Shown one piece after another: positions 1 through 64,000 of a DNA stretch of 64,000 nucleotides. The stretch comes from Desulfuromonas sp. (GTDB lineage Bacteria; Desulfobacterota; Desulfuromonadia; Desulfuromonadales; Geopsychrobacteraceae). The position numbers were made by a program, and so were the translations under genes. The DNA lies in the NCBI GenBank assembly GCA_002868865.1, contig PKUC01000055.1, positions 1 through 64,000 on the forward strand, in the 5' to 3' direction. The notes beneath the pieces are model-generated. The model saw only the letters and a list, made by a program, of their open reading frames with translations. It made no database searches and was not told the origin of the DNA. How positions within the stretch are numbered: position 1 is the first letter of the stretch; the number at the start of each line of letters is the position of its first letter.

Positions 1-50
1 AGATTGACGATCAAATATGGATTGAATGTGTTTAAAATTAGATCTTATCG

Positions 51-78
51 ATGAAAACTTGAAAAATAGCGGTATAAT
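51..78 (+). promoter_or_regulatory. putative sigma-70 promoter for the 76-aa ORF
   Basis: A perfect -10 box TATAAT (73-78) lies 16 bases after ATGAAA (51-56), which matches four of six -35 consensus bases. Transcription would start near 85, about 40 bases before the ATG at 123. The -35 is weak, so this is moderate evidence. Confidence 0.4.
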
Positions 79-122
79 GAATCCATAAAAATAGCGAAAT
101 CAGTGAAAAATGGGAGGGGTAT

Positions 123-353
123 ATGGAAGTCCACGCCAATCGAGATGGTTTTTATCCGCTTTTTGTCAAGTCCATGCTGCTCGGACTGATGAACCAGTGT
201 CCGTCAGGCGGCAACCCGCACGACTGTCAGTTTCACAGCATCCGCAAAGCTACCTACGTGGAGCAACGCGACTGGCTCAACTCTACCTCCCACGATAAGC
301 GGATCAAGATGTACGAGGATCATCTGGCCTGCAAAGCTGCACGCGCCAGCTGA
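123..353 (+). CDS. conserved-looking hypothetical protein, 76 aa
   Basis: I do not recognise a named family. The ATG at 123 is preceded by a strong SD (GGGAGG, 112-117) and a TATAAT box, so it is probably a real gene rather than a chance ORF. The protein is soluble, with no signal peptide or membrane segment. It has three Cys, two of them in a CPSGGNPHDC segment followed by a basic stretch (HSIRKATY), which could suit metal or nucleic-acid binding but proves neither. The overlapping 110..298 ORF has no such start signals. It converges on the UspA gene, with no clear terminator between them. Confidence 0.6.
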   Translation: MEVHANRDGFYPLFVKSMLLGLMNQCPSGGNPHDCQFHSIRKATYVEQRDWLNSTSHDKRIKMYEDHLACKAARAS

Positions 354-422
354 AAGAGTAACAAAGAAAAAAAGCCGACTCCAACATGGAAATATGTCAC
401 AAACCGGTCCGCGGGAACCAGA

Positions 423-872
423 CTATTCGCTGTCGAGGCGGACCGTCATCACCGGCAACGGTGATTTCCGCACGACCTTTTCGGCGTTGCTGCCAAACAG
501 GACATGATCCAGCCCGGCGCGGCCATGGGTACCCAATACGACCAGATCAGCCTGCTCATCCACCGCTTTATTGATGATCGTTTCGTACGGAATCCCTGGA
601 GCGATGACAGTTTCATAATCCTTAAAATCCTTGAGATGTTGCCGGCAGAAGCTTTCCATCAGTTTTTTAGCCCCTTCGGCAATCTCCTCTTCGAGTTTAT
701 CAAAGGAAATGTGAGGGACATAAAAACCGCGCAGATCAACGGGTTCGTTGATGACGTGCAAAATCATCAGCCTGGCTGAGAACTGTCTGGCCATCATCAG
801 TGCCGCCTGAAACGCGTTGTCTGAGCTGTCGGAAAAATCGATCGCCACCAGTATCTTTTTAAAGGATTTCAT
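423..872 (-). CDS. universal stress protein, UspA family
   Basis: A single Usp domain of 149 aa, the usual length for a cytoplasmic one-domain UspA that dimerises. The N-terminal strand KILVAIDFS and the C-terminal ATP-binding signature G-x2-G-x9-G-S (G114, G117, G127, S128) are both present, so this is the ATP-binding type. GGAGG lies 7 bases before the ATG. It follows the single-domain response regulator at 915-1292 by 42 bases on the same strand, so the two are probably co-transcribed. Members protect cells under starvation or oxidative stress; the specific trigger here is unknown. Confidence 0.93.
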   Translation of the reverse strand: MKSFKKILVAIDFSDSSDNAFQAALMMARQFSARLMILHVINEPVDLRGFYVPHISFDKLEEEIAEGAKKLMESFCRQHLKDFKDYETVIAPGIPYETIINKAVDEQADLVVLGTHGRAGLDHVLFGSNAEKVVRKSPLPVMTVRLDSE

Positions 873-914
873 TGCTGAACCTCCAATACAACCCGCCTGA
901 ATTGAGTCTGTTTG

Positions 915-1292
915 TCACGCCGGTTCGGGCAGAATCTCGCCGAAAATCCGCTGCATGATCTGCTTGAGATCATCCAGACGTACCGGTTTGATGATGTACT
1001 CTACAGCACCGGAGCGCATCGCATCGAGATAGGTCTCGACGCCACCGTAGGCAGTCATCATCACCACACCGATCTGCGGATAGTCCCGCTGCAGGATCTG
1101 CAGAAAAGCCAGACCGTTCATCTTCGGCATCTTGATATCGGTAATGACAAGATTGATCCGCCGCCGCTGCAACAGATCGAGAGCCGCCTCGCCGTTCTCC
1201 GCAGTGCTGACATCGTACCCTTCACGTCGCAGCAATTCACCGAGACCGTCCCTTGCGTTCTTTTCATCGTCAACAATGAGTATTTTTTTCAT
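915..1292 (-). CDS. single-domain response regulator (CheY-like receiver)
   Basis: The 125-aa protein is only a receiver domain. It has the acidic pair D9/D10, phosphoacceptor D52 (TDIKMP), switch residue T80 (MMTAYGG) and conserved K102 (IKPV). There is no output domain, so it must act by protein-protein contact or phosphotransfer. The sequence looks more like NtrC-type receivers than chemotaxis CheY. No kinase gene lies nearby, so its partner is unknown. A promoter with a perfect -35 lies just upstream, and the UspA gene follows in the same orientation. Confidence 0.93.
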   Translation of the reverse strand: MKKILIVDDEKNARDGLGELLRREGYDVSTAENGEAALDLLQRRRINLVITDIKMPKMNGLAFLQILQRDYPQIGVVMMTAYGGVETYLDAMRSGAVEYIIKPVRLDDLKQIMQRIFGEILPEPA

Positions 1293-1329
1293 AGCGACCG
1301 CCTCTTCACATCCGACTGTTCCTGATAGA

Positions 1330-1357
1330 AGCGTAACATGTCACGACCCACTGTCAA
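1330..1357 (-). promoter_or_regulatory. putative sigma-70 promoter for the receiver-uspA pair
   Basis: On the minus strand TTGACA (1357-1352) is followed after 16 bases by TACGCT (1335-1330). The -35 is perfect and the -10 weak. It sits about 40 bases before the receiver ATG at 1292. Confidence 0.45.
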
Positions 1358-1409
1358 GCGGAGAAACGTCCTCTAACCTACTGATATCAGGACAGTAAAG
1401 ACAAGAAAA

Positions 1410-2222
1410 TCATGTCCAGCAGTCAAGGATCGTATCGATAACGGCAGGGATCTTTTCCGCAGCAGAACGTCCTTCAGCCAGTACATCTTCGTGGAGGAGC
1501 GGGGCGGCCGACTTGCCCGCAGCGGCATTGGAAATCAGCGACAGGGCCGCGACGTCCAAACCGAGCGCGTGGGCCATGATCGCTTCGGGGACGGTCGACA
1601 TCGACACGGCGTCGGCCCCTAAGGCCGCCAGCATACGAATCTCGGCGGGTGTTTCGTAGTTCGGTCCGGACATCCAGGCCAGAACCCCACGGTGGAGCTC
1701 GATCTGCTTGGACGCGAGACGCTGCTGCGCCTGCGGATAGAAATCGTGGGCGTACAGCCGGGTCAGGTCGATAAATTGCGGCGGTGTCTGCCCCCGCAAA
1801 GGGCTCTCTCCCACCAGATTCAGGTGGTCATTGACCAGCATAAAATCACCGGACGACATGCTGTCAGCAATCCCACCGACGGCATTGGTCAGCAGCACAC
1901 GTCGACAACCGAGCGCATGCGCCAGACGCACCAGAGCGGTTACCTCAAAGGGGGAATAGCCCTCGTACAAGTGATAGCGGCCTTCAAATAACAACAGCGG
2001 TGTAGCAGACAAGGTCCCGTGCCAGAGACGACCCTGATGTCCGACAACAGCAGCGGCGACAAAGCCGGGCAGCTCGGCATAGTTCACATGGTTGGCGTCG
2101 ATGAGCAGATCGGGAAGAGAGGAAAAACCGGAGCCGAGAACCACTGCGACCTGCGGTATATGATTACCCAGCACCGACCTGACCGTCGCGGCGGCTGCGG
2201 TCACATCGTTGGCAAGTGTCAT
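1410..2222 (-). CDS. punA: purine nucleoside phosphorylase, class I trimeric type
   Basis: Phosphorolysis of purine nucleosides to base and (deoxy)ribose-1-phosphate in purine salvage. The 270-aa protein has the phosphate-binding N-terminal VVLGSGFS, the LTNAVGG and VNDHLNL segments, and the family signature GPNYETPAEIRML followed by the substrate-site MSTVPEAI. Length is normal for the trimeric PNP family. Its ATG overlaps the stop codon of the upstream zinc-ribbon/receiver gene (ATGA), so the two are translationally coupled. mtnP and a PfkB nucleoside/sugar kinase lie a few genes away, making this a small purine-salvage neighbourhood. The motifs do not settle the guanosine/inosine preference. 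Confidence 0.92.
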   Translation of the reverse strand: MTLANDVTAAAATVRSVLGNHIPQVAVVLGSGFSSLPDLLIDANHVNYAELPGFVAAAVVGHQGRLWHGTLSATPLLLFEGRYHLYEGYSPFEVTALVRLAHALGCRRVLLTNAVGGIADSMSSGDFMLVNDHLNLVGESPLRGQTPPQFIDLTRLYAHDFYPQAQQRLASKQIELHRGVLAWMSGPNYETPAEIRMLAALGADAVSMSTVPEAIMAHALGLDVAALSLISNAAAGKSAAPLLHEDVLAEGRSAAEKIPAVIDTILDCWT

Positions 2223-2737
2223 GGTATAAGCAGATCACGAACCGCGCTGAGCAGCTGGTCCGGTTTGAACGATTTATTGATAAAGTTGTCAGCCCCGGCA
2301 CGCAGCGCATCAACTTCACATTCGTTACGGCGGTATGCACCGCTCATGGCGAGAATCGGCACATCCTTGATCGCATCATCCTCACGGATCGCGCGCATCA
2401 GATCAAGACCGCTCATGTCCGGCAGGTTGATATCGATCAAAGCCAACCGGAATGATCGCGCGCGCAGCGCATCGAGGGCGGCGGCACCGGTTCCCACCGT
2501 CACCAGTTCAAACCCGAGAGGTTTCAACAGATCGGTGAGGATTTCACAGAAGAACCGGGCATCATCAACAATCAGCACCGCAGGCTGTTGCGGAGCTTGC
2601 CGGGACGCGTCAGTCGTACGGACTGGGACACTGAAAACATGGGTGCACTTCGGACACTTGATCCGGACTTCGGGCCGATCCGTGCGGATGTTCTTGGCCC
2701 GGTACCTGGATCCGCATTCTGGACACTGAATAACCAT
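2219..2737 (-). CDS. zinc-ribbon plus receiver-domain protein
   Basis: A 172-aa two-domain protein. Residues 1-40 form an MJ0042-type zinc ribbon with C5-x2-C8 and C28-x2-C31. After a short linker, residues 53-172 are a CheY-like receiver with D58/D59, phosphoacceptor D102 (IDINLP) and K158 (FKP). There is no conventional DNA-binding output domain, so the ribbon may be the interaction module. It sits between rodZ (stop only a few bases upstream) and punA (4-base overlap), inside an apparent operon with the pilus gene pilF. A role in envelope or pilus control is an inference from context only. SD AGGTAGG precedes the ATG. Confidence 0.85.
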   Translation of the reverse strand: MVIQCPECGSRYRAKNIRTDRPEVRIKCPKCTHVFSVPVRTTDASRQAPQQPAVLIVDDARFFCEILTDLLKPLGFELVTVGTGAAALDALRARSFRLALIDINLPDMSGLDLMRAIREDDAIKDVPILAMSGAYRRNECEVDALRAGADNFINKSFKPDQLLSAVRDLLIP

Positions 2738-2740
2738 TAC

Positions 2741-3589
2741 CTACCTCTGTTGCGGCGTGACTGAATACTCAAAGTGGCCCGCAGCATCAAACGTCAGGCG
2801 GGTCTCACTAAGCTGTGCTATGACATTTTCCGGCTGATCGACAATCAACTGCAGTGAACTGGTAATCCGCCAGCGCAGTAGCGATCCCGAGGTCAGAGTA
2901 TACGTTCGAACGGGGCGTCCGTCTATCGCCAGCTGTATCTGCACCGGCTTTATCGCCTCCAGGAGCAATCGTCCCGGCAATAATGCTGCTGATGGCAGCG
3001 GGTCAACATTCTTAACCGGTACAGATAAAGGGTCCTGTTCGACAACCTCCGGAGTTGCTGGCACAACAGGCGTACGCTCCTCGGCAACAGGCGAGATCTC
3101 GACAACCGGCTGGTCGAGATCGGCCCCAGGGTCGGGCGCAGCCCGCAGTTGAGTCTCCTGCGACGGGCGAGAATCCGTGTTCTCCACGACAGGGGCTAAA
3201 ACAGGATCGGTGGCAGTGCGCCACAGGGAAGACAGTCCATAGATTAGTGCAAGAACAAGGCAGCCCAAAGCGACCCGGAAGAGGATCGCGGTCGCCGACA
3301 CTGAAGGTGTCTCGGAAACCGGCAGGGTAAACACCGAAGCGGTCGCCCGATCTCCTTCAGCACGATAGCGCTTCAGCAGGTCATCGAAAGGCAGATCGAG
3401 TGCCTCGGCATAGCCCGCAAGAAAGCCCTTCAGGTAGGTTTCGGACGGCAGGTCGCGGTAACACCCATCCTCGAGAGCCTGCAATTTGGTCAACGAAATT
3501 TTAGTTCTTTGCGAAAGGGATTCGAGGGAAACATGCTGCGCAGTTCTCTGGGTCCGCAGATACGTGCCGAGGGAGGACGGTTCAGTCAT
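2741..3589 (-). CDS. rodZ: RodZ-like cytoskeletal membrane protein
   Basis: RodZ links MreB filaments to the elongation machinery and helps set rod shape. The 282-aa protein has an N-terminal Xre-like helix-turn-helix (about residues 8-75, LGTYLRTQRTAQHVSLESLS), one transmembrane helix near residues 103-125 (ALGCLVLALIYGLSSLW), a proline/acid-rich periplasmic linker, and a C-terminal beta-rich DUF4115-type domain ending near residue 280. That is the standard RodZ architecture. pilF lies directly upstream on the same strand, the same pairing as in gammaproteobacteria, where rlmN and ndk are also neighbours. Confidence 0.9.
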   Translation of the reverse strand: MTEPSSLGTYLRTQRTAQHVSLESLSQRTKISLTKLQALEDGCYRDLPSETYLKGFLAGYAEALDLPFDDLLKRYRAEGDRATASVFTLPVSETPSVSATAILFRVALGCLVLALIYGLSSLWRTATDPVLAPVVENTDSRPSQETQLRAAPDPGADLDQPVVEISPVAEERTPVVPATPEVVEQDPLSVPVKNVDPLPSAALLPGRLLLEAIKPVQIQLAIDGRPVRTYTLTSGSLLRWRITSSLQLIVDQPENVIAQLSETRLTFDAAGHFEYSVTPQQR

Positions 3590-3604
3590 TATACCAACGT
3601 CGCC

Positions 3605-4354
3605 TCACCGATAGAGGGATTGCAGAGCGCTCGCAGACTTCAACCCCCATTCTGAATCGGGGGACAGCTCGAGAACCTGTTGAAACTGCTGCGAGGCCAA
3701 GGGGATCTGCTGCAACCGCAGCAACACCAGTCCCAAACGGTAATGGGCCTCGGCATAGCGCGGCTGCTGTGCGATCGCCTTTTCAAATTCATTGCGAGCG
3801 ATGGTGTCCTGCCCGAGGGCATAATAGACCTCGCCTAAGCGCAGATTGATCGGCGCATACCCTGGGGCAATCGCACGCGCTTCCTGATAAGAATTCAGCG
3901 CAGCTGGATAATCCCCTTTGCGAAACTGGGCGTAGCCGGTGCCGGTCAGAGCAACTTCGGTCCGCATAAACAGCAAATTGGACGAGGCGCGACCGAAGTA
4001 ATCGATGGCCTGATCCCAGCGTTCCATATCGATATAGAGGGCGGCGAGATTGTTCTGATAACGGGGATCCTCATCAGACAGCGCGATGGCTCGAAGATAA
4101 TGCTTTTCGGCCTGGGGATATGCCTTTTTGGCCTGATAGGCCTGCGCCAGCAGCGCCTGAATCTCGGGATCGTAAGAGTTGATCTCCACCGCCTGTAGCA
4201 GTTCCTTTAAGGCCATGGTCGGGCTACCACTCTGCATGTGCGACAGCCCCAGGGTGTAGTGGGAACGGGCCTGATTTTTCTGATCGAGAGACAGGCCACA
4301 ACCCAGTAACAGCACAAGGACACCCATCGACAAAAATTTGCAACAGTCCATCAT
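3605..4354 (-). CDS. pilF: TPR lipoprotein, PilF/PilW-like type IV pilus assembly factor
   Basis: A 249-aa lipoprotein. A short signal segment ends in a lipobox (LLLGC), followed by about six tetratricopeptide repeats through the C-terminus (for example AKKAYPQAEKHYLRAIALSDEDP). PilF/PilW pilotins bring the pilus secretin to the outer membrane and help it multimerise. The assignment rests on the lipobox-plus-TPR form, the length, and the position directly upstream of rodZ. TPR lipoproteins diverge quickly, so another outer-membrane role is possible. The track starts at a TTG (4357); I chose the adjacent ATG at 4354, and an ATG at 4351 also fits. Confidence 0.78.
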   Translation of the reverse strand: MMDCCKFLSMGVLVLLLGCGLSLDQKNQARSHYTLGLSHMQSGSPTMALKELLQAVEINSYDPEIQALLAQAYQAKKAYPQAEKHYLRAIALSDEDPRYQNNLAALYIDMERWDQAIDYFGRASSNLLFMRTEVALTGTGYAQFRKGDYPAALNSYQEARAIAPGYAPINLRLGEVYYALGQDTIARNEFEKAIAQQPRYAEAHYRLGLVLLRLQQIPLASQQFQQVLELSPDSEWGLKSASALQSLYR

Positions 4355-4377
4355 CAAAATCGATCACCCTCTCTCAG

Positions 4378-4905
4378 TTACATGGCGGCCAGAAAACGGC
4401 CCAAACTTTCGCGACATCTGGTCTGGACCTGCTCGGTAGCGAGTGGATCGTCACCGATCAACATCTTTTGACCGGTAATCTCCGCCCCTACTTCGCCGGT
4501 CGGCACCACAGAGCCATCGGAGTGACCCGCGGCGTTGCAGATCGGCAGGGCACGCCAGTAGGCCTCAAAACGGGCCGGAGTCAAACGATCAATGTCGGTA
4601 TCGGTAACGACAAACCCCATCGACTCGGCGAACTCCTGTCCGGCCTGAAGCTGCTGTTCTACTGTCAGCCCTTTGACAGCAGAGGCCTCGGGACGAAAGA
4701 ACACGGGCCGACTGTCCTGATGCAGGTAGAGTCCCATCAACAGTTGGTGACTCTGCCCGGTGGACAGTACCACCAGATAGGCCGAGGCCTGCTGTGCGGG
4801 GAACCCCGGCAGCACCACCTGAATATCGCGGATCGAACGAAACAACCGTCTCACACGTTGCGACGAAAAGGATAAGGGGTCCTGTTTTTTTAACTGCACA
4901 AACAT
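4378..4905 (-). CDS. hypothetical protein, 175 aa
   Basis: I do not recognise a family. The ATG has a good SD (GGAGGG, 7-base spacing) and codon use matches its neighbours, so the gene is probably real. The protein has no signal peptide or membrane segment. The N-terminal half looks like alternating beta strands (AYLVVLSTGQSHQLLMGLYL), and the middle holds FRPEASAVKGLTVEQQLQAGQEFAESMGFVV, suggesting an alpha/beta fold. It lies between the PfkB kinase and pilF on the same strand with gaps of about 25-30 bases, so it is likely co-transcribed. A link to pilus or polarity functions is possible from position only. Confidence 0.7.
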   Translation of the reverse strand: MFVQLKKQDPLSFSSQRVRRLFRSIRDIQVVLPGFPAQQASAYLVVLSTGQSHQLLMGLYLHQDSRPVFFRPEASAVKGLTVEQQLQAGQEFAESMGFVVTDTDIDRLTPARFEAYWRALPICNAAGHSDGSVVPTGEVGAEITGQKMLIGDDPLATEQVQTRCRESLGRFLAAM

Positions 4906-4936
4906 CGTCGTGCCCTCCCCTGCAGCTGTCGACCGA

Positions 4937-5851
4937 TCAATCGTCCAGCGATGAAAACTCGGTCAATAACTGGATGCGGCGATAACGGTTCTCGATCTCT
5001 TCGTAGTTCAGGGTACGCATGCGGTCCAGACTGAACTGCTCTACGGTAAACGACGCCATGACGGTGCCGAACACGATTGCCCGGCGCAGATTGCCCTCAT
5101 CAAGATTGCGCGTCGCCGCCAAGTATCCTATAAAACCACCGGCAAAGGTGTCGCCAGCACCGGTGGGATCGAACACCTCTTCCAGCGGATAAGCAGGAGC
5201 TGAAAAGATCGAATGCTCGGCAAACATCAGCACACCGTATTCGCCCCGCTTGACCACCAGGGTTTTCGGTCCGAAGCTGCGTACAATCTCAGCCGCCTTG
5301 ACCAGGTTCGGCTCGCCGGCCAATTGCCGGACCTCGGCCTCGTTAATAACTAGAGTATCGACCCGCCCCAGGGTTTTGATCAAGGCATCACGCTTGCCTT
5401 CGATCCAGAAGTTCATCGTATCGCTGGCGACCAGACGGGGATTTTTCACCTGATTGAGCACCTCAAGCTGCAGCTCCGGATCGATATTAGCGAGAAAAAC
5501 ATATTCCGCATCCTGATAGCTGGCGGGCAGCACCGGCTCAAACTGTTCGAAGACGTTGAGATGGGTCTCCAGAGTGTGTGCTTCATTGAGATCATAGTCG
5601 TAGCGACCCTTCCAGCGGAAGGTGCGACCTGCGCTCTTTTTGAGGCCTTCGAGATCGACCCCGCGGGAGCGCAGAAAGTCCAGGTGCTGCTCGGGAAAAT
5701 CATCACCAACCACGGCGACCAGATTGACATCGGTAAAAAAACTGGCCGAGGTGGAGAAATAACAGGCTGAACCACCCAGCACGTCGTCGACCGTTCCGAA
5801 CGGGGTCGAAATCGAGTCGAAGGCGACGCTGCCGACCACCAGAATACTCAT
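4937..5851 (-). CDS. PfkB-family sugar/nucleoside kinase
   Basis: A ribokinase-fold kinase of 304 aa that phosphorylates a sugar or nucleoside with ATP. The N-terminal ILVVGSVAFDSI-GGSACYFS segment and the C-terminal anion-hole and catalytic motif DPTGAGDTFAGGF are both present. The catalytic Asp is in GAGD. The track begins at a GTG (5860), but that GTG is part of the SD AAAGGTG lying 6 bases before the ATG at 5851, so I start there. It lies directly downstream of mtnP, so an adenosine- or 5-methylthioribose-type substrate is plausible; the sequence alone does not fix it. Confidence 0.88.
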   Translation of the reverse strand: MSILVVGSVAFDSISTPFGTVDDVLGGSACYFSTSASFFTDVNLVAVVGDDFPEQHLDFLRSRGVDLEGLKKSAGRTFRWKGRYDYDLNEAHTLETHLNVFEQFEPVLPASYQDAEYVFLANIDPELQLEVLNQVKNPRLVASDTMNFWIEGKRDALIKTLGRVDTLVINEAEVRQLAGEPNLVKAAEIVRSFGPKTLVVKRGEYGVLMFAEHSIFSAPAYPLEEVFDPTGAGDTFAGGFIGYLAATRNLDEGNLRRAIVFGTVMASFTVEQFSLDRMRTLNYEEIENRYRRIQLLTEFSSLDD

Positions 5852-5893
5852 ATCAAACACCTTTCAGGGGACCAATAGTCCGAACAAGAAACA

Positions 5894-6769
5894 TTAGTCG
5901 AGATATTTACCCAGCAGCGGCTGCAGTGCTGCGCGGGTCTCAGCCGGAATCAGACTGCGGTCAGTCATCACTGCATATTTCAGTGCCTCCGGGCAGCTGC
6001 AGGCAACAGTCTGCTGACCAGCAGCGATCATATCGACGGTCTCTTTGATGATCTTCCGTGCCATCGCGACGTTTTGTTGAATCACCGCGATAACCGCTTC
6101 AACCGAAACGTCATCATGACCTTCGTGCCAGCAGTCGTAGTCGGTCGCCAGCGCCACCGTCGCGTAGCAAATTTCGGCTTCGCGGGCCAGGCGCGCCTCG
6201 GGGATATTGGTCATACCGATAATATCCACTCCCCAGCTCCGGTAGATATTCGATTCAGCGCGGGTCGAAAAGTTCGGTCCTTCGATGCAGATATAGGTGC
6301 CCCCTTTGTGAACCGTTGCGCCCGCAGTTTTGGCTGCGGCAGCAACCTGTTGCGACAGGCCGGGGCAGATCGGATCAGCAAACTGCACATGTCCAACCAC
6401 CCCGTCACCGAAGAAGGTCGACGCCCGTTTGCCCTGGGTGCGATCGAAAAACTGATCGGGGATAACGATATGGCCGGGAACGATCTCTTCTTTCATGCTG
6501 CCGACAGCAGATACGGAAATAATCTGCTTAACCCCAAGGGTCTTCATCCCGTAAATATTTGCACGGTAATTGACCTCAGACGGCAACAGGCGGTGCCCTC
6601 GGCCATGGCGGGGCAGAAACACCATCTGTACACCATTGAGGGTCCCGGTTATATAGGCATCAGACGGGTCGCCAAAAGGGGTCTTGAGCCGAACCTCTTT
6701 GACATCCGCCAAACCCTCGATTTCGTAAAGCCCGCTCCCTCCGATAACACCGACAACAGGTTGAGACAT
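5894..6769 (-). CDS. mtnP: S-methyl-5'-thioadenosine phosphorylase
   Basis: Cleaves methylthioadenosine, the by-product of polyamine and related synthesis, to adenine and methylthioribose-1-phosphate. The 291-aa protein has IGGSGLY at the N-terminus, FLPRHGRGH, the SAVGSMKEE segment and the substrate-site CIEGPNFSTRAESN...GMTNIPEA. This form (GMTN, with TDYDCWH downstream) is typical of MTAP rather than PNP. A related activity on other 6-oxopurine nucleosides cannot be excluded. GGAGCAG precedes the ATG. The adenine released could be recovered by apt at 47957. Confidence 0.92.
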   Translation of the reverse strand: MSQPVVGVIGGSGLYEIEGLADVKEVRLKTPFGDPSDAYITGTLNGVQMVFLPRHGRGHRLLPSEVNYRANIYGMKTLGVKQIISVSAVGSMKEEIVPGHIVIPDQFFDRTQGKRASTFFGDGVVGHVQFADPICPGLSQQVAAAAKTAGATVHKGGTYICIEGPNFSTRAESNIYRSWGVDIIGMTNIPEARLAREAEICYATVALATDYDCWHEGHDDVSVEAVIAVIQQNVAMARKIIKETVDMIAAGQQTVACSCPEALKYAVMTDRSLIPAETRAALQPLLGKYLD

Positions 6770-6790
6770 GAAACTGCTCCTTTATTTCGT

Positions 6791-7861
6791 TTAGTCATGA
6801 TCACAGGCGGGTTGCGAATCTTCATCCAACGCCGCTTTTAATTGCCCGCATGCAGCGGAGATATCCTGTCCCTTGCTCGCCCGGCGGATCGCGACAATCT
6901 GCCGATCGAGCAGATAGCGCTGAAACTCTTCGACCGCCTCGGCGGTGGGTGCCTTGAACTCAGAACCGCTGTGTTCGTTATAGGGGATCAGATTAACCTT
7001 GGCGCGAATCCCATGCAACAGCTTGACCAATCGCTTGGCGTCGAGGCGCGTATCGTTGACCCCACCGATCAGAATATACTCAAAGGTGATCCTCTGTCGC
7101 GGCTCCAGGGGAATGTCGCGACAAGCCTCCATCAGCGTCGTCAGGGGATAGGTCTTATTGATCGGCATCAGCTGATCACGCAAGGCATCAGTGGTGGCGT
7201 TCAGCGAAACCGCCAGGCCGACTTTGATCCGCTGCGCCAGTTCACGCATCTGCGGCACCAGGCCACAGGTCGACAGAGTAACCCGTCGTGCGCCATAGCC
7301 GCAGCCATCATCCAGATAGAGAATCTTAAGCGCACGGACCACATTGTCCAGGTTATGCAGAGGTTCGCCCATCCCCATCAGCACAATATTATGAACCGGA
7401 CCTTCCTTGCGCGCGGCACAAACCTGGTTGACGATCTCCGCGGCGGTCAGGTGACGGGTCAGCCCGAAGGTTCCCGTCAGACAGAACTGACACTGCATGG
7501 CACAACCGACCTGGGTAGAGATGCAGAGGGTATCGCGCCCCCCGTCCATGGGGATCCGTACCGCCTCAACGGTCTCCTGGTCATCGAGCCGGAAGAGATA
7601 TTTCCGCGTGCCATCCTGCGACGTCTCGGTCACTTCGGGGCTCCAGTCGGAAACAACGAAGCGTCCTTTAAGCTCCTGACGCAGCGGCTTTGACAGATCG
7701 GTCATGCTGTCAAAGTCGACAACATCACGAGCATAAACCCACTTGATGATCTGGCGGGCACGGAATTTTTCTTTGCCAAGGCCGGTCAGCAGCTCGGTCA
7801 ATTCGTCAAAGGTCAGGTTTTTAATATCGATCAAGGGGGCAACTTTCGCGCAACGGAACAT
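6791..7861 (-). CDS. rlmN: 23S rRNA/tRNA adenine-C2 methyltransferase RlmN
   Basis: A radical-SAM enzyme that methylates A2503 of 23S rRNA and A37 of some tRNAs. The 356-aa protein has the [4Fe-4S] motif C120-x3-C124-x2-C127 (GCAMQCQFC). The two catalytic cysteines are present: C113 upstream (the methyl-carrying Cys position) and C338 (DISAACGQL), so an active enzyme is expected. GEPLHN, the SAM-binding motif, is intact. Length is normal. ndk lies upstream in the same direction but is separated by a strong terminator. Confidence 0.96.
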
Positions 7862-7940
7862 TCTTCTCTGTCTAGTCAGCTCATCAATCTAACGTAAATG
7901 TCCTGAATTTTCAACTTGTTTGCTCTTTTGGGCACAAACC

Positions 7941-7983
7941 AAAAACAGGGCAGGACGAGAATTCTCCCGCCTGCCCTGTTTTT
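7941..7983 (-). terminator. intrinsic terminator after ndk
   Basis: A 14-bp perfect inverted repeat (AAAAACAGGGCAGG / CCTGCCCTGTTTTT) with a 15-base loop. A poly-U run follows the stem on either strand. It lies 28 bases past the ndk stop. Confidence 0.9.
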
Positions 7984-8010
7984 GCTAATAATTTTCGATA
8001 TTGATCAGAA

Positions 8011-8433
8011 TTAGACCAGCAGTTCCAGTCCGTTGAAGAAATAGCCCAGTTCAAATGCTGCGGTCTCGGGAGCGTCGGAACCGTGGGTAGCGTTCTCGCC
8101 GATAGATGCGCCAAACTCCTTACGCAGGGTTCCTTCAGCGGCTTCAGCCGGGTTGGTGGCACCCATCAGATCACGCCATTTGAGGATTGCGCCTTCGGCT
8201 TCAAGAGCCATAACGATACAGGGACCGCTGCTCATGAAGTCGGTCAACTCACCGAAGAAGGGGCGCTCTTTGTGGACCGCGTAAAAACCTTCGGCCTCGA
8301 CCTTGCTGAGATAAAGTTTTTTCAGGCCAACGACCTTGAAGCCTTCGGCATAAATCCGTGCCAGGATCTGACCGGCATAACCAGCAGCAAACGCATCGGG
8401 CTTGATAATCGCAAAAGTCTGTTCTACAGCCAT
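8011..8433 (-). CDS. ndk: nucleoside diphosphate kinase
   Basis: Balances NTP and dNTP pools by transferring the gamma phosphate through a phosphohistidine. The 140-aa protein has the N-terminal TFAIIKPDA, the Kpn-loop-like region ([14 protein letters not shown]) and the active-site signature NATHGSD with catalytic H117. Length is normal. AAGGAGAG precedes the ATG. It has its own promoter upstream and a strong terminator downstream, so it is likely monocistronic. Confidence 0.97.
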
Positions 8434-8493
8434 TTTTCTCTCCTTGGTTATCGATTTGAATCTGTTTGTGAGGGGGAATAAAACCGACGGGGT

Positions 8494-8521
8494 TTTATCA
8501 TCCAGAATCGCCCTCTGTCAA
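8494..8521 (-). promoter_or_regulatory. ndk promoter with an overlapping inverted repeat
   Basis: Minus-strand TTGACA (8521-8516, overlapping the rdgB stop) is followed after 16 bases by GATAAA (8499-8494). A perfect 8-bp inverted repeat ATAAAACC-N5-GGTTTTAT (8478-8498) covers the -10 and the likely start site. It could be an operator or a 5' leader hairpin. Confidence 0.55.
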
Positions 8522-9126
8522 TTTTTTCCGCGTGATGCGTATTCCTGAAGAACCGGCAACACCTTGCGTAGCGCGTTACCACGGTGACTAATCCGGTTTT
8601 TGATCTCAAGGGGCAATTCCGAAGTGGTTTTCCCATATTCAGGCACCAGGAAGTAGGGGTCGTAGCCGAAACCACCCGCCCCCCGAGGCTCACGCAGCAG
8701 CAAACCAGAAATCATCCCGTCAAAGGTCACGCATTCTCCGTCCGGTTGTGCCAGCGCCATAACACAGTGGAAGGCGGCCTGACGCCGATCGTCAGCAACA
8801 CCCTCCATATCATCCATCAGTTTGCAATTGTTGGCATCATCATCACAGGCATCACCAGCATAGCGAGCCGAAATAACACCCGGCGCACCTTCCAGCGCCT
8901 CCACCACCAGACCGCTGTCATCCGCCAGGGTCAACAGACCGGTAGCATGCGCCATTTCAATCGCTTTTTTGCGGGCGTTCGCCTCAAACGTATCGCCATC
9001 TTCGACCACCTCAGGAACGTCCGGAAACGCATCAAGACCGATAATTTCGAGAGACGTATCAGCCAACAGACGTCTGATCTCCTTGAGTTTTCCCTGATTT
9101 CCGGTCGCAACCAGCAGTTTCATCAT
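8518..9126 (-). CDS. rdgB: XTP/dITP diphosphatase (non-canonical purine NTP pyrophosphatase)
   Basis: Removes dITP, XTP and related damaged purine nucleotides before they are incorporated. The 202-aa HAM1-family protein has [11 protein letters not shown] at the N-terminus, the catalytic [25 protein letters not shown] and the C-terminal SHRGNALR. Its ATG overlaps the rph stop by 4 bases (ATGA), so the genes are translationally coupled; the rph-rdgB pair is common in bacteria. Confidence 0.96.
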
Positions 9127-9854
9127 AACTCCAGAGCCTGACGTTGCAGAATGGCCAGTTCGCTACAACCGCCGAGAGCCAGGTTGCGCAGGGCGTCCAG
9201 TTCCTCCAGAGAGAAGGGTTCTTCTTCCGCGGTCCCCTGGACCTCGACAAACTTTCCCGAACCGGTGATAACAAAGTTCATATCGACTTCGGCGCGGTGG
9301 TCTTCATCATAGTTGAGGTCGAGCAGTGGATGTCCTGCAACGATACCGACGCTGATCGCAGCGACGCTATCTTTGAGCGGCAGTTGCGACAAAACGCCCG
9401 ACTTCACCAACCCGGACAGGGCGTCGTACAAGGCGACATAAGCACCGGTGATAGAGGCGGTGCGGGTGCCGCCGTCGGCCTGAAGAACATCACAGTCGAT
9501 CTGAACGGAGCGTTCCCCAAGAGCTTCCAGATCGGTTACGGCACGCAGTGAGCGGCCGATCAGCCGCTGAATCTCCTGAGTCCGGCCGGAGATCTTTCCC
9601 TTGGCCGCCTCACGGATCGACCGAGTGTGGGTGGCGCGCGGCAGCATGCTGTATTCGGCGGTCACCCAGCCGCGCCCTTCACCACGCATGAAGGGAGGGA
9701 CCCGTTCTTCGACCGAAGCGTTGCATAGCACCCGGGTCTCCCCGCAGCTCACCAGCACAGATCCTTCAGCGTAGCGGGTAAAACCGCGCTGAAAACTGAT
9801 GGGGCGAAGCTGATCGGTCAGCCGACCGTCACCCCGTGTGATTACATTAGACAT
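9123..9854 (-). CDS. rph: ribonuclease PH
   Basis: A phosphorolytic 3'-5' exoribonuclease that trims the 3' ends of tRNA precursors and takes part in rRNA turnover. The 243-aa protein carries the family motifs RADGR-like start ([12 protein letters not shown]), [29 protein letters not shown] and [23 protein letters not shown]. Length is normal. It is followed by rdgB with a 4-base overlap and preceded by the amidase gene with a 3-base gap, forming a three-gene operon. Confidence 0.97.
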
Positions 9855-9857
9855 GAG

Positions 9858-10928
9858 TTATCGATTCTCCTCTTCGAGTCGGACAAAGTTGAGGACCCCC
9901 TGAAACAGGGCCTGAACAAACAGCTCCTGATCGTCGGGGTTTTCCAGTCTGGCCAGATCCTGCGGATTGCTGAAATATCCGCTCTCGATCTGAACCGTGG
10001 GCAGGTCACCGTCGCCCAGCGGCAGACGGTCCGTAGGCTGAATGCCCGCAACATCAAAGCCTGCCTCCCGCAACGCCTGCGACATCTGTTCCGCCAGCTG
10101 CAGGCTCGGACTTTTCTCCACCGAAGGTGACGCCGAGACCGGCTGATCGCGGCGGATCAGCAGCACCACTCCCTGGGGAGTCGGACCGTAAGAGGCCTGG
10201 GCATGGAGCAGCAGCCAGACGTCAACATTATCCCGAGCCGCCGGAGCGACGCGCTGCTCGGCGGTCAGCTCGTAATCATCGTCGCGGCTGAGATAAACGG
10301 GAACGCCGAGCCGCATCTTAAACAGCTTTTGGAGCCGGCGGGCGAGTTGAAGGTTGACATCCTTTTCCCGCAAACCGGTTGCGGCGATGACGCCATTATC
10401 AAGGCCACCGTGTCCTGGGTCGATGGCCACACCGGTCAGGTCCGGTCCGGCTACGGTTTTTTTCTTGCGCAGCAGAAAGGCAAACAGACGGTCGAGAGCA
10501 CCCTCGCCTTCAACTTTGCGGGTCGGGAGGGGATCGAGATTGCGGTAGTAGACCGAGCGATCGATCAGGCGCGGCAGCTGATCGACAAGAAAATCTTCGG
10601 CAACCCGTAACCGGCCATCGATAAAGCGTGGTTTGGTACCGAGAGGATAGTGCCGTTCACCAAACTTCAGATAGGCGCTGCCCGGGGTAATTTCGGCCCA
10701 GCCACGAGCGGTTTTTATCCGGTAAACATGTGTGATCGAGTTCCAGTGTCCCCGCAACGAGACCGCATCCAGCGCATCATCCACGGCAACGTACGGGACG
10801 CCGTTAAAGATATACACATCCTGAAGCAGAACCGGGTTTTCACCACGCGCAGCCAGCTCAACCGCCGCATCGACGTAAGAACCGCACAGCAGGACAAAAG
10901 AAAGGATCAGTAGAAAAGATCGTCGCAT
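9858..10928 (-). CDS. N-acetylmuramoyl-L-alanine amidase (Amidase_3)
   Basis: Cleaves the bond between N-acetylmuramic acid and the stem peptide of peptidoglycan. The 356-aa precursor has a signal peptide (LLILSFVLLCGSYVDAA). An N-terminal domain (about 25-160) resembles the copper-amine-oxidase-like N domain of secreted wall proteins. The Amidase_3 domain covers about 163-350. All expected zinc/catalytic residues are visible: H173 (DPGHGG), E188 (GLREKD), H242 (LLHAQ) and E315 (IESGYFSN). It is the first gene of amidase-rph-rdgB. nlpD, a possible amidase activator gene, is at 49554. Confidence 0.9.
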   Translation of the reverse strand: MRRSFLLILSFVLLCGSYVDAAVELAARGENPVLLQDVYIFNGVPYVAVDDALDAVSLRGHWNSITHVYRIKTARGWAEITPGSAYLKFGERHYPLGTKPRFIDGRLRVAEDFLVDQLPRLIDRSVYYRNLDPLPTRKVEGEGALDRLFAFLLRKKKTVAGPDLTGVAIDPGHGGLDNGVIAATGLREKDVNLQLARRLQKLFKMRLGVPVYLSRDDDYELTAEQRVAPAARDNVDVWLLLHAQASYGPTPQGVVLLIRRDQPVSASPSVEKSPSLQLAEQMSQALREAGFDVAGIQPTDRLPLGDGDLPTVQIESGYFSNPQDLARLENPDDQELFVQALFQGVLNFVRLEEENR

Positions 10929-10979
10929 AGGGACTCCGTCACAAACCGGTGAGGTTATACCCCAGCCATCGGCACCCTG

Positions 10980-12065
10980 TCAACGCGGACTGCCGTCGGA
11001 CTCCCCGGAAACAAGTGCCTGCCCCGGCGTCGGCTTAAGACCGAGGGCCTTGAGGTAGCGACGCGTCACCAGCTGCTCCAGATCATGCTGGGCACCCTCA
11101 TCGGCCGCCATAGGGCGCACTTGGCCACCGGCGGTCATACCGTGGCCGCCTGACGTCCCCAGATCATGCAGAATGGTGCGTACCACCCTGCCGAGCATCA
11201 CCTCAGGATCGCGGGTCCGCAGTGAAAAGATCTCCCCACCATCGTACCAGCCCATCCCCATCACATGATCGACGCCTTCACGGCGCAACATAAAGTCGGC
11301 GAGTTCGGCCACTAGATCAGGGTTATCGATCCGGTAGAGATTAAAAATCAGTACCGACCCGTAGATGCGTGCATTCTCGATCGCCCGGTTAAAGACAGCG
11401 AAGTAACTACCCGGCACCTGGGGATGGGTTATGCGAAACAGGGTCCGGTTGTTGGACAGCGGCAACAACTTGAGATAAGCGCTGCGGTCGGCTTTCGACC
11501 ACTCACGCCCCAGATCCTGTGTTTCGGATTTGATGGCGTAAAACAGGCTGGTGGCCAGACGTGTGTTGATGCTGATGTTCAGGCAGCAGAGGTATTCGTA
11601 GAGGATCGTCGCCGCCGCACCATACTCTTGACGCACATCCACCCAGGTGACCTGCTGCAACTCGTTACGCGGAGCATGATGATCGATCACCAGATCAACG
11701 CGGCGGTCGGTCGGATAGGAATTATTACCGGTGCCCGGCTGAGTGTCGACCATACAGACCACATCAAACTGGTCCAGATCGAGAGTACTGATCGGCACGA
11801 GAAAAATTTCCAGTTCGGCGACCATACTGCGATTTTCACCGCGACCGATGATGCCACCGAAGGCCACGGTGGCGTCCTGACCGGTCTGCACCAGAAACAG
11901 GTGCCGCAGTGCCACCGCAGCTGCGATCGAATCGGGATCGGGGTTGTCGTGGGTAACGATCAGGATACGTCCACGCCCCCGGGCCCACTCCACCAGCGTA
12001 CGGGCCCTATCATAGCTGAGCGATGATTCACAGTTGCGCTCAGTCTTTTCGCTCTTCTCCACCAT
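10980..12065 (-). CDS. DHH/DHHA1-family phosphoesterase
   Basis: A 361-aa Mn-dependent phosphoesterase of the RecJ/NrnA superfamily. N-terminal motifs THDNPDPDSIAAA, DTQPGTGNN and VIDHHAPRN supply the metal ligands. The C-terminal DHHA1 part contains the substrate motif GTSGGHGMTAGGQV (GGH). Such proteins hydrolyse nanoRNA, pAp or cyclic dinucleotide products; which one applies here is not decided by sequence. AAGGAT lies just before the ATG. The window holds a second DHH domain, fused to a nucleotidyltransferase, at 25083-27743. Confidence 0.88.
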   Translation of the reverse strand: MVEKSEKTERNCESSLSYDRARTLVEWARGRGRILIVTHDNPDPDSIAAAVALRHLFLVQTGQDATVAFGGIIGRGENRSMVAELEIFLVPISTLDLDQFDVVCMVDTQPGTGNNSYPTDRRVDLVIDHHAPRNELQQVTWVDVRQEYGAAATILYEYLCCLNISINTRLATSLFYAIKSETQDLGREWSKADRSAYLKLLPLSNNRTLFRITHPQVPGSYFAVFNRAIENARIYGSVLIFNLYRIDNPDLVAELADFMLRREGVDHVMGMGWYDGGEIFSLRTRDPEVMLGRVVRTILHDLGTSGGHGMTAGGQVRPMAADEGAQHDLEQLVTRRYLKALGLKPTPGQALVSGESDGSPR

Positions 12066-12147
12066 ATCCTTCTTCTCTCCGCATTGTCAGTAACCGGTTC
12101 AATCCATCTTTCGCATCCGCGACCGGCATTACCCCACTTTATTCATT

Positions 12148-14382
12148 TCACAGTCGCGTTCGCAGGCGACGCAACAGCAGGCTGTTGGTCACCACCGAAA
12201 CGCTGGACAAGGCCATCGCCAGTCCTGCATATTCTGGTTTGAGATAGAGGCCCCAAATCGGGTAAAACAGGCCGGCTGCCAGCGGAATCCCTAGGCTGTT
12301 GTAGAAAAATGCCCAGAACAAATTCTGTTTGATCTTACTCAGAGTCTTGCGACCGAGACGGATACCACGAGCGATATCACGCATCTCCCCCCCCACCAGA
12401 ATCAAATCACCGGTCTCCTTGGCAACATCAGTGCCGCTGCCGATCGCAATGCCGATATCGGCCTGGGCCAGTGCCGGCGCATCATTGATCCCATCACCAA
12501 CCATCCCAACCCGCAGACCGCGCTGCTGATAGGCCTTGACCCTGTCCTGTTTATCGACAGGAAGGACTTCTGCCTCCACCTCATCCACACCGACGCGGGT
12601 GGCGACGGCATTGGCCGCAACTCGATTATCGCCGGTTATCAGCACCGTCTTGAGTCCGAGAGACTTCAGATCGGCGACAGCTGCAGCCGCAGTCTCTTTC
12701 AGTTCGTCGGCCAGACCGAGCAGACCAAGCAGCTGTACATCGCGGGCCAGATAAATGAGGGTCCTGCCATCATCCCCCAGAGCCCTGGCTTGCACCGCCA
12801 AAGAAGTGAGATCGACGCCATGATCCTCAAGCAGCGTGCGGTTACCACACAGAACTCGAAACCCATCATAGTGGGCCACCAGCCCCATCCCTCCCTGCTC
12901 GGCGATCTGTTCGACCTGCGGGAACAGAACCTCGCGCTGCTGAGCTGTGGCCACAACACCGCGCGCAAGGGGGTGGGCGCTGCCCGCTTCCACGGCCGCC
13001 GCCAACGACAGGACCTCTTCTTCTGTGACACCAGGAACGGTAACAATATCGGTCACGCCAAATTTTCCGGTAGTCAGCGTCCCGGTTTTATCAAGCAGAA
13101 TCACCTGTAAGCGTGAAATATGTTCGAGTACAGATGCGCGTTTAAACAACATGCCGCGCTCCAAACCGACGCTGCTGCCGACCATGATCGCCGTCGGAGT
13201 CGCCAGGCCGAGAGCACAGGGACAGGCAATAACCAAGACCGCAATCGCCATCTGAAAGGCGAAGGAAAACTCTGCGGAGCCCAGCAAGTACCAGACCAGA
13301 AAGGTCAATACCGAAAGAGCTACTACGATCGGCACAAAAAACTGTGATGTGCGATCCGCCAGACGCTGAATGGGAGCTTTGTCGCCCTGGGCCTCTTCGA
13401 CCATCCTGACGATCTGGGACAGGACCGTTTGTTCACCGACCCGGGTGGCGCGGATTGTCAAGAGACCGGAGTGGTTTATCGTCGCTCCGATAACCGGATC
13501 GCCGGGTTCGCGATAAACCGGAATCGATTCACCGGTCATCATCGATTCGTCGATCGACGAACTGCCGTCGATGATCTCCCCGTCGACCGGGATCTTGTCC
13601 CCCGGCCGAACCCGCAATAGGTCGCCAACTCGGACCCGGCTGATTGCGACGCGGGTCTCTTTCTCCCCCTCAATCAAGATCGCTTGATCTGCCTGGAGGT
13701 GCAGCAGATTTTTCAGCGCGGCACTGGCACGGCCTTTGGCCCGGGCTTCGAGCCATTTGCCGAAGCGAATAAAAAGGATCAACATGGCGCTGGTTTCAAA
13801 AAACACCGGTTGGCCGGGGCCCAGCAGGCCCGAAACAGACAACAGTGAATATCCGTAAGCGGCGCTGATACCCAGCGCGACAAGAACATCCATATTGGCA
13901 GCGCCATTCTTCAACGATTTCCAGCCGCCACGGTAGAAGGTCAGACCTGCGCTGAACTGCACCAGGGTCGCCAGCAAAGCATGGACCAGCAGCGTCACCG
14001 CCCCGAAGATCGGCCACGCCATCAGCAACATGATCGGCACGGCCCCGGCCGCCGAAACAAAGACCCAGCGCAGCGCAATCGCCGCATCATCTGCACGTTT
14101 TTGGTCACGGGGAATCGCGCGGAAACCGGCCTGACTGACGGCAGCAAAGATCGTCTCGGAGCTGAGAACACGCCGGTCAAAATCGACCTCGCCCATCTCC
14201 CCGGCCAGATTGACCACCACCCGGTTCACCCCGTCAAGGCCGCTGAGTTTTTTTTCGATCGCTGCGGCACAATTCGCGCAGCTCATCCCTTCGAGGTAAA
14301 AACGGACGGTCTCGATGGCGGCCTGTGGGTGCGCCTCAAAACCGAGGCCATCAACCTTCTGCGGCGTCTTCATGTGATCCAT
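12148..14382 (-). CDS. copA: copper-exporting P1B-type ATPase
   Basis: Pumps Cu(I) out of the cytoplasm at the expense of ATP. The protein (744 aa from this start) has one N-terminal heavy-metal domain with GMSCANC, the metal-channel motif CPC in helix 6 ([15 protein letters not shown]), the phosphorylation motif DKTGTLT and the hinge [14 protein letters not shown]. The HP locus (SAHPLARG) is present. CPC together with the GMxCxxC domain indicates Cu(I) rather than Zn/Cd. I chose the ATG at 14382, which has GGGAGAG 8 bases upstream; 14409 (track) and 14373 (ATGA overlap with the upstream stop) are alternatives. It overlaps the end of the DUF512 gene. Confidence 0.95.
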
Positions 14383-15716
14383 TCGCACTGCTCTCCCATC
14401 GGTCCGCAACGCACAACCTGCGTCTCACCGTCTGCCAACGCTTCCAGCGCATCCAGAATCGCCCAAGGATGACTTTCTATTTTCAGCACCCGGCATCCCA
14501 GCTTTTGCTCCAGTTCCACCAGGCTGACATCATCCAGAAAAATTTCCGCATCGTCCTTGAGCATGACATCGGGGATCAGCAGGACATCATCCGGATCGCA
14601 CCCGGACAGGTGCGCTTCAATATCACCGGCCGTCAGCAAACCGGCAACCGTGACCCGTTCGCCCCAGAAATAATTGTGCACCGCAGTCACCCTGATGTCG
14701 ACCCCAGTGCGCTCTCTCAGGCGTTGGACAAAACAGCTCAAGTCGGGATAAAACGAAAGACCGGTGATCAGATGCACACGGTGGGTCTCAAGGGCTTCTG
14801 CCTCGTGCAGGACCTCTTCGGCATCGATCCGGAACTGAGCAATCTGACCAACGCCGTTCTCCCACTGCCAGAGCTCTTCATACGCTTCGATCTCAGGAAA
14901 ATCTTCACCGGCCTGCAGATAAAGTTCGTCAGCAGCAAAGACAAAACGTGAGCCGCCTCGGGTGAGATAATCGGCCTGACAGGCTTCGACCAGTCTGACG
15001 ATTCTGCGGGCATCATCAGCGGTCAAGGGCTGAAGATCTGGCAGATTATGGCGAAAACGGGTCAGCCCCACGGGTACGACCGCGAGAGAAAGGATCCGCG
15101 GTGCCAGGCGATAAAGATCGGCGATACTGCGCTGCAGCACCTGCCCGTCGTTGATTCCTGGGCAGACGACAATCTGACAATGGATGTCGATGCCCACCTC
15201 GACCAGCTGGGTCAACAGCGGCATTATCGGCGGCGCGTGCCGACCCAACAAACGGTTGCGCACCGCTTCATCGGTCGCATGGACCGAGATATACAGCGGG
15301 GATAATTTCAGGGCAACAATCCGCTCAAAGTCAGCCGCCGACAGATTACTCAGGGTGACGTAAGAGCCGTACAGATAGGAGAAACGGTAATCTTCGTCCT
15401 TGACATAGAGGGATCGCCGCATCCCCTTTGGCAGCTGATGAACAAAGCAGAACAGGCAATCGTTACCGCAGCAGCTCGGATCGGGGTGGGTAAGAACAAA
15501 ACCGGGATCACCGGTGGTCTCAGTGTCCACATCGAGAGTAACTGCCAGCCCCTCTTCGGTCTGAAACTCAAGTCGGACCGGACCCTTCTCCATCGCGATA
15601 TAAACATCAAGGAGATCCTCCGGAGCAGCGCCGTTAACACGCCGCAGTCGGTCGCCCTGCTTCAACCCGGCCCGCCGTGCCGAACTGTCAGGGATAATTT
15701 TATCTATCGTCAGCAT
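14370..15716 (-). CDS. DUF512/PDZ radical-SAM-like protein
   Basis: A 448-aa protein of a family annotated as putative radical SAM enzymes with an N-terminal PDZ-like segment ([18 protein letters not shown]). The cysteine cluster [19 protein letters not shown] (near residues 77-95) has the form of a [4Fe-4S]-binding site, and the DUF512 domain occupies the C-terminal half. The biochemical function of the family is not known to me. The start was moved from the track TTG-side extension to the ATG at 15716, where the conserved domain begins. copA follows with an overlap; hfq precedes it beyond a hairpin. Confidence 0.87.
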
Positions 15717-15807
15717 CGTTATCTCAAACCGCCGTAACACTGATAGTGTTTCTGCAGCGTCAGTATAGCATCGGACCTCAGGCCGTCGCCAGGTCACCGA
15801 ACGATAA

Positions 15808-15839
15808 CAGGGGTGGCAACCCGACGGTTACCACCCCTG
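15808..15839 (-). terminator. hairpin after hfq, probable weak intrinsic terminator
   Basis: The stem CAGGGGTGG-x-AACC pairs with GGTT-x-CCACCCCTG (one mismatch) around a 4-base loop. On the minus strand it is followed only by TTATCG, so the U-tract is poor and partial read-through into the DUF512 gene is likely. Confidence 0.6.
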
Positions 15840-15879
15840 CTTTGAACATTCACTGGATCAGATCCGGTCAGAGTGAATC

Positions 15880-16113
15880 TCAGTCACGCCCACCGTGCAG
15901 ACGGAAGGTGCCGTCCTGAGAGGTGATCGAGGCGATGGCGTGCTTGTAGATCAGGATATCTCCATTGCTCTCTGCGAGAACGCAGAAGCTATCGAACGAC
16001 TTGATGTACCCTTCGAGCTTGTCGCCCGACATCATGTTGATGACGACCTTAACCCGCTCTTTACGCGCCTGATTGAGATACTGATCCTGAATATTAAATG
16101 GGGACTTTGGCAT
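15880..16113 (-). CDS. hfq: RNA chaperone Hfq
   Basis: A hexameric Sm-like protein that promotes pairing of small RNAs with mRNAs. The 77-aa protein has the Sm1 region (VVINMMSGDKLEGYIKSFDSFCVLAE) and the Sm2 motif YKHAIASI, which carries the RNA-contacting KH. The C-terminal tail is short. The track start is a GTG (16119); the ATG at 16113 has AAGGAG 5 bases upstream and gives the usual MPKSPFNIQDQYLN N-terminus. The order mutL-miaA-hfq matches that in gammaproteobacteria, and the miaA stop lies only 10 bases upstream. Confidence 0.97.
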   Translation of the reverse strand: MPKSPFNIQDQYLNQARKERVKVVINMMSGDKLEGYIKSFDSFCVLAESNGDILIYKHAIASITSQDGTFRLHGGRD

Positions 16114-16123
16114 ATCCACTCCT

Positions 16124-17062
16124 TTACCGTTGAATTAAATCGTCAATGTATTTTTTCACTGTACCAGACTCGTTGCAGGAATCAACCCAAAACATCTCCG
16201 GGTCTTTTCGCAGCCAGGTCAACTGGCGCTTTGCATACTGACGGGTATGGGTCTGAATCAGTGAGATCATCTCTTCGTACGACAGATGACCGTGCAGATA
16301 ATCGATCGTCTCCCTATAACCGAGGGTTTTCATTGCCTTAAGGTCCGGGTCATACTGCTCAAGGAGGCGTTGCACTTCATCGAGCAGACCCATGCGAAAC
16401 ATCTCGACGACACGCTGGTCTATCCGCTCATAGAGAAGACTGCGCTCCAGACGGGGTGCCATACTCAGAGCATTGTAGCGACGCTCAGAAAACCGATGCT
16501 CCCGCGTCAATTGTGACAGCGGACGGCCACTGAGTCGATAGACTTCCAAAGCGCGCACGATACGCACCAGGTTACGCGGGTGGATCCGTTCTGCCGCTTC
16601 GGGGTCGACGTCGCCCAACAGCCGGTGCAGGGTTCCTGCCCCCTCCTGTTGCTCTTTTAGGTGCAGTTCCCTGCGCAGAGTTTCGTCACCAGTGGGGACG
16701 TCAGCGAGGCCACCGACCAGGGCCTGAATATACAGTCCGGTGCCGCCGACCACGCACGGCAACCGGCCACGGCCGTGGATCTCTTCGATAAGCGGATGCG
16801 CCAGATCGACAAAGTCAGCCACAGAAAACGGCTGATCCGGATCGACCAGATCGATAAGATGATGCGGCACACAGGCGCGCTCCTCCCGGGTCACTTTGGC
16901 GGTACCGATATCCATCTGCCGGTAGACCTGACGGGAATCGGCCGAAAGGATCTCCAGATCGTAATCCTGCGCCAATTCTAGCGCCCACCGGCTCTTTCCC
17001 GAGGCGGTGGGCCCACTGATCACCAGCAGCGGAATCTTTTTATTGTACGTTGAAACCCTCAC
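16124..17062 (-). CDS. miaA: tRNA dimethylallyltransferase
   Basis: Adds a dimethylallyl group to A37 of tRNAs reading UNN codons. The protein (312 aa from this start) has the P-loop GPTASGKS, SADSRQVYRQMDIGTAK, GGTGLYIQAL and the LxRDPxxFW-like C-terminus (LRKDPEMFWVD). The track start is a TTG inside mutL; I prefer the GTG at 17062, one base past the mutL stop, which starts just before the conserved strand. hfq follows 10 bases after its stop. Confidence 0.95.
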   Translation of the reverse strand: MRVSTYNKKIPLLVISGPTASGKSRWALELAQDYDLEILSADSRQVYRQMDIGTAKVTREERACVPHHLIDLVDPDQPFSVADFVDLAHPLIEEIHGRGRLPCVVGGTGLYIQALVGGLADVPTGDETLRRELHLKEQQEGAGTLHRLLGDVDPEAAERIHPRNLVRIVRALEVYRLSGRPLSQLTREHRFSERRYNALSMAPRLERSLLYERIDQRVVEMFRMGLLDEVQRLLEQYDPDLKAMKTLGYRETIDYLHGHLSYEEMISLIQTHTRQYAKRQLTWLRKDPEMFWVDSCNESGTVKKYIDDLIQR

Positions 17063-17063
17063 C

Positions 17064-18923
17064 TCACTGCCGCCTGAACATCTTTTCGATCTCAAACAGG
17101 GTCAGTCGCTGCATCACCGGTCGGCCGTGCGGACAGTGGGCCTTAAAATCGACCCCATCCAGCTCGCGCAGCAACGCCAGGCTCTCGGCTCGTGACAGCG
17201 CCTGATTGGCCCTGACGACGCCGTGACAGGCCATGAGAATGAGGACTTCGTCCAGCTTATCCTGCAGCTGACCGCTGTAACCGATCCGTTCCAACTCCAG
17301 GGCCACATCAACAACCAGGCGTCCGGCCTGTTCCGCGGCCAGCAGTGCGGGAACCGCCTTCAACGCGAACGATTTGCCGCCGAACGGCTCCAGATCAAAA
17401 CCGAGACGCAGAAGATCACTGCCGTGTTCCTCCAACGCTGCCGCACTGCGGAAGTCGAGCTCGAGCATCTCGGGGAAAAGCAACTGTTGCTGCGCAATCC
17501 CATCGCCGAAAAAAGAGGCCTTGAGGTGCTCGAAGCCGATCCGTTCATGGGCGGCATGCTGATCGATCAGCACAAGATCATCACCATCCTGACAGAGCAG
17601 ATAGCTCTGATGATACTGACCGAGCAGTTGCAGGCGAGTAAAGAATGGTTCCTCTTCTGCCATCGGTGCCGTAAGTGGCAACTGCTCTCCGGGCACGATA
17701 CCGAACGATGCGGGAGCAGGTGGCGAATCCGGTTCAGGTACCGGTGGCGAATAAACTGGAGCGGCAGGCGGTGGTTCGGACCGGTATGAGGCCTGTTGAT
17801 CCTGAACCTGGGGCAACGATCGATCCGGAGCAACCTGCGGTGTTGCGCCCTGCATCTCCCGCAGCCCCGATGGTGATTCATGTACGGCAGCTCCATCCCT
17901 ATCCCCATCTCCGGCCGGAGTTTCGATCCAGCGGGTCGGGCGCAGGGTATCGCGGATCGCTGCGCTCAGCGCATCATGGACCAGAGACTGTTGACGAAAA
18001 CGGACTTCGTGCTTGGTCGGATGAACGTTGACATCGACCTGAGCGGGATCGAGTTGAAGAAACAATACCGCAACCGGATAGCGCCCCTTCATCAACAGCT
18101 GGCGGTAACCATCCATAACAGCATGCTGAACAACACGATCACGAATATAACGACCGTTAACAAAGGTATAGATGTGCGATCCGGACGAACGGCTCAGGGA
18201 GGGCTGCGAAATCAGGCCGTATATCTTCAGGTCGTCGTATTCCTGCTCGATCGGCAGCAGACCCTGCAAGACATTCTTTCCCAGCAGCGCCGCGACCCGC
18301 TCCGGCAGAGCCGCTTCACGACGCAGGTCAAGCAGTGTCCTAGTTCCATGCACCAGACGAAAATGGATCTCCGGGTGCGCAAGGGCCTGCTTGGTAACAA
18401 CATCGGCCACGTGTCCCAGCTCGGTCTGTTCCTTGCGAAGAAACTTCTTGCGGGCGGGCATGTTAAAAAACAGATTGCGCACCTCGATGCGGGTTCCGCG
18501 AGGAAGCCCCACTTCGGCGGTATTCTTCACCTGTCCGCCCTCGGCATAGATTTCACAACCGAGGCCGTCATCACTGGCACTGGTCCGTAACCGGAACCGC
18601 GAAACCGACGCGATCGACGCCAGCGCTTCTCCACGAAAACCGAGGGTGTGCAGTGCAAACAGATCCTCATCTGTGACGATCTTGCTGGTCGCATGACGCT
18701 CGAGTGACAGAAATGCGTCCTGAGGATCCATACCAGCGCCGTTGTCGATCACCTGAATCAGTTTACGGCCACCCGATTCCAGATCGATAAATATCTGGTC
18801 AGCGCCGGCATCGATGGAGTTTTCAACCAGCTCTTTCACCACGGAAGAAGGGCGTTCGACCACTTCACCGGCGGCAATTTTATTACAGAGGGGCTCGGGA
18901 AGAACCCTGATTTTAGAACTCAT
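17064..18923 (-). CDS. mutL: DNA mismatch repair protein MutL
   Basis: Couples mismatch recognition by MutS to strand cleavage. The 619-aa protein has the GHKL ATPase motifs ELVENSIDAGA, DNGAGM and GFRGEALASI in the N-terminal 320 residues. After a proline-rich linker, the C-terminal domain carries the endonuclease motif DQHAAHERIGFE (D-Q-H-A-x2-E-x4-E), ACHGVVRA and CPHGRP. These indicate a nicking MutL, as in bacteria without MutH. AGGTG lies 6 bases before the ATG at 18923; the extra N-terminal 11 residues of the track start are not conserved in style. Confidence 0.97.
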   Translation of the reverse strand: MSSKIRVLPEPLCNKIAAGEVVERPSSVVKELVENSIDAGADQIFIDLESGGRKLIQVIDNGAGMDPQDAFLSLERHATSKIVTDEDLFALHTLGFRGEALASIASVSRFRLRTSASDDGLGCEIYAEGGQVKNTAEVGLPRGTRIEVRNLFFNMPARKKFLRKEQTELGHVADVVTKQALAHPEIHFRLVHGTRTLLDLRREAALPERVAALLGKNVLQGLLPIEQEYDDLKIYGLISQPSLSRSSGSHIYTFVNGRYIRDRVVQHAVMDGYRQLLMKGRYPVAVLFLQLDPAQVDVNVHPTKHEVRFRQQSLVHDALSAAIRDTLRPTRWIETPAGDGDRDGAAVHESPSGLREMQGATPQVAPDRSLPQVQDQQASYRSEPPPAAPVYSPPVPEPDSPPAPASFGIVPGEQLPLTAPMAEEEPFFTRLQLLGQYHQSYLLCQDGDDLVLIDQHAAHERIGFEHLKASFFGDGIAQQQLLFPEMLELDFRSAAALEEHGSDLLRLGFDLEPFGGKSFALKAVPALLAAEQAGRLVVDVALELERIGYSGQLQDKLDEVLILMACHGVVRANQALSRAESLALLRELDGVDFKAHCPHGRPVMQRLTLFEIEKMFRRQ

Positions 18924-18960
18924 TATGACACCTGACTCAAAAGATCCGCCGGCCATACAT

Positions 18961-18987
18961 CAACAGAAACGGCCGGAGAACCGGCCG
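18961..18987 (-). terminator. intrinsic terminator after the AAA ATPase gene
   Basis: A 7-bp GC stem (CGGCCGG / CCGGCCG) with an AGAA loop is followed on the minus strand by TTTCTGTTG. It lies between the ATPase stop (19026) and mutL, so mutL needs its own promoter or read-through. Confidence 0.6.
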
Positions 18988-19025
18988 CATCATACGAGCA
19001 AAAAAAAAGCTGAAACAGCAAAGAA

Positions 19026-19928
19026 TCATTCCAGTTCATCGAGCAGCAGTTCGATCTCCTCAAGCTCGATATCCTCAGCGGTTTTGATGGCCGCTGGCTT
19101 GCCCTCTGCAGCAGAATTTATCAGACCGAGATCTTCGGCCACGCCCTGGACAATCTGCTGAGACACCATCTGTTCACGGCGCAGATAGGTTTCGAACAGA
19201 GCGTTATCACAGATGGTATTGATCAAACGGGGAACTCCCCCTGAGAAGCGATGAATAGCAGATAAGGCCCCGGCGACAAAGGGGCTGTTACTGCCACCGG
19301 CCACCTGAATACGATGGTGGATATACGACTCGGTTGTCTTCTCCGACAACGGTTTAAGAGTGTATTTAACGGCGACCCGTTGTGCCAGCGGTTCGTCGAG
19401 CTTCATCGTGGTCTCGAGCTCGGGCAGTCCAAAAAAAACAATATTGAGTAGCTTTTTACCGGGGATCTCAAGATTCAGCAGCCCACGGAACTCTTCCATT
19501 AACTCTCGAGTCTGAAGCATCTGCGCTTCATCGATAAGCACCACCGCCTTGCGCCCCTCCTTTTCTATTTCGAGGAGCCGTTCATAGAGCTGCTTGAGCA
19601 GCTTCAGCGGATTATCATCCGGATTTTTCACCCCGAGCTGCATGGAGATCCGGGTCAGGATCCATTCAGGCGTAATCGCGGAATGGATCATCACCAACAG
19701 CGACGATTCGTACTTGTCTACCGGCAGGTTGTCGAGCATACGCCGCGCCAGGGTCGTTTTTCCGGTACCGACCCCGCCGACGAGAACCGCAAGCCCCTTA
19801 TTTGAATCGACTGCATACATCAGACGCAACAGGGCCTGATTGTGCTGCTCGCTGTTAAAATAGAAGCTGTCGTTCGGGGCGTTTGAAAACGGTTCCCGTT
19901 CAAGGTTGAAGTAGGCAGCGTAACCCAT
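19026..19928 (-). CDS. ExeA/GspA-like AAA ATPase
   Basis: A 300-aa P-loop ATPase of the ExeA/AAA_22 type. The N-terminus GYAAYFNLEREPFSNAPND is the family hallmark, followed by Walker A GGVGTGKTT (51-59), Walker B VVLIDEAQML and a sensor/arginine region (FGLPELE...LAQRVAVKY). In type II secretion such ATPases help insert the secretin; others act in transposition or export. No secretion genes are adjacent. The ATG at 19928 has GGAG 6 bases upstream; the track start (19970) is a TTG with no SD. It follows the large TPR protein gene by about 60 bases and probably works with it. Confidence 0.85.
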   Translation of the reverse strand: MGYAAYFNLEREPFSNAPNDSFYFNSEQHNQALLRLMYAVDSNKGLAVLVGGVGTGKTTLARRMLDNLPVDKYESSLLVMIHSAITPEWILTRISMQLGVKNPDDNPLKLLKQLYERLLEIEKEGRKAVVLIDEAQMLQTRELMEEFRGLLNLEIPGKKLLNIVFFGLPELETTMKLDEPLAQRVAVKYTLKPLSEKTTESYIHHRIQVAGGSNSPFVAGALSAIHRFSGGVPRLINTICDNALFETYLRREQMVSQQIVQGVAEDLGLINSAAEGKPAAIKTAEDIELEEIELLLDELE

Positions 19929-19990
19929 CGGGGTCTCCATAGGCGCGGGAGAGTGGTGATCGAGCGACAACCGGTAGCAACACTCTCACT

Positions 19991-22099
19991 CTAAAGAAAT
20001 GAAATACGATCTTTGCTGGCAGAGGAGTTTGTCGAAGCGCTGTCGTCCCCTTGACTCAAACGGGCAACCTTCTCGGCGATGTCACGGAACTCCGGATCTG
20101 CATCGGCCACAAAGCGGTAACTGGCCAGCGCTTCCTGGGGATGCTGAAACGCCTCATAGAGGGCACCGAGTTCATAATACAAACTCAGGCGCTGCCCTTC
20201 ATCGATCGTTGTCGACGCCAGCGCGGCACGGAACGCCTCTTCCCCCTTTTCAAAGTCACCCTTGTCGACGTAACAGAGGCCCTTGAGGGTCTGACAATCG
20301 ACAAAACGGGCGGGGTCGCTCTGTGCCTTGTTGAACTCGCTGACAGCATCGTCGAACAGTCCCATCTCCCGATAGGCAATGCCGAGATTATAGTGCGACT
20401 CCATATCATCTGCGGCGATCTGATCGTCCACATCGGTGCGGAAGATCGGGCCATCATCCGATGAATCGAGTAGATCATCAAAGGCACCTGCCTTGTCGGT
20501 GTTACCCGCCTCTAGGCCCGATGCAACAAAATCGGCAAAATCATCGTCGAGCACCTCGACCGCGAGGTCGTGAAGCGCGTTGGACGCATCGCTATCCGAC
20601 TCAGAACCTTCGCGCCGGGACTGGACCTCCTGCAGTTTGGCCTGACAGTCCGCATCGTCCGGTGACACTGCCAGGATCGCCCGACAGACCTTCTCCGCCT
20701 CGTCGTAGAGGCCCTGCTGCAGATAAAATTCAGCTTCTTCAAGATCCTGCGGTGGGTTCAGCAGGGGCGCATCCGATTCGTCAATCTCTTCGAGTTCGAC
20801 AGCCAGGTCAAACGGTTCATCGCCGTCGATATCGACCAGATCCGACAGCTCCAGCTCAACCAGTTCTTCTTCGGCGACTTCTACCGTGGACCCCTCTTCG
20901 CCATCGAGCTCCTCGAGTTCAATGGCGCCTTCTTCAGCCACACCCTCGAGTTCACCGAGATCGATATAGGCATCGTCTTCGAGATCTTCGCTGGCGGTAT
21001 CGAGCAAGGCATCAAAGACATCATCCTGCGGTTCAGGAGCGGTTTCTTCAATCCCTTCCGTCTCCATTACATTGAGGAGGGGATCGCCATCACCCGTGAG
21101 CCGATAGATCGAGTCGAGGGTATTCACCACGGTCCGATTATCCGGAAGGGCTTGTTTCAGCGACTCGTAAAAGGTCTGTAGTTCAGCGAGGCGATCCTGC
21201 TTCTGGAAGGCTTCCTTCCACTCTTCAAGTTCCTGAAGAGCCTGTTCGAAATGATCAGAATCCAGGCAGCAGCGAACCAGTTCAGTGCGCAGATCAAGAT
21301 TGTTAGGCTGTTTTTTGAGCAGCTGCTGATAGGTCAAGCGACAGTTATTGAGATCGTCAAGTCCTCTGTAGGTAGTCGCCAGCATCTCCAGCAACACTGG
21401 ATCCTCAGGCTGCTCACGCAACAGGCTCTGCAGAAGACCCAACGCCTTCTCCATTTGACCTTTCTCGATCAAGGTCTCTGCCAGACCGCGACGGAGTTCA
21501 TCATCATTAGAAAAGAGGGGCAGAAACTTCGCGTAAAGCTGAAGGATTTTATCGTGGTTCTGCTTGTCCTGCAGGACTTTAAGGGCCGCATCAAAATATT
21601 CACGGCCCTCTTGCTGGCGGCCACTGGCAGAATAGACCTCCGCCAGCTTGACCTGGATATTGAGATTTTCGGGGTCGACATCCTGCATCTTTTCAAGGAT
21701 ACGGATAACGTCAGCCGTCTGCCCTTCTTTTTCATAATAGCTGACCAGCTGACGATACTCCGCCATCGCATTACCGATGAGGCCCTGCTTCTCATTCAGC
21801 TCGGCCAGCCGTGCAAAAATCGTAATCTGGGACGGATCCAGCCGCTGCATCTGCCGGTAGATGGCGATCGCCTTCAGATAAAAACCGTTGCCGGAAAAAT
21901 ATTTAGCGACGGTCTCGTACTGCTCGAAGGCCTCAGTCGATTTTCCAGTTTTGGCGTACAGTTCAGCCAGTTTCTGCCGCGAGCGCATGTCGTTGGGGTC
22001 GATATCGACGACCTTGGCAAAATCCTTGATGGCACGCGGAAGCAGCCGTTTTTTTAAATTTTTCTGTGCTGAAAGCAGCAGTTTTTCTTTACTTGCCAA
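19991..22099 (-). CDS. large TPR-repeat protein, 702 aa
   Basis: A cytoplasmic scaffold-type protein with no signal peptide or membrane helix. Residues 1-340 are about nine TPR-like helical pairs (for example AIKDFAKVVDIDPNDMRSRQ, AIAIYRQMQRLDP). Residues 355-455 are strongly acidic and low-complexity. The C-terminal part has further TPRs (EEAEFYLQQGLYDEAEKVC and others). The start is a TTG with GAGAGG about 6 bases upstream, and a good promoter lies 50 bases away. The ExeA-like ATPase follows on the same strand. I know of no assigned function; a scaffold for envelope or secretion assembly is an inference. Confidence 0.85.
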   Translation of the reverse strand: MASKEKLLLSAQKNLKKRLLPRAIKDFAKVVDIDPNDMRSRQKLAELYAKTGKSTEAFEQYETVAKYFSGNGFYLKAIAIYRQMQRLDPSQITIFARLAELNEKQGLIGNAMAEYRQLVSYYEKEGQTADVIRILEKMQDVDPENLNIQVKLAEVYSASGRQQEGREYFDAALKVLQDKQNHDKILQLYAKFLPLFSNDDELRRGLAETLIEKGQMEKALGLLQSLLREQPEDPVLLEMLATTYRGLDDLNNCRLTYQQLLKKQPNNLDLRTELVRCCLDSDHFEQALQELEEWKEAFQKQDRLAELQTFYESLKQALPDNRTVVNTLDSIYRLTGDGDPLLNVMETEGIEETAPEPQDDVFDALLDTASEDLEDDAYIDLGELEGVAEEGAIELEELDGEEGSTVEVAEEELVELELSDLVDIDGDEPFDLAVELEEIDESDAPLLNPPQDLEEAEFYLQQGLYDEAEKVCRAILAVSPDDADCQAKLQEVQSRREGSESDSDASNALHDLAVEVLDDDFADFVASGLEAGNTDKAGAFDDLLDSSDDGPIFRTDVDDQIAADDMESHYNLGIAYREMGLFDDAVSEFNKAQSDPARFVDCQTLKGLCYVDKGDFEKGEEAFRAALASTTIDEGQRLSLYYELGALYEAFQHPQEALASYRFVADADPEFRDIAEKVARLSQGDDSASTNSSASKDRISFL

Positions 22100-22151
22100 G
22101 AAAACCTCTCAGAGAGCAGGACAAAACAATATAGACATCCAAGCCTTTAAT

Positions 22152-22179
22152 ATTATGCGAATGACTACTTGAAAGTCAA
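22152..22179 (-). promoter_or_regulatory. sigma-70 promoter for the TPR/ATPase pair
   Basis: Minus-strand TTGACT (22179-22174), a 16-base spacer and CATAAT (22157-22152). Each box matches five of six consensus bases. The start would be about 45 bases before the TTG start codon. Confidence 0.65.
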
Positions 22180-22267
22180 GGCAGACGGATGACTTTCTTT
22201 AAGAAAAACAGTGTGTTTCAACTAAAAAAGGGGCAACAAGGGGAGACCGATGCGTCGACAGACCATC

Positions 22268-22990
22268 TCAGTTCGACGACAGTCCCCTACGCAGATGTGC
22301 AACCTCTGCATCAGTCAATCGGCGAAACGAACCGGCCCCGAGAGACCCAATCTGGAGAATATCGATGCGGATCCGCTTTAGGCGAAGGACGTCATGACCC
22401 ACCGCTTCGCACATACGCCGCACCTGCCGGTTTTTGCCTTCATGGAGGACAATTTCGAACCAGCTATACGAACCGGAGTGGCGTAAATTCTGGGCCACAG
22501 CCGGAGCAGTCAGACCATCTTCGAGAGTCACTCCCTTAGACAGGGTTGCTAGTGTCTGCGGGGTGACCAGACCGCGCACCTTGACCAGATAGCATTTTTC
22601 AATATGGTGACGAGGGTGCATCAGGTGATTGGCCAACTCCCCATCGTTGGTCAGCAGCAGCAGACCCTCACTGTTGTAATCGAGGCGGCCGACCGGGTAC
22701 AGGCGCTCTGGGACCTCCTGAACCAGATCGGTCACCAGTCGTCGTCCCTGAGGATCGCTCAGAGTGCAGACATACCCCCGCGGCTTATTCAAAAGCACCA
22801 CGACCCGCCGACCCGATTCCTGCAGCACCCTGCCATCAACGCAGATTTTATCACAGGCCGGATCTGCGCGGTCTCCGAGAGTTGCAACGATGCCGTTGAC
22901 CGTCACCCGCCCCTGGGCAATCCACTCCTCCGCACGACGGCGGGACGTCAACCCCGCCCGCGACATGATCTTCTGTAGTTTTTCACTCAT
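22268..22990 (-). CDS. rluB: 23S rRNA pseudouridine synthase, RluB/RsuA family
   Basis: Isomerises a uridine in rRNA, typically U2605 of 23S rRNA. The 240-aa protein has an N-terminal S4 RNA-binding domain (LQKIMSRAGLTSRRRAEEWI), the catalytic motif GRLDYNSEGLLLLTNDGEL with its catalytic Asp, and the C-terminal HEGKNRQVRRM. Length fits RluB/RsuA; I favour RluB because it follows scpA-scpB, a common arrangement. Its start overlaps the scpB stop by 8 bases. Confidence 0.93.
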   Translation of the reverse strand: MSEKLQKIMSRAGLTSRRRAEEWIAQGRVTVNGIVATLGDRADPACDKICVDGRVLQESGRRVVVLLNKPRGYVCTLSDPQGRRLVTDLVQEVPERLYPVGRLDYNSEGLLLLTNDGELANHLMHPRHHIEKCYLVKVRGLVTPQTLATLSKGVTLEDGLTAPAVAQNLRHSGSYSWFEIVLHEGKNRQVRRMCEAVGHDVLRLKRIRIDILQIGSLGAGSFRRLTDAEVAHLRRGLSSN

Positions 22991-23558
22991 ACCCAGAGCT
23001 TTCTACCTGATTCAGCTGATCGGACCAGAGCGTCTCAACCGCCGGATCAAGCTCACCGAATTCCCTCAGCGTCGGCAGATCGGCGATGTCACGTAGTCCG
23101 AAAAATTCCAGAAACTTTCGACTGGTGCCATAAACTAGAGGTCGGCCAGGCACCTCTTTCTTCCCCAGAACCTTCAGAAGGCCCTTTTCGAGCAGAGTTT
23201 TGATCACCCCCCCCGAATCGACACCCCGCAGATACTCGACCTCAGAACGGGTAATCGGCTGCCGATAGGCAATCATCGCCAACGTTTCCAGCGCCGCCGG
23301 CGAAAACCTAAAGGGGCGCTCCTTGCTCAATTTACGGATCCAGTCCGCGCACTCAGAGCGGGTCCTGAACTGATAGCCACCGGCGACTTCAGCGAGATAA
23401 AATCCGTGATCGGCCTGTTCAAAGTCATCCACGATCTGCTGCATCAGCGGCCGCAATTCCACGCGACCGATTTCCAGCAAAGCGCTGAGCCGATCGAGCG
23501 ACAGAGGCGATTCCGAAGCAAAAAGAAGACTCTCGATAATTTTTCGCATCTCAGCCAT
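22983..23558 (-). CDS. scpB: segregation and condensation protein B
   Basis: A kleisin-associated winged-helix protein of the SMC-ScpAB condensin. The 191-aa protein has the typical start MRKIIESLLFASESPLSLDRL, a double winged-helix body and the motif ALETLAMIAYRQPITRSEVEYLRGVDSGGVIKTLLEKGLL. The track start lies inside scpA; the ATG at 23558 overlaps the scpA stop by 8 bases and fits the domain start. The smc gene is not in this window. Confidence 0.94.
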   Translation of the reverse strand: MAEMRKIIESLLFASESPLSLDRLSALLEIGRVELRPLMQQIVDDFEQADHGFYLAEVAGGYQFRTRSECADWIRKLSKERPFRFSPAALETLAMIAYRQPITRSEVEYLRGVDSGGVIKTLLEKGLLKVLGKKEVPGRPLVYGTSRKFLEFFGLRDIADLPTLREFGELDPAVETLWSDQLNQVESSGYE

Positions 23559-24318
23559 AGCCCAGTCCACCCTCTTCGACAACAAATGCCGACACCTGAT
23601 CATCCGTTGCCGCCAGGGTCAGCCAGAGTGCACCACATCTTTCTGTCTGCAGCAATCGAACCATCCGCATCTTGACCAATTCGAGCAGCGCGAGAAAGGT
23701 CACCACCAGCTCATCACGGCTGACCACACCGGAAAACAGCTCAGAGAATGCCCGGCGCTCCCTTGTGCGCAATCGCTGTAAGATCAGACGGATATATTCC
23801 GCAACCGACAGCGGTTCGGCGACGACCTCGTGGTGAGTCTCCTGCGGAGCCTCCTTCAACAACCGCTGAAAGGCGATAGCGAGCTGATACAGGTCAACGT
23901 TCCCCCCGTCGTCATCGGTCTCACCGACGTAATCAGGGACCGGAAAGTGCCTGACAAAGACATCGCGATCGAGCTGTGATGCCGTCTCAAGAAACTCTGA
24001 CGCTTCTTTATAGCGCTGATATTCGAGCAGACGGCGGACCAGCTCGGCACGGGGATCTTCCTCTTCGCCTTCGTCGACTACGCCTTCATCGACCGGCAGC
24101 AGCATGCGCGACTTGATATGGATCAGCGTCGCCGCCATCAGCAGAAACTCTCCAGCGCCGTCCAGGTTCAGCTGCTTCATCTGATCGATGATTGCGAGGT
24201 ACTGTTCGCTGATTTCGACCATGGGGATATCGTAGATATCCATCTCATTGGTTTTGATCAGATGGAGGAGAATATCGAGGGGGCCCTGAAAATTCTCCAG
24301 GCGAATTTCGATCGCCAT
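23551..24318 (-). CDS. scpA: segregation and condensation protein A (kleisin)
   Basis: The kleisin that bridges the SMC heads. The 255-aa protein begins IEIRLENFQGPLDILLHLIKTNEMDIYDIPM, the diagnostic ScpA N-terminus, followed by MAATLIHIKSRMLLP, an acidic linker and a C-terminal winged helix. I moved the start to the ATG at 24318, a few bases past the stop of the M50 protease gene. It overlaps scpB, so the two are translationally coupled. Confidence 0.95.
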   Translation of the reverse strand: MAIEIRLENFQGPLDILLHLIKTNEMDIYDIPMVEISEQYLAIIDQMKQLNLDGAGEFLLMAATLIHIKSRMLLPVDEGVVDEGEEEDPRAELVRRLLEYQRYKEASEFLETASQLDRDVFVRHFPVPDYVGETDDDGGNVDLYQLAIAFQRLLKEAPQETHHEVVAEPLSVAEYIRLILQRLRTRERRAFSELFSGVVSRDELVVTFLALLELVKMRMVRLLQTERCGALWLTLAATDDQVSAFVVEEGGLGYG

Positions 24319-24323
24319 GGCAA

Positions 24324-25010
24324 TCAGGTCCCGAAGAGAAACTGCATCGACTGCTGTACGAACACCCACTGGGATCCGGCAAGTCCCTGAATCAGGGTGA
24401 TCACGATCGGTGACAGCACAAGCGACCAGACATCGGTGAAAAACACCAGAAAGAGGATCAGCAAAAACCCGAACGGTTCCAGTTTTCCGAGCATCGCGGC
24501 GTAACGGTGCGGCAGAACCCCCATCAACACGCGCCCTCCGTCCAGCGGCGGAACCGGCAGCAGATTAAATGTTCCGAGCAGGACATTGATATACAGACTG
24601 AAAGCCGCCATCATCCGCAGCGGCTTGATCATCTGCAGAAACAGCTCTGACTGACCACCGATGCTCGGCTCAAGCAGACCGATCAGCTTCAGCAACAGGG
24701 CTGAGGCGATGGCGAGCGACAGGTTGGTCAACGGACCGGCCAGCGACACCCATATCATGTCCCGCTTTGGATGGCGCAGGTTACCAGCGTTGACCGGAAC
24801 CGGGCGCGCCCAACCGAATCCGAAGATAAAGATCGCCAGGGTCCCGATAGGGTCGAGGTGTCGAATCGGATTGAGGTTAAGTCGCCCCAACAGACGCGCG
24901 GTCGGGTCGCCGAACCGCTCAGCGACATATCCGTGAGCGACCTCGTGGAGGATAATCGCCAGCAGTGCCGGAACCAGCATGATCGATATTTTAAGAACTA
25001 TGGCGTCCAT
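24324..25010 (-). CDS. site-2 protease family (M50) membrane protein
   Basis: A 228-aa polytopic membrane protein with about five to six helices. The zinc-binding HEVAH (H22, E23, H26) lies in the first helix and the third-ligand motif NLLPVPPLDGGRV in a later one, as in Rip-like site-2 proteases without a PDZ domain. The substrate is unknown. It belongs to the run nucleotidyltransferase-M50-scpA-scpB-rluB, an arrangement shared with many Firmicutes and Deltaproteobacteria. scpA starts 5 bases after its stop. Confidence 0.92.
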   Translation of the reverse strand: MDAIVLKISIMLVPALLAIILHEVAHGYVAERFGDPTARLLGRLNLNPIRHLDPIGTLAIFIFGFGWARPVPVNAGNLRHPKRDMIWVSLAGPLTNLSLAIASALLLKLIGLLEPSIGGQSELFLQMIKPLRMMAAFSLYINVLLGTFNLLPVPPLDGGRVLMGVLPHRYAAMLGKLEPFGFLLILFLVFFTDVWSLVLSPIVITLIQGLAGSQWVFVQQSMQFLFGT

Positions 25011-25082
25011 GTTTCGCTATTTCCTGCTCATCGTTTTCATCAACAATCCCTCCACAGTCTTCCACAGTAAGTTGAGCGCGAC

Positions 25083-27743
25083 TCAGGGAGTCGCCTCCAG
25101 TTCATCGATCAACTGCCGGGCCAGAGCGATCTCACCCTGACGATCAGTGATCAAACCATCGAGACGCGCGTCACGCAGGCGGTCAAATATCTGTTTGTAC
25201 CGGGGCCCAGGCGGCAACCCCATAGCGCGCAGATCGTCGCCGTTCACTTCGGGGTGAACTTGCCGCAACGTACCGATGAATGTCGACAGGCCACGCCGCG
25301 CTCCCTCATGGCCGGCTTTGGCCAGCAAATAGATCAGAGTTTCCAGAGAGAACTCCGCAAAGAACCGGTACAGTTCACTGGCCGGTGCATCCCCCTGCCG
25401 CGCCAGTGTCCGCTCGAAGGTCCCCAGTGCTTTACGGGCGAGGGGCATTTCGTCAACCAGAATCGAGCCGTACTGCGGCTTGATTGCCAGAGTCTGAACC
25501 GACGCTGCCAGCCCCCGGCTCGGCAACGCATCGAGCAGGCACATCAAATTCACCAGCCAGCGCTGATACGTATCTCCGGTGTAAAGCAGGTCGAACCAGT
25601 GACAGACCCGTCCAGTCGACAGCAGCAACGCCTCAACCGAATCGCTGAATTCCAGTCGCGGATGAATATACGTCAGCAGATCGAACTGCTGCAATCGACG
25701 GATGGCATCGACAACCTGAACCTCGCTTAAAATCTGCACCAGCTCGTTGAAAACACGCGCCCCTCCGACCTTTTCGACCAGACCCATCCCCACTGCACTG
25801 CGCATCAACCGTTCAGTCTGTTTGCCGATCTGAAACCCGAGGCGCTGCTCAAAACGAATGGCGCGGAAGACCCGGGTCGGATCTTCAATAAAGCTGAGGT
25901 TGTGCAACACGCGGATCGATTTTTCTTTCATATCGCGCTGGCCGTTAAAAAAATCGAGCAGCTGGCCGAACTCGGAGCGATTGAGAGCAATCGTCAGAGT
26001 ATTGATCGAAAAATCACGCCGGTACAGATCGTGACGCAACGAGGCGTATTCAACACGGGGCAATGCCGCAGGGTGATCGTAAAATTCGATCCGTGCCGAG
26101 GCGACGTCGATCTTGAAACCGTCCTCAAAAATCAGCACCGCAGTTCCAAACTTGCGGTGAGAGCGGACACGACAGCGGCAGTTTTTGGCAAAAGCCTCCG
26201 CGAACGCGATGCCGTCCCCCTCGATAACCAGGTCGATATCGAGATTCTTACGCCGCAAAAGCAGATCGCGCACAAAGCCGCCGACCAGGAACACACCAAC
26301 GCCAAGCTGATCACCGACATCTCCAAGTTGGTAGAGAAGATCGCTCAAAGCCTCCGGCAGCTGCGCATCGAGCAGCCGTTTTAAACCGCGACGCTGCAAC
26401 CGGGTGGGCATTCCGCCCCGCTCCGCACTCAGTGGCTTACCATCCACCGCGCGGGGGTCGCCGATCATGTAGCGGAGCAGATCGGTGCGGGTCACAACCC
26501 CCCTTAATACGTCACCATCCACCACCGGCACAATGCGCTGATTGTGCATTGTCATCGCACGCTGCAGCGCTTCGAGAGACGCCTGCGGCGTTACTTTCTC
26601 AAAATCGGTATGCATGATTTCAGCGAGTAACAACTCGGGGAAGCCGTGATGAGCCGCTCGCTCAACGGTCTGCCGGGTCACCAGACCGACGACGACCGGG
26701 CCATCCATCACCGGCAGTGCGTTGAAATTGTAACGGGTCAACAGGTCGCGGGCCTGCTGAACAGTCGCACCACGATCCAGGGTTTTCACCGGAGTCGACA
26801 TCAGCAACTGTGCATCGCAACGGGCGCGGATATGACTCAGTAGCGCATCATCGAGACGATCAAGCAGCTGGACAAGTGTCATATCGCGAACCGTCGCCGA
26901 GGCAGCATAGGGATGACCACCCCCTTTGAACTCGCGGAGCAGTTGGCCGACATCGACTTCGGGGAGATCGGAGCGGGCGACGACAAAGATACGGTCTTCC
27001 ATCCGCACCGCCATGATCAGCACATCAAGACTTTCGATATCCTTAAGGCGATGCGCCAGGCTGGCAATCTCGGTGACGCCCTCCTCCAGCGATGAATGCG
27101 CGACCGCAACCTCGACACCGTTGATCATCGTCTTTCGACACGATTTGAGGAGATCGTTCAGCAGGGCGACCTGATCAGGGGTCATCTCCCGCACCAGAAA
27201 ATCGGCGACAGTGTTCAGGTTGGCACCGTGTTCCAGAAGAAACGCGGCGGCCTGATAATCCCGCGTTGTCGTGCTGGCAAACAGAAGATTGCCGGTGTCT
27301 TCGTAGATGCCGAGCATCATCATCGTTGCCTCATCGGCATCCGGCACGATCCCGCGCTGCATAAACAGGTGGGTCAGCACCGTCGTCGTCGCACCCACCA
27401 TCTCGATCTGCTCTACCGCGCCGTGCAATGCTTCTTCATCGGCGGGGTGATGATCGTAAATGTGCAGCTCGACGTCGGGATTTTTTACCAGCGCGGCAAA
27501 GGGACCGATACGGCGGGTGTGGCGCACATCGACCAGAATCAGCCTCCTGACCGCCGCCAGATCGATCTCTTTGGCCCGTTTGAAGCCGTATGCGTACAGC
27601 GTGCTCTGCAGCAGAAAATCGCGTAGGCCGCGCTCCTGTCCGCCGGGAAACACCAACACAGCCTCGGGATAGAGATGTCGCGCGGCAATCATGGCCCCGA
27701 GACAGTCGAAATCCGCGTTTACATGTGTGGTGATGACATCCAT
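25083..27743 (-). CDS. DHH-CBS-tRNA nucleotidyltransferase/poly(A) polymerase fusion
   Basis: An 886-aa multidomain protein. Residues 1-300 form a DHH/DHHA1 phosphoesterase (THVNADFDCLGA, IYDHHPAD, GGGHPYAAS). Two CBS domains follow (about 315-430), likely binding an adenine nucleotide. From about 470 there is a class II nucleotidyltransferase head (FLVGGFVRDLL, LDIDLVIEGDG with the catalytic DxD) and an RNA-binding C-terminal part (EDPTRVFRAIRFEQRLGF). Known relatives act as A-adding or CCA-adding tRNA enzymes or poly(A) polymerases; sequence alone does not say which. The phosphoesterase could trim or proofread 3' ends (inference). It lies between pyrD and the M50 gene. Confidence 0.9.
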   Translation of the reverse strand: MDVITTHVNADFDCLGAMIAARHLYPEAVLVFPGGQERGLRDFLLQSTLYAYGFKRAKEIDLAAVRRLILVDVRHTRRIGPFAALVKNPDVELHIYDHHPADEEALHGAVEQIEMVGATTTVLTHLFMQRGIVPDADEATMMMLGIYEDTGNLLFASTTTRDYQAAAFLLEHGANLNTVADFLVREMTPDQVALLNDLLKSCRKTMINGVEVAVAHSSLEEGVTEIASLAHRLKDIESLDVLIMAVRMEDRIFVVARSDLPEVDVGQLLREFKGGGHPYAASATVRDMTLVQLLDRLDDALLSHIRARCDAQLLMSTPVKTLDRGATVQQARDLLTRYNFNALPVMDGPVVVGLVTRQTVERAAHHGFPELLLAEIMHTDFEKVTPQASLEALQRAMTMHNQRIVPVVDGDVLRGVVTRTDLLRYMIGDPRAVDGKPLSAERGGMPTRLQRRGLKRLLDAQLPEALSDLLYQLGDVGDQLGVGVFLVGGFVRDLLLRRKNLDIDLVIEGDGIAFAEAFAKNCRCRVRSHRKFGTAVLIFEDGFKIDVASARIEFYDHPAALPRVEYASLRHDLYRRDFSINTLTIALNRSEFGQLLDFFNGQRDMKEKSIRVLHNLSFIEDPTRVFRAIRFEQRLGFQIGKQTERLMRSAVGMGLVEKVGGARVFNELVQILSEVQVVDAIRRLQQFDLLTYIHPRLEFSDSVEALLLSTGRVCHWFDLLYTGDTYQRWLVNLMCLLDALPSRGLAASVQTLAIKPQYGSILVDEMPLARKALGTFERTLARQGDAPASELYRFFAEFSLETLIYLLAKAGHEGARRGLSTFIGTLRQVHPEVNGDDLRAMGLPPGPRYKQIFDRLRDARLDGLITDRQGEIALARQLIDELEATP

Positions 27744-27773
27744 CTATCCCCTACCCCGCCCGTGAAACGGCGA

Positions 27774-28721
27774 CTACAGCTCAAGACTTCCGATGAGCTC
27801 ATTGATGTCGGCAATCCCTTCGTCACGACAGAATGCTTCGAGATCGGCGACGATCTGCGCCATGATGTTCGGATCGATAAAGTTCGCGGTTCCCACCTGA
27901 ACGGCGCTGGCACCGACGATCAGAAATTCCAGCGCATCGACCGCGCGGGATATCCCGCCGATGCCGATAACCGGCACCTGCACGGCCTGCACCACCTGGT
28001 GGGTCATGCGTACGGCGACCGGCTTGATACCGGGGCCGGACAGACCTCCGATCTGGTTTGCCAGGCGCGGGCGGCGGGTCTTCACATCGACAGCCATACC
28101 GGTCAGGGTATTGATCAGGCTGATAGCATCGGCACCGGCATCCTCGACCGCTCTGGCGGTCACCCGGATATCGGTGACGTTCGGGGTCAACTTGACGATC
28201 AGCGGTTTTTTCACCCGCGAACGGACCAGTGACACCACATCCGATGCGGCCTTGGGGTCGGTACCGAAAACGATGCCGCCATGTTTGACGTTGGGGCAGG
28301 AAATATTCATCTCCAGCGCCGCCACTCCGGGAGCCGCGTCAAGTCGCTCCGCGACCTGTGCGTATTCATCCGCGGTATTGCCAAAAAAGTTAACGATCAC
28401 CGGGGTGGAAAAGCGTTCAAGAAACGGCAGTTTCTGCTCGATAAAGGCATCAACGCCGATATTCTGAAGACCAATTGCGTTCAGCATTCCACCGGTCGTC
28501 TCAGCGATCCGCGGGGTGGGGTTCCCCGCTTTCGGATGCAACGACAGTCCCTTGGTGACCACCGCACCGATCTGATCCAGATCGAGAAAGGGAGTGTATT
28601 CTTCACCATAACCGAAAGTTCCCGAAGCGGGCATAATCGGGTTCCGGAGTGACAGGCCGGCAAAGTCAACCGCAAGCTGCGGTCGCTGAGTGTTGTTGGG
28701 TGGCGTCGTCGAATCAGACAT
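27774..28721 (-). CDS. pyrD: dihydroorotate dehydrogenase, class 1B catalytic subunit
   Basis: Oxidises dihydroorotate to orotate in pyrimidine synthesis, passing electrons to NAD+ through PyrK. The 315-aa FMN protein has NPIMPASGTFGYG, the active-site Cys in NISCPNVKHGG, KLTPNVTDI and the phosphate-binding IGIGGI. The class 1B type is shown by the catalytic Cys and the adjacent pyrK. The start ATG at 28721 shares its A with the pyrK TGA stop and has GGAGG 9 bases upstream; the track start adds six residues. Confidence 0.96.
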   Translation of the reverse strand: MSDSTTPPNNTQRPQLAVDFAGLSLRNPIMPASGTFGYGEEYTPFLDLDQIGAVVTKGLSLHPKAGNPTPRIAETTGGMLNAIGLQNIGVDAFIEQKLPFLERFSTPVIVNFFGNTADEYAQVAERLDAAPGVAALEMNISCPNVKHGGIVFGTDPKAASDVVSLVRSRVKKPLIVKLTPNVTDIRVTARAVEDAGADAISLINTLTGMAVDVKTRRPRLANQIGGLSGPGIKPVAVRMTHQVVQAVQVPVIGIGGISRAVDALEFLIVGASAVQVGTANFIDPNIMAQIVADLEAFCRDEGIADINELIGSLEL

Positions 28722-29572
28722 CAGTGGCAACCTCCACATTCCGATTTTTCCTGCAGCCGCGTCCAGTCGAGACGCTCCGCATCAAAGACAGGACCTTCTT
28801 TACAGGTGCAGAGATAACGAGGTGATTCTTCACTGTGTCCGGCGCCCTTGACAACACAGCCGAGGCAGGCCCCGACCCCGCAAGCCATCAGCGCCTCCAG
28901 TGACACCTGCAGGGCAACCCGGTTGGTCGCGCAAATCGACTGAACCGCATCGAGCATCCCCATCGGTCCGCAAGCGTAGACCCGTGCCGAAGGATATTTC
29001 TGCAATTTACGTTGCAACACCTGGGTCACCAATCCTTCTTCGCCGAGGCTGCCGTCCTCTGTGGACACATAGGTTTCAACCCCCAAACGTTCAAACTCGG
29101 TGACGGTAATGATGTCATCACGGGTCCGTCCCCCCATCAAAAGACGAACCTTCGACTTGTCCGCCAACTTTTCCGCAAGCATATACAGGGGGACCAGACC
29201 GATCCCTCCTCCCACCAGAATTTTATCCTGCGCAGGGTCACCCAGATCGAACCCACGACCGAGGGGACCGAGCAGCTCAATTTTATCGCCCTCATGCAGA
29301 TCCTGCATAATCTCCGTGCCGAGACCGACCACCTTATAGACCAGTTCGATATATTCCTTAGCGGGCATGCCGTCGCAGTCGGGCGCAAGAAACCCGGTGC
29401 GAAAAATACCAAAAGGTCGCCGCAGCAAAGGTGGCAATGAGCGCTGGACCCGGAACATCACAAACTGTCCGGCCTGCGCAACGGCGTCATAACCGGGGGC
29501 CAGAATCCGCATCCGGAAATACCCCGGCGAAATCTCCTGATTGGACAGAACAATCGTCCTGTAATTTTTCAT
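28721..29572 (-). CDS. pyrK: dihydroorotate dehydrogenase electron-transfer subunit
   Basis: The FAD/[2Fe-2S] subunit that lets PyrD use NAD+. The 283-aa ferredoxin-reductase-like protein has an FAD site (LLRRPFGIFR), an NAD-binding region (ILVGGGIGLVPLYMLAEKL) and a C-terminal cysteine cluster CGVGACLGCVVKG...YLCTC for the [2Fe-2S] centre. It directly precedes and overlaps pyrD by a base. rimI lies upstream in the same orientation. Confidence 0.95.
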   Translation of the reverse strand: MKNYRTIVLSNQEISPGYFRMRILAPGYDAVAQAGQFVMFRVQRSLPPLLRRPFGIFRTGFLAPDCDGMPAKEYIELVYKVVGLGTEIMQDLHEGDKIELLGPLGRGFDLGDPAQDKILVGGGIGLVPLYMLAEKLADKSKVRLLMGGRTRDDIITVTEFERLGVETYVSTEDGSLGEEGLVTQVLQRKLQKYPSARVYACGPMGMLDAVQSICATNRVALQVSLEALMACGVGACLGCVVKGAGHSEESPRYLCTCKEGPVFDAERLDWTRLQEKSECGGCH

Positions 29573-29607
29573 GTAGCTGTCTCCACGTCTTGATCTACCT
29601 GTTCTTT

Positions 29608-30105
29608 TTATTCCATCCCGCCGTCCGCAACCAGCTTCCTGGTCATCAACAGGGCATCCTCGTGGTCGGCATAATAGCGCTGACGTACCCCATTCTGGAC
29701 AAATCCGAACCTCTGGTACAGGCGGATCGCCGTAAGGTTACTGATCCGCACCTCAAGAAAGACCTGACCAACGCCCAATTTCGAAGCATGATGTAATACA
29801 TGTCGCATCAACCGATCCGCCACCCCCTGTCGTTGAAAATCTGGGGCGGTGGCGACGTTGAGAATTTCCATCTCATCGACGATCGATCGGTAGCAGAGAT
29901 AACCGGTAATCTGCTCGCCTGTCCCACACACAACGATAAAAGCGCCGGGCTGTTCCAACTCCTGGAGAAAATGCTGCGCCGTCCAGGGTGTCGTATAGCA
30001 CTGCTGCTCAATCGACATCATTGCAACGAGATCGTGCCGATCCATCGACCTGTGCCAAAAGACCCCATCCGACTTAGGTCCCAAAAAAGAAGGATCCGTG
30101 TCCAT
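29608..30105 (-). CDS. rimI: GNAT acetyltransferase, RimI-like (ribosomal protein S18 N-acetyltransferase)
   Basis: A 165-aa GNAT enzyme. The acetyl-CoA loop is RQGVADRLMRHVL, and the RimI signature is EVRISNLTAIRLYQRFGFVQNGVRQRYY ending in DALLMTR. The track start at 30261 cannot be right, because a strong promoter (30178-30206) lies inside it; the ATGs at 30108/30105 are 60-70 bases past the expected transcript start. Substrate S18 is the family default. It is the first gene before pyrK-pyrD. Confidence 0.87.
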   Translation of the reverse strand: MDTDPSFLGPKSDGVFWHRSMDRHDLVAMMSIEQQCYTTPWTAQHFLQELEQPGAFIVVCGTGEQITGYLCYRSIVDEMEILNVATAPDFQRQGVADRLMRHVLHHASKLGVGQVFLEVRISNLTAIRLYQRFGFVQNGVRQRYYADHEDALLMTRKLVADGGME

Positions 30106-30177
30106 CATCAGCACCGTCAATCTGTTAAAATTTCGAAGCACGATTGAGAAATTCTTTTCAACCGACAAAAGTCCGTT

Positions 30178-30206
30178 ATCATAAGATTTCAGCTTGCGAC
30201 TGTAAA
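30178..30206 (-). promoter_or_regulatory. sigma-70 promoter for rimI-pyrKD and downstream
   Basis: Minus-strand TTTACA (30206-30201), exactly 17 bases, then TATGAT (30183-30178). Each hexamer matches five of six consensus bases. Confidence 0.7.
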
Positions 30207-30254
30207 GTTTAATACACAGCACTGCGGGTCCACTTCTGTGACCGATCGTGCCGG

Positions 30255-30283
30255 TTGACAAAGGTCATGGCCAATGCTCTAAT
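30255..30283 (+). promoter_or_regulatory. sigma-70 promoter for purM
   Basis: TTGACA (30255-30260), 17 bases, TCTAAT (30278-30283). The -35 is perfect and the -10 matches five of six. It lies divergent from the rimI promoter, about 50 bases from it. Confidence 0.75.
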
Positions 30284-30318
30284 GGCGCGCCATTTCAGAC
30301 GATTGAGGAGTCACAACG

Positions 30319-31368
30319 TTGAGCGAAAAAAAACCGATTACCTATAAAGACGCCGGGGTCGACATCGACGCCGGAAACCGCTTTGTTCAGATGATAAAAC
30401 CACTGGTCAAAGCCACCTCTCGCCCCGAAGTCATGAGCGATATCGGTGGCTTTGGTGGACTGTTCTCCCTGAACAATTCCAAATACAAAAAACCAGCGTT
30501 GGTCGCATCGACCGACGGAGTCGGCACCAAGCTGAAGCTTGCTTTTCTGCTCGACAAACACGACACCGTCGGCATCGACCTGGTCGCCATGTGCGTCAAC
30601 GATATCGTCGTTCAGGGCGCCGAACCCCTCTTTTTTCTTGACTATCTGGCAACCGGCCAACTCTCTCCGGAAAAATCGGTCGAGATCGTCAAGGGGATTT
30701 CCGCCGGTTGTCAGCAGGCCGGCTGCGCCCTCCTTGGTGGCGAAACCGCGGAAATGCCTGGAATGTATGCCGACGGCGACTACGACCTGGCCGGCTTCAC
30801 CGTCGGTGTCGTCGACAAAGATCGGGTCATCGACGGATCAACGGTCACCAAGGGAGACAAGGTCATCGGTATCGCCTCCAGCGGTCTTCACTCCAACGGG
30901 TACTCTCTGGCGCGTAAAATCCTGCTCGACACCATGCAGCTGCCCCTAGACGAAGTGGCCCCGGGACTCGACAAGCCTCTCGGCGAAGAACTGCTGACTC
31001 CGACGCGGATCTATGTCAAGAGCGTGCTCAATCTGATTCGCGATTTCTCCATCAAAGGGATCGCTCATATCACCGGCGGCGGCCTGCTGGAGAATCTGCC
31101 CCGCACCCTGCCCAAATACTGTAAAGCCCGGATCGACAAAAACAGCTGGGACAAACCGGCCATTTTTGAACTGCTGCGCGATGGCGGGCAGATCGAAGAG
31201 ACCGAGATGTACCGCACCTTCAACTACGGCATCGGCATGGTACTCATCGTCTCGGCGCAAGAGGCCGAAGACATCATGGGCCGGCTGTCGGGCCTGAAGG
31301 AAACGGCCTATCTGATCGGAGAGATCGTCCCCTCAGACTCGGAAGAGCCCATCGTCGAACTGGGATAA
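30319..31368 (+). CDS. purM: phosphoribosylformylglycinamidine cyclo-ligase (AIR synthetase)
   Basis: Closes the imidazole ring to form AIR, the fifth step of purine synthesis. The 349-aa PurM has the N-terminal ITYKDAGVDIDAGN, the substrate/ATP region STDGVGTKLKLAF, VAMCVNDI, GGETAEMPGMY and GIASSGLHSNGYSL. The start is a TTG at 30319 with GAGGAG 8 bases upstream. purN follows after a 26-base gap, so the two late purine steps are co-expressed. Confidence 0.97.
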   Translation: MSEKKPITYKDAGVDIDAGNRFVQMIKPLVKATSRPEVMSDIGGFGGLFSLNNSKYKKPALVASTDGVGTKLKLAFLLDKHDTVGIDLVAMCVNDIVVQGAEPLFFLDYLATGQLSPEKSVEIVKGISAGCQQAGCALLGGETAEMPGMYADGDYDLAGFTVGVVDKDRVIDGSTVTKGDKVIGIASSGLHSNGYSLARKILLDTMQLPLDEVAPGLDKPLGEELLTPTRIYVKSVLNLIRDFSIKGIAHITGGGLLENLPRTLPKYCKARIDKNSWDKPAIFELLRDGGQIEETEMYRTFNYGIGMVLIVSAQEAEDIMGRLSGLKETAYLIGEIVPSDSEEPIVELG

Positions 31369-31394
31369 ACCTCCGCGCATCAACAGGAGCTCGC

Positions 31395-32060
31395 GTGAAC
31401 AAGCTGCGCCTCGGAATTTTGGCATCGGGAGGAGGCACAAACCTCCAGTCGATCATCGACCGGTGCCACGACAACTCTATCGACGCTGAAATCGTCGTCG
31501 TCATCAGCAACAATCAGGACGCCGGTGCCCTGCAGCGCGCGGAAAAAGCGGGGATCAGTACCCTCTGTATCGACCATCGCACCTTCGCCGCCCGGGAGGA
31601 CTTTGACCGCGAGGTCGTCGCAGCCCTGCAGGCCGCACAAGTCGAACTGGTTGTGCTCGCAGGGTTCATGCGCATTATCTCCCAGGTGTTTCTCGACGCC
31701 TATCCACAGCAGATCATCAATATCCATCCAGCACTGCTGCCGTCTTTTCCCGGCCTGCACGTACAGAAAAAAGCGCTGGAGTACGGCGCTAAATTTTCCG
31801 GCTGTACCGTCCACTTTGTCGATGGCGGGGTTGACACCGGGGCGATCATCACCCAGGCAGTGGTGCCGATCCTTGATGATGACACCGAGGATAGCCTGGC
31901 CGCACGGATTCTGGAACAGGAGCACAAAATCTATCCCCAAGCCATCCAGCTCATCGCCCAGAATAAGCTCCGTATCGCAGGCCGCAGGGTCCAGGTCACT
32001 TCGTCCCAAGAGCCCACGGAACAAGGCCTGATCAACCCACCGCTGCCCCTGGCTGACTAG
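31395..32060 (+). CDS. purN: phosphoribosylglycinamide formyltransferase
   Basis: Transfers a formyl group from 10-formyl-THF to GAR, the third step of purine synthesis. The 221-aa protein has LASGGGTNLQSII, the catalytic Asn and His region (INIHPALLPSFPGLH) and the Asp motif FVDGGVDTGAII. The C-terminus is slightly extended beyond the usual 200 residues. The start is GTG with AGGAG 6-7 bases upstream. It follows purM and precedes the DUF523 gene. Confidence 0.96.
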   Translation: MNKLRLGILASGGGTNLQSIIDRCHDNSIDAEIVVVISNNQDAGALQRAEKAGISTLCIDHRTFAAREDFDREVVAALQAAQVELVVLAGFMRIISQVFLDAYPQQIINIHPALLPSFPGLHVQKKALEYGAKFSGCTVHFVDGGVDTGAIITQAVVPILDDDTEDSLAARILEQEHKIYPQAIQLIAQNKLRIAGRRVQVTSSQEPTEQGLINPPLPLAD

Positions 32061-32068
32061 AGACCGCC

Positions 32069-32524
32069 ATGGCCCGTCATATCCTGGTCAGTGCCTGTCT
32101 GCTGGGACTCAACACCCGTTACGATGGTGAAAACAGTCTCTGCACCGAACTGCTGGATCGATTAAAGCAACAGGATTTGATCCCCGTCCCGATCTGCCCC
32201 GAGCAACTCGTCGGGCTGCCGACCCCACGGCCGAAAGCCTGGTTTAGCGACGGCGATGGACAGTCCCTGCTCAGCGGGAGCGGGCAGGTCATCAACGAAG
32301 AGGGGCAGACGATGGACGACCTCTTCATCAAAGGAGCACAGATGAGCCTGCAGATCGCGACACTTACGGGATGCACGCAGGCCATCCTCAAGCAGAAAAG
32401 TCCCTCGTGTGGAAGCCACATGATCTACCGAAACGGCACGCTGGTTTCCGGTCAGGGGGTCACAGCCGCACTGCTGGATAAGCACGGCATTCATATCGAC
32501 AGTGAAGAATCATTTGGCAACTGA
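32069..32524 (+). CDS. DUF523 family protein
   Basis: A 151-aa protein with conserved Cys motifs SACLLGLNTRYDG, CPEQLVGLPTPRP and LKQKSPSCG, which define DUF523. The pattern suggests a metal or Fe-S site, but the family has no function I can state. The gap to the purN stop is 8 bases, so it sits in the purM-purN transcript. Confidence 0.88.
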   Translation: MARHILVSACLLGLNTRYDGENSLCTELLDRLKQQDLIPVPICPEQLVGLPTPRPKAWFSDGDGQSLLSGSGQVINEEGQTMDDLFIKGAQMSLQIATLTGCTQAILKQKSPSCGSHMIYRNGTLVSGQGVTAALLDKHGIHIDSEESFGN

Positions 32525-32638
32525 TAGCATGACGTTCATGCGCTGACAGATCCAAGCAGCTGCGGAAAATAACATTTGCAGCACCGGCTAAAGTGTGTTA
32601 GTAATGCGCGTTCTAAATATTCAGGAGGATTTTTAATA

Positions 32639-32830
32639 ATGGCAAGAGAGTGTGAAATCTGCGGCAAGAAACCGATGTCTGGCAACAACGTCAGTCACGC
32701 CCACAACAAAACCCGGACCGTCTGGAAGCCGAACCTGCAGAGCGTACGCGCAGTGCAGAACGGTAACGTCCGCACCATGAAGGTTTGCACCCGCTGCATC
32801 CGTGCAGGTAAAATCCAGAAAGCCGTCTAA
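32639..32830 (+). CDS. rpmB: 50S ribosomal protein L28, zinc-binding form
   Basis: A 63-aa L28. The ATG at 32639 has AGGAGG 10 bases upstream; the track start (32576) lies in the leader. The N-terminus [27 protein letters not shown]-like and C-terminal [16 protein letters not shown]-type ending are typical. Two CxxC pairs (C5/C8 and C50/C53) make it the zinc-containing (C+) form. A strong terminator follows directly. It may be transcribed alone or with purMN. Confidence 0.96.
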
Positions 32831-32854
32831 ACCTTAGACCGGCCGATACAATTT

Positions 32855-32891
32855 AAAAAGGGATGGTCGTCACTGACGGCCATCCCTTTTT
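32855..32891. terminator. bidirectional intrinsic terminator between rpmB and ridA
   Basis: A 17-bp stem (AAAAAGGGATGG-T-CGTC with GACG-G-CCATCCCTTTTT, one G-U pair) around a 3-base loop, with U-runs on both strands. It serves the convergent rpmB and ridA genes. Confidence 0.92.
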
Positions 32892-32944
32892 CTGCTCCAC
32901 AAAAATGCAGCAACACCCATTCAGACATCCATTCGAACCCGGAC

Positions 32945-33337
32945 CTACTTCTCCTGCCTGACTGCCACGGCATCGATCTCCACGAGGGCACCCTTGGGCA
33001 GCGCAGCGACCTGTACGGTCGCCCGCGCCGGTGGAACCATCCCATCAAAATACTGACCGTAGATCGTGTTGACCTGCGCAAAGGCACCGAGATCGACAAG
33101 ATAGATTGTCGTCTTGACCACATCGTTCCAGCCACAACCCGCAGAGCTCAGAACCGCGGCCAGATTGTCCATAACCTGGGTGGTCTGTTCTTCAATCCCA
33201 CCGTCCACCATCGTTCCCGAGTTCGGGTCGAGGGGAATCTGCCCCGAGCAGTAGAGCGTAGCGCCAACCTTAACAGCCTGAGAATAGGGACCGATGGCAG
33301 CAGGAGCCGCCACCGTACTGACCTGCTTTTTACTCAT
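32945..33337 (-). CDS. ridA: RidA-family reactive imine/enamine deaminase
   Basis: Hydrolyses reactive 2-aminoacrylate-type imines made by PLP enzymes. The 130-aa protein has AIGPYSQAVKVG, CSGQIPLDP, the catalytic Arg in PARATVQVAALP and the glutamate in ALVEIDAVA. The start ATG at 33337 has AAGGG 8 bases upstream; the track start adds nine residues. It follows the rel gene on the same strand, as in other deltaproteobacterial gmk-rpoZ-rel-ridA clusters. Confidence 0.94.
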   Translation of the reverse strand: MSKKQVSTVAAPAAIGPYSQAVKVGATLYCSGQIPLDPNSGTMVDGGIEEQTTQVMDNLAAVLSSAGCGWNDVVKTTIYLVDLGAFAQVNTIYGQYFDGMVPPARATVQVAALPKGALVEIDAVAVRQEK

Positions 33338-33360
33338 GACATACCCTTCTGACGAAGCAA

Positions 33361-35520
33361 TCAACTGCGCAATCGCTCAACGCGATAGACCCCTTTCACC
33401 CGGGTCACTTCGCGAACAACGCGGTTGAGGTGATCGAGATTCTGAACCTCGATTTCGAAAAGGTTAAGGCCTTTTCCATCTTCGGTAGACTGTACCGTCG
33501 CACTGACGATATTGCCATCCGCATCGGTGATGGCTCCTGAAATGCCGACCAGCATCCCCTTCTGATTGTGGCACAACACCCGGATCTTGACCGGGCGAGT
33601 GGTCTTGCGCTGCATATCCCATTCGACCTGAATCAACCGCTCGGGATCATCCGCCAGCACCTGGGAGCAATCCGCGGCGTGAACCGTCAGTCCCCGACCG
33701 CGGGTAATAAAGCCGACCACGGGCTCCCCCTGCAGGGGATTGCAGCAGTTGGCAAAGCGGACCATAATGTCGTCGATCCCATCGATGAGGATAGCACTGG
33801 AAGGTTTGCGGCGACCGAGCTTCCCGAGGACCTTACCCAGCGTACCGGCCGGACGCGCGCCGGTGGTTCTTAACTCCTCCTTCGGCAGCAGATGCGACAC
33901 CGTCTGCCCAGGCGAAAGTTTACCGTAACCCACCGAAGCCAGCAGCCCATCGAGGGACTTAAAGCCCAGTTCGACAATCCCCCTGTCGAAAGAGTCAAGA
34001 GCCTGCGCCCGCTTGAAGCTGTACTGATGTTTGCGGAGTTCTTTTTCCAGCAGTTCACGTCCCAGCTCGATACTCTTTTCCTGCTGCTGGGCCTTGATCC
34101 ACTGTCGGATCTTGTTGCGCGCCTTCGATGTCTTGACGAAGGTCAGCCAGTCCTTGCTGGGAGTGTGATTGGCCGAGGTCATCACCTCGACGATGTCACC
34201 GTTTTTCAACTCGGTCTTCAGGGGCAGCAGCTTGCCGTTGATCCGCGCGCCAACGCACTGACTACCGACATCGGTGTGGATCGCGTAGGCAAAATCGACC
34301 GGCGTCGCGCCTGCAGGCAGGGCCTTGACATCACCGTTGGGGGTGAACGCATAGACCTCGTCCGAAAACAGATCCCCCGCACCGGCCACGGTGAATTCCT
34401 TGTCCAGATGAACATCCTGTTGCCACTCAAGAAGCTGCCGCAACCACCCGAAGCGCTGATCATCCCGGCCGCGGGCAGAGACCGCAGCGCCTTCTTTATA
34501 CTTCCAGTGGGCAGCGACCCCTTCTTCAGCGATCCGGTGCATCTCGCGGGTGCGGATCTGTATCTCCATACGCCCGCCATAGGGGCCGATAACCGTCGAG
34601 TGGAGGGACTGATACATGTTCGCCTTGGGCATGGCGATATAGTCTTTAAAACGACCGGGGATCGGCTTCCACTCGGTGTGGATAATCCCCAGCACCTCGT
34701 AACATTCCCGCACCGTATCGACCAGCACACGAAACGCCGCCAGATCGTAAATTTGATCCAGATCGACACCGGTGCGTTCCATCTTTTTGTAAACCGAGTA
34801 GAAATGCTTGAAGCGCCCGCTCACGTCACCACTGACACCCTGCGCATCAAGCATGGTACGAATTCGCTGGCGGATATCCTCAACATAGGCCTTGCGTTCT
34901 TCCTTCTGACGACTGATACGGTTTTCCAGTTCCCGATATTTATCCGGCTCCAGAAACGAAAGCGACAGATCTTCCAGCTCACTCTTGAGCCAGCTGATTC
35001 CGAGGCGATTGGCCAGAGGCGCGTAGATTTCGAGAGTTTCCCGCGAGTAGTCGATCTGTTCACGGTCCGAACGATAGGCAAGAAGACGCATCTCACACAA
35101 ACGATCGGCAAGAAAGACCAGAATGACCCGCAAATCCCGGGCCATCGACACAAACATTTTACGAAAGCTCTCAACCTGCTGCTGACTGCTCTTGCGGTAG
35201 GGAATGCGGCTGATCTTCGCGCCGGTCTCAATCAGGGTCAGAACATCGCTACCGAAGTTCTGTTGCAACTCCTCGGCAGTCACCTCGGTTTTTTCGAGGG
35301 TTTCATGAAGCAGGCCGACGACCAGCGTGGTCTCATCGACGTGAAGGCGGGAAAGAATGGAGGTTAATTCGGTGAGCTGTTCGATAACCGGCCGACCGGA
35401 AAGACTCTTCTGTCCATCATGGACACGCTCAGAAAACGCATAGGCCCGGCGGATAAGATCCACGTCGGCATCGGGATGGTAAGAGCGGACCTGTTCCAGA
35501 ATGTCGTCCCATTGAGACAT
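33361..35520 (-). CDS. Rel/SpoT-family (p)ppGpp synthetase with degenerate hydrolase domain
   Basis: A 719-aa long RSH protein: HD region (about 20-160), synthetase (about 230-345), TGS (YAFTPNGDVKALPAGATPVDFAY) and C-terminal ACT. The synthetase keeps RFKDYIAMPKANMYQSLH, the RxKD form of bifunctional Rel/SpoT rather than the ExDD of RelA. The hydrolase site is altered: the His of HPL is E47, HDxxEDT reads H72-E73-T-L-E76-K77-T, and DRLHNMR reads D139-RLCEMR. Loss of (p)ppGpp hydrolysis is therefore likely. The position after gmk-rpoZ is that of spoT. Start chosen at the ATG 35520; the track start is a TTG without SD. Confidence 0.93.
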   Translation of the reverse strand: MSQWDDILEQVRSYHPDADVDLIRRAYAFSERVHDGQKSLSGRPVIEQLTELTSILSRLHVDETTLVVGLLHETLEKTEVTAEELQQNFGSDVLTLIETGAKISRIPYRKSSQQQVESFRKMFVSMARDLRVILVFLADRLCEMRLLAYRSDREQIDYSRETLEIYAPLANRLGISWLKSELEDLSLSFLEPDKYRELENRISRQKEERKAYVEDIRQRIRTMLDAQGVSGDVSGRFKHFYSVYKKMERTGVDLDQIYDLAAFRVLVDTVRECYEVLGIIHTEWKPIPGRFKDYIAMPKANMYQSLHSTVIGPYGGRMEIQIRTREMHRIAEEGVAAHWKYKEGAAVSARGRDDQRFGWLRQLLEWQQDVHLDKEFTVAGAGDLFSDEVYAFTPNGDVKALPAGATPVDFAYAIHTDVGSQCVGARINGKLLPLKTELKNGDIVEVMTSANHTPSKDWLTFVKTSKARNKIRQWIKAQQQEKSIELGRELLEKELRKHQYSFKRAQALDSFDRGIVELGFKSLDGLLASVGYGKLSPGQTVSHLLPKEELRTTGARPAGTLGKVLGKLGRRKPSSAILIDGIDDIMVRFANCCNPLQGEPVVGFITRGRGLTVHAADCSQVLADDPERLIQVEWDMQRKTTRPVKIRVLCHNQKGMLVGISGAITDADGNIVSATVQSTEDGKGLNLFEIEVQNLDHLNRVVREVTRVKGVYRVERLRS

Positions 35521-35593
35521 AGGCAGAGGCACCGTTAAAGCAATAGAAAAACGAGGCAAGCAGGACCACAGCCCTGCAACAGTAAACGCAATA

Positions 35594-35628
35594 CGGCGGT
35601 CGTCACAGCTTACGTGGAACGACCGCCG
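35594..35628 (-). terminator. hairpin between rpoZ and rel
   Basis: A 10-bp stem (CGGCGGTCGT / ACGACCGCCG) with a 15-base loop that contains a further CAC/GTG pairing. On the minus strand it is followed by TATTGCGTTT, a weak U-tract, so partial termination or mRNA stabilisation upstream of rel is plausible. Confidence 0.5.
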
Positions 35629-35640
35629 CAGATAAAATCG

Positions 35641-35847
35641 CTAGCGTTTGGATGGGGGCAAACTAAACTCGATCTCGCCCGCCGCAATCTCCCGCAGAGC
35701 AACAACAACCTTCTTGTTCCCCGCCTTGTTTTCAATCAATGGTTCCGCACCGCGATACAGTTGCTTGGCGCGCTTGGACGCAACCATCGCCAGTTGAAAG
35801 CGGTTCGGGATTTCTTCGAGACAATCTTCTACGGTAACACGTGCCAT
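35641..35847 (-). CDS. rpoZ: RNA polymerase omega subunit
   Basis: The 68-aa omega subunit helps assemble RNA polymerase around beta-prime. It has the conserved start [30 protein letters not shown] and the short C-terminus. The order gmk-rpoZ-rel is widely conserved. AGGAGT lies just before the ATG. Confidence 0.96.
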
Positions 35848-35871
35848 GAAAAGCTACTCCTTAACGGATCT

Positions 35872-36495
35872 TCAGATCTGTTCTAGACAGGGACGGACAC
35901 GTCCCATCCGACATTGTTCAGCTTCGATAATAGCGCATAATTGTTCAAGCGCGGTATCAAAATCATCATTTATCACCAGATAATCGTATTTTTTCGCTTC
36001 GGCAATTTCTTGCGCTGCGTTGGACAGACGGCGCGCGATAACCTCTTCGGCATCTGTCTGACGGCCCCTCAGACGTTTTTCCAGCTCCTTCAGGCTTGGC
36101 GGCAGAATAAAGACAAAAACCGCCCCGGGATAGCTTTTTTTTAACTGAGCCGCCCCCTGGCAATCGATATCGAGCAACAGGTGGGTCCCTGCGGCAGACG
36201 CTTTCTCAAGGGTGCTCAGCGCGGTACCGTAAAAATTGTCGTGCACTTCGGCCCACTCGGCAAGCTGGTCCTCATCGACCATACTGCGAAAGGTTTCAGG
36301 CGACACAAAATGGTAATCGCTACCGTCGACTTCACCATTGCGCTGCTTTCGCGTTGTATAAGAGATCGACGGGCGCAGATTGGGGTAGCGTCGAATCAAC
36401 TCTTTACACAGCGAGGTTTTTCCAGCCCCGGAGGGAGCAGAAACAACAAAAAGCAAGCCATCGGGGCACGCCTGAAAGGTCGAATCCTTGTTCAT
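35872..36495 (-). CDS. gmk: guanylate kinase
   Basis: Phosphorylates GMP to GDP. The 207-aa protein has the P-loop SAPSGAGKTSL, the GMP-binding region SISYTTRKQRNGEVDGSDYHFVSPETF, and the lid region (LRGRQTDAEEVIARRL). Length is normal. It lies upstream of rpoZ and rel; GTP/GDP supply and (p)ppGpp synthesis are thus encoded together. A 143-base gap separates it from pfkA and holds only a weak hairpin (36579-36595). Confidence 0.97.
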   Translation of the reverse strand: MNKDSTFQACPDGLLFVVSAPSGAGKTSLCKELIRRYPNLRPSISYTTRKQRNGEVDGSDYHFVSPETFRSMVDEDQLAEWAEVHDNFYGTALSTLEKASAAGTHLLLDIDCQGAAQLKKSYPGAVFVFILPPSLKELEKRLRGRQTDAEEVIARRLSNAAQEIAEAKKYDYLVINDDFDTALEQLCAIIEAEQCRMGRVRPCLEQI

Positions 36496-36638
36496 GTACG
36501 TTCAACGCTCCTACTAATCAATACCGCAACAGAAAACACCAGAGAGGCAAACCCGAGACATGCAGGGCGAAAATAGCAGAAAATACAAGATTTTCGGACG
36601 CCGGTAAAGGAGAAAGTGACTCCCCCGCTCCCTGAACC

Positions 36639-37730
36639 CTACCGGCCGAAATTGATCGCCAACGATTCGCCGGTGCGGACCAGTTCACCCTGTGGATCGA
36701 CCCTGTTCAACTGAGCAACGGCGCTGGCGATGGGGACCCCGGTGACGGACTGCCCCTTCAGCGCCACCATCTGCCCGAAGCTCGATGCTGCAATCAATTC
36801 TGCTGCCCGCACCCCGAAGCGTGAGGCCAGAATCCGGTCGTACGGTGTCGGCGACCCTCCACGTTGCAGATGGCCCAGCGTCACCACGCGGGTTTCCATC
36901 CCGAGGCATTCGTTCAGCTCTGCCGCCACCGCAGCGCCGATCCCTCCCAAACGCTCGACCCCGAAGTTTTCCGCGGCCTGTTTCTGGCGCACCTTATCCC
37001 CAGCAATGGGATAAGCCCCTTCGGCCACGACAACAATGGAAAACCGGCTACCCGCCTGACAGCGTGCTTCGAGCGCATCACAGATCCGTTCCATGGCGTA
37101 GGGGATCTCCGGAATCAGGATGACGTCCGCCGAACCGGCAATCCCAGACTCGAGGGCGATCCAGCCGGCGTCACGCCCCATCACCTCGACAACAATAGCG
37201 CGCTGATGGCTTTCAGCCGTAGTATGCAGACGATCCAGGGCCTCGGTCACGATCGACACCGCGGTACGATAGCCGAAGGTGATATCGGTCGCGCGCAAAT
37301 CATTATCGATCGTTTTAGGTACCCCGATCACCGGTACGCCCCGCTCATAGAGCGCCTGTGCAATTTTAAGGGTGCCGTCCCCTCCTACGGCGATTAGGGC
37401 ATCCGCTCCGATCTGCCGGAGGTTGTCCAACACCTGCGCGGAAACATCGATCAGCTCCGTGCTGCCGTCATCCTTTTCAACCGCATAACTGAAGGGATTG
37501 CCCCGATTACTGGTGCCGAGAATCGTCCCGCCGCGCTGCAGAATGCCCCGCACCGAGCCGAGGGTCAGTTCTCGATAGCGCGGGTTCCCGACCAGACCAT
37601 CGAAACCGTCCTCGATACCAACCACCCGCCAACCGTAACAGCGGATCGCCGTTCTAACGACTCCGCGGATCACGGCGTTAAGCCCCGGACAATCTCCACC
37701 GCCGGTCAAGATCGCAATCGTTTTCGTCAT
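36639..37730 (-). CDS. pfkA: 6-phosphofructokinase, group III type
   Basis: Phosphorylates fructose-6-phosphate at the committed step of glycolysis. The 363-aa protein has LTGGGDCPGLNAV, GGDGTLK and PKTIDND, with the catalytic Asp in TIDND, and MGRDAGWIAL. The key donor positions are Gly (GGDG) and Lys (PKT). Asp at the first position would indicate pyrophosphate; Gly plus Lys is the mixed group III form, usually ATP-dependent. The start ATG at 37730 has GGGAGG 7 bases upstream; the track start overlaps the exbD stop. Confidence 0.94.
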   Translation of the reverse strand: MTKTIAILTGGGDCPGLNAVIRGVVRTAIRCYGWRVVGIEDGFDGLVGNPRYRELTLGSVRGILQRGGTILGTSNRGNPFSYAVEKDDGSTELIDVSAQVLDNLRQIGADALIAVGGDGTLKIAQALYERGVPVIGVPKTIDNDLRATDITFGYRTAVSIVTEALDRLHTTAESHQRAIVVEVMGRDAGWIALESGIAGSADVILIPEIPYAMERICDALEARCQAGSRFSIVVVAEGAYPIAGDKVRQKQAAENFGVERLGGIGAAVAAELNECLGMETRVVTLGHLQRGGSPTPYDRILASRFGVRAAELIAASSFGQMVALKGQSVTGVPIASAVAQLNRVDPQGELVRTGESLAINFGR

Positions 37731-37753
37731 CGGCAAGCCTCCCTTGTTACCCA

Positions 37754-38164
37754 TTATTGGCGCTGTTCCGGATCGGTCGCAATCGCCAGTTTTTTAAAGT
37801 TGGCCCGTCGCGCCAGTTCCATCAGGCGAACGACATCACCATGCTGCGCTTGCTGGTCAGCGGAGAGCAGAAACAGCGTCGTTGCAGCCCGGTCACCATA
37901 GCCAGCCAGCTGTCTTTCGAGTTCAACGACACTGACCAGCTCATCCATCAGAAAAACATCACCCTGCGCAGTCAGATAGACCAGAACATCCTGCGACCGC
38001 TCCGGCAGCTGCGACGCCGCTGTGCGAGGCAAGTTGACCGCCACCCCCTGCTGCTCGATAAAGGTCGTCGAAATCATAAAGAAGATCAGAAGCAGAAACA
38101 CCACGTCGACCATCGGTGTCAGATCGACTCGTGGCGAATCCACCCTGCGTCGACGGAACGCCAC
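37754..38164 (-). CDS. exbD: ExbD/TolR-family biopolymer transport protein
   Basis: A 136-aa proton-channel partner of ExbB/TolQ. It has a short basic cytoplasmic N-terminus, one membrane helix containing the channel Asp (LTPMVDVVFLLLIFFMISTTF) and a periplasmic C-terminal domain. No tonB or tolA is adjacent, so Ton versus Tol is open. exbB precedes it by 3 bases. Confidence 0.9.
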   Translation of the reverse strand: MAFRRRRVDSPRVDLTPMVDVVFLLLIFFMISTTFIEQQGVAVNLPRTAASQLPERSQDVLVYLTAQGDVFLMDELVSVVELERQLAGYGDRAATTLFLLSADQQAQHGDVVRLMELARRANFKKLAIATDPEQRQ

Positions 38165-38167
38165 CGA

Positions 38168-38767
38168 TCAGCCTCCGACCTGATCGACAATTTTCATGGC
38201 GTTCTCTTCAAGCTCGAGAGTCAAACGGTCGACCCGGCTGGTCAGGTAACGATGGAGCAAAATGACCGGGACTGCGACGGACAACCCGGCGGCCGTGGTG
38301 ATCAACGCTTCGGAAATACCACCGCCCAGCGTAGCGGGTGTCCCAACCCCTTCTGCGGCAATCACGTTAAAGGCGCGAATCATCCCGATAACGGTCCCCA
38401 ACAGTCCGAGCAGCGGCGCAATGGTGGCAATCGTCCCGAGCAATCCCAAATAACGATCCAACGCTGCCACTTCCCGCGCTGCCACTTCCTCGAGTTGGGC
38501 CTTGATCTGATCGCGATCCTGCTCCGCCCGGGTCAAGACCGGAACCAGCAGGCGCGCGAGGACACCACCACGGGAATCACAGAGCGTTGCCGCCTGCTCA
38601 ATTTTATCGGCGCGACACAAACTCAGCACTTCAGTGGTCAGAGGCTCCATATGACGCTGCGCACGATGAAAGCACCAGAGCCGTTCAAAAAAGATCGCCC
38701 ATGCGATGACAGAGCAGCCCAAAATCGCGTACATGAGCGGCCCACCCTTGACAAACAGATCGATCAC
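38168..38767 (-). CDS. exbB: ExbB/TolQ/MotA-family proton channel
   Basis: A 199-aa inner-membrane protein with three helices: near residues 10-30 (LMYAILGCSVIAWAIFFERLW), 115-140 (LGLLGTIATIAPLLGLLGTVIGMI) and 155-180. The conserved GLLGTVIGM...ISEALITTAAGLSVAVPVI signature is intact. It uses the proton gradient to energise outer-membrane transport or envelope integrity with ExbD. It is followed by exbD, and preceded by the phosphodiesterase gene by 12 bases. Confidence 0.92.
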   Translation of the reverse strand: MIDLFVKGGPLMYAILGCSVIAWAIFFERLWCFHRAQRHMEPLTTEVLSLCRADKIEQAATLCDSRGGVLARLLVPVLTRAEQDRDQIKAQLEEVAAREVAALDRYLGLLGTIATIAPLLGLLGTVIGMIRAFNVIAAEGVGTPATLGGGISEALITTAAGLSVAVPVILLHRYLTSRVDRLTLELEENAMKIVDQVGG

Positions 38768-38779
38768 GGTCTCTCCTGA

Positions 38780-39274
38780 CTAATCGAGATGAATAATTTC
38801 ACCCTGAATCCCCACAGATGAGACTTCGAGGATCCCGACTGTATGTGATGGCGCCGAGCGACGATCAACCGGACTGCCCGGATTAAAAATCAACAGGCCA
38901 TCCTGACGGTGACACACAGGGCTGTGGCTGTGACCGTAAACCAGACAGTCGATCCGCTCGTCGGCAAAGGCCTCGACAACCCTCTTCTCCAGCCCGGCCC
39001 GCGGCCCCCAACCATGGACCAGACCGATCCGGTGGCCCTCAAAACCAAGGATCCGTTTCTGCGGAACACCGGATGTCGCCTGATCCATATTGCCCTGTAC
39101 AGCGTAGCAGGGAACCGGAGCGAAGCTGTCTATCATAAAGGGAGAGACCATATCTCCGGCATGCAGGATCGCACTGACGTCGGCAAACGGCCCCGCTAAC
39201 AGAGCATCGGTCAACGCCACAACATCCTCGGAACATGACAGATGCGTATCTGATAGAATTCCTAAACGAACCAT
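38780..39274 (-). CDS. YfcE/MJ0936-type metallophosphoesterase
   Basis: A 164-aa calcineurin-like phosphoesterase. The dimetal motifs are all present: GILSDTHL (D and H ligands), ILHAGDM, GNMD and the C-terminal VYGHSHSPV. YfcE/YsnB relatives cleave phosphodiesters in vitro; the true substrate is unknown. It heads the cluster leading into exbBD. GCGAGGA lies upstream of the ATG. Confidence 0.92.
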   Translation of the reverse strand: MVRLGILSDTHLSCSEDVVALTDALLAGPFADVSAILHAGDMVSPFMIDSFAPVPCYAVQGNMDQATSGVPQKRILGFEGHRIGLVHGWGPRAGLEKRVVEAFADERIDCLVYGHSHSPVCHRQDGLLIFNPGSPVDRRSAPSHTVGILEVSSVGIQGEIIHLD

Positions 39275-39459
39275 TAAAATCCTCGCTTATATCTTTTCAG
39301 TAATTAATTACCATAAAAAGGATCTATCGTGGCGGATTTCAGCCAGCCGAATGTTCTCATATTCGCCATAACAGAGTTTAAAATGGACAAGAAACATACT
39401 TAAACTGAATAAAATCGTTTAAATACGCATTCTTTAAAATTTTAGATATACTCAAACTG

Positions 39460-39476
39460 TTGGCATCAGCCTTGCG
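39460..39476 (+). promoter_or_regulatory. putative sigma-54 (RpoN) promoter upstream of maeB
   Basis: TTGGCATC-N4-TTGCG has the -24 GG and -12 GC separated by exactly 10 bases, close to TGGCAC-N5-TTGC. Transcription would begin near 39487, about 190 bases before maeB. No enhancer-binding protein gene is adjacent. Confidence 0.5.
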
Positions 39477-39504
39477 AATCGATAACAACAGTTTACACAG
39501 ATTC

Positions 39505-39531
39505 TTGACTTTTTTTTACTTTAGCTATAAT
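39505..39531 (+). promoter_or_regulatory. putative sigma-70 promoter for maeB
   Basis: TTGACT (39505-39510) and a perfect TATAAT (39526-39531), but with a short 15-base spacer. It lies just downstream of the sigma-54-like site. Confidence 0.5.
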
Positions 39532-39563
39532 TTTTTAGCTCGACTAACAACGGCAGATCAGAC

Positions 39564-39606
39564 AACCGGTCCGGTTTCATCGAACCGGTCGTGACTGACG
39601 CCGGTT
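39564..39606 (+). promoter_or_regulatory. structured maeB leader with CCGGTT repeats
   Basis: CCGGTT-N6-AACCGG (39571-39588) is a perfect 6-bp inverted repeat, flanked by another AACCGGT (39564) and a GCCGGTTG (39600). Alternative pairings are possible. It could be an operator or an RNA leader structure; nothing known was recognised. Confidence 0.35.
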
Positions 39607-39676
39607 GATATAGATCGCAAAAAAGCACTTGAAGTCGACGACAGAACCATCCACTTTCTTGGAGGAAAATCCTAAC

Positions 39677-41929
39677 ATGTCTAAAAAAAGCGATGCACTC
39701 GAATATCACAGTATGGGTCGAAAAGGAAAGATTGAGGTCATCACCACCAAACCGTGCGCGACCAGCCGCGACCTGTCACTGGCCTACAGCCCGGGCGTAG
39801 CCGAGCCCTGTCTGGAAATCGAAAAAAACCCGAACGACGCCTATCAGTATACCGCCAAGGGGAACCTAGTAGCGGTTGTTTCAAACGGCACGGCTGTTCT
39901 TGGCCTGGGCGATATCGGCGCGCTGGCCGGCAAACCGGTCATGGAAGGGAAAGGTGTTCTCTTCAAAAGTTTTGCGGATGTCGACGTCTTCGATATCGAG
40001 CTGGACACCAAAGACAGCGACGAACTGATCCGCACCGTCAAACTGCTGGAGCCGACCTTCGGCGGTATCAACCTCGAGGACATCAAAGGTCCTGAATGCT
40101 TTTATATCGAAGAAGAGCTGCAGAAGATCTGCGATATCCCGATTTTTCACGATGACCAGCACGGCACCGCGATCATCTCCGCTGCAGGTATGGTTAACGC
40201 ACTTGAAATCACGGGCAAGAAAATAGAGGATGCCAAGATCGTCGTCAACGGAGCCGGCGCGGCCGGAATCGCCTGCGCCAATCTGGCCATCACCATGGGG
40301 ATCGACAAGAACAATGTCATCCTCTGCGACACCAAAGGCGTTATTTACAAGGGCCGTACCAACGGCATGAACGAGTATAAAGAACGCCTGGCCGCCGAAA
40401 CCGACGCCCGCACCCTCGAAGACGCCATGGTGGATGCAGACATCTTCTTCGGTGTGTCCGCCAAGGGCGCTCTGACCCCCGAAATGCTCAAGTCGATGGC
40501 CAAAGACCCCATTGTCTTCGCCATGGCCAACCCGGACCCGGAGATCACCCCGCCCGAAGCCAAAGCGGTCCGCGATGACGTCATTATCGGCACCGGTCGC
40601 TCCGATTATGAAAACCAGGTCAACAACGTTCTCTGTTTCCCGTTTTTGTTCCGCGGCGCCCTCGATACCCACGCCAGCGCCATCAACGACGAAATGAAAC
40701 TGGCCTGCGTCAAAGCACTGGCCGACCTCGCCAAGGAAGACGTGCCCGATTCGGTGCGCAAAGCCTATGCGGGCGAAGACATCAAGTTCGGCCGTCAGTA
40801 CCTGATCCCGAAACCGTTCGATCCGCGGGTTCTGCTCCATGTCGCTCCGGCGGTCGCGCAGGCGGCTATGGACAGCGGCGTAGCCCGCAAGCCAATCGAA
40901 GATATGCAAAAGTACAAAGAGTCCCTCGAAGCCCTGCAGGGTCGCTCTAAAGAGGTGATGCGCACCCTCATCAACAAAGCCAAATCGAATCCTAAGCGAC
41001 TGGTGTTCCCCGAAGGCGAAGAAGACAAAATCCTCCGCGCCAGCCAGATCATCGTCAATGAAGGGATCGCCAAACCGATCCTGCTGGGCGACACGGCAGA
41101 GATCAGCAGCAAAGCTGCGCAACTCAATATCGATTTGACCGGGATCGACATTATCGACCCCGCCACCAGCGAAAAACGGGGCGAGTACATCGACGCCCTC
41201 TTTGCAAAACGCCAACGTAAAGGAGTCACCCGCGCTGAAGCCAAGCGGATGATCAAATCCGACCCCAACTACTACGGTGCCATGATGGTCGAACAGGGTG
41301 ACGCGGACGCACTGCTTTCCGGTATCGACCACCATTATCCCGAAACGATCCGTCCAGCGCTTGAGATCATCGGCCAGAAAGAGGGTCTGTCCCGGGTCCA
41401 CGGTGCCTACATGATGGTCACCAAAAAGAACGTAGTCTTCTTTGCCGACACCACCGTAACCATCGACCCCACCGCCGAAGAGATGGCCGAGACAGCTATC
41501 CTGACGGCACAGGAAGCGAAAAACTTCGATTTTGAGCCACGGGTCGCGATGCTCAGCTTCTCCAACTTCGGCAGCGCCATCACGCCACACACCAGTAAAG
41601 TGGCCAAAGCAACGGCACTGGTCAAAGAGCAGGCTCCCGACCTGATCGTCGACGGCGAAATTCAGGCCAACGTTGCTCTCGACCCGGATCTGGTCGAGCA
41701 CCAGTACCCATTCAGTAAGTTGAAGGGTGACGCCAACGTCTTTATCTTCCCGGACCTGCAGTCGGGCAATATCAGCTACAAGCTGCTCAACAAACTCGGG
41801 GACGCCGAAGCGGTGGGGCCCATCCTCATGGGAATGAAGAAGCCGGTCCACGTCCTGCAGCGCGGTGACGACGTCGCCGACATCGTCAACATGGCCGCTG
41901 TCGCCGTAGTCGACGCACAAAACAAATAA
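39677..41929 (+). CDS. maeB: NADP-dependent malic enzyme with phosphotransacetylase-like domain
   Basis: Decarboxylates malate to pyruvate with reduction of NADP+. The 750-aa protein is a fusion: the malic enzyme (residues 1 to about 425) has [24 protein letters not shown] and the Rossmann motif [15 protein letters not shown]; the C-terminal part (from [27 protein letters not shown]) is a phosphate acetyltransferase-like domain, generally thought to regulate the enzyme via acetyl-CoA. Length matches MaeB. The ATG at 39677 has GGAGGA upstream; the track start adds 16 residues. It is monocistronic, with a promoter region and terminator. Confidence 0.96.
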
Positions 41930-41959
41930 TCCGCACAGGGTATTACACCACAAAGAAAT

Positions 41960-41999
41960 AAAAGAGGAGCACCCGGTAACGGTGCTCCTCTTTTATTTT
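41960..41999 (+). terminator. intrinsic terminator after maeB
   Basis: A 14-bp perfect stem (AAAAGAGGAGCACC / GGTGCTCCTCTTTT) with a 7-base loop and a TTTTATTTT tail. Confidence 0.93.
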
Positions 42000-42090
42000 G
42001 ACTTTTCTCGACCAGACCGCTTTCCCCCTTTAAGAATCGTCATCCCTTTGTTAAGATGTGCGCCGCACAAAAACACACAGAGGAGTTCCC

Positions 42091-43479
42091 ATGAAATATC
42101 GTTCAACACGTGGACAGGTCAGCGGCTTATCGTTTAAAGATGCGGTCATGATGGGCCTCGCCGACGATGGCGGTCTGCTCCTGCCGGAGAGTATCCCGAC
42201 CTTCGACAAAGAGGAGCTTGAGGCTCTCGCCGAATTGCCCTATACCGAACTGGCATTCCGCGTGATTTCACAATTTGCCGACGATATCCCTGCGAACGAC
42301 CTGAAAGATCTGATTGATCGGTCCTACGCTTCTTTCGAGCACCCGCAGGTTACACCGGTCGTCTCTGAAGATGGTGTCCACATCCTCGAGCTATTTCACG
42401 GCCCGACCCTCGCTTTTAAGGATGTTGCCTTGCAACTGCTCGGCAACCTGTTCGAGTATCTGCTCAAAGAGCGTAACCAGCATATGAACATTATCGGCGC
42501 GACCAGCGGCGATACCGGCAGTGCAGCAATTTACGGCGTCCGCGGCAAACAGAACATCAATATCTTCATCCTCCATCCCAAGGGACGGGTTTCTCCGATC
42601 CAGGAGATGCAGATGACTACGGTCACAGACGCCAACGTGTTCAACATCGCCGTAGAAGGAACCTTCGACGATGCCCAGTCGATCGTCAAGGAGATCTTCG
42701 GTGATCTCGACTACAAAGAGAAGCACGCCCTCGGTGCCGTCAATTCCATCAACTGGGCACGAGTACTCGCCCAGGTGGTCTACTATTTTTATGCCTGTTT
42801 TCAGGTTCAGAAACAGACCGGCGCGGAGCAGGTCGAATTTTCCGTGCCCACCGGAAACTTTGGTGACATCTTCGCCGGCTACATCGCCCGGCGCATGGGT
42901 GTCCCCATCAAGCGCCTGATCCTGGCCACCAACGCCAACAACATCCTCAGCCGCTTCGTCAATCAGGGTGACTACTCCGCCGCCACGGTGAACCACTCTC
43001 TCTCACCGTCAATGGATATTCAGGTGGCGAGCAACTTTGAGCGGTATCTGTTTTATCTCTACGGGGAAGATGCGGCGCGGGTTAACGCCGCGATGGACAA
43101 TTTTAAGCAGAGCGGAGAGTTGACCTTCAGCAATGAGGAGATCGCCGAGGTCCAACACACCTTTGCCGCCGCCTCCATCGATGATGAACAAACAGTCGAA
43201 ACCATCCGCACCTTTCACCAACAGACCGGATACCTTCTCGATCCTCATACAGCAGTCGGTCTCGGTGCCGGACATCAGGTGCGGGATAAAAACACACCAC
43301 TGATCTGCCTGGCGACTGCTCACCCGGCCAAATTTGGCGATGCGGTAAAGCTGGCGATCGGAAACGACCCTGAATTACCCCCCGCATTTCAGGGGATCGA
43401 CACATTGGAGAAAAGGGTCCAGGTCCTGCCCGCCACGGTTGACCACATCAAGAACTATGTCGATCAGCACGCCCTGTAA
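42091..43479 (+). CDS. thrC: threonine synthase
   Basis: Converts O-phosphohomoserine to threonine using PLP. The 462-aa protein has the Schiff-base Lys in GPTLAFKDVALQ, the phosphate-binding GATSGDTGSA, PTGNFGDIFAG and a late GLGAGHQ. The length fits the E. coli/yeast-type enzyme. The ATG at 42091 has AGGAG 5 bases upstream; the track start adds 11 residues. The homoserine dehydrogenase gene is 20 kb away at 62236. Confidence 0.97.
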   Translation: MKYRSTRGQVSGLSFKDAVMMGLADDGGLLLPESIPTFDKEELEALAELPYTELAFRVISQFADDIPANDLKDLIDRSYASFEHPQVTPVVSEDGVHILELFHGPTLAFKDVALQLLGNLFEYLLKERNQHMNIIGATSGDTGSAAIYGVRGKQNINIFILHPKGRVSPIQEMQMTTVTDANVFNIAVEGTFDDAQSIVKEIFGDLDYKEKHALGAVNSINWARVLAQVVYYFYACFQVQKQTGAEQVEFSVPTGNFGDIFAGYIARRMGVPIKRLILATNANNILSRFVNQGDYSAATVNHSLSPSMDIQVASNFERYLFYLYGEDAARVNAAMDNFKQSGELTFSNEEIAEVQHTFAAASIDDEQTVETIRTFHQQTGYLLDPHTAVGLGAGHQVRDKNTPLICLATAHPAKFGDAVKLAIGNDPELPPAFQGIDTLEKRVQVLPATVDHIKNYVDQHAL

Positions 43480-43554
43480 CACGGCCGCCAACCCGAGAGT
43501 TACGACGGACAATCGAACCAAGAAAGACAGGGAGGCACACGCCACAAGCGCGGT

Positions 43555-44079
43555 TCAAGCCGTGGGCAGATAGAGCTGGCAGGCGCGGCGATATCCCGGT
43601 TCTGTCACCAGGCTGCGACTGAGAATCTCCTCAATACGGTGCTGCTCCTTACCAGAGACAACCTCGGTCAGATTCACCAGCGCGTCCGCGTCCCAAAGGA
43701 TACGGAACTCAGGGGAGTCGACCCCTGCCGGGGTGTGATGCCGTGACACCAGCAGGCACACCGCATCAATCAATTCTGGATCGACACCCAACCGCTGCAG
43801 AATCTGCCTGGCTACGGGCGGCCCCTCAACCTCCTGCTGCTTACCGGCACAGCAACCATACTTCCGTTCAGCCTCTGGGATGCCGATATCATGCAGATAG
43901 CAGGCGGCCAGAGTCAGGACGGGCTGCGCATCGATAAATCCCAGCAGAAACCGTGCATGGGCAGTCACTTTCAGGGCGTGGGCAATACGCCGCTGATCTG
44001 CACCAAAATAGAACTCCATAGCCTCACGGACCTGCGCCAAAAACGCCCCATCTGTCTCGCTGATCGTTACGGTGGTCAT
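43555..44079 (-). CDS. HD-domain phosphohydrolase
   Basis: A 174-aa HD-superfamily protein. Metal ligands are visible as H of IAHALKVTAHA, HD of CYLHDIG and a later HH (VSRHHTPAG) plus D of WDADALVN. The substrate is unknown. The track start lies inside the upstream thioesterase; the ATG at 44079 is 4 bases after that stop and fits the domain. A KYGCCAGKQQEVEG loop is unusual in its two adjacent Cys. It converges on thrC. Confidence 0.85.
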   Translation of the reverse strand: MTTVTISETDGAFLAQVREAMEFYFGADQRRIAHALKVTAHARFLLGFIDAQPVLTLAACYLHDIGIPEAERKYGCCAGKQQEVEGPPVARQILQRLGVDPELIDAVCLLVSRHHTPAGVDSPEFRILWDADALVNLTEVVSGKEQHRIEEILSRSLVTEPGYRRACQLYLPTA

Positions 44080-44083
44080 CGAC

Positions 44084-44500
44084 TCATCTATCCAGCGGAA
44101 AAATTTTTGCGGTGGCCTCCGCATGGACGACCCCATCGACCTCGATCTTTGATGTCGCCTGCCAGACCCGCCGACGTCGGTCGACCAACTGCCCTGTGAC
44201 GACAATCTCGGAATCGACGGCAACGGGTTTACGAAATTTGACCGTCAGTTCTGCGGTCACAAACTGTTCTCCCGCCGCCAGACAGGCATAGACACAGGCT
44301 TCGTCGAGCAATGATGACAGAATGCCGCCGTGGGCAACCCCGGACCAGCCCTGAAATGATTCGGCAATCCGTAACCGGCAATGGCTGCTTTGCCGCTGTC
44401 GATCTATCGTAAACTCAGCCTTCAAGCCGGTCTCGTTCGACTGGCCACAAACAAAGCAGTGTCCGTCCGCTTCCACCTCTGGACGTTTTATCTCACTCAT
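44084..44500 (-). CDS. PaaI/YbgC-type hotdog thioesterase
   Basis: A 138-aa single hotdog domain. The core WSGVAHGGILSSLLDEACVYA and the beta strands AELTVKFRKPVAVDSEIVVTG identify an acyl-CoA thioesterase-like fold. An N-terminal DGHCFVCGQSNETGL adds a Cys pair found in a subset of these proteins, possibly a small metal site. The acyl substrate is unknown. It is followed by the HD gene with a gap of a few bases. Confidence 0.87.
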   Translation of the reverse strand: MSEIKRPEVEADGHCFVCGQSNETGLKAEFTIDRQRQSSHCRLRIAESFQGWSGVAHGGILSSLLDEACVYACLAAGEQFVTAELTVKFRKPVAVDSEIVVTGQLVDRRRRVWQATSKIEVDGVVHAEATAKIFPLDR

Positions 44501-44555
44501 CGTCTCCCCCGTTCACATTTGACCACAATCGCCGCAGATAAACACAAGGGCCCCA

Positions 44556-45143
44556 TTAACCCTTCTGCATATGCTCCAGCAGTTCTTTCCCGACCGATTC
44601 GGCATTGTCCAGCACCGCCGAATCGGCCTGAACACTTCCGGCCTCAAAAAAGCCCAGACCTGTCACCGAACCAACCACCTCAAGACCGATATCTCTCGAA
44701 AAATCGGTCAACAAGGACAGGGTATTACCCATCGCTGCAACTTCGGACTGTTCACAGACCGCAATCGTGATGCAAGCCTTTCCTGTTCTCATATACTTAC
44801 CGATCCACTGGTGTCGGCAAACCGGAAACTGGATCAGACTGTAGCATCGATCAACAAAACGCTTCATATCGGAGGTGACCGAATACCAGTAGGTCGGAGA
44901 GGCGAGGATGACCCCGTCTGCCGCATCTACCTTCTCGATCAGCTCCGAAAAACCATCTTTAATGACACAGTCCCAGCTTTTGCAGCAAGCCTCGCAACCG
45001 GTGCAGGCATCGATAGCATAGTCACCAAGAAAAACCGTTTCGGTTTGTGCCCCTGCCGCCAGAGCAGGCGTCAGGACAGAGCGGATCAAGGCATCGGTGT
45101 TCCCCTTCTTACGCCTGCTGCCATTTATTGCCAGAATGTTCAC
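44556..45143 (-). CDS. NAD(P)H-dependent iron-sulfur flavoprotein
   Basis: A 195-aa flavodoxin-fold FMN protein. The FMN phosphate loop is NGSRRKKGNT, followed by CTGCEACCKSWDC, a C-x2-C-x2-C-x5-C motif as in archaeal/bacterial iron-sulfur flavoproteins, and SPTYWYSVTSDMKRFVDR. It probably transfers electrons between FMN and a [4Fe-4S] cluster; the partner is unknown. The start is a GTG at 45143 with AGGAG 7 bases upstream; the track start adds 22 poorly conserved residues. Confidence 0.85.
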   Translation of the reverse strand: MNILAINGSRRKKGNTDALIRSVLTPALAAGAQTETVFLGDYAIDACTGCEACCKSWDCVIKDGFSELIEKVDAADGVILASPTYWYSVTSDMKRFVDRCYSLIQFPVCRHQWIGKYMRTGKACITIAVCEQSEVAAMGNTLSLLTDFSRDIGLEVVGSVTGLGFFEAGSVQADSAVLDNAESVGKELLEHMQKG

Positions 45144-45304
45144 ATCAAAGCTCCTGTCTCCCTTCTGTTCGCTACTCTGCAGATGCCGTTTCTCCCTGCT
45201 GAAACACACCAGTACGGTGGAGGCGTCTGCGCAAGAAACCTAACAGGTGGCAGAGTATTATTCAAGGACGCCGCCCTGAAAACAGTACTGCACCAGCCAT
45301 AAAG

Positions 45305-45338
45305 AACGCCCACTCGCGAATCATCGTAAGTGGGCGTT
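45305..45338 (-). terminator. intrinsic terminator after tRNA-Arg
   Basis: A 10-bp perfect stem (AACGCCCACT / AGTGGGCGTT) with a 14-base loop, followed on the minus strand by TCTTTAT. It lies just past the tRNA 3' end. Confidence 0.7.
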
Positions 45339-45346
45339 TTGGATAT

Positions 45347-45423
45347 TGGCGACCCCGACAGGATTCGAACCTGTGACCTACTGCTTAGGAGGCAGTTGCT
45401 CTATCCAGCTGAGCTACGGGGTC
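45347..45423 (-). tRNA. tRNA-Arg (anticodon CCU)
   Basis: On the minus strand GACCCCG pairs with CGGGGTC in a 7-bp acceptor stem, and the 3' CCA is encoded. The D-arm AGCTCAGCTGGATAGAGC and the T-arm ACAGGTTCGAATCCTGT are canonical. The anticodon loop is CTCCTAA, giving CCU, which reads AGG. A 37-nt copy of its 5' half lies at 47568-47604 in the same orientation, which suggests it was an integration target. Confidence 0.97.
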
Positions 45424-45701
45424 ATTACTGGTATTGCTGACTTAACTTGTTGTTTTACCCAGCTGCTTACTTGTCTTGTTTGTGCCTATCGGTTATCCTT
45501 GCGAATTATCGTTTGTCAACAATAGCGCAAGCGAAATGGCTTACAGAACCCTATATCGGAATACAAAACCCGCGTGAAAGACGGTACGAGATTATGGAGG
45601 GGCAAGGCTTCTGCGTCAAGACCTTTCCCACCGGCGACGTTTCGCTCAGCAACCGTTTAGAAAAATGTGATTTGAATTCTAAACATCAAAGGAGGAAAGA
45701 A

Positions 45702-47198
45702 ATGAAAAACAATCTGATGATCTTCATTCTTGCCTTACTCACGCTCATGCTATCTGCATGTAGCAGCAGCGACAGTGACGACAAAAAAACAAGCGGTAGC
45801 ATTTCAGACCTCACAGAAGGCATCTACATCCTCACCGTTGACGGTGAATATGACAGCGTTGTTGAAGTCGCAATAATGGACGGTTTCATCATCGTAAACT
45901 ACTGCGATGAAGATGAAGACGTTTTTACCGTGAGCTCTTCAGGAACCGCCGTTGCGGACATTTCAGACCTTGAAGACGACTATTCAGGCAGCGCGACAGT
46001 CACCACCTTCACTTCCACTTCGTTTAGCGGAACATACTCCCAAACCGAAGGCGGCATAACCAACAGCGGTACATTCAAATTCGGCAAATCTACCGACAGC
46101 TCACTGGGAATCTGCGAAGACGGCAGTAGCTATGTCGGCGGCGGAGACTCCTCCAGCCCCGACACATCCGGAAGCACCACCGATCTGGACGAAGGGCTCT
46201 ACACAATCACGGTAGATGGCGAATTTGACGGCTACGCAGACGTTACAGCCACTGACGCTGCAATCACCGCCACCTACTGCGATGGCGATCAGGACGTGTT
46301 TGTTTTTACCTCGTCGGGAACCGCCATCTCCAACCTCTCCGAACCCGCGGAAGGAACCTCTGGTACCGCTACGGCAACCACCTTCTCTTCAACGTCCTTT
46401 AGCGGCCTCTACGTCTTCACCGAAGATAGCACAACTGGCAGTGGGACGTTCGTCTTCAGCAAAACGTCCGACAGTGAAGCCGAACTTTGCGGCGAAGGCG
46501 GCAGCGATGGCAGTTCGTCCAGCACCGATCCATCCGGAAACATTGCCGACTTCAGCGAAGGCGTTTATATCACTGACGAGGACTATGCCGGCTATTTCTC
46601 CATCGTTGATGGTGAAATGGTTTTTGAAAACTGCGACGGAGAAAAATCGTCCTGGGCGATTACCGACGGCATAGTCTCTAATTCCTGGTCAAGTGAAGAC
46701 GGCTCTGGCAGCACTGCACTCACAGGCTTCTCTTCTACCGAAATAACTGGCTATAGCAGCGGTATTGATGAGGGCTACTCTTACAGCTATCCCCTTGCAT
46801 TTTATAAATCTACCCAATCTTTTGCAGAAACCTGTCAGGATGTTGGCCAGATCTACGGTTCCGCATCGGACGCCACTGATGGTGTTTATACCCTTTCCAT
46901 GCCCGAAGAAGCGCTTCAAGTATTCGATCTCACCATAACCTCCGACAGCTTGATCTTTAATGACTGCAATGGTGAAGACGATATTTTCACCATCAACAGC
47001 TCTGGATCGGCAACGCTCGACATTTCGGACGAAGATGGGCCGGGACTTGTCGGCATCAATTATTATTCTGCAACCACTCTTAGTGGATTTTTGTCATTTG
47101 AAGACTACGAAACAGGCTACGAATTCTACGAATTTTTCGACTTGAACAAAATGACGATCAGCAAATCAGAAGCCTGCAGTCTCTATCCCCCAGAGTAA
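45702..47198 (+). CDS. lipoprotein of four cysteine-paired repeats
   Basis: I do not recognise a family. The 498-aa protein has a lipoprotein signal (FILALLTLMLSAC, lipidated C20), then four repeats beginning DLTEGIY (36), DLDEGLY (161), DFSEGVY (283) and DATDGVY (390). Each has two Cys at near-identical spacing: C68/C138, C193/C263, C311/C378 and C422/C492 (70, 70, 67, 70 residues). The first Cys of a pair is followed by an acidic loop (CDEDED, CDGDQD, CDGEKS, CNGEDD). Repeats 1-3 are joined by Ser/Gly/Asp-rich linkers. The pattern suggests beta-rich, disulfide-closed domains on the cell surface or in the periplasm. AAAGGAGG lies 6 bases before the ATG; the track start adds 85 unlikely codons. 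It is acidic, and unlike its neighbours. Confidence 0.85.
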   Translation: MKNNLMIFILALLTLMLSACSSSDSDDKKTSGSISDLTEGIYILTVDGEYDSVVEVAIMDGFIIVNYCDEDEDVFTVSSSGTAVADISDLEDDYSGSATVTTFTSTSFSGTYSQTEGGITNSGTFKFGKSTDSSLGICEDGSSYVGGGDSSSPDTSGSTTDLDEGLYTITVDGEFDGYADVTATDAAITATYCDGDQDVFVFTSSGTAISNLSEPAEGTSGTATATTFSSTSFSGLYVFTEDSTTGSGTFVFSKTSDSEAELCGEGGSDGSSSSTDPSGNIADFSEGVYITDEDYAGYFSIVDGEMVFENCDGEKSSWAITDGIVSNSWSSEDGSGSTALTGFSSTEITGYSSGIDEGYSYSYPLAFYKSTQSFAETCQDVGQIYGSASDATDGVYTLSMPEEALQVFDLTITSDSLIFNDCNGEDDIFTINSSGSATLDISDEDGPGLVGINYYSATTLSGFLSFEDYETGYEFYEFFDLNKMTISKSEACSLYPPE

Positions 47199-47215
47199 GC
47201 ACCTTCAATCAAAAC

Positions 47216-47254
47216 AAATTGGGTGGGCAGCGCAAAAAGCTGCCCACCCAATTT
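47216..47254 (+). terminator. intrinsic terminator after the repeat lipoprotein
   Basis: A 16-bp perfect stem (AAATTGGGTGGGCAGC / GCTGCCCACCCAATTT) around a 7-base GCAAAAA loop, 18 bases past the stop. Confidence 0.9.
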
Positions 47255-47310
47255 CGCCGCAACGTAAAACAGCAGTGGGACTCATCCGATAAACAACTCA
47301 CCGACATAAA

Positions 47311-47436
47311 ACCCGCATCGCCCGCTTGCTCGCCGATGCCACACCGGCCACCGAACAAGCCCGCTATCCGAATGTCCTGTTGGCGATCCTGTTCACCAGC
47401 CTCATCTGCATCATGCTGCCATTCGACTCAAGGTAG
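47311..47436 (+). pseudogene. 3' remnant of a membrane-protein gene
   Basis: An in-frame stretch of 41 codons ends in TAG and is followed at once by a strong terminator. It encodes a hydrophobic helix (NVLLAILFTSLICIMLPF) with a short charged tail, like the last helix of a membrane protein. There is no start codon or SD; a TAA lies seven codons upstream. The family is not recognisable. Confidence 0.35.
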
Positions 47437-47443
47437 TGGACAC

Positions 47444-47480
47444 AAAAAAGCGGCCCCAGATAACCTGGAGCCGCTTTTTA
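47444..47480 (+). terminator. intrinsic terminator after the gene remnant
   Basis: A stem AAAAAGCGGC-x-CCAG / CTGG-x-GCCGCTTTTT with one mismatch, a short loop and a T-rich tail. Confidence 0.85.
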
Positions 47481-47567
47481 TATGCATCCCATGTCGCAAG
47501 CCGACATTTTTTTCTAAAAACCAAACAGCCTAAAATCGTTTAAATTACGCAATCAAGAGCCATGTTA

Positions 47568-47604
47568 AGGAGGCAGCTGCTCTATCCAGTTGAGCTACGG
47601 GGTC
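47568..47604 (-). pseudogene. tRNA-Arg(CCU) 5'-half fragment, att-like
   Basis: 37 bases match the first half of the tRNA at 45347-45423 (35 of 37 identical), from the 5' end through anticodon CCU, where homology stops. It lacks the 3' half, so it cannot make a tRNA. It is best read as one end of an old integration. Confidence 0.75.
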
Positions 47605-47703
47605 AAATCGGTATTTTCAACGAGAGGGATATCAATGTTTCAATGGCATTAGGTCGGAGCATGCCTTTCGTTATGCCTTGCTTCCTAAGACCCATGTCAT
47701 TTA

Positions 47704-47889
47704 TCAACTCAACGGCGGCATCTTTTCAATCAATATCGAGGTCCAGTAGCTCAGCGCTGCAGCGACCCCGAGAAAAAACAATCCCATCATCGCACAAACC
47801 AGTGCGTGCCGCTTGCGGTTCCGACGCAACCCCAGATACGAAATAATCAGACAGAGTATCCCAAGGGGGATAAAGAGAATAATGATCAT
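47704..47889 (-). CDS. small two-helix membrane protein, 61 aa
   Basis: A possible gene directly after apt. The 61-aa product has two hydrophobic helices (IIILFIPLGILCLIISYLGL and LVCAMMGLFFLGVAAALSYW) separated by a basic loop (RRNRKRH), so a small inner-membrane protein is plausible. No clear SD precedes the ATG. It lies outside the islet, 67 bases from apt on the same strand. No family recognised. Confidence 0.5.
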   Translation of the reverse strand: MIIILFIPLGILCLIISYLGLRRNRKRHALVCAMMGLFFLGVAAALSYWTSILIEKMPPLS

Positions 47890-47956
47890 GGTTGCGGTGG
47901 TGAGTCAGCCCGAAGCAGCATTAAACAGCTCTACAGTTCCTTACGCGACGCAACCG

Positions 47957-48472
47957 TTAAAACTTAAGCAGACTGAATACTTTGCCTTCGGGCAATTTTT
48001 GACGACCGTTCAGAAATTCCAGCTCGGCCATAAAAGCACATTCACGGATTTCCGCGCCGAATTCCTGGACCAGATCGACCACCGCTGCCATGGTCCCCCC
48101 CGTTGCCAGCAGATCGTCAGCGACAATCACTTTATCCCCCGGCTTAAAGGCGTCCTCATGGATTTCGAGGGTGTCGCTGCCATATTCGAGCTCGTAACTG
48201 ATACTGCGGGTCTTGTAGGGGAGTTTTCCGGGCTTGCGGACCAGGGTGATTCCGGTCCCGAGTTTATAGGCCAGCGCCGAGCCGAGGATAAAACCACGGG
48301 CCTCGATACCAACAATCTGATCGATTTTTTCACCGACGTAGCGATGCGCCAGCAGATCGATCATCCGATGGAACGATTTTGCATCCGACAACAGGGTGGT
48401 AATGTCTTTAAAAATAATTCCCTGCTTGGGGAAGTCGGGAATATCGCGAATAATACCTTTGAGTTCGTCCAT
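47957..48472 (-). CDS. apt: adenine phosphoribosyltransferase
   Basis: Salvages adenine to AMP with PRPP. The 171-aa protein has [19 protein letters not shown] at the N-terminus, the EARGFILG region and the PRPP-binding [13 protein letters not shown]. Length is normal. It follows rpoS by 18 bases on the same strand. It can use the adenine released by mtnP. Confidence 0.97.
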
Positions 48473-48490
48473 CTTCTGCTCCGTCGATGT

Positions 48491-49486
48491 TTATGGTTCT
48501 GTACTTTCACCCGTCCCGCGGGCGACGGTCTCTTCTTGAATCTGTCGCAGCTTCGCCAGACTTTTGGCTTCGATCTGCCGGATCCGCTCGCGGGTCACCC
48601 CAAACCGTTGTCCAATGGTATCCAGCGTCTGCGGCTCACGATCATCCAGCCCAAACCGCAGGACCAGAATCTCCCGTTCATTGTCGGTCAATCCTTCCAG
48701 CCAGTCTGAAACATGGCCATAACGATCCAGATCCTCTATCAGGGTACTGGGATCGATACTGTTCTTGTCTTCGATGGTATCGATCAGGCTGTAATCACTA
48801 TTTTCACCCATAGGGTGTTCAATCGAGTAGGTTTTTTTCAGCAGCACCGACATCCGGCTGACATACGCCGGAGTTGCGCCCATAGCGTCTGCAATCTCCT
48901 CGAGGGTTGGTTCACGCTTGAGGCGCTGCAGAAGTTCACGACTGATCTTGACCAGCTTATTGATATCGTCCGCCACATGGACCGGAAGACGGATAGTGCG
49001 GCTCTGATTGACAAGGGCGCGTTCGATCGATTGACGGACCCACCAGGTTGCATAGGTGGAAAAACGACAGCCCTTACTGACCTTGAACCGCTCGACAGCT
49101 TTGATCAGGCCCATATTGCCCTCTTCGATCAGATCGAGAAACGGCAAACCCCGATTCATGTACCGTTTGGAAATCTTCACCACGAGACGCAGATTGGATT
49201 CGATCATCCGGTCCCGGGCGGCCATATCGCCTTTGGCGATCTGGCCTGCCAATTCCCGTTCTTCAGCGGCCGTCAGCAGCGTACTCTTTTGAATCTCCTT
49301 GAGATACAGCTTGATCGCATCGGCAGACGCACCTTCATCTTCGCTGGCGCGGCTTTTCTCACTCCGTGACGAGTGGCTCTTGCTCGAAGGGACATCCCCA
49401 CCAGGGTGTGCAGCCATCCCCCCTGCCGACTCCAGCTCTTCGTCAGGAGAGCGTCTTTGTTCAAAGTCTGAAAACAGATCATCCAT
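48491..49486 (-). CDS. rpoS: RNA polymerase sigma factor RpoS
   Basis: The general-stress and stationary-phase sigma factor. The 331-aa protein has an acidic N-terminus, region 1.2 ([12 protein letters not shown]), region 2 with the -10 recognition helix ([18 protein letters not shown]), region 3 and region 4.2 ([28 protein letters not shown]). The short N-terminus and the neighbourhood surE-pcm-nlpD-rpoS identify RpoS rather than RpoD. A CATAAT box just past the nlpD stop may be part of a promoter, though its -35 is poor. Confidence 0.93.
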
Positions 49487-49553
49487 AAAAACTACCCCTT
49501 CCGTGAAACAGTCAACAGGCTACTCATACCGCAGTCTAGAAGTGACTACAGAA

Positions 49554-50315
49554 TTATGGCAAGTATAAAATCGGGTTAACCGCCTGTTTCTGGCGGCGAA
49601 CCTCAAAATGCAGGCGAGGCACCCCCCCGCCGGGAGCATTACCCGACAGGGCAATCTTTTCTCCACCGCTGACAAACTCGCCCTGCTGAACAAGGTTGCG
49701 GGTATTAAAGCCGTAGACGGTGTATAAATCGTTTTCATGCTGGAGGATAATCAGGTGGCCGTACCCCTTCACGCCATCACCGCTGTAGATCACCTGGCCA
49801 GCCGCAGCGGCCTTAACCGCTGAGTTGTGCGGCGCGGCAATCTCGATCCCCTTCCCTCCACTCTTTTCCGATGCCTTGAAAGCACTCAAAAGTTTACCGC
49901 GCAGGGGCCACGCCAAGGTCCCTTTTTTTGCCGCACTGACAGGCCCCTTCGACGGGGCTGAGATCTTTGCAGGAGGTTTATTTTTAACGGCTGGCCGGAC
50001 AGCCTTCGGCGCTGTAGGCGGGTTAACGGCCGATTTTGGAATGCGCCGGGGCTTGACCGCAGCGACCCGCTTGACCGATGTCGCTCCGGGGATGTAAAGG
50101 CGCGTTCCGCTCAGCAGGTCTTTTGGATCAGCGATCCCATTGACCCGCGCCAGATAAATTTCGTCAACACCGTAGGCACGACTGATCCGATAGAGGGTCT
50201 GTCCCTCCTTCACCTGATGATAGACCCCCTGCTGTGCACAGGCTAACAGCGCCAGCAGAACTACGGTCACAAGCAGAGATGCAGATCTTCGTTTAAAGCG
50301 TGACACGCTTATCAT
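49554..50315 (-). CDS. nlpD: NlpD-like LysM/M23 lipoprotein, degenerate peptidase
   Basis: A 253-aa lipoprotein: signal and lipobox (LLALLAC), LysM domain (YHQVKEGQTLYRISRAYGVDEIYLARVNGI), basic Pro-rich linker, and a C-terminal M23/LytM domain. In the M23 domain the usual YAHL reads YGFN, while LHFEVR is kept. Loss of a metal ligand fits an amidase activator like E. coli NlpD/EnvC rather than an active peptidase. It may activate the Amidase_3 enzyme at 9858 (inference). It precedes rpoS as in enterobacteria. Confidence 0.9.
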   Translation of the reverse strand: MISVSRFKRRSASLLVTVVLLALLACAQQGVYHQVKEGQTLYRISRAYGVDEIYLARVNGIADPKDLLSGTRLYIPGATSVKRVAAVKPRRIPKSAVNPPTAPKAVRPAVKNKPPAKISAPSKGPVSAAKKGTLAWPLRGKLLSAFKASEKSGGKGIEIAAPHNSAVKAAAAGQVIYSGDGVKGYGHLIILQHENDLYTVYGFNTRNLVQQGEFVSGGEKIALSGNAPGGGVPRLHFEVRRQKQAVNPILYLP

Positions 50316-50323
50316 CCCTCTAC

Positions 50324-50917
50324 CTACAAAAAATACTCGATAACGACAAAACCACCCACCAGCAGCAGTAAAAACAGGATGGTGAGCAGATTAAAGTATT
50401 TATCGATCATCGTCTTGGCCAGAGAACCGAAACGGTGCAGCAACCAGGCCACGAGCAGAAAACGCAACCCGCGACTGAGGCAGGAGGCGATAACGAACAG
50501 AGGAAAATCGAGATTGAAAACCCCCGCCGATACAGTGAAAATCTTGTAGGGGATGGGGGTGAAACCGGCCGCAAAAATGGCCAGAAAATCGTGACGGACA
50601 AACTGCTCACGGACCGTCTGAAAGTGGGCTTCGCTGAATCCCGGAACATATTGAAAAAAGATCGGCTCCAGACTCCCCCACAGCGTCAGCCCCAGTGCAT
50701 ACCCGGCAGCACCGCCGATCACCGATCCGGCGCAGGCGATCAGCGCATAACGGTAAGACCGGGCGGGCAGGGCCAGGCAGAGCGCGATCAGTAAAACATC
50801 CGGCGGCACCGGAAAAAAACTGGCTTCAGCAAAAGCGAGCAGAAACAGTGCAGGGCCGCCATAGGGTGTCTCAGCCCAGGAAAGCACCCAGTCGTAGAGT
50901 TTTCTGAACGCCTTCAT
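50324..50917 (-). CDS. DedA/YqaA-family membrane protein (VTT domain)
   Basis: A 197-aa polytopic protein of the SNARE-associated/VTT type. Markers are FAEASFFPVPPDVLLIALCLA, the AGSVIGGAAGYALG helix and FTPIPYKIFTVSAGVF, with about five helices. Such proteins are thought to move lipids across the membrane or maintain envelope energetics. Here it is inserted between pcm and nlpD in an otherwise conserved surE-pcm-nlpD-rpoS order. Its start overlaps the pcm stop by 4 bases. Confidence 0.9.
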   Translation of the reverse strand: MKAFRKLYDWVLSWAETPYGGPALFLLAFAEASFFPVPPDVLLIALCLALPARSYRYALIACAGSVIGGAAGYALGLTLWGSLEPIFFQYVPGFSEAHFQTVREQFVRHDFLAIFAAGFTPIPYKIFTVSAGVFNLDFPLFVIASCLSRGLRFLLVAWLLHRFGSLAKTMIDKYFNLLTILFLLLLVGGFVVIEYFL

Positions 50918-51573
50918 CCCTCCTCACAGTCGGAGTTCCAGCCCTGTTCGCCGATCAATGGAACAAACCGGCACGACATCAGGCGCTGTTCATCAAAATC
51001 GTCCTCGGCGGTCCTCACCACGCGGATCAACTCCTGACTATCTCTGCCTCCGACGGGCATCACCAGTGTCCCTCCGATTTCCAGCTGCTCGAGATAATCG
51101 CGCGGCACCTCTGGTGCTCCGGCAGCGACCAAGATCGCATCAAACGGGGCCTGTTCCTTCCAGCCGATGGTGCCGTCACCGATCTTGAGATTCACGTTGG
51201 TCGCCCGGCACTTGTCGAGGATCCGTCTGGCCCGACTGGCAAGTGAAGAAATCCGCTCGATACTGTAAATCCGCCGTGCAAGCTGCGCCAGCACCGCGGT
51301 CTGGTAACCCGAACCGGCACCGATTTCAAGAACACGCTCATCCCCTTTAAGGTGCAGAGCCGAGGTCATGGCGGCAACCATAAAGGGCTGGGAAATAGTC
51401 TGCTTTTCGCCAATCGGCAGAGACCCGTCGGCGTAGGCATGCCCCCACAACGCCTCATCAACAAACAGGTGCCGCGGAACCTTGAGCATGGCGTCGATCA
51501 CCCGTTGATCGTCCACCCCACGGGCGACAATCTGCGTCTCGACCATCCGGCGACGCGCAATGGTAAAATCCAT
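50914..51573 (-). CDS. pcm: protein-L-isoaspartate O-methyltransferase
   Basis: Repairs isoaspartyl damage in aged proteins using SAM. The 219-aa protein has RRRMVETQI, PRHLFVDEALWGHAYADGSLPIG, QTISQPFMVAAMTSAL and the SAM motif VLEIGAGSGYQTAVLAQLA. The track start runs into surE; the ATG at 51573, 12 bases after the surE stop, gives the normal length. It belongs to the surE-pcm-rpoS stress set. Confidence 0.95.
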   Translation of the reverse strand: MDFTIARRRMVETQIVARGVDDQRVIDAMLKVPRHLFVDEALWGHAYADGSLPIGEKQTISQPFMVAAMTSALHLKGDERVLEIGAGSGYQTAVLAQLARRIYSIERISSLASRARRILDKCRATNVNLKIGDGTIGWKEQAPFDAILVAAGAPEVPRDYLEQLEIGGTLVMPVGGRDSQELIRVVRTAEDDFDEQRLMSCRFVPLIGEQGWNSDCEEG

Positions 51574-51584
51574 CAATAATCCAT

Positions 51585-52331
51585 CTATGTCAGTGGAATC
51601 TGCCAATCGGACAAGTCCTGCAAGGACGAGTCGTTTGTCAGGTTTGTGTGCAGTGGCGTGACTGAAATGTAACCCTCGTGGACCGCATTGCAATCACTGC
51701 CGGGGATATCTTCAAAACCGAGGTCCCCGCCACCTATCCAGTAGTAGGAACGCCCTCTGGGATCTTCCTTGCGGGTGACGACATCGCCGTAGCGCCTCTT
51801 CCCCTGTCGGGTCAGGCGCATGCCCCGAACCTTTTGCGCCGGAACATTAACATTGAGGAAGGTCTCTTCGGGCAGGCCATTATCGAGCAGATGTGCCGCC
51901 AGATGTCGAGAGAATCTGGCCGCCAGGGGCAGATTCTTGCCCTGATGTGCGGTATCATCCAGCGACACCGCGAACGCTGGGACACCCATCAGGGTTGCTT
52001 CCATGGCTGCGCAGACCGTACCGGAATAGGTAATATCATCTCCCAGATTGGCCCCGCGGTTGATCCCTGAAATGACAAGGTCGGGCATTTCTCTGAGCAA
52101 ACCGTGGATGCCGAGGTTGACGCAATCGGTCGGCGTGCCATCGACGGCAAACAGGTCGGTGCGCACCTCTTCAGCGCGCAGCGGTGACTCCAGGGTAAGG
52201 GCGTGAGCAACGGCGCTGCGGTTGCGATCTGGAGCGACAATCACAACCCGGCCGAAATCCTGAAAAGCATCTGCCAATGCTTTCAGGCCCGGCGACATCA
52301 CCCCGTCATCGTTGGTGAGAAGGATCAGCAT
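51585..52331 (-). CDS. surE: 5'/3'-nucleotidase SurE
   Basis: A metal-dependent nucleotidase and exopolyphosphatase important in stationary phase. The 248-aa protein has the metal site LTNDDGVMSPGL, the FAVDGTPTDCVNLGI segment and SGINRGANLGDDITYSGTVCAAMEA. Length is normal. It is followed by pcm and preceded by a MerR-type regulator gene by 14 bases. Confidence 0.97.
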   Translation of the reverse strand: MLILLTNDDGVMSPGLKALADAFQDFGRVVIVAPDRNRSAVAHALTLESPLRAEEVRTDLFAVDGTPTDCVNLGIHGLLREMPDLVISGINRGANLGDDITYSGTVCAAMEATLMGVPAFAVSLDDTAHQGKNLPLAARFSRHLAAHLLDNGLPEETFLNVNVPAQKVRGMRLTRQGKRRYGDVVTRKEDPRGRSYYWIGGGDLGFEDIPGSDCNAVHEGYISVTPLHTNLTNDSSLQDLSDWQIPLT

Positions 52332-52345
52332 CTGCTCCCCCCCGA

Positions 52346-52705
52346 TCAGAACTCATGCCGATCTTGCAGCAGAGATTTTATTGCTCTGAGATCCTCACGA
52401 ATCTGTTTCAACTGACCACGGTCATCAAGCCGCCCCCCCTCTGCAGCCGCTTTTTTGACACCTTCCTTGTTGATCTTTTTTCGAGCGCCAGAAATAGTAA
52501 AGCCCTGCCGATAAAGAAGATCTTTTATCAGCAGGGCCGTTTCTATATCTTTTTTTCGGTACAGTCGTTGATTACTATGGCTCTTGACCGGTTTAAAAGC
52601 ATTAAACTCGGTCTCCCAATAGCGCAAAACGTGGGTTTTGACATCTACGATGGCAGCGACTTCACCGATCTTGAAGTAGAGCTTGTTGGGAATCTGTACC
52701 GTCAT
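52346..52705 (-). CDS. MerR-family transcriptional regulator
   Basis: A 119-aa protein with an N-terminal MerR winged helix ([25 protein letters not shown], residues 9-33, and [32 protein letters not shown]). The C-terminus is short, with no metal-binding cysteines, so it is not a metal-responsive MerR. It belongs to the small type found beside ihfA in many Proteobacteria; the target is unknown. It starts 20 bases after the ihfA stop. Confidence 0.9.
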
Positions 52706-52725
52706 TGACAGATCCAGAAAAATGA

Positions 52726-53010
52726 TCAGTCTTGCTGACCGTTAATCGCCGCTTTCAACACCTGGCTGGGCTTGAACGAGAGGATTTTGCGCGCGGAAAT
52801 CTCAATCTCGGATCCAGTCTGCGGATTCCGACCGCGACGGGCAGCCTTTTCTTTGACGACAAAGTTTCCGAAACCCGCGATCTTAATTTTTTCACCCGCC
52901 TCCAGAGTATCCTTCATCAGGTCAAAAACCATCTCTACAATGGCTGCGGACTCTTTTTTTGAGAACCCTGTTGTCATATAAACATTTTCGATCAAATCAG
53001 CCTTGGTCAT
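52726..53010 (-). CDS. ihfA: integration host factor alpha subunit
   Basis: A nucleoid protein that bends DNA sharply and assists sigma-54 activation and other looping. The 94-aa HU/IHF protein has [46 protein letters not shown], the DNA-contacting arm, and the [15 protein letters not shown]-terminus. The pheST-ihfA order is also found in E. coli. AGGAGG precedes the ATG. Confidence 0.95.
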
Positions 53011-53076
53011 ATACCCTCCTGCGATGGTAGGCAGGCCACAAACAATAAGCGTTACTATCTACTTGATATTTCAGGT

Positions 53077-53105
53077 TTTATATCACAGCCCCAGAGGCCT
53101 TGCAA
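53077..53105 (-). promoter_or_regulatory. sigma-70 promoter for ihfA
   Basis: Minus-strand TTGCAA (53105-53100), exactly 17 bases, then TATAAA (53082-53077). It begins 7 bases past the pheT stop, so ihfA can be expressed apart from pheST. Confidence 0.65.
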
Positions 53106-53111
53106 CCTCTA

Positions 53112-55517
53112 TTAACGAATTTCCGCCTCAAGCTGTCGGCAAAGGGTCTGCGTCAGCTTGCCATGCGCCTTGCTGACCTCTTCTTCGGTGAGGGTTTTTT
53201 CTGTCGAACGGTAGCGGACACGAACCGCCAAACTCTTCTTGCCCTGAGGAATCCCCTTACCTGCGTAGACATCAAAGATAACCGCACCTTCGATATTTTT
53301 AACCTTGGTCCGGTTGATAATGTCCATGACATGTGCAGCGGGCACCGCCTCATCGAGCAACAGCGCACTGTCGCGCAGAACATCAGGGTAACGGGACAAC
53401 GGCTGGAACGTATTAAAATCGCCAGCTACGGCGAGCAGATTCTCGACGTCCACTTCCAGCAGAAAGACCGGCTGATCGATATCGAACGCTGCCAGCACCT
53501 GAGGATGAATCTCGCCGACGCTGCCCAACACCTGTTGGCCGGACGTCATTCGGCAGGATTTCCCCGGATGAAGATACGGCTCGAGGTGATCGGCCACGAA
53601 CTGGACATCGTCAACACAGACCGCATTGAACAGGTCCTCGGCAACACCTTTGAGATCGTAAAAATCGATCGACTCACCACCCTGCGACCATCCCTCAGGA
53701 TCACGCCGGCCACAGGCCACCGCGGTCAAAGTCAGGCGCTCATCGCAGACGCCATCGGTCTTCGGCAAGAACACCGGTCGCAATTCGAACAACCGCAGAT
53801 CGGTACTGCGATAGGCCAGATTACGAGCGACCGTCTCTAACAGGCTGGGAATCAGGCTGGTACGCATCACCGCCTGATCTTCTGACAGGGGGTTGAGAAT
53901 CTTTACCTGCTGGCGACGTGGATCGTCCCGTGCCACCGCTAATTTTCCAACGGCGTCGGCCGCATAGAACGAGTAATTCATCGCCTCGGAAAAACCACAG
54001 GAGACGATACCGTTGCGCAGTTCCCCCTGAATCTGCTGTCTGCGCTGTGGCGGGGTCGCATCCACGGTTCCGACCGGCATGGTCACCGGAATCCGGTCGT
54101 AACCGTAGAGTCGGGCGATCTCTTCGATCAAATCGACCTCGCGCTCCAAATCAGGGCGGAAGCTCGGCACCGTCACCTGCAGAGAATCCTGAGTGCCGCC
54201 TTCTTCGACCTGCAAACCGATCGATTGCAGCATCGCACCAACAGCGTCACGATCCACGGAGATATCGAGCAGCGCCCCAACCTTGGCAACACTCAGCGTC
54301 AGGTTCGGCGTCTGCAACGGTTGCGGGTAGGCATCGATCACCCCGCTCAGGACTGCGCCCTGCCCCAATTCGGCGATCAGGCTTGCAGCCCGATCGAGGG
54401 CGACCGGAATCATATCGATATCGGCACCCCGCTCGAACCGGTGGGAGGACTCGGTGTGCAGTCCATGGCGCTTGCTCGTGCGCCGGATAGCCGTCGGCTT
54501 AAAGTAGGCCGCCTCAAGAAGAATCGTCTCGGTATCGTCCTGCACCTCAGAATTCAAGCCGCCCATCACTCCGGCCATGGCAACCGCTTTAGCGCCATCA
54601 CAGATCATCAGATCTTCAGCGATCATGCTGTGCTTCTGGTCATCAAGCGTGGTAAAGGATTCACCGTCCGTAGCCCGTTTAACCACGATGCGGCCTTCTT
54701 CAAGAAATCTGAAATCGAAGGCATGCATCGGGTGTCCCAATTCCATCATCACGAAGTTGGTGACATCGACCACATTGTTGATGGAGCGCATCCCCACCGC
54801 TTCCAGACGGCGAACCATCCAGTCGGGCGACGGGCCGATCTTTACATCCTTGATCATCCGTGCGGCATAGCGCGGGCAATATTCACCGTCCTCGATCACC
54901 ACAGAGGTTTTGTCCGTAATCTTCTCTTCGATTTCAGTAATTTGGGGAGTCGGCAGGCGCAGCGTCTGGCCGCACATAGCGGCGACTTCTCGGGCCACAC
55001 CGACCACGCTGAGACAGTCGGGCCGGTTGGGAGTCAGACCGATCTCAATCATAAAGTCCTTAAGATCGAGAGCCTCAAAAACAGGCTGGCCGAGCTGCAA
55101 TTCCGGAGACAGAATCATGATCCCGGCAGCCTCTTCGGCAATGTTCAGCTCTTTTTCTGAGCAGAGCATTCCCATGGACACCTGGCCGCGGATCTTTGAT
55201 TTTTTGATCTTGAAATCTCCGGGGAGAACCGAACCCGGTTGTGCCAGAGCGACATAATCGCCGGTCCGGTGGTTTGACGCACCACATACAACCTGCACCA
55301 CTTCGGTGCCGTTGTTGACCTGACAGACGGTCAGCTTGTCGGCATCGGGGTGCCTTTCTACCGATTCGAGCTTGGCAACCACCACCGAATCGAGCCCTCC
55401 ACCGATCTCTTCGAGGGCATCGACCTCAAGACCAGCCATGGTCAGGCGGTCACACAGCTCCTGGGGGCTGTAATCAAAATCAACAAATTCCTTCAACCAG
55501 TTATACGTTACAATCAT
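53112..55517 (-). CDS. pheT: phenylalanyl-tRNA synthetase beta subunit
   Basis: The 801-aa beta subunit of the PheRS tetramer. It has an N-terminal tRNA-binding (EMAP/OB) domain (SVERHPDADKLTVCQVN), B3/B4 editing region, B5 domain, the inactive catalytic-like core and a C-terminal FDX-ACB anticodon-binding domain (RYPDVLRDSALLLDEAVPAAHVMDII). Length is typical. It follows pheS by 21 bases. Confidence 0.97.
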   Translation of the reverse strand: MIVTYNWLKEFVDFDYSPQELCDRLTMAGLEVDALEEIGGGLDSVVVAKLESVERHPDADKLTVCQVNNGTEVVQVVCGASNHRTGDYVALAQPGSVLPGDFKIKKSKIRGQVSMGMLCSEKELNIAEEAAGIMILSPELQLGQPVFEALDLKDFMIEIGLTPNRPDCLSVVGVAREVAAMCGQTLRLPTPQITEIEEKITDKTSVVIEDGEYCPRYAARMIKDVKIGPSPDWMVRRLEAVGMRSINNVVDVTNFVMMELGHPMHAFDFRFLEEGRIVVKRATDGESFTTLDDQKHSMIAEDLMICDGAKAVAMAGVMGGLNSEVQDDTETILLEAAYFKPTAIRRTSKRHGLHTESSHRFERGADIDMIPVALDRAASLIAELGQGAVLSGVIDAYPQPLQTPNLTLSVAKVGALLDISVDRDAVGAMLQSIGLQVEEGGTQDSLQVTVPSFRPDLEREVDLIEEIARLYGYDRIPVTMPVGTVDATPPQRRQQIQGELRNGIVSCGFSEAMNYSFYAADAVGKLAVARDDPRRQQVKILNPLSEDQAVMRTSLIPSLLETVARNLAYRSTDLRLFELRPVFLPKTDGVCDERLTLTAVACGRRDPEGWSQGGESIDFYDLKGVAEDLFNAVCVDDVQFVADHLEPYLHPGKSCRMTSGQQVLGSVGEIHPQVLAAFDIDQPVFLLEVDVENLLAVAGDFNTFQPLSRYPDVLRDSALLLDEAVPAAHVMDIINRTKVKNIEGAVIFDVYAGKGIPQGKKSLAVRVRYRSTEKTLTEEEVSKAHGKLTQTLCRQLEAEIR

Positions 55518-55538
55518 AAGTCCAGTCCTTCCTCAATC

Positions 55539-56555
55539 TCAAAACTGCTTGAGGAAACGCAGGTCATTTTCAAAGAACAGCCGCAGGTCGTTAACGCCAT
55601 ACTTGAGCATGGCGATCCGCTCCAGCCCCATGCCGAACGCGAAACCGCTGTAAGCCTCAGTGTCATAATCGACCGAGTTAAACACCGCCGGATCGATCAT
55701 GCCGCAGCCAAGGATTTCCAGCCAACCGGTTTTACTGCAGACCCGGCAGCCCTCACCGCCACAGATGACGCAGGCGATATCGACTTCGGCACTCGGCTCG
55801 GTAAAAGGGAAAAATGATGGTCGAAAGCGAACCGCAAGCCCCTCACCGAAAAATTCATTGAGGAAGTGGGTGAGAATCCCCTTCAGGTCGCCGAAGGTCA
55901 CCTTTTCATCGACCAGAAAACCTTCAATCTGATGAAACATCGGACTGTGGGTCAGGTCGGAATCACGCCGATAGACAGTCCCTGGTGCAATGACCCGCAC
56001 CGGTGGTTTGTGCCGCATCATGGTGCGAATCTGCACCGGCGAGGTATGGGTCCGCAGCACCAGATCATCGGTGATATAAAAGGTGTCCTGCATATCGCGG
56101 GCAGGATGATCCTTGGGGATGTTGAGGGCTTCGAAATTATAGAAGTCCTGCTCAATCTCCGGTCCCTCTTCGACCATAAAACCAAGACGGGAAAAGATAT
56201 CGACGATCTCTTCGGTCACCAGAGTCACCGGATGTTTGCTGCCGGAGGTAGAACGTCGGCCCGGGAGAGTCACATCGATCTTCTCGTTGGCCAGCTTTGC
56301 GTCAATCGCCTGCTGCCGCAGGATGCTCTGACGCTCTATAAAGCTGGACTCAAACTGATCCTTGAGGGTATTGACAAGACTGCCGATCATCGGCCGCTCA
56401 TCGGCCGAGAGATCTCTCATCCCCTTCATCAGTTCGGTCAACGTCCCCTTTTTACCGAGAAAACCAACCTTGACGTCCTGCAGGCTTTTTTCATCATCAG
56501 CCTTCAGTAGCGCCGCCAGCACATCCTGTTGCAACTGTTCCAATCGTTGTTTCAT
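55539..56555 (-). CDS. pheS: phenylalanyl-tRNA synthetase alpha subunit
   Basis: The 338-aa catalytic subunit, a class II synthetase. A coiled-coil N-terminus is followed by motif 2 ([22 protein letters not shown]) and motif 3 ([18 protein letters not shown]). A cysteine cluster [12 protein letters not shown] before motif 3 is typical of this bacterial type. It is separated from rplT by a strong terminator, so it has its own promoter, not clearly recognised; no Phe-rich leader peptide is seen. Confidence 0.97.
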
Positions 56556-56642
56556 CGATCTATCCAGATATCGCAGAAAACTTCATTCCGTGACAGCGAA
56601 GCTCCGCAGGCAAGGGTTTGAGATGTTACAGGGCGTTAAAAC

Positions 56643-56677
56643 AAAAAAAAGGAGATGGGCGCAGGCCACATCTCCTT
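56643..56677 (-). terminator. intrinsic terminator after rplT
   Basis: A 9-bp stem (AAGGAGATG / CATCTCCTT) with an 11-base loop, followed on the minus strand by eight T. It ends the infC-rpmI-rplT transcript. Confidence 0.93.
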
Positions 56678-56695
56678 AAAGCGACAGTCGTTCAG

Positions 56696-57052
56696 TTACT
56701 GCAGCTGGCCCTTGGCGGTTTCAGCGACAACGCTAAAACCTGCAGGGTCATTGACAGCCAAGTCGGCCATGATCTTACGATCGAGGGCGACATCGGCTTT
56801 TTTGAGGCCATGGATCAAACGGCTGTAGCTGATGCCGTTTTCACGGGCAGCGGCGTTGATCCGTGCAATCCACAGGGCTCTGAAGTCCCGCTTGCGGACA
56901 CGGCGATCGCGATACGCGTAATTCAGGGCACGGTCGACAGCCTCTGTCGCTGAACGGAACAGCTTACTGCGTGCGCCACGATAGCCTTTTGCCAACTTCA
57001 GGACACGATTACGCCGCTGTCTGGCTTTAAATCCTCTTTTTGCTCTTGGCAT
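56696..57052 (-). CDS. rplT: 50S ribosomal protein L20
   Basis: The 118-aa L20, needed for early 50S assembly and often an autogenous repressor of its operon. The N-terminus [33 protein letters not shown] is diagnostic. It follows rpmI after a 103-base spacer with several hairpins, and ends before a strong terminator. Confidence 0.97.
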
Positions 57053-57155
57053 CTCACTTCTCCTTCGCTTGAGTTGTTACGGCTCATGCCGCAGCCGGAT
57101 CTGAAGGGGGAGATCGTCCCCACAGTTCACGGCGTTTCTGCTAAACAGAAACCGT
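57053..57155 (-). promoter_or_regulatory. structured rpmI-rplT spacer, possible L20 operator
   Basis: The 103-base spacer is longer than usual. On the minus strand it can form GTTTCTG-N5-CAGAAAC (57152-57134), a GGGGA/TCCCC hairpin near 57111-57124, and a small GGC/GCC hairpin before the rplT SD. L20 represses its own operon through such structures in other bacteria; here the role is inferred. Confidence 0.35.
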
Positions 57156-57353
57156 TTACAGATACGGAATCAACTGTGCCACGTTCCGCTCATCGGACTT
57201 GTGGATACAGCTGGCTTTACGCAGATTCCGCTTACACTTGGTCGTCTTCTTGGTCAGAATGTGGCTGGTAAACGCCTTGTTCCGACGGATTTTGCCAGTG
57301 CCAGTTTTGCGAAAGCGCTTCGCGGCACCACGGTTGGTCTTGATCTTAGGCAT
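57156..57353 (-). CDS. rpmI: 50S ribosomal protein L35
   Basis: The 65-aa L35. It starts [24 protein letters not shown], followed by [17 protein letters not shown], as usual for the family. It lies between infC (50-base gap) and rplT. Confidence 0.97.
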
Positions 57354-57403
57354 TACAAATTCTCCTGTTCCCTGCTATTTTTATTCTGTGCCGGTAATCC
57401 GGC

Positions 57404-57919
57404 CTATTTTTTTATCGGTCCCAGCACCATCGACATGAACCGGCCCATTTTATTCGGTCGCGATTCAACCTGTCCGATGTCCTTTAGCGCCTCAACCGCT
57501 TTCTCCAGTTGCAGCATCCCCCGTTCGGGATGGGCATTTTCACGACCACGGAACATGATGGTCAGCTTGACCTTGTTCCCCTCTTCGAGAAAACGTCTGG
57601 CGTGCTTGACTTTGAACTGAAAGTCGTGCTCGTCGGTTTTGGGCCGCATCTTGACTTCTTTCAGTTCGACGCGGACCTGCTTTTTCTTTGCTTCAGACGC
57701 TCTCTTGGCCTGCTGGTATTTGTACTTGCCGTAATCCATGATTCGGCACACCGGAGGTTGTGCCCCCGGGGACACCTCGACCAGATCCAGACCCTGTTCC
57801 GCAGCCGCCGCCAACGCAGCAGCAATGCTCAGGATACCCAGCTGCCCCCCTTCATCGTCGATCACCCTGACCTCACGGGCCCGGATGTCTTCGTTGATGT
57901 TTGTCTCCTGCTTAGCTAT
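57404..57919 (-). CDS. infC: translation initiation factor IF-3, AUA start
   Basis: IF-3 prevents premature 50S joining and checks the start codon. The track starts at a GTG (57865), but the conserved N-terminus NINEDIRAREVRVI lies upstream in frame. No ATG, GTG or TTG fits there; an ATA at 57919 has GAGGAGG 7 bases upstream, giving MAKQETNINEDIRAR and 171 aa. Rare starts (AUU, AUC) are typical of infC and support autoregulation by IF-3. The C-terminal domain (FRGRENAHPERGM) is normal. An ATC seven codons later is a second possible start. Confidence 0.95.
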   Translation of the reverse strand: MAKQETNINEDIRAREVRVIDDEGGQLGILSIAAALAAAAEQGLDLVEVSPGAQPPVCRIMDYGKYKYQQAKRASEAKKKQVRVELKEVKMRPKTDEHDFQFKVKHARRFLEEGNKVKLTIMFRGRENAHPERGMLQLEKAVEALKDIGQVESRPNKMGRFMSMVLGPIKK

Positions 57920-57932
57920 GGGTCTGCCTCCT
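57917..57932 (-). promoter_or_regulatory. infC ribosome binding site and AUA start codon
   Basis: The minus strand reads GAGGAGG, seven bases, ATA. The same bases contain an out-of-frame 7-codon ORF (ATG AGG AGG ... TAA, 57935-57912) that overlaps the SD. Confidence 0.6.
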
Positions 57933-58029
57933 CATGTCTTCACTCTGCTTATGTCCCCGCGATACGCCATGTGCGGGCACAACGTCAAACAAACAGACAG
58001 GAACAGAGTTCAACCCGTTCCTGCACACA

Positions 58030-59946
58030 CTAACGATAGTGACGAACCTCTTCCTCGACAAAGCTGATAAAATCAGCCACCGAGGTCGGCTCGAGATTTT
58101 TACCATTACGGAAACGCGGGGTCACCCGTGATTCTTCCATCTCACGGTCACCGATCACCAGCATGTAAGGCACCTTGCCCAACTGCGCTTCACGGATCTT
58201 GAAGCCGAGTTTCTCATTACGCAGATCGATATCCGCCCTGATACCTGCCGTCTTGAGCTGCTGATAGACATCCTGCGCATAATCTGCCTGATTATCTGTC
58301 ACATTCAAGACAACAACCTGAACTGGCGAAAGCCAGAGTGGGAAGCTGCCGGCATAATGCTCGATCAGAACACCGATGAATCGCTCGATCGATCCGAGGA
58401 TAACGCGGTGAAGCATGACCGGTCGATGTTTCTCACCATCTGCACCGACATAATTGAGGTCAAATCGCTCAGGCAGGGTAAAATCGCACTGGATTGTAGC
58501 ACACTGCCATTCCCTGTCAAGCGCGTCCTTGAGCTTGACATCGATCTTCGGACCATAGAAAGCGCCGTCCCCCTCATTGACCTCAAAATCCTGCCCGCTA
58601 TCCTTAAGCGCGCTCATCAGAGCGCTGGTCGCACGCTCCCAGTCTTCGTCGCTGCCGATCGATTTCTCCGGACGGGTGGAAAGCTCCATACAGTACTCAA
58701 ACCCGAAGATCTTGGCGACATCCTGCACAAATGCCATAACGCCCTTCACTTCGGCATCGATCTGGTCGGGGCGGCAGAGAATATGGGCGTCATCCTGGGT
58801 AAAGCCGCGAACCCGCAACAGACCATGAAGAACACCAGATTTTTCATGGCGATGGACCGTCCCCAGCTCGAAATAGCGCTGTGGCAGGTCACGGTAAGAG
58901 CGGATCTTTGATTTAAAGATCAGCATATGGGCGAGGCAGTTCATCGGCTTGATACCGTAGCTCTGCTCATCGACCTCGGTGAAATACATATTTTCGCGGT
59001 AATTGTCGTAATGGCCAGAGGTCTGCCACAGCTCAGTCTTGAGAATCTGCGGCCCCATGACGATGTCGTAGCCGCGCTTGAGGTGTTCTCTGCGCTCGAA
59101 GTCTTCGATCAGGGTGCGCAGCAACGCCCCCTTAGGGTGCCAGATCACCAGACCGGCGCCGGCTTCCTCATTGAACGAAAATAGATCCAGTTCCCGACCG
59201 AGCTTGCGATGATCACGCTTGCGCGCCTCTTCGAGACGGTTGAGATAACTTTTCAGATCCTTATTGTTCTGAAATGCGGTCGCATAAAGACGCTGCAGCA
59301 TGGCGTTCTTTTCATCACCACGCCAGTACGCGCCAGCCACGCTGGTCAATTTGAACGATTTGATCAGGCCGGTACGGGGAAGGTGCGGCCCACGGCACAA
59401 GTCGACAAAATCTCCCTGCCGATAGAGCGATACAGTCTCTTCACCGAGGTCTTCGATCAGCTCGACCTTGTAGTCTTCGCCCATCTCGCGAAACAGAGCA
59501 ATGGCCTCTTCACGGCTGATCTCTTCGCGGGTAATCGGCTGGTCGGCCTTGGCCAGCTCGGCCATGGTCTTTTCGATCTGTTCAAAGTCTTCCGGGGAGA
59601 ATTTTTTGCTGTCGCTGTAAAAATCGTAGTAGAAGCCATTTTCGATCGCGGGACCGATGGTGACCTGAACGTCGCGGCCATACAGAGATTTGACGGCCTG
59701 CGCCATCAGGTGGGCACAGGAGTGACGGACAATCTCCAGCGCTTCGGGTGCATTCTGGGTGATCAGCTCAAGCTTACCGGAACCGGGAAGCGGTCGGTTG
59801 ATATCGATCAGTTCGCCATCGAGACGTGCGGCAACGGATTGCCGGGCCAAGCCTTCGCCGATTCCCTTGGCCAGATCATAAGCCGTCGATCCAGACGCGA
59901 CATCTTTTACCGAACCATCTGGAAGCTCTATCTGCAGTGTACTCAT
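58030..59946 (-). CDS. thrS: threonyl-tRNA synthetase
   Basis: The 638-aa class II synthetase has an N-terminal TGS domain, the SAD/editing domain ([16 protein letters not shown]), and a catalytic core with the zinc Cys in DLCRGPHLP, motif 2 ([26 protein letters not shown]) and motif 3 ([21 protein letters not shown]), followed by an anticodon domain. Length is normal. GGGAG lies 7 bases before the ATG. The terminator of tRNA-Val lies only 15 bases upstream, so thrS expression may depend on read-through or attenuation. infC follows after about 110 bases. Confidence 0.97.
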
Positions 59947-59960
59947 CGACCGACTCCCGA

Positions 59961-59988
59961 AACAAAAAGAGGCATCCTAAGATGCCTC
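59961..59988 (-). terminator. intrinsic terminator between tRNA-Val and thrS
   Basis: An 8-bp perfect stem (GAGGCATC / GATGCCTC) with a 4-base loop. On the minus strand it is followed by TTTTTGTTT, ending 15 bases before the thrS ATG. Confidence 0.9.
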
Positions 59989-60016
59989 GGCTGGGAACAA
60001 CTCATTTATCGTCGGA

Positions 60017-60091
60017 TGGTAGGCACGGGCGGGATTGAACCGCCGACCCCTTCCGTGTCAGGGAAGTGCTCTCCCACTGAGCTACGTGCCT
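60017..60091 (-). tRNA. tRNA-Val (anticodon GAC)
   Basis: On the minus strand AGGCACG pairs with CGTGCCT, and the 3' CCA is encoded. The D-arm AGCTCAGTGGGAGAGC and T-arm GGCGGTTCAATCCCGCC are canonical. The anticodon stem is CTTCC/GGAAG with loop CTGACAC, giving GAC, which reads GUC/GUU. Confidence 0.97.
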
Positions 60092-60108
60092 GCAACCAAC
60101 CGGCGACT

Positions 60109-60138
60109 CTTGTAACAAATCGGATTCTCAGCTGTCAA
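60109..60138 (-). promoter_or_regulatory. sigma-70 promoter for tRNA-Val
   Basis: Minus-strand TTGACA (60138-60133), 18 bases, TACAAG (60114-60109). The expected start is about 10 bases before the tRNA. Confidence 0.55.
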
Positions 60139-60292
60139 GGAATTATTCATACCAAGCCCTGTTTTTCACATTTATGACCAGTCCCTAGTCCGGAACAGTG
60201 ATCGCCGCGCAGATAAAAACTTGCGGGGAACGGATCCGGTGCTTATCTTACGTGAAGAAACAACCGATTCATCACCACAATAGGAGATCACC

Positions 60293-62179
60293 GTGCAGAC
60301 CATCGACCAACTGATCCACGACAGCTGTCAAAAGCACCCGGACCGGGTCGCCCTGCGCCACAAAACCGGAGGCATATGGCGCGATCTGACCTACCGGACC
60401 CTCTGGAGCACGATCGAATCTCTGGCCGCAGGGCTCTCCGCCCAGGGCCTGTCGAGGGGGGGGCACGCCGCCCTGCTGGCGCCCTCATCGCCCCGCTGGG
60501 TCGAAGCCTATCTGGCGATTCTGCGTCTCGGTGCGGTGGCGGTTCCCATCGACAAGGAGTTAAAAACGACCGAGCTCAAGCATATTCTCAATGACTCCGA
60601 TTCGAGCCATGTTTTTGTCGGCTCTGCCGAACTAGACAGACTGCTGGAGATCGTCCCTGAACTGCCGACGCTTAAAAAGATCATCGTTCTCGATAATGGC
60701 GAACAGACCCACGCCTGCCACGACAGCATCGGTGCGATCCTCGAACAGCTCACCGACGCATGGCGTGATCTGACGGAAACCGTTGAGATCCCTGCCGAAA
60801 AACAGCAAAGGATCGAATCGCTGGCGTCCGAATCACACCGCCTGCTCAGCGGACAACCACAGCAAGACAACAATCCGCGCGGGGAAAAAAATCTCAATTT
60901 CTTTGCCCGCGAAGAAGAAACCCGTCGCCGCCTGCTGCGGGACAACGCCCTTATCGGTTTGCGAGAGTTAAGCGGCACCCCGCCACTACCGGCAGCGGAT
61001 CACCGTGCCGAAGCCTGCGCCGTCATCCTTTACACCTCGGGGACCACAGGGCGCTCCAAGGGGGCGATGCTCAGTCACTTCAATATCGTTAGCAACATCC
61101 TCGGTGCCAGTCGTCACTTTTCCCTCGACCAGTCGATCTCAACCCTCTCCTTCCTCCCGATCAACCATGTTTTTGAACAGGTCTGCGGCATTCTGTTGCC
61201 GCTATCCCTCGGAGGGCGAGTCGCCTTCGCCGAATCGATCAAAAAGCTCGGCGACAACCTTGGCGAAATCAGACCGACCTTTCTGCTCGGGGTCCCCGCT
61301 GTCTATCGTCTGCTGCACGACCGCATCATGAAAACCATCAACGCCAAATCGCTGTCGAGGACCCTGTTCCGGCTGCCGCTGACCCGTAAACTCGTCAGTG
61401 GAAAGATCCAGCAGTCTCTCGGCAGACAGACCATCTTCGTCAGCGGTGGCGCCGCCCTCGACCCGGCCATCGCTACAGGGTTCAAGGCCCTGGGCCTAAC
61501 CCTGCTGCAGGGGTACGGCATCACCGAAACCTCGCCGGTGCTGGCCGCCGAAAGCCCCGACAGGCTCAAACCGGGAACCGTCGGCCTGCCGCTGGACAAT
61601 GTCGACATCCGCATCGATCAACCGAACCCGGAAGGCGTCGGGGAGATTCTCGCCAGAGGACCCAACATCATGCTCGGCTACTACAAGAACCCTCAGGCGA
61701 CGGCAGAGGTCCTAAGCGATGGCTGGTATCGTACGGGAGATCTGGGCCGAATAAACAGCGACGACACCCTGTCGATCTGCGGGCGGGTCAAGAACCTGAT
61801 CGTCACCCCCAACGGGAAAAACGTTTACCCCGAAGAGGTCGAAAACGAACTGCTGCACAGCCCCTATATCGCCGAAGCGATGGTCTACGGGCACAAGGTC
61901 AGCGCAACGGCAGAGGAGGTTTACGCAGCGATCTATCCCAATGAAGAACAGATATACGCCTACGAGCAGGAGCGGGGCAAGGGACCGCTCACCGCCGCAG
62001 AACTGGACAGCCTGATCCGCAGCGAAGTGCTGGCGACAGGCCAGCAACTCGCCGACTACAAGCGGATCAAGAAGTTCATCCTGCGCAGCGACGAATTCCC
62101 CAAGACCACGACGAAAAAGATCAAGCGCTACGCGGTCGAACCACAGAGTTCACAAACCGACGGCGCTGACGGAGAATAA
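60293..62179 (+). CDS. long-chain acyl-CoA synthetase (AMP-forming)
   Basis: Activates fatty acids to acyl-CoA through an acyl-adenylate. The 628-aa ANL-superfamily protein has the AMP-binding P-loop ILYTSGTTGRSKGA, SFLPINHVFEQ, the A5 motif GYGITETSP, and the YRTGDLG and GRVKNLIVTPNGKNVYPEEVE motifs. It contains a hydrophilic insert of about 70 residues before the P-loop (around 160-230). The start is a GTG with AGGAG 7 bases upstream. Monocistronic, ended by a strong terminator. fadD would be the usual name, but chain-length preference is unknown. Confidence 0.92.
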   Translation: MQTIDQLIHDSCQKHPDRVALRHKTGGIWRDLTYRTLWSTIESLAAGLSAQGLSRGGHAALLAPSSPRWVEAYLAILRLGAVAVPIDKELKTTELKHILNDSDSSHVFVGSAELDRLLEIVPELPTLKKIIVLDNGEQTHACHDSIGAILEQLTDAWRDLTETVEIPAEKQQRIESLASESHRLLSGQPQQDNNPRGEKNLNFFAREEETRRRLLRDNALIGLRELSGTPPLPAADHRAEACAVILYTSGTTGRSKGAMLSHFNIVSNILGASRHFSLDQSISTLSFLPINHVFEQVCGILLPLSLGGRVAFAESIKKLGDNLGEIRPTFLLGVPAVYRLLHDRIMKTINAKSLSRTLFRLPLTRKLVSGKIQQSLGRQTIFVSGGAALDPAIATGFKALGLTLLQGYGITETSPVLAAESPDRLKPGTVGLPLDNVDIRIDQPNPEGVGEILARGPNIMLGYYKNPQATAEVLSDGWYRTGDLGRINSDDTLSICGRVKNLIVTPNGKNVYPEEVENELLHSPYIAEAMVYGHKVSATAEEVYAAIYPNEEQIYAYEQERGKGPLTAAELDSLIRSEVLATGQQLADYKRIKKFILRSDEFPKTTTKKIKRYAVEPQSSQTDGADGE

Positions 62180-62182
62180 AAA

Positions 62183-62212
62183 AAAGCGGGTCGACAGAGG
62201 CCGGCCCGCTTT
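62183..62212. terminator. intrinsic terminator between the acyl-CoA synthetase and hom
   Basis: An 11-bp stem (AAAGCGGGTCG / CGGCCCGCTTT, one G-U pair) with an 8-base loop. A-rich on one side and T-rich on the other, it can serve both convergent genes. Confidence 0.85.
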
Positions 62213-62235
62213 GCTGTTTATCGCTCGTGTATCCG

Positions 62236-63546
62236 TCAACCCAGATCGTTTTCCACCCGGATCAGCCGCGTCGGCTCCTGGACAATGTCGAGGGCGTCGA
62301 TCTCTTCGAGCGCCTTGACGATGTCCGCTTCGCAGGCTTCATGGGTCATCAGCACAATCGGCACCGCATCCGCTTCGTGTCTCTCCGGCTGCAGCATCGA
62401 CTGAATACTGATATTGTGATCTCCGAGTCGCGCCGAAATCTGCGCGAGTACGCCCGGCCGATCGACCGTTGTCACCCGCAGATAGTACTGAGTGACGATT
62501 TCACTCATCGGCTTGAGCGGCAGGGTGTCGATCTGATCCGCACAGTACCCCATAATCGGAGATGTGCGACCGACCCCGGCGGCAACATTACGCGCAATCG
62601 CAATCAGGTCACCCATCACCGCACTGGCGGTGGCATCCATTCCCGCGCCGCTGCCGTACAGCATCGCAGGTCCGAGAAAATCGCCCGACAGACGCACCGC
62701 GTTGAAAACCCCGTCGACCTCGGCGAGCTGATACGATTCAGGGATCATCGTCGGATGAACACGCACCTCGATCTGACCCTCGTCCTGTTTGCCGATCGCC
62801 AGCAGCTTGATCTTGTAGCCCATCTGTCTGGCAAACTGGATATCAAGAGCGGAGATCTTGGTCACACCTTCGGTATAGACCTGTTCAAAATCGACGCGCG
62901 TCCCGAAGCACAGGGCCGACAGCAGGGCGATCTTGTGAGCCGTGTCGACCCCTTCGATATCAAAGGTCGGATCGGCCTCGGCGTACCCCAACTCTTGCGC
63001 TTCCTTCAGGACCGGGGCAAAGTCTTCGCCCTCGTCGGTCATCTTGGTAAGGATAAAGTTACAGGTTCCGTTGAGAATGCCCAGCACCGAGCTGAACTGG
63101 TTGGCACAGAGGTTCTCTTTGATCGCCGAGATGATCGGGATCCCGCCGCCAACCGCCGCTTCGAACATCACTTCGACGCCATACTGCTCAGCAGCAGCGA
63201 GGATCTCCTCACCATGAACCGCCATCAGTGCCTTATTGGCGGTGACGATATGCTTGCCGTTCGCTATCGCCTTGAGGATAAAACTCTTGGCCGGCTCGTA
63301 GCCGCCGATCAGCTCGATCACGACATCGATTTCAGGGTTGCTGATCACCTCGTCGACATCCGTGGTCAACACACCGGCGGCGGGGGTCACGCCCCTGTCG
63401 GTGGTAATATCGAGATCCGCAATCCGGGCGAGCGTCAGAGACGCACCCAAACGCCGCTCAATCAGCTGCGCATTTTTCTCAAAAACCCGGAAAACTCCGG
63501 TCCCGATCGTGCCAAACCCGAGCAATCCGACGTTGATGTTATTCAT
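62236..63546 (-). CDS. hom: homoserine dehydrogenase
   Basis: Reduces aspartate semialdehyde to homoserine for threonine and methionine synthesis. The 436-aa monofunctional enzyme has the NAD(P) motif GFGTIGTGVFRV, GKHIVTANKALMAVHG, the catalytic FEAAVGGGIPII and GTCNFILTKM, and a C-terminal ACT domain (YYLRVTTVDRPGVLAQISARLGDHNISI) for threonine feedback. GAGGA lies before the ATG. It follows nusB by 28 bases. Confidence 0.97.
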   Translation of the reverse strand: MNNINVGLLGFGTIGTGVFRVFEKNAQLIERRLGASLTLARIADLDITTDRGVTPAAGVLTTDVDEVISNPEIDVVIELIGGYEPAKSFILKAIANGKHIVTANKALMAVHGEEILAAAEQYGVEVMFEAAVGGGIPIISAIKENLCANQFSSVLGILNGTCNFILTKMTDEGEDFAPVLKEAQELGYAEADPTFDIEGVDTAHKIALLSALCFGTRVDFEQVYTEGVTKISALDIQFARQMGYKIKLLAIGKQDEGQIEVRVHPTMIPESYQLAEVDGVFNAVRLSGDFLGPAMLYGSGAGMDATASAVMGDLIAIARNVAAGVGRTSPIMGYCADQIDTLPLKPMSEIVTQYYLRVTTVDRPGVLAQISARLGDHNISIQSMLQPERHEADAVPIVLMTHEACEADIVKALEEIDALDIVQEPTRLIRVENDLG

Positions 63547-63574
63547 CGATCATCCTCACTTTAATCGTCAGCCC

Positions 63575-64000
63575 CTAAGGCAGAGGCTCTGACTTTTGAC
63601 AATTTTTAGCGATCTTATCCAGCAGTCCATTGATAAACGCCGGAGACTCCTTGCTGCCATACCGCTTTGCGATCTCAATCGCCTCGTTGATCGTCACCCG
63701 ACCGGGGATATCCGGGCGATAGAGCAGCTCAAAAGCGCCAATCCGCAGAATCGACAGATCGACCGGTGCCATCCGCTCCAGAGACCAGTTGGTTGCCACC
63801 TCGCTTATCGCCCGATCGAGAGCCGGCCGGGAATCGATGACGCCGCAAACCAGCGTCTCGGTAAAAACGCGCACCGCGGTCGGAACCGGATTGTCGAGAG
63901 ATTCAAGAGGCTCGCCCAGTACGTCGTCAGCAAAACGGAAGCTGGACCAGAACTGTTCAAGCAGCGCGCCAGCACCGGTCCCTTCGGACAGTTTGGTCGC
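63575..64000 (-). CDS. nusB: transcription antitermination factor NusB (partial, 5' end beyond window)
   Basis: NusB with S10 binds boxA RNA in rRNA antitermination. The visible 141 residues include VRVFTETLVCGV, the APVDLSILRIGAFELLY helix and the diagnostic VTINEAIEIAKRYGSKESPAFINGLLDKI. The track begins at an internal GTG (63874), but the frame stays open to the window edge (...LLEQFWSSFRFADD), so the gene is cut by the window. hom follows in the same direction. Confidence 0.95.
   Translation of the reverse strand, partial: ATKLSEGTGAGALLEQFWSSFRFADDVLGEPLESLDNPVPTAVRVFTETLVCGVIDSRPALDRAISEVATNWSLERMAPVDLSILRIGAFELLYRPDIPGRVTINEAIEIAKRYGSKESPAFINGLLDKIAKNCQKSEPLP

Follow-up and report, generated by a model that had tools for sequence, protein, structure and literature searches.

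What is the protein encoded by the 498-aa frame that lies next to a tRNA-Arg gene of Desulfuromonas sp., and what might it do for the cell? In the window, that is, the whole stretch of 64,000 nucleotides of contig PKUC01000055.1 that was analysed, this frame specifies a putative lipoprotein made of four repeated modules. The answer that we favour, and consider probable though far from assured, is a lipid-anchored protein in which four slim calycin barrels stand in tandem, and for which multivalent capture would be the most likely job. The parts of the gene, as read from the sequence and, for modules and linkers, from the module alignment, are the following.

45690..45695, plus strand: Shine-Dalgarno AGGAGG, 6 nt ahead of the ATG at 45702
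45702..47198, plus strand: four-module lipoprotein gene (498 aa, mature mass ~50 kDa, pI ~4.05)
45702..45761, plus strand: signal peptide and lipobox, MKNNLMIFILALLTLMLSAC, with a weak LPAM_1 match at residues 7-21
45762..45794, plus strand: acidic Ser/Asp-rich tether, SSSDSDDKKTS
45795..46127, plus strand: module 1, with G40-x-Y42, K129 and the Cys pair C68/C138 (AF2 model)
46128..46169, plus strand: linker between modules 1 and 2, Gly/Ser/Asp-rich
46170..46505, plus strand: module 2, with the Cys pair C193/C263 and K254
46506..46535, plus strand: linker between modules 2 and 3, Ser/Asp-rich
46536..46844, plus strand: module 3, with the Cys pair C311/C378, K369 and a weakened acidic loop (CDGEKS)
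46857..47195, plus strand: module 4, with the Cys pair C422/C492 and K483; the protein ends here
47216..47254, plus strand: 16-bp hairpin, probable terminator (-30.8 kcal/mol, z -7.5)

The frame is open from 45702 to 47195 and ends with the stop codon at 47196-47198. A longer version of 583 aa, beginning at an upstream TTG, was discarded, that start having no support whereas the ATG at 45702 is preceded by AGGAGG. At the amino terminus the lipobox consensus L-S-A-C of a lipoprotein signal is present, the LPAM_1 match to the signal peptide falling below the cut-off. The lipid-anchor residue Cys20 (codon 45759-45761) is followed by Ser at position +2, and because of this Ser the +2 rule leads one to expect sorting to the outer membrane. 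The GC3 of the gene (0.56) is slightly under that of most of its neighbours (0.59-0.71), thrC being left out of the comparison. As for the hairpin past the stop, a pattern scan places it on the minus strand, and its plus-strand tail is merely AATTT-like.

A sequence-only reading of this DNA had described a lipoprotein of four repeats, each holding a cysteine pair at fixed spacing, and both parts of that description are borne out. Four homologous modules of ~110 aa follow the lipobox LSAC; the cysteines are located at positions 20, 68, 138, 193, 263, 311, 378, 422 and 492, so that the pairs are 70, 70, 67 and 70 residues apart, and all eight non-anchor Cys fall in two invariant columns. The homology of the four modules is beyond doubt. 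All six pairwise module scores are above every one of 500 shuffles (z 9.4 to 32.1), and when Cys is masked little is lost, the scores staying well over the shuffle means. Modules 1 and 2 share ~51% identity and the remaining pairs 29-34%, with 12 columns invariant throughout (in module-1 numbering G1, D5, G9, Y11, C37, S57, G65, T75, G79, K98, S102 and C107). Had eight Cys been dropped at random on the aligned modules, they would fill exactly two full columns with p ~1.6e-13, and a Lys would stand at one place in all four modules with a probability of ~2e-6, both figures being too strong because the modules share descent. The K98 column is nevertheless notable because Lys is scarce in the protein (ten residues) and Arg is missing, as is His. 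Nucleotide differences are more frequent at third codon positions than at the other two in every module pair (modules 1 and 2 differ at positions 1, 2 and 3 in 0.27, 0.30 and 0.53 of codons), and this excess points to constraint acting at the protein level after the modules were duplicated.

Which fold could such a module adopt? AlphaFold2 (AF2) was run on module 1 with the four modules themselves as alignment, i.e. with only four paralogous rows, and gave a model with a mean pLDDT of 87.9 and a pTM of 0.80. In this model a short helix, assigned by DSSP to residues 3-5 directly ahead of strand A, is followed by an eight-strand meander in sequence order (strands 9-15, 18-28, 31-35, 41-46, 52-55, 63-72, 76-85 and 88-98). 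No helix appears in it beyond strand 8, i.e. there is no lipocalin-type C-terminal helix, and its least confident part is residues 101-110, which include Cys107 (mean pLDDT 69). The repeated beta domain that had been suspected from the letters agrees well with this model of one repeat. For module 1 the eight-strand fold is thus a confident prediction, and it would presumably extend to modules 2-4. A full-length AF2 run on the single sequence, with no alignment, reached a pLDDT of 37 and was unusable.

When the module 1 model was compared with the PDB by Foldseek, no match was obtained at E <= 0.001, the best ones having E 0.02-0.2, TMq up to 0.57 and rmsd ~5 A, so that the likeness, at TM ~0.5, is one of fold class and not of family. 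Foldseek probabilities were mostly 0.9-1.0 among the top 50, which are mainly lipocalins and include in addition avidins, de novo small barrels, fHbp, LpqH and Tp0751; bovine odorant-binding protein, mouse urinary protein, siderocalin, agroavidin, core-bradavidin and meningococcal fHbp are among the named matches. Against the viral models of BFVD no match was significant, and the similarly weak ones found there include an avidin-family protein. Judged from these models, a slim calycin barrel is the most likely fold of the module, which as a fold is probably not new, and the Foldseek matches (E >= 0.02) suggest that the barrel of module 1 may be closed.

The invariant residues bear on the same assignment. 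Calycin barrels have a capping 3-10 helix and a latch between a Trp of the first strand and a Lys or Arg of the last one (PMC2954199); the corresponding motif is Gly-X-Trp/Arg, and a Gly-X-Tyr/Lys variant of it has been named for the Pab87 domain (PMC3367933). In the modules of our lipoprotein, the invariant Gly9-X-Tyr11 is placed at the start of strand 1, shortly after the short helix, and strand 8 ends with the invariant Lys98. This arrangement would fit kinship with the calycins and a putative Tyr-Lys latch in each module; a point against it is that Tyr occupies the position of the classical calycin Trp. With regard to the avidins, the Trp residues of the biotin site are lacking, since the lipoprotein has only two Trp and both belong to module 3.

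However, the top Foldseek E-value is that of LpqH from M. tuberculosis (E 0.02, TM 0.45). The modules could accordingly be small non-calycin beta domains, LpqH-like or another type of lipoprotein sandwich, which would resemble lipocalins no more than any meander of eight strands does and whose invariant Gly, Tyr and Lys would be chance survivors, and such a reading would be in line with the weakness of all the Foldseek matches and with the fact that no calycin family gave a sequence-profile match. We regard it as unlikely, though worth keeping in mind, since lipocalins and avidins make up most of the top 50 and many of them exceed LpqH in TM, and since G-x-Y and K are found at the strand A and strand H places that the calycin signature predicts, with the short helix before strand A.

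If the modules are slim calycin barrels, how would the cysteine pair fit in them? In the model of module 1, C37 falls within the loop that joins strands 3 and 4, and C107 within the tail past strand 8. In beta-lactoglobulin, Cys66 sits in the CD loop. Its bond is Cys66-Cys160 (PMC7464270), and a bond from the strand-3/4 loop to the C-terminal tail of the module would have the same topology. The modules are probably disulfide-closed, and the bond would be formed in the periplasm.

The first Cys is followed by an acidic loop, for which the sequence-only reading had listed CDEDED, CDGDQD, CDGEKS and CNGEDD and had considered a metal. The four loops are as listed, but the acidic positions are lost in module 3, and metal binding fared badly, given that modules 3 and 4 lack a complete DxDxD-like loop, which modules 1 and 2 have, that no EF-type loop is found and that the protein has no His. 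A Ca2+ ion held in this loop could in principle fix the fold together with the disulfide: CDEDED and CDGDQD do resemble DxDxD and the whole lipoprotein is very acidic. Nevertheless, the liganding positions vary in modules 3 and 4 whereas Cys, Tyr and Lys are kept, the 12-residue loop of EF type (DxDxDG plus an acidic position 12) is absent, and AF2 draws the acidic stretch as a short turn between strands 3 and 4, all of which makes Ca2+ binding quite improbable.

Does the lipoprotein have relatives? That no family could be recognised had been noted before, and this stands at the sequence level and less so at the level of the fold, where the modules look calycin-like with Gly-X-Tyr/Lys. Pfam and NCBIfam searches yielded no family above cut-off, the lipocalin models of both (PF00061 and relatives) not being listed even at E <= 10, and a PHROG search gave no convincing match. 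The PDB sequence search with the lipoprotein returned compositional or marginal matches only, and a profile of the four modules found nothing significant among PDB sequences. Several candidates were rejected along the way. The scores of the designed 'Cake' propellers are summed over identical blades, the strongest of them lacking any single passing stretch, and the match to proteasome beta is marginal (E 0.01) and spans a linker; both were gone when the module profile was used. Por_Secre_tail and DUF2844 are below their cut-offs and located over the tether and the first strands.

The genome itself contains no second copy of the gene, and no relative came up when 44 genomes from the family, 136 from the order and 277 from the class were searched. 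A phylum-level sample of 395 genomes gave weak matches only. The best two of six proved on reading to be unrelated, one being a multihaem cytochrome-like protein (L006) and the other overlapping a chemoreceptor-like frame (L007), and the remaining four have E 0.05-0.07. When GTDB contigs and IMG/VR were searched by pattern, neither the whole protein nor the alignments of four and of two modules found anything, and tblastn of phages and plasmids detected no relative. These searches rely on sampled genomes or on short near-exact peptides, and a distant relative may exist elsewhere. By sequence, the lipoprotein gene is an orphan that was met in a single one of the genomes searched, and as a sequence family it is new within the scope of all these searches. 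Its placement also illustrates how internal repeats, aligned with one another, can serve to assign an orphan gene to a fold class.

How does a string of such modules compare with known systems? Close in kind are YxeF of B. subtilis and the Blc-type lipoproteins, likewise secreted lipoproteins with an eight-strand calycin barrel, YxeF being also 'slim' and without a C-terminal helix (PMC3367933). They have, however, one barrel, no disulfide and Gly-X-Trp/Arg, whereas four modules, Cys pairs and Gly-X-Tyr/Lys are present here, and they show no sequence match to the four-module lipoprotein. The C-terminal domain of Pab87, a protease of Pyrococcus abyssi, shares the barrel-only calycin-like form and Gly-X-Tyr/Lys (PMC3367933), but it is part of a self-compartmentalising protease, where it is tied to oligomerisation, and not of a lipoprotein array. 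Tp0751 of Treponema pallidum, at Foldseek rank 35, is again a lipoprotein with a compact eight-strand non-canonical lipocalin barrel (PMC5040251); it is a single barrel with 11% identity and a reported binding to host matrix. More than one calycin-like barrel per protein is also seen in NE1406 of DUF2006 (PF09410), with the signature in one of them (PMC2954199), but its two barrels are large and orthogonally packed, the N-terminal one having 13 strands, in contrast with the string of small Cys-paired modules described here. Beta-lactoglobulin, MUP and the odorant-binding proteins have the same strand order, and in several of them a disulfide links the CD region with the C-terminus. Vertebrate lipocalins are among the best Foldseek TM values to module 1 (~0.57); unlike the modules, they are single domains of 150-180 aa with a C-terminal helix and the Trp/Arg signature. 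Finally, LpqH is a small all-beta lipoprotein domain of the same length as a module, with the best E-value noted above, but its rmsd to module 1 is 5 A and there is no sequence match. The bacterial lipocalin-type lipoproteins that we found described have one barrel each, and a narrow phrase search of the literature found no multi-domain lipocalin array like this one. Four tandem barrels on one lipoprotein appear to be a new architectural variant and, if the models are right, the architecture of a four-barrel array with Gly-X-Tyr/Lys and one Cys pair per barrel would be new.

Putting these elements together, the calycin reading can be phrased as a mechanism. A very acidic lipid-anchored protein, probably located in the outer membrane, would carry four 'slim' calycin (lipocalin/avidin-type) beta-barrels strung on flexible Ser/Gly/Asp linkers, the four having arisen by duplication followed by divergence. 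In each of them the short helix would precede and cap the closed end of the barrel, a latch would join two invariant residues, the Tyr of Gly-X-Tyr where strand A begins and the Lys where strand H ends, and, after export, a disulfide would tie the strand 3-4 loop to the C-terminal tail. Small molecules are frequent ligands of the lipocalin fold. Judging by nothing more than fold and architecture, the barrels may be given a binding role, in which multivalent capture would take place just outside the membrane, either of a small ligand in the barrel mouths or of a polymer or surface through the loops.

A variant of this explanation takes the array for a surface adhesin or recognition protein, whose targets would be cells, minerals, polysaccharide or protein, instead of a small-molecule carrier. 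We give it a substantial but lesser chance. The tandem array, the flexible linkers, the acidic tether, the mobile-islet location and the orphan status are all compatible with it, and so is the presence among the structural matches of fHbp and of Tp0751, for which a role in adhesion is reported (PMC5040251); on the other hand, the islet contains neither a surface-export partner nor an adhesin apparatus, and surface exposure is only putative. It is rather doubtful that the gene represents a new tandem mini-lipocalin family, in which a mobile orphan lipoprotein at the surface would have four barrels, each locked by a disulfide and with mouths diverged to take different ligands, and would thus be a multi-pocket bacterial binder on one tether.

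How did such a gene come to lie beside a tRNA? The gene had been called the main cargo of a tRNA-Arg islet, and the boundaries listed here confirm it.

45347..45423, minus strand: intact tRNA-Arg (CCT), one edge of the islet
45382..45424, no strand assigned: direct repeat copy 1, 5′ half of the intact tRNA-Arg, islet boundary
47563..47605, no strand assigned: direct repeat copy 2, displaced 5′ half of tRNA-Arg, islet boundary, 91% identical

The two 43-bp repeats, in which the duplicated 5′ half reaches up to the anticodon loop, delimit an islet of 2.18 kb, most of which is filled by the lipoprotein gene. Five relatives (G001, of the same genus, G009, G021, G025 and G038) have an empty site: in them an rpoS-type sigma gene, apt and tRNA-Arg are consecutive, with ~40-110 bp between apt and the tRNA. 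Because this gap is ~2.5 kb here, the islet is an insertion, and its position at the 5′ side of the tRNA is opposite to the 3′-end pattern that is usual; recombination with the 5′ region of tRNAs is considerably less frequent (PMC6563490). No integrase is left within the islet.

This reduced state, together with the restriction of the gene to one genome and its lack of relatives, could mean that the orphan is stranded, unexpressed or decaying and has no function. We hold this to be very improbable, given that the 498-aa frame is intact, with a ribosome site ahead of it and a hairpin past the stop, that the excess of third-position differences is seen between modules and that all the structural-looking invariants have been retained. 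It could still be an orphan gene under weak constraint.

The islet and its surroundings offer some further observations. Downstream of the gene, an open stretch (47293-47436) was considered as transposase scrap and rejected, as it has no Pfam match; it is followed by a second strong hairpin with a T-run (47438-47485, z -6.0). Between apt and the tRNA remnant, a small hydrophobic ORF of 61 aa is found on the minus strand (47704-47889), with a sub-threshold MerC match and only short, marginal nucleotide relatives, and the stretch that carries it is missing at that place in the relatives. On the other side of the tRNA, between it and a thioesterase gene, lies a minus-strand gene for an NADPH-dependent FMN reductase (44556-45209; PF03358, E 1.8e-22), at a place where G001 has no gene. 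It contains a compact Cys cluster, CTGCEACC, like those of iron-sulfur flavoproteins. Upstream of the tRNA, the minus strand from 48491 to 52331 carries surE, pcm, a DedA-like gene, an NlpD-like LysM/M23 gene, the rpoS-type sigma gene and apt, named by inspection of their translations.
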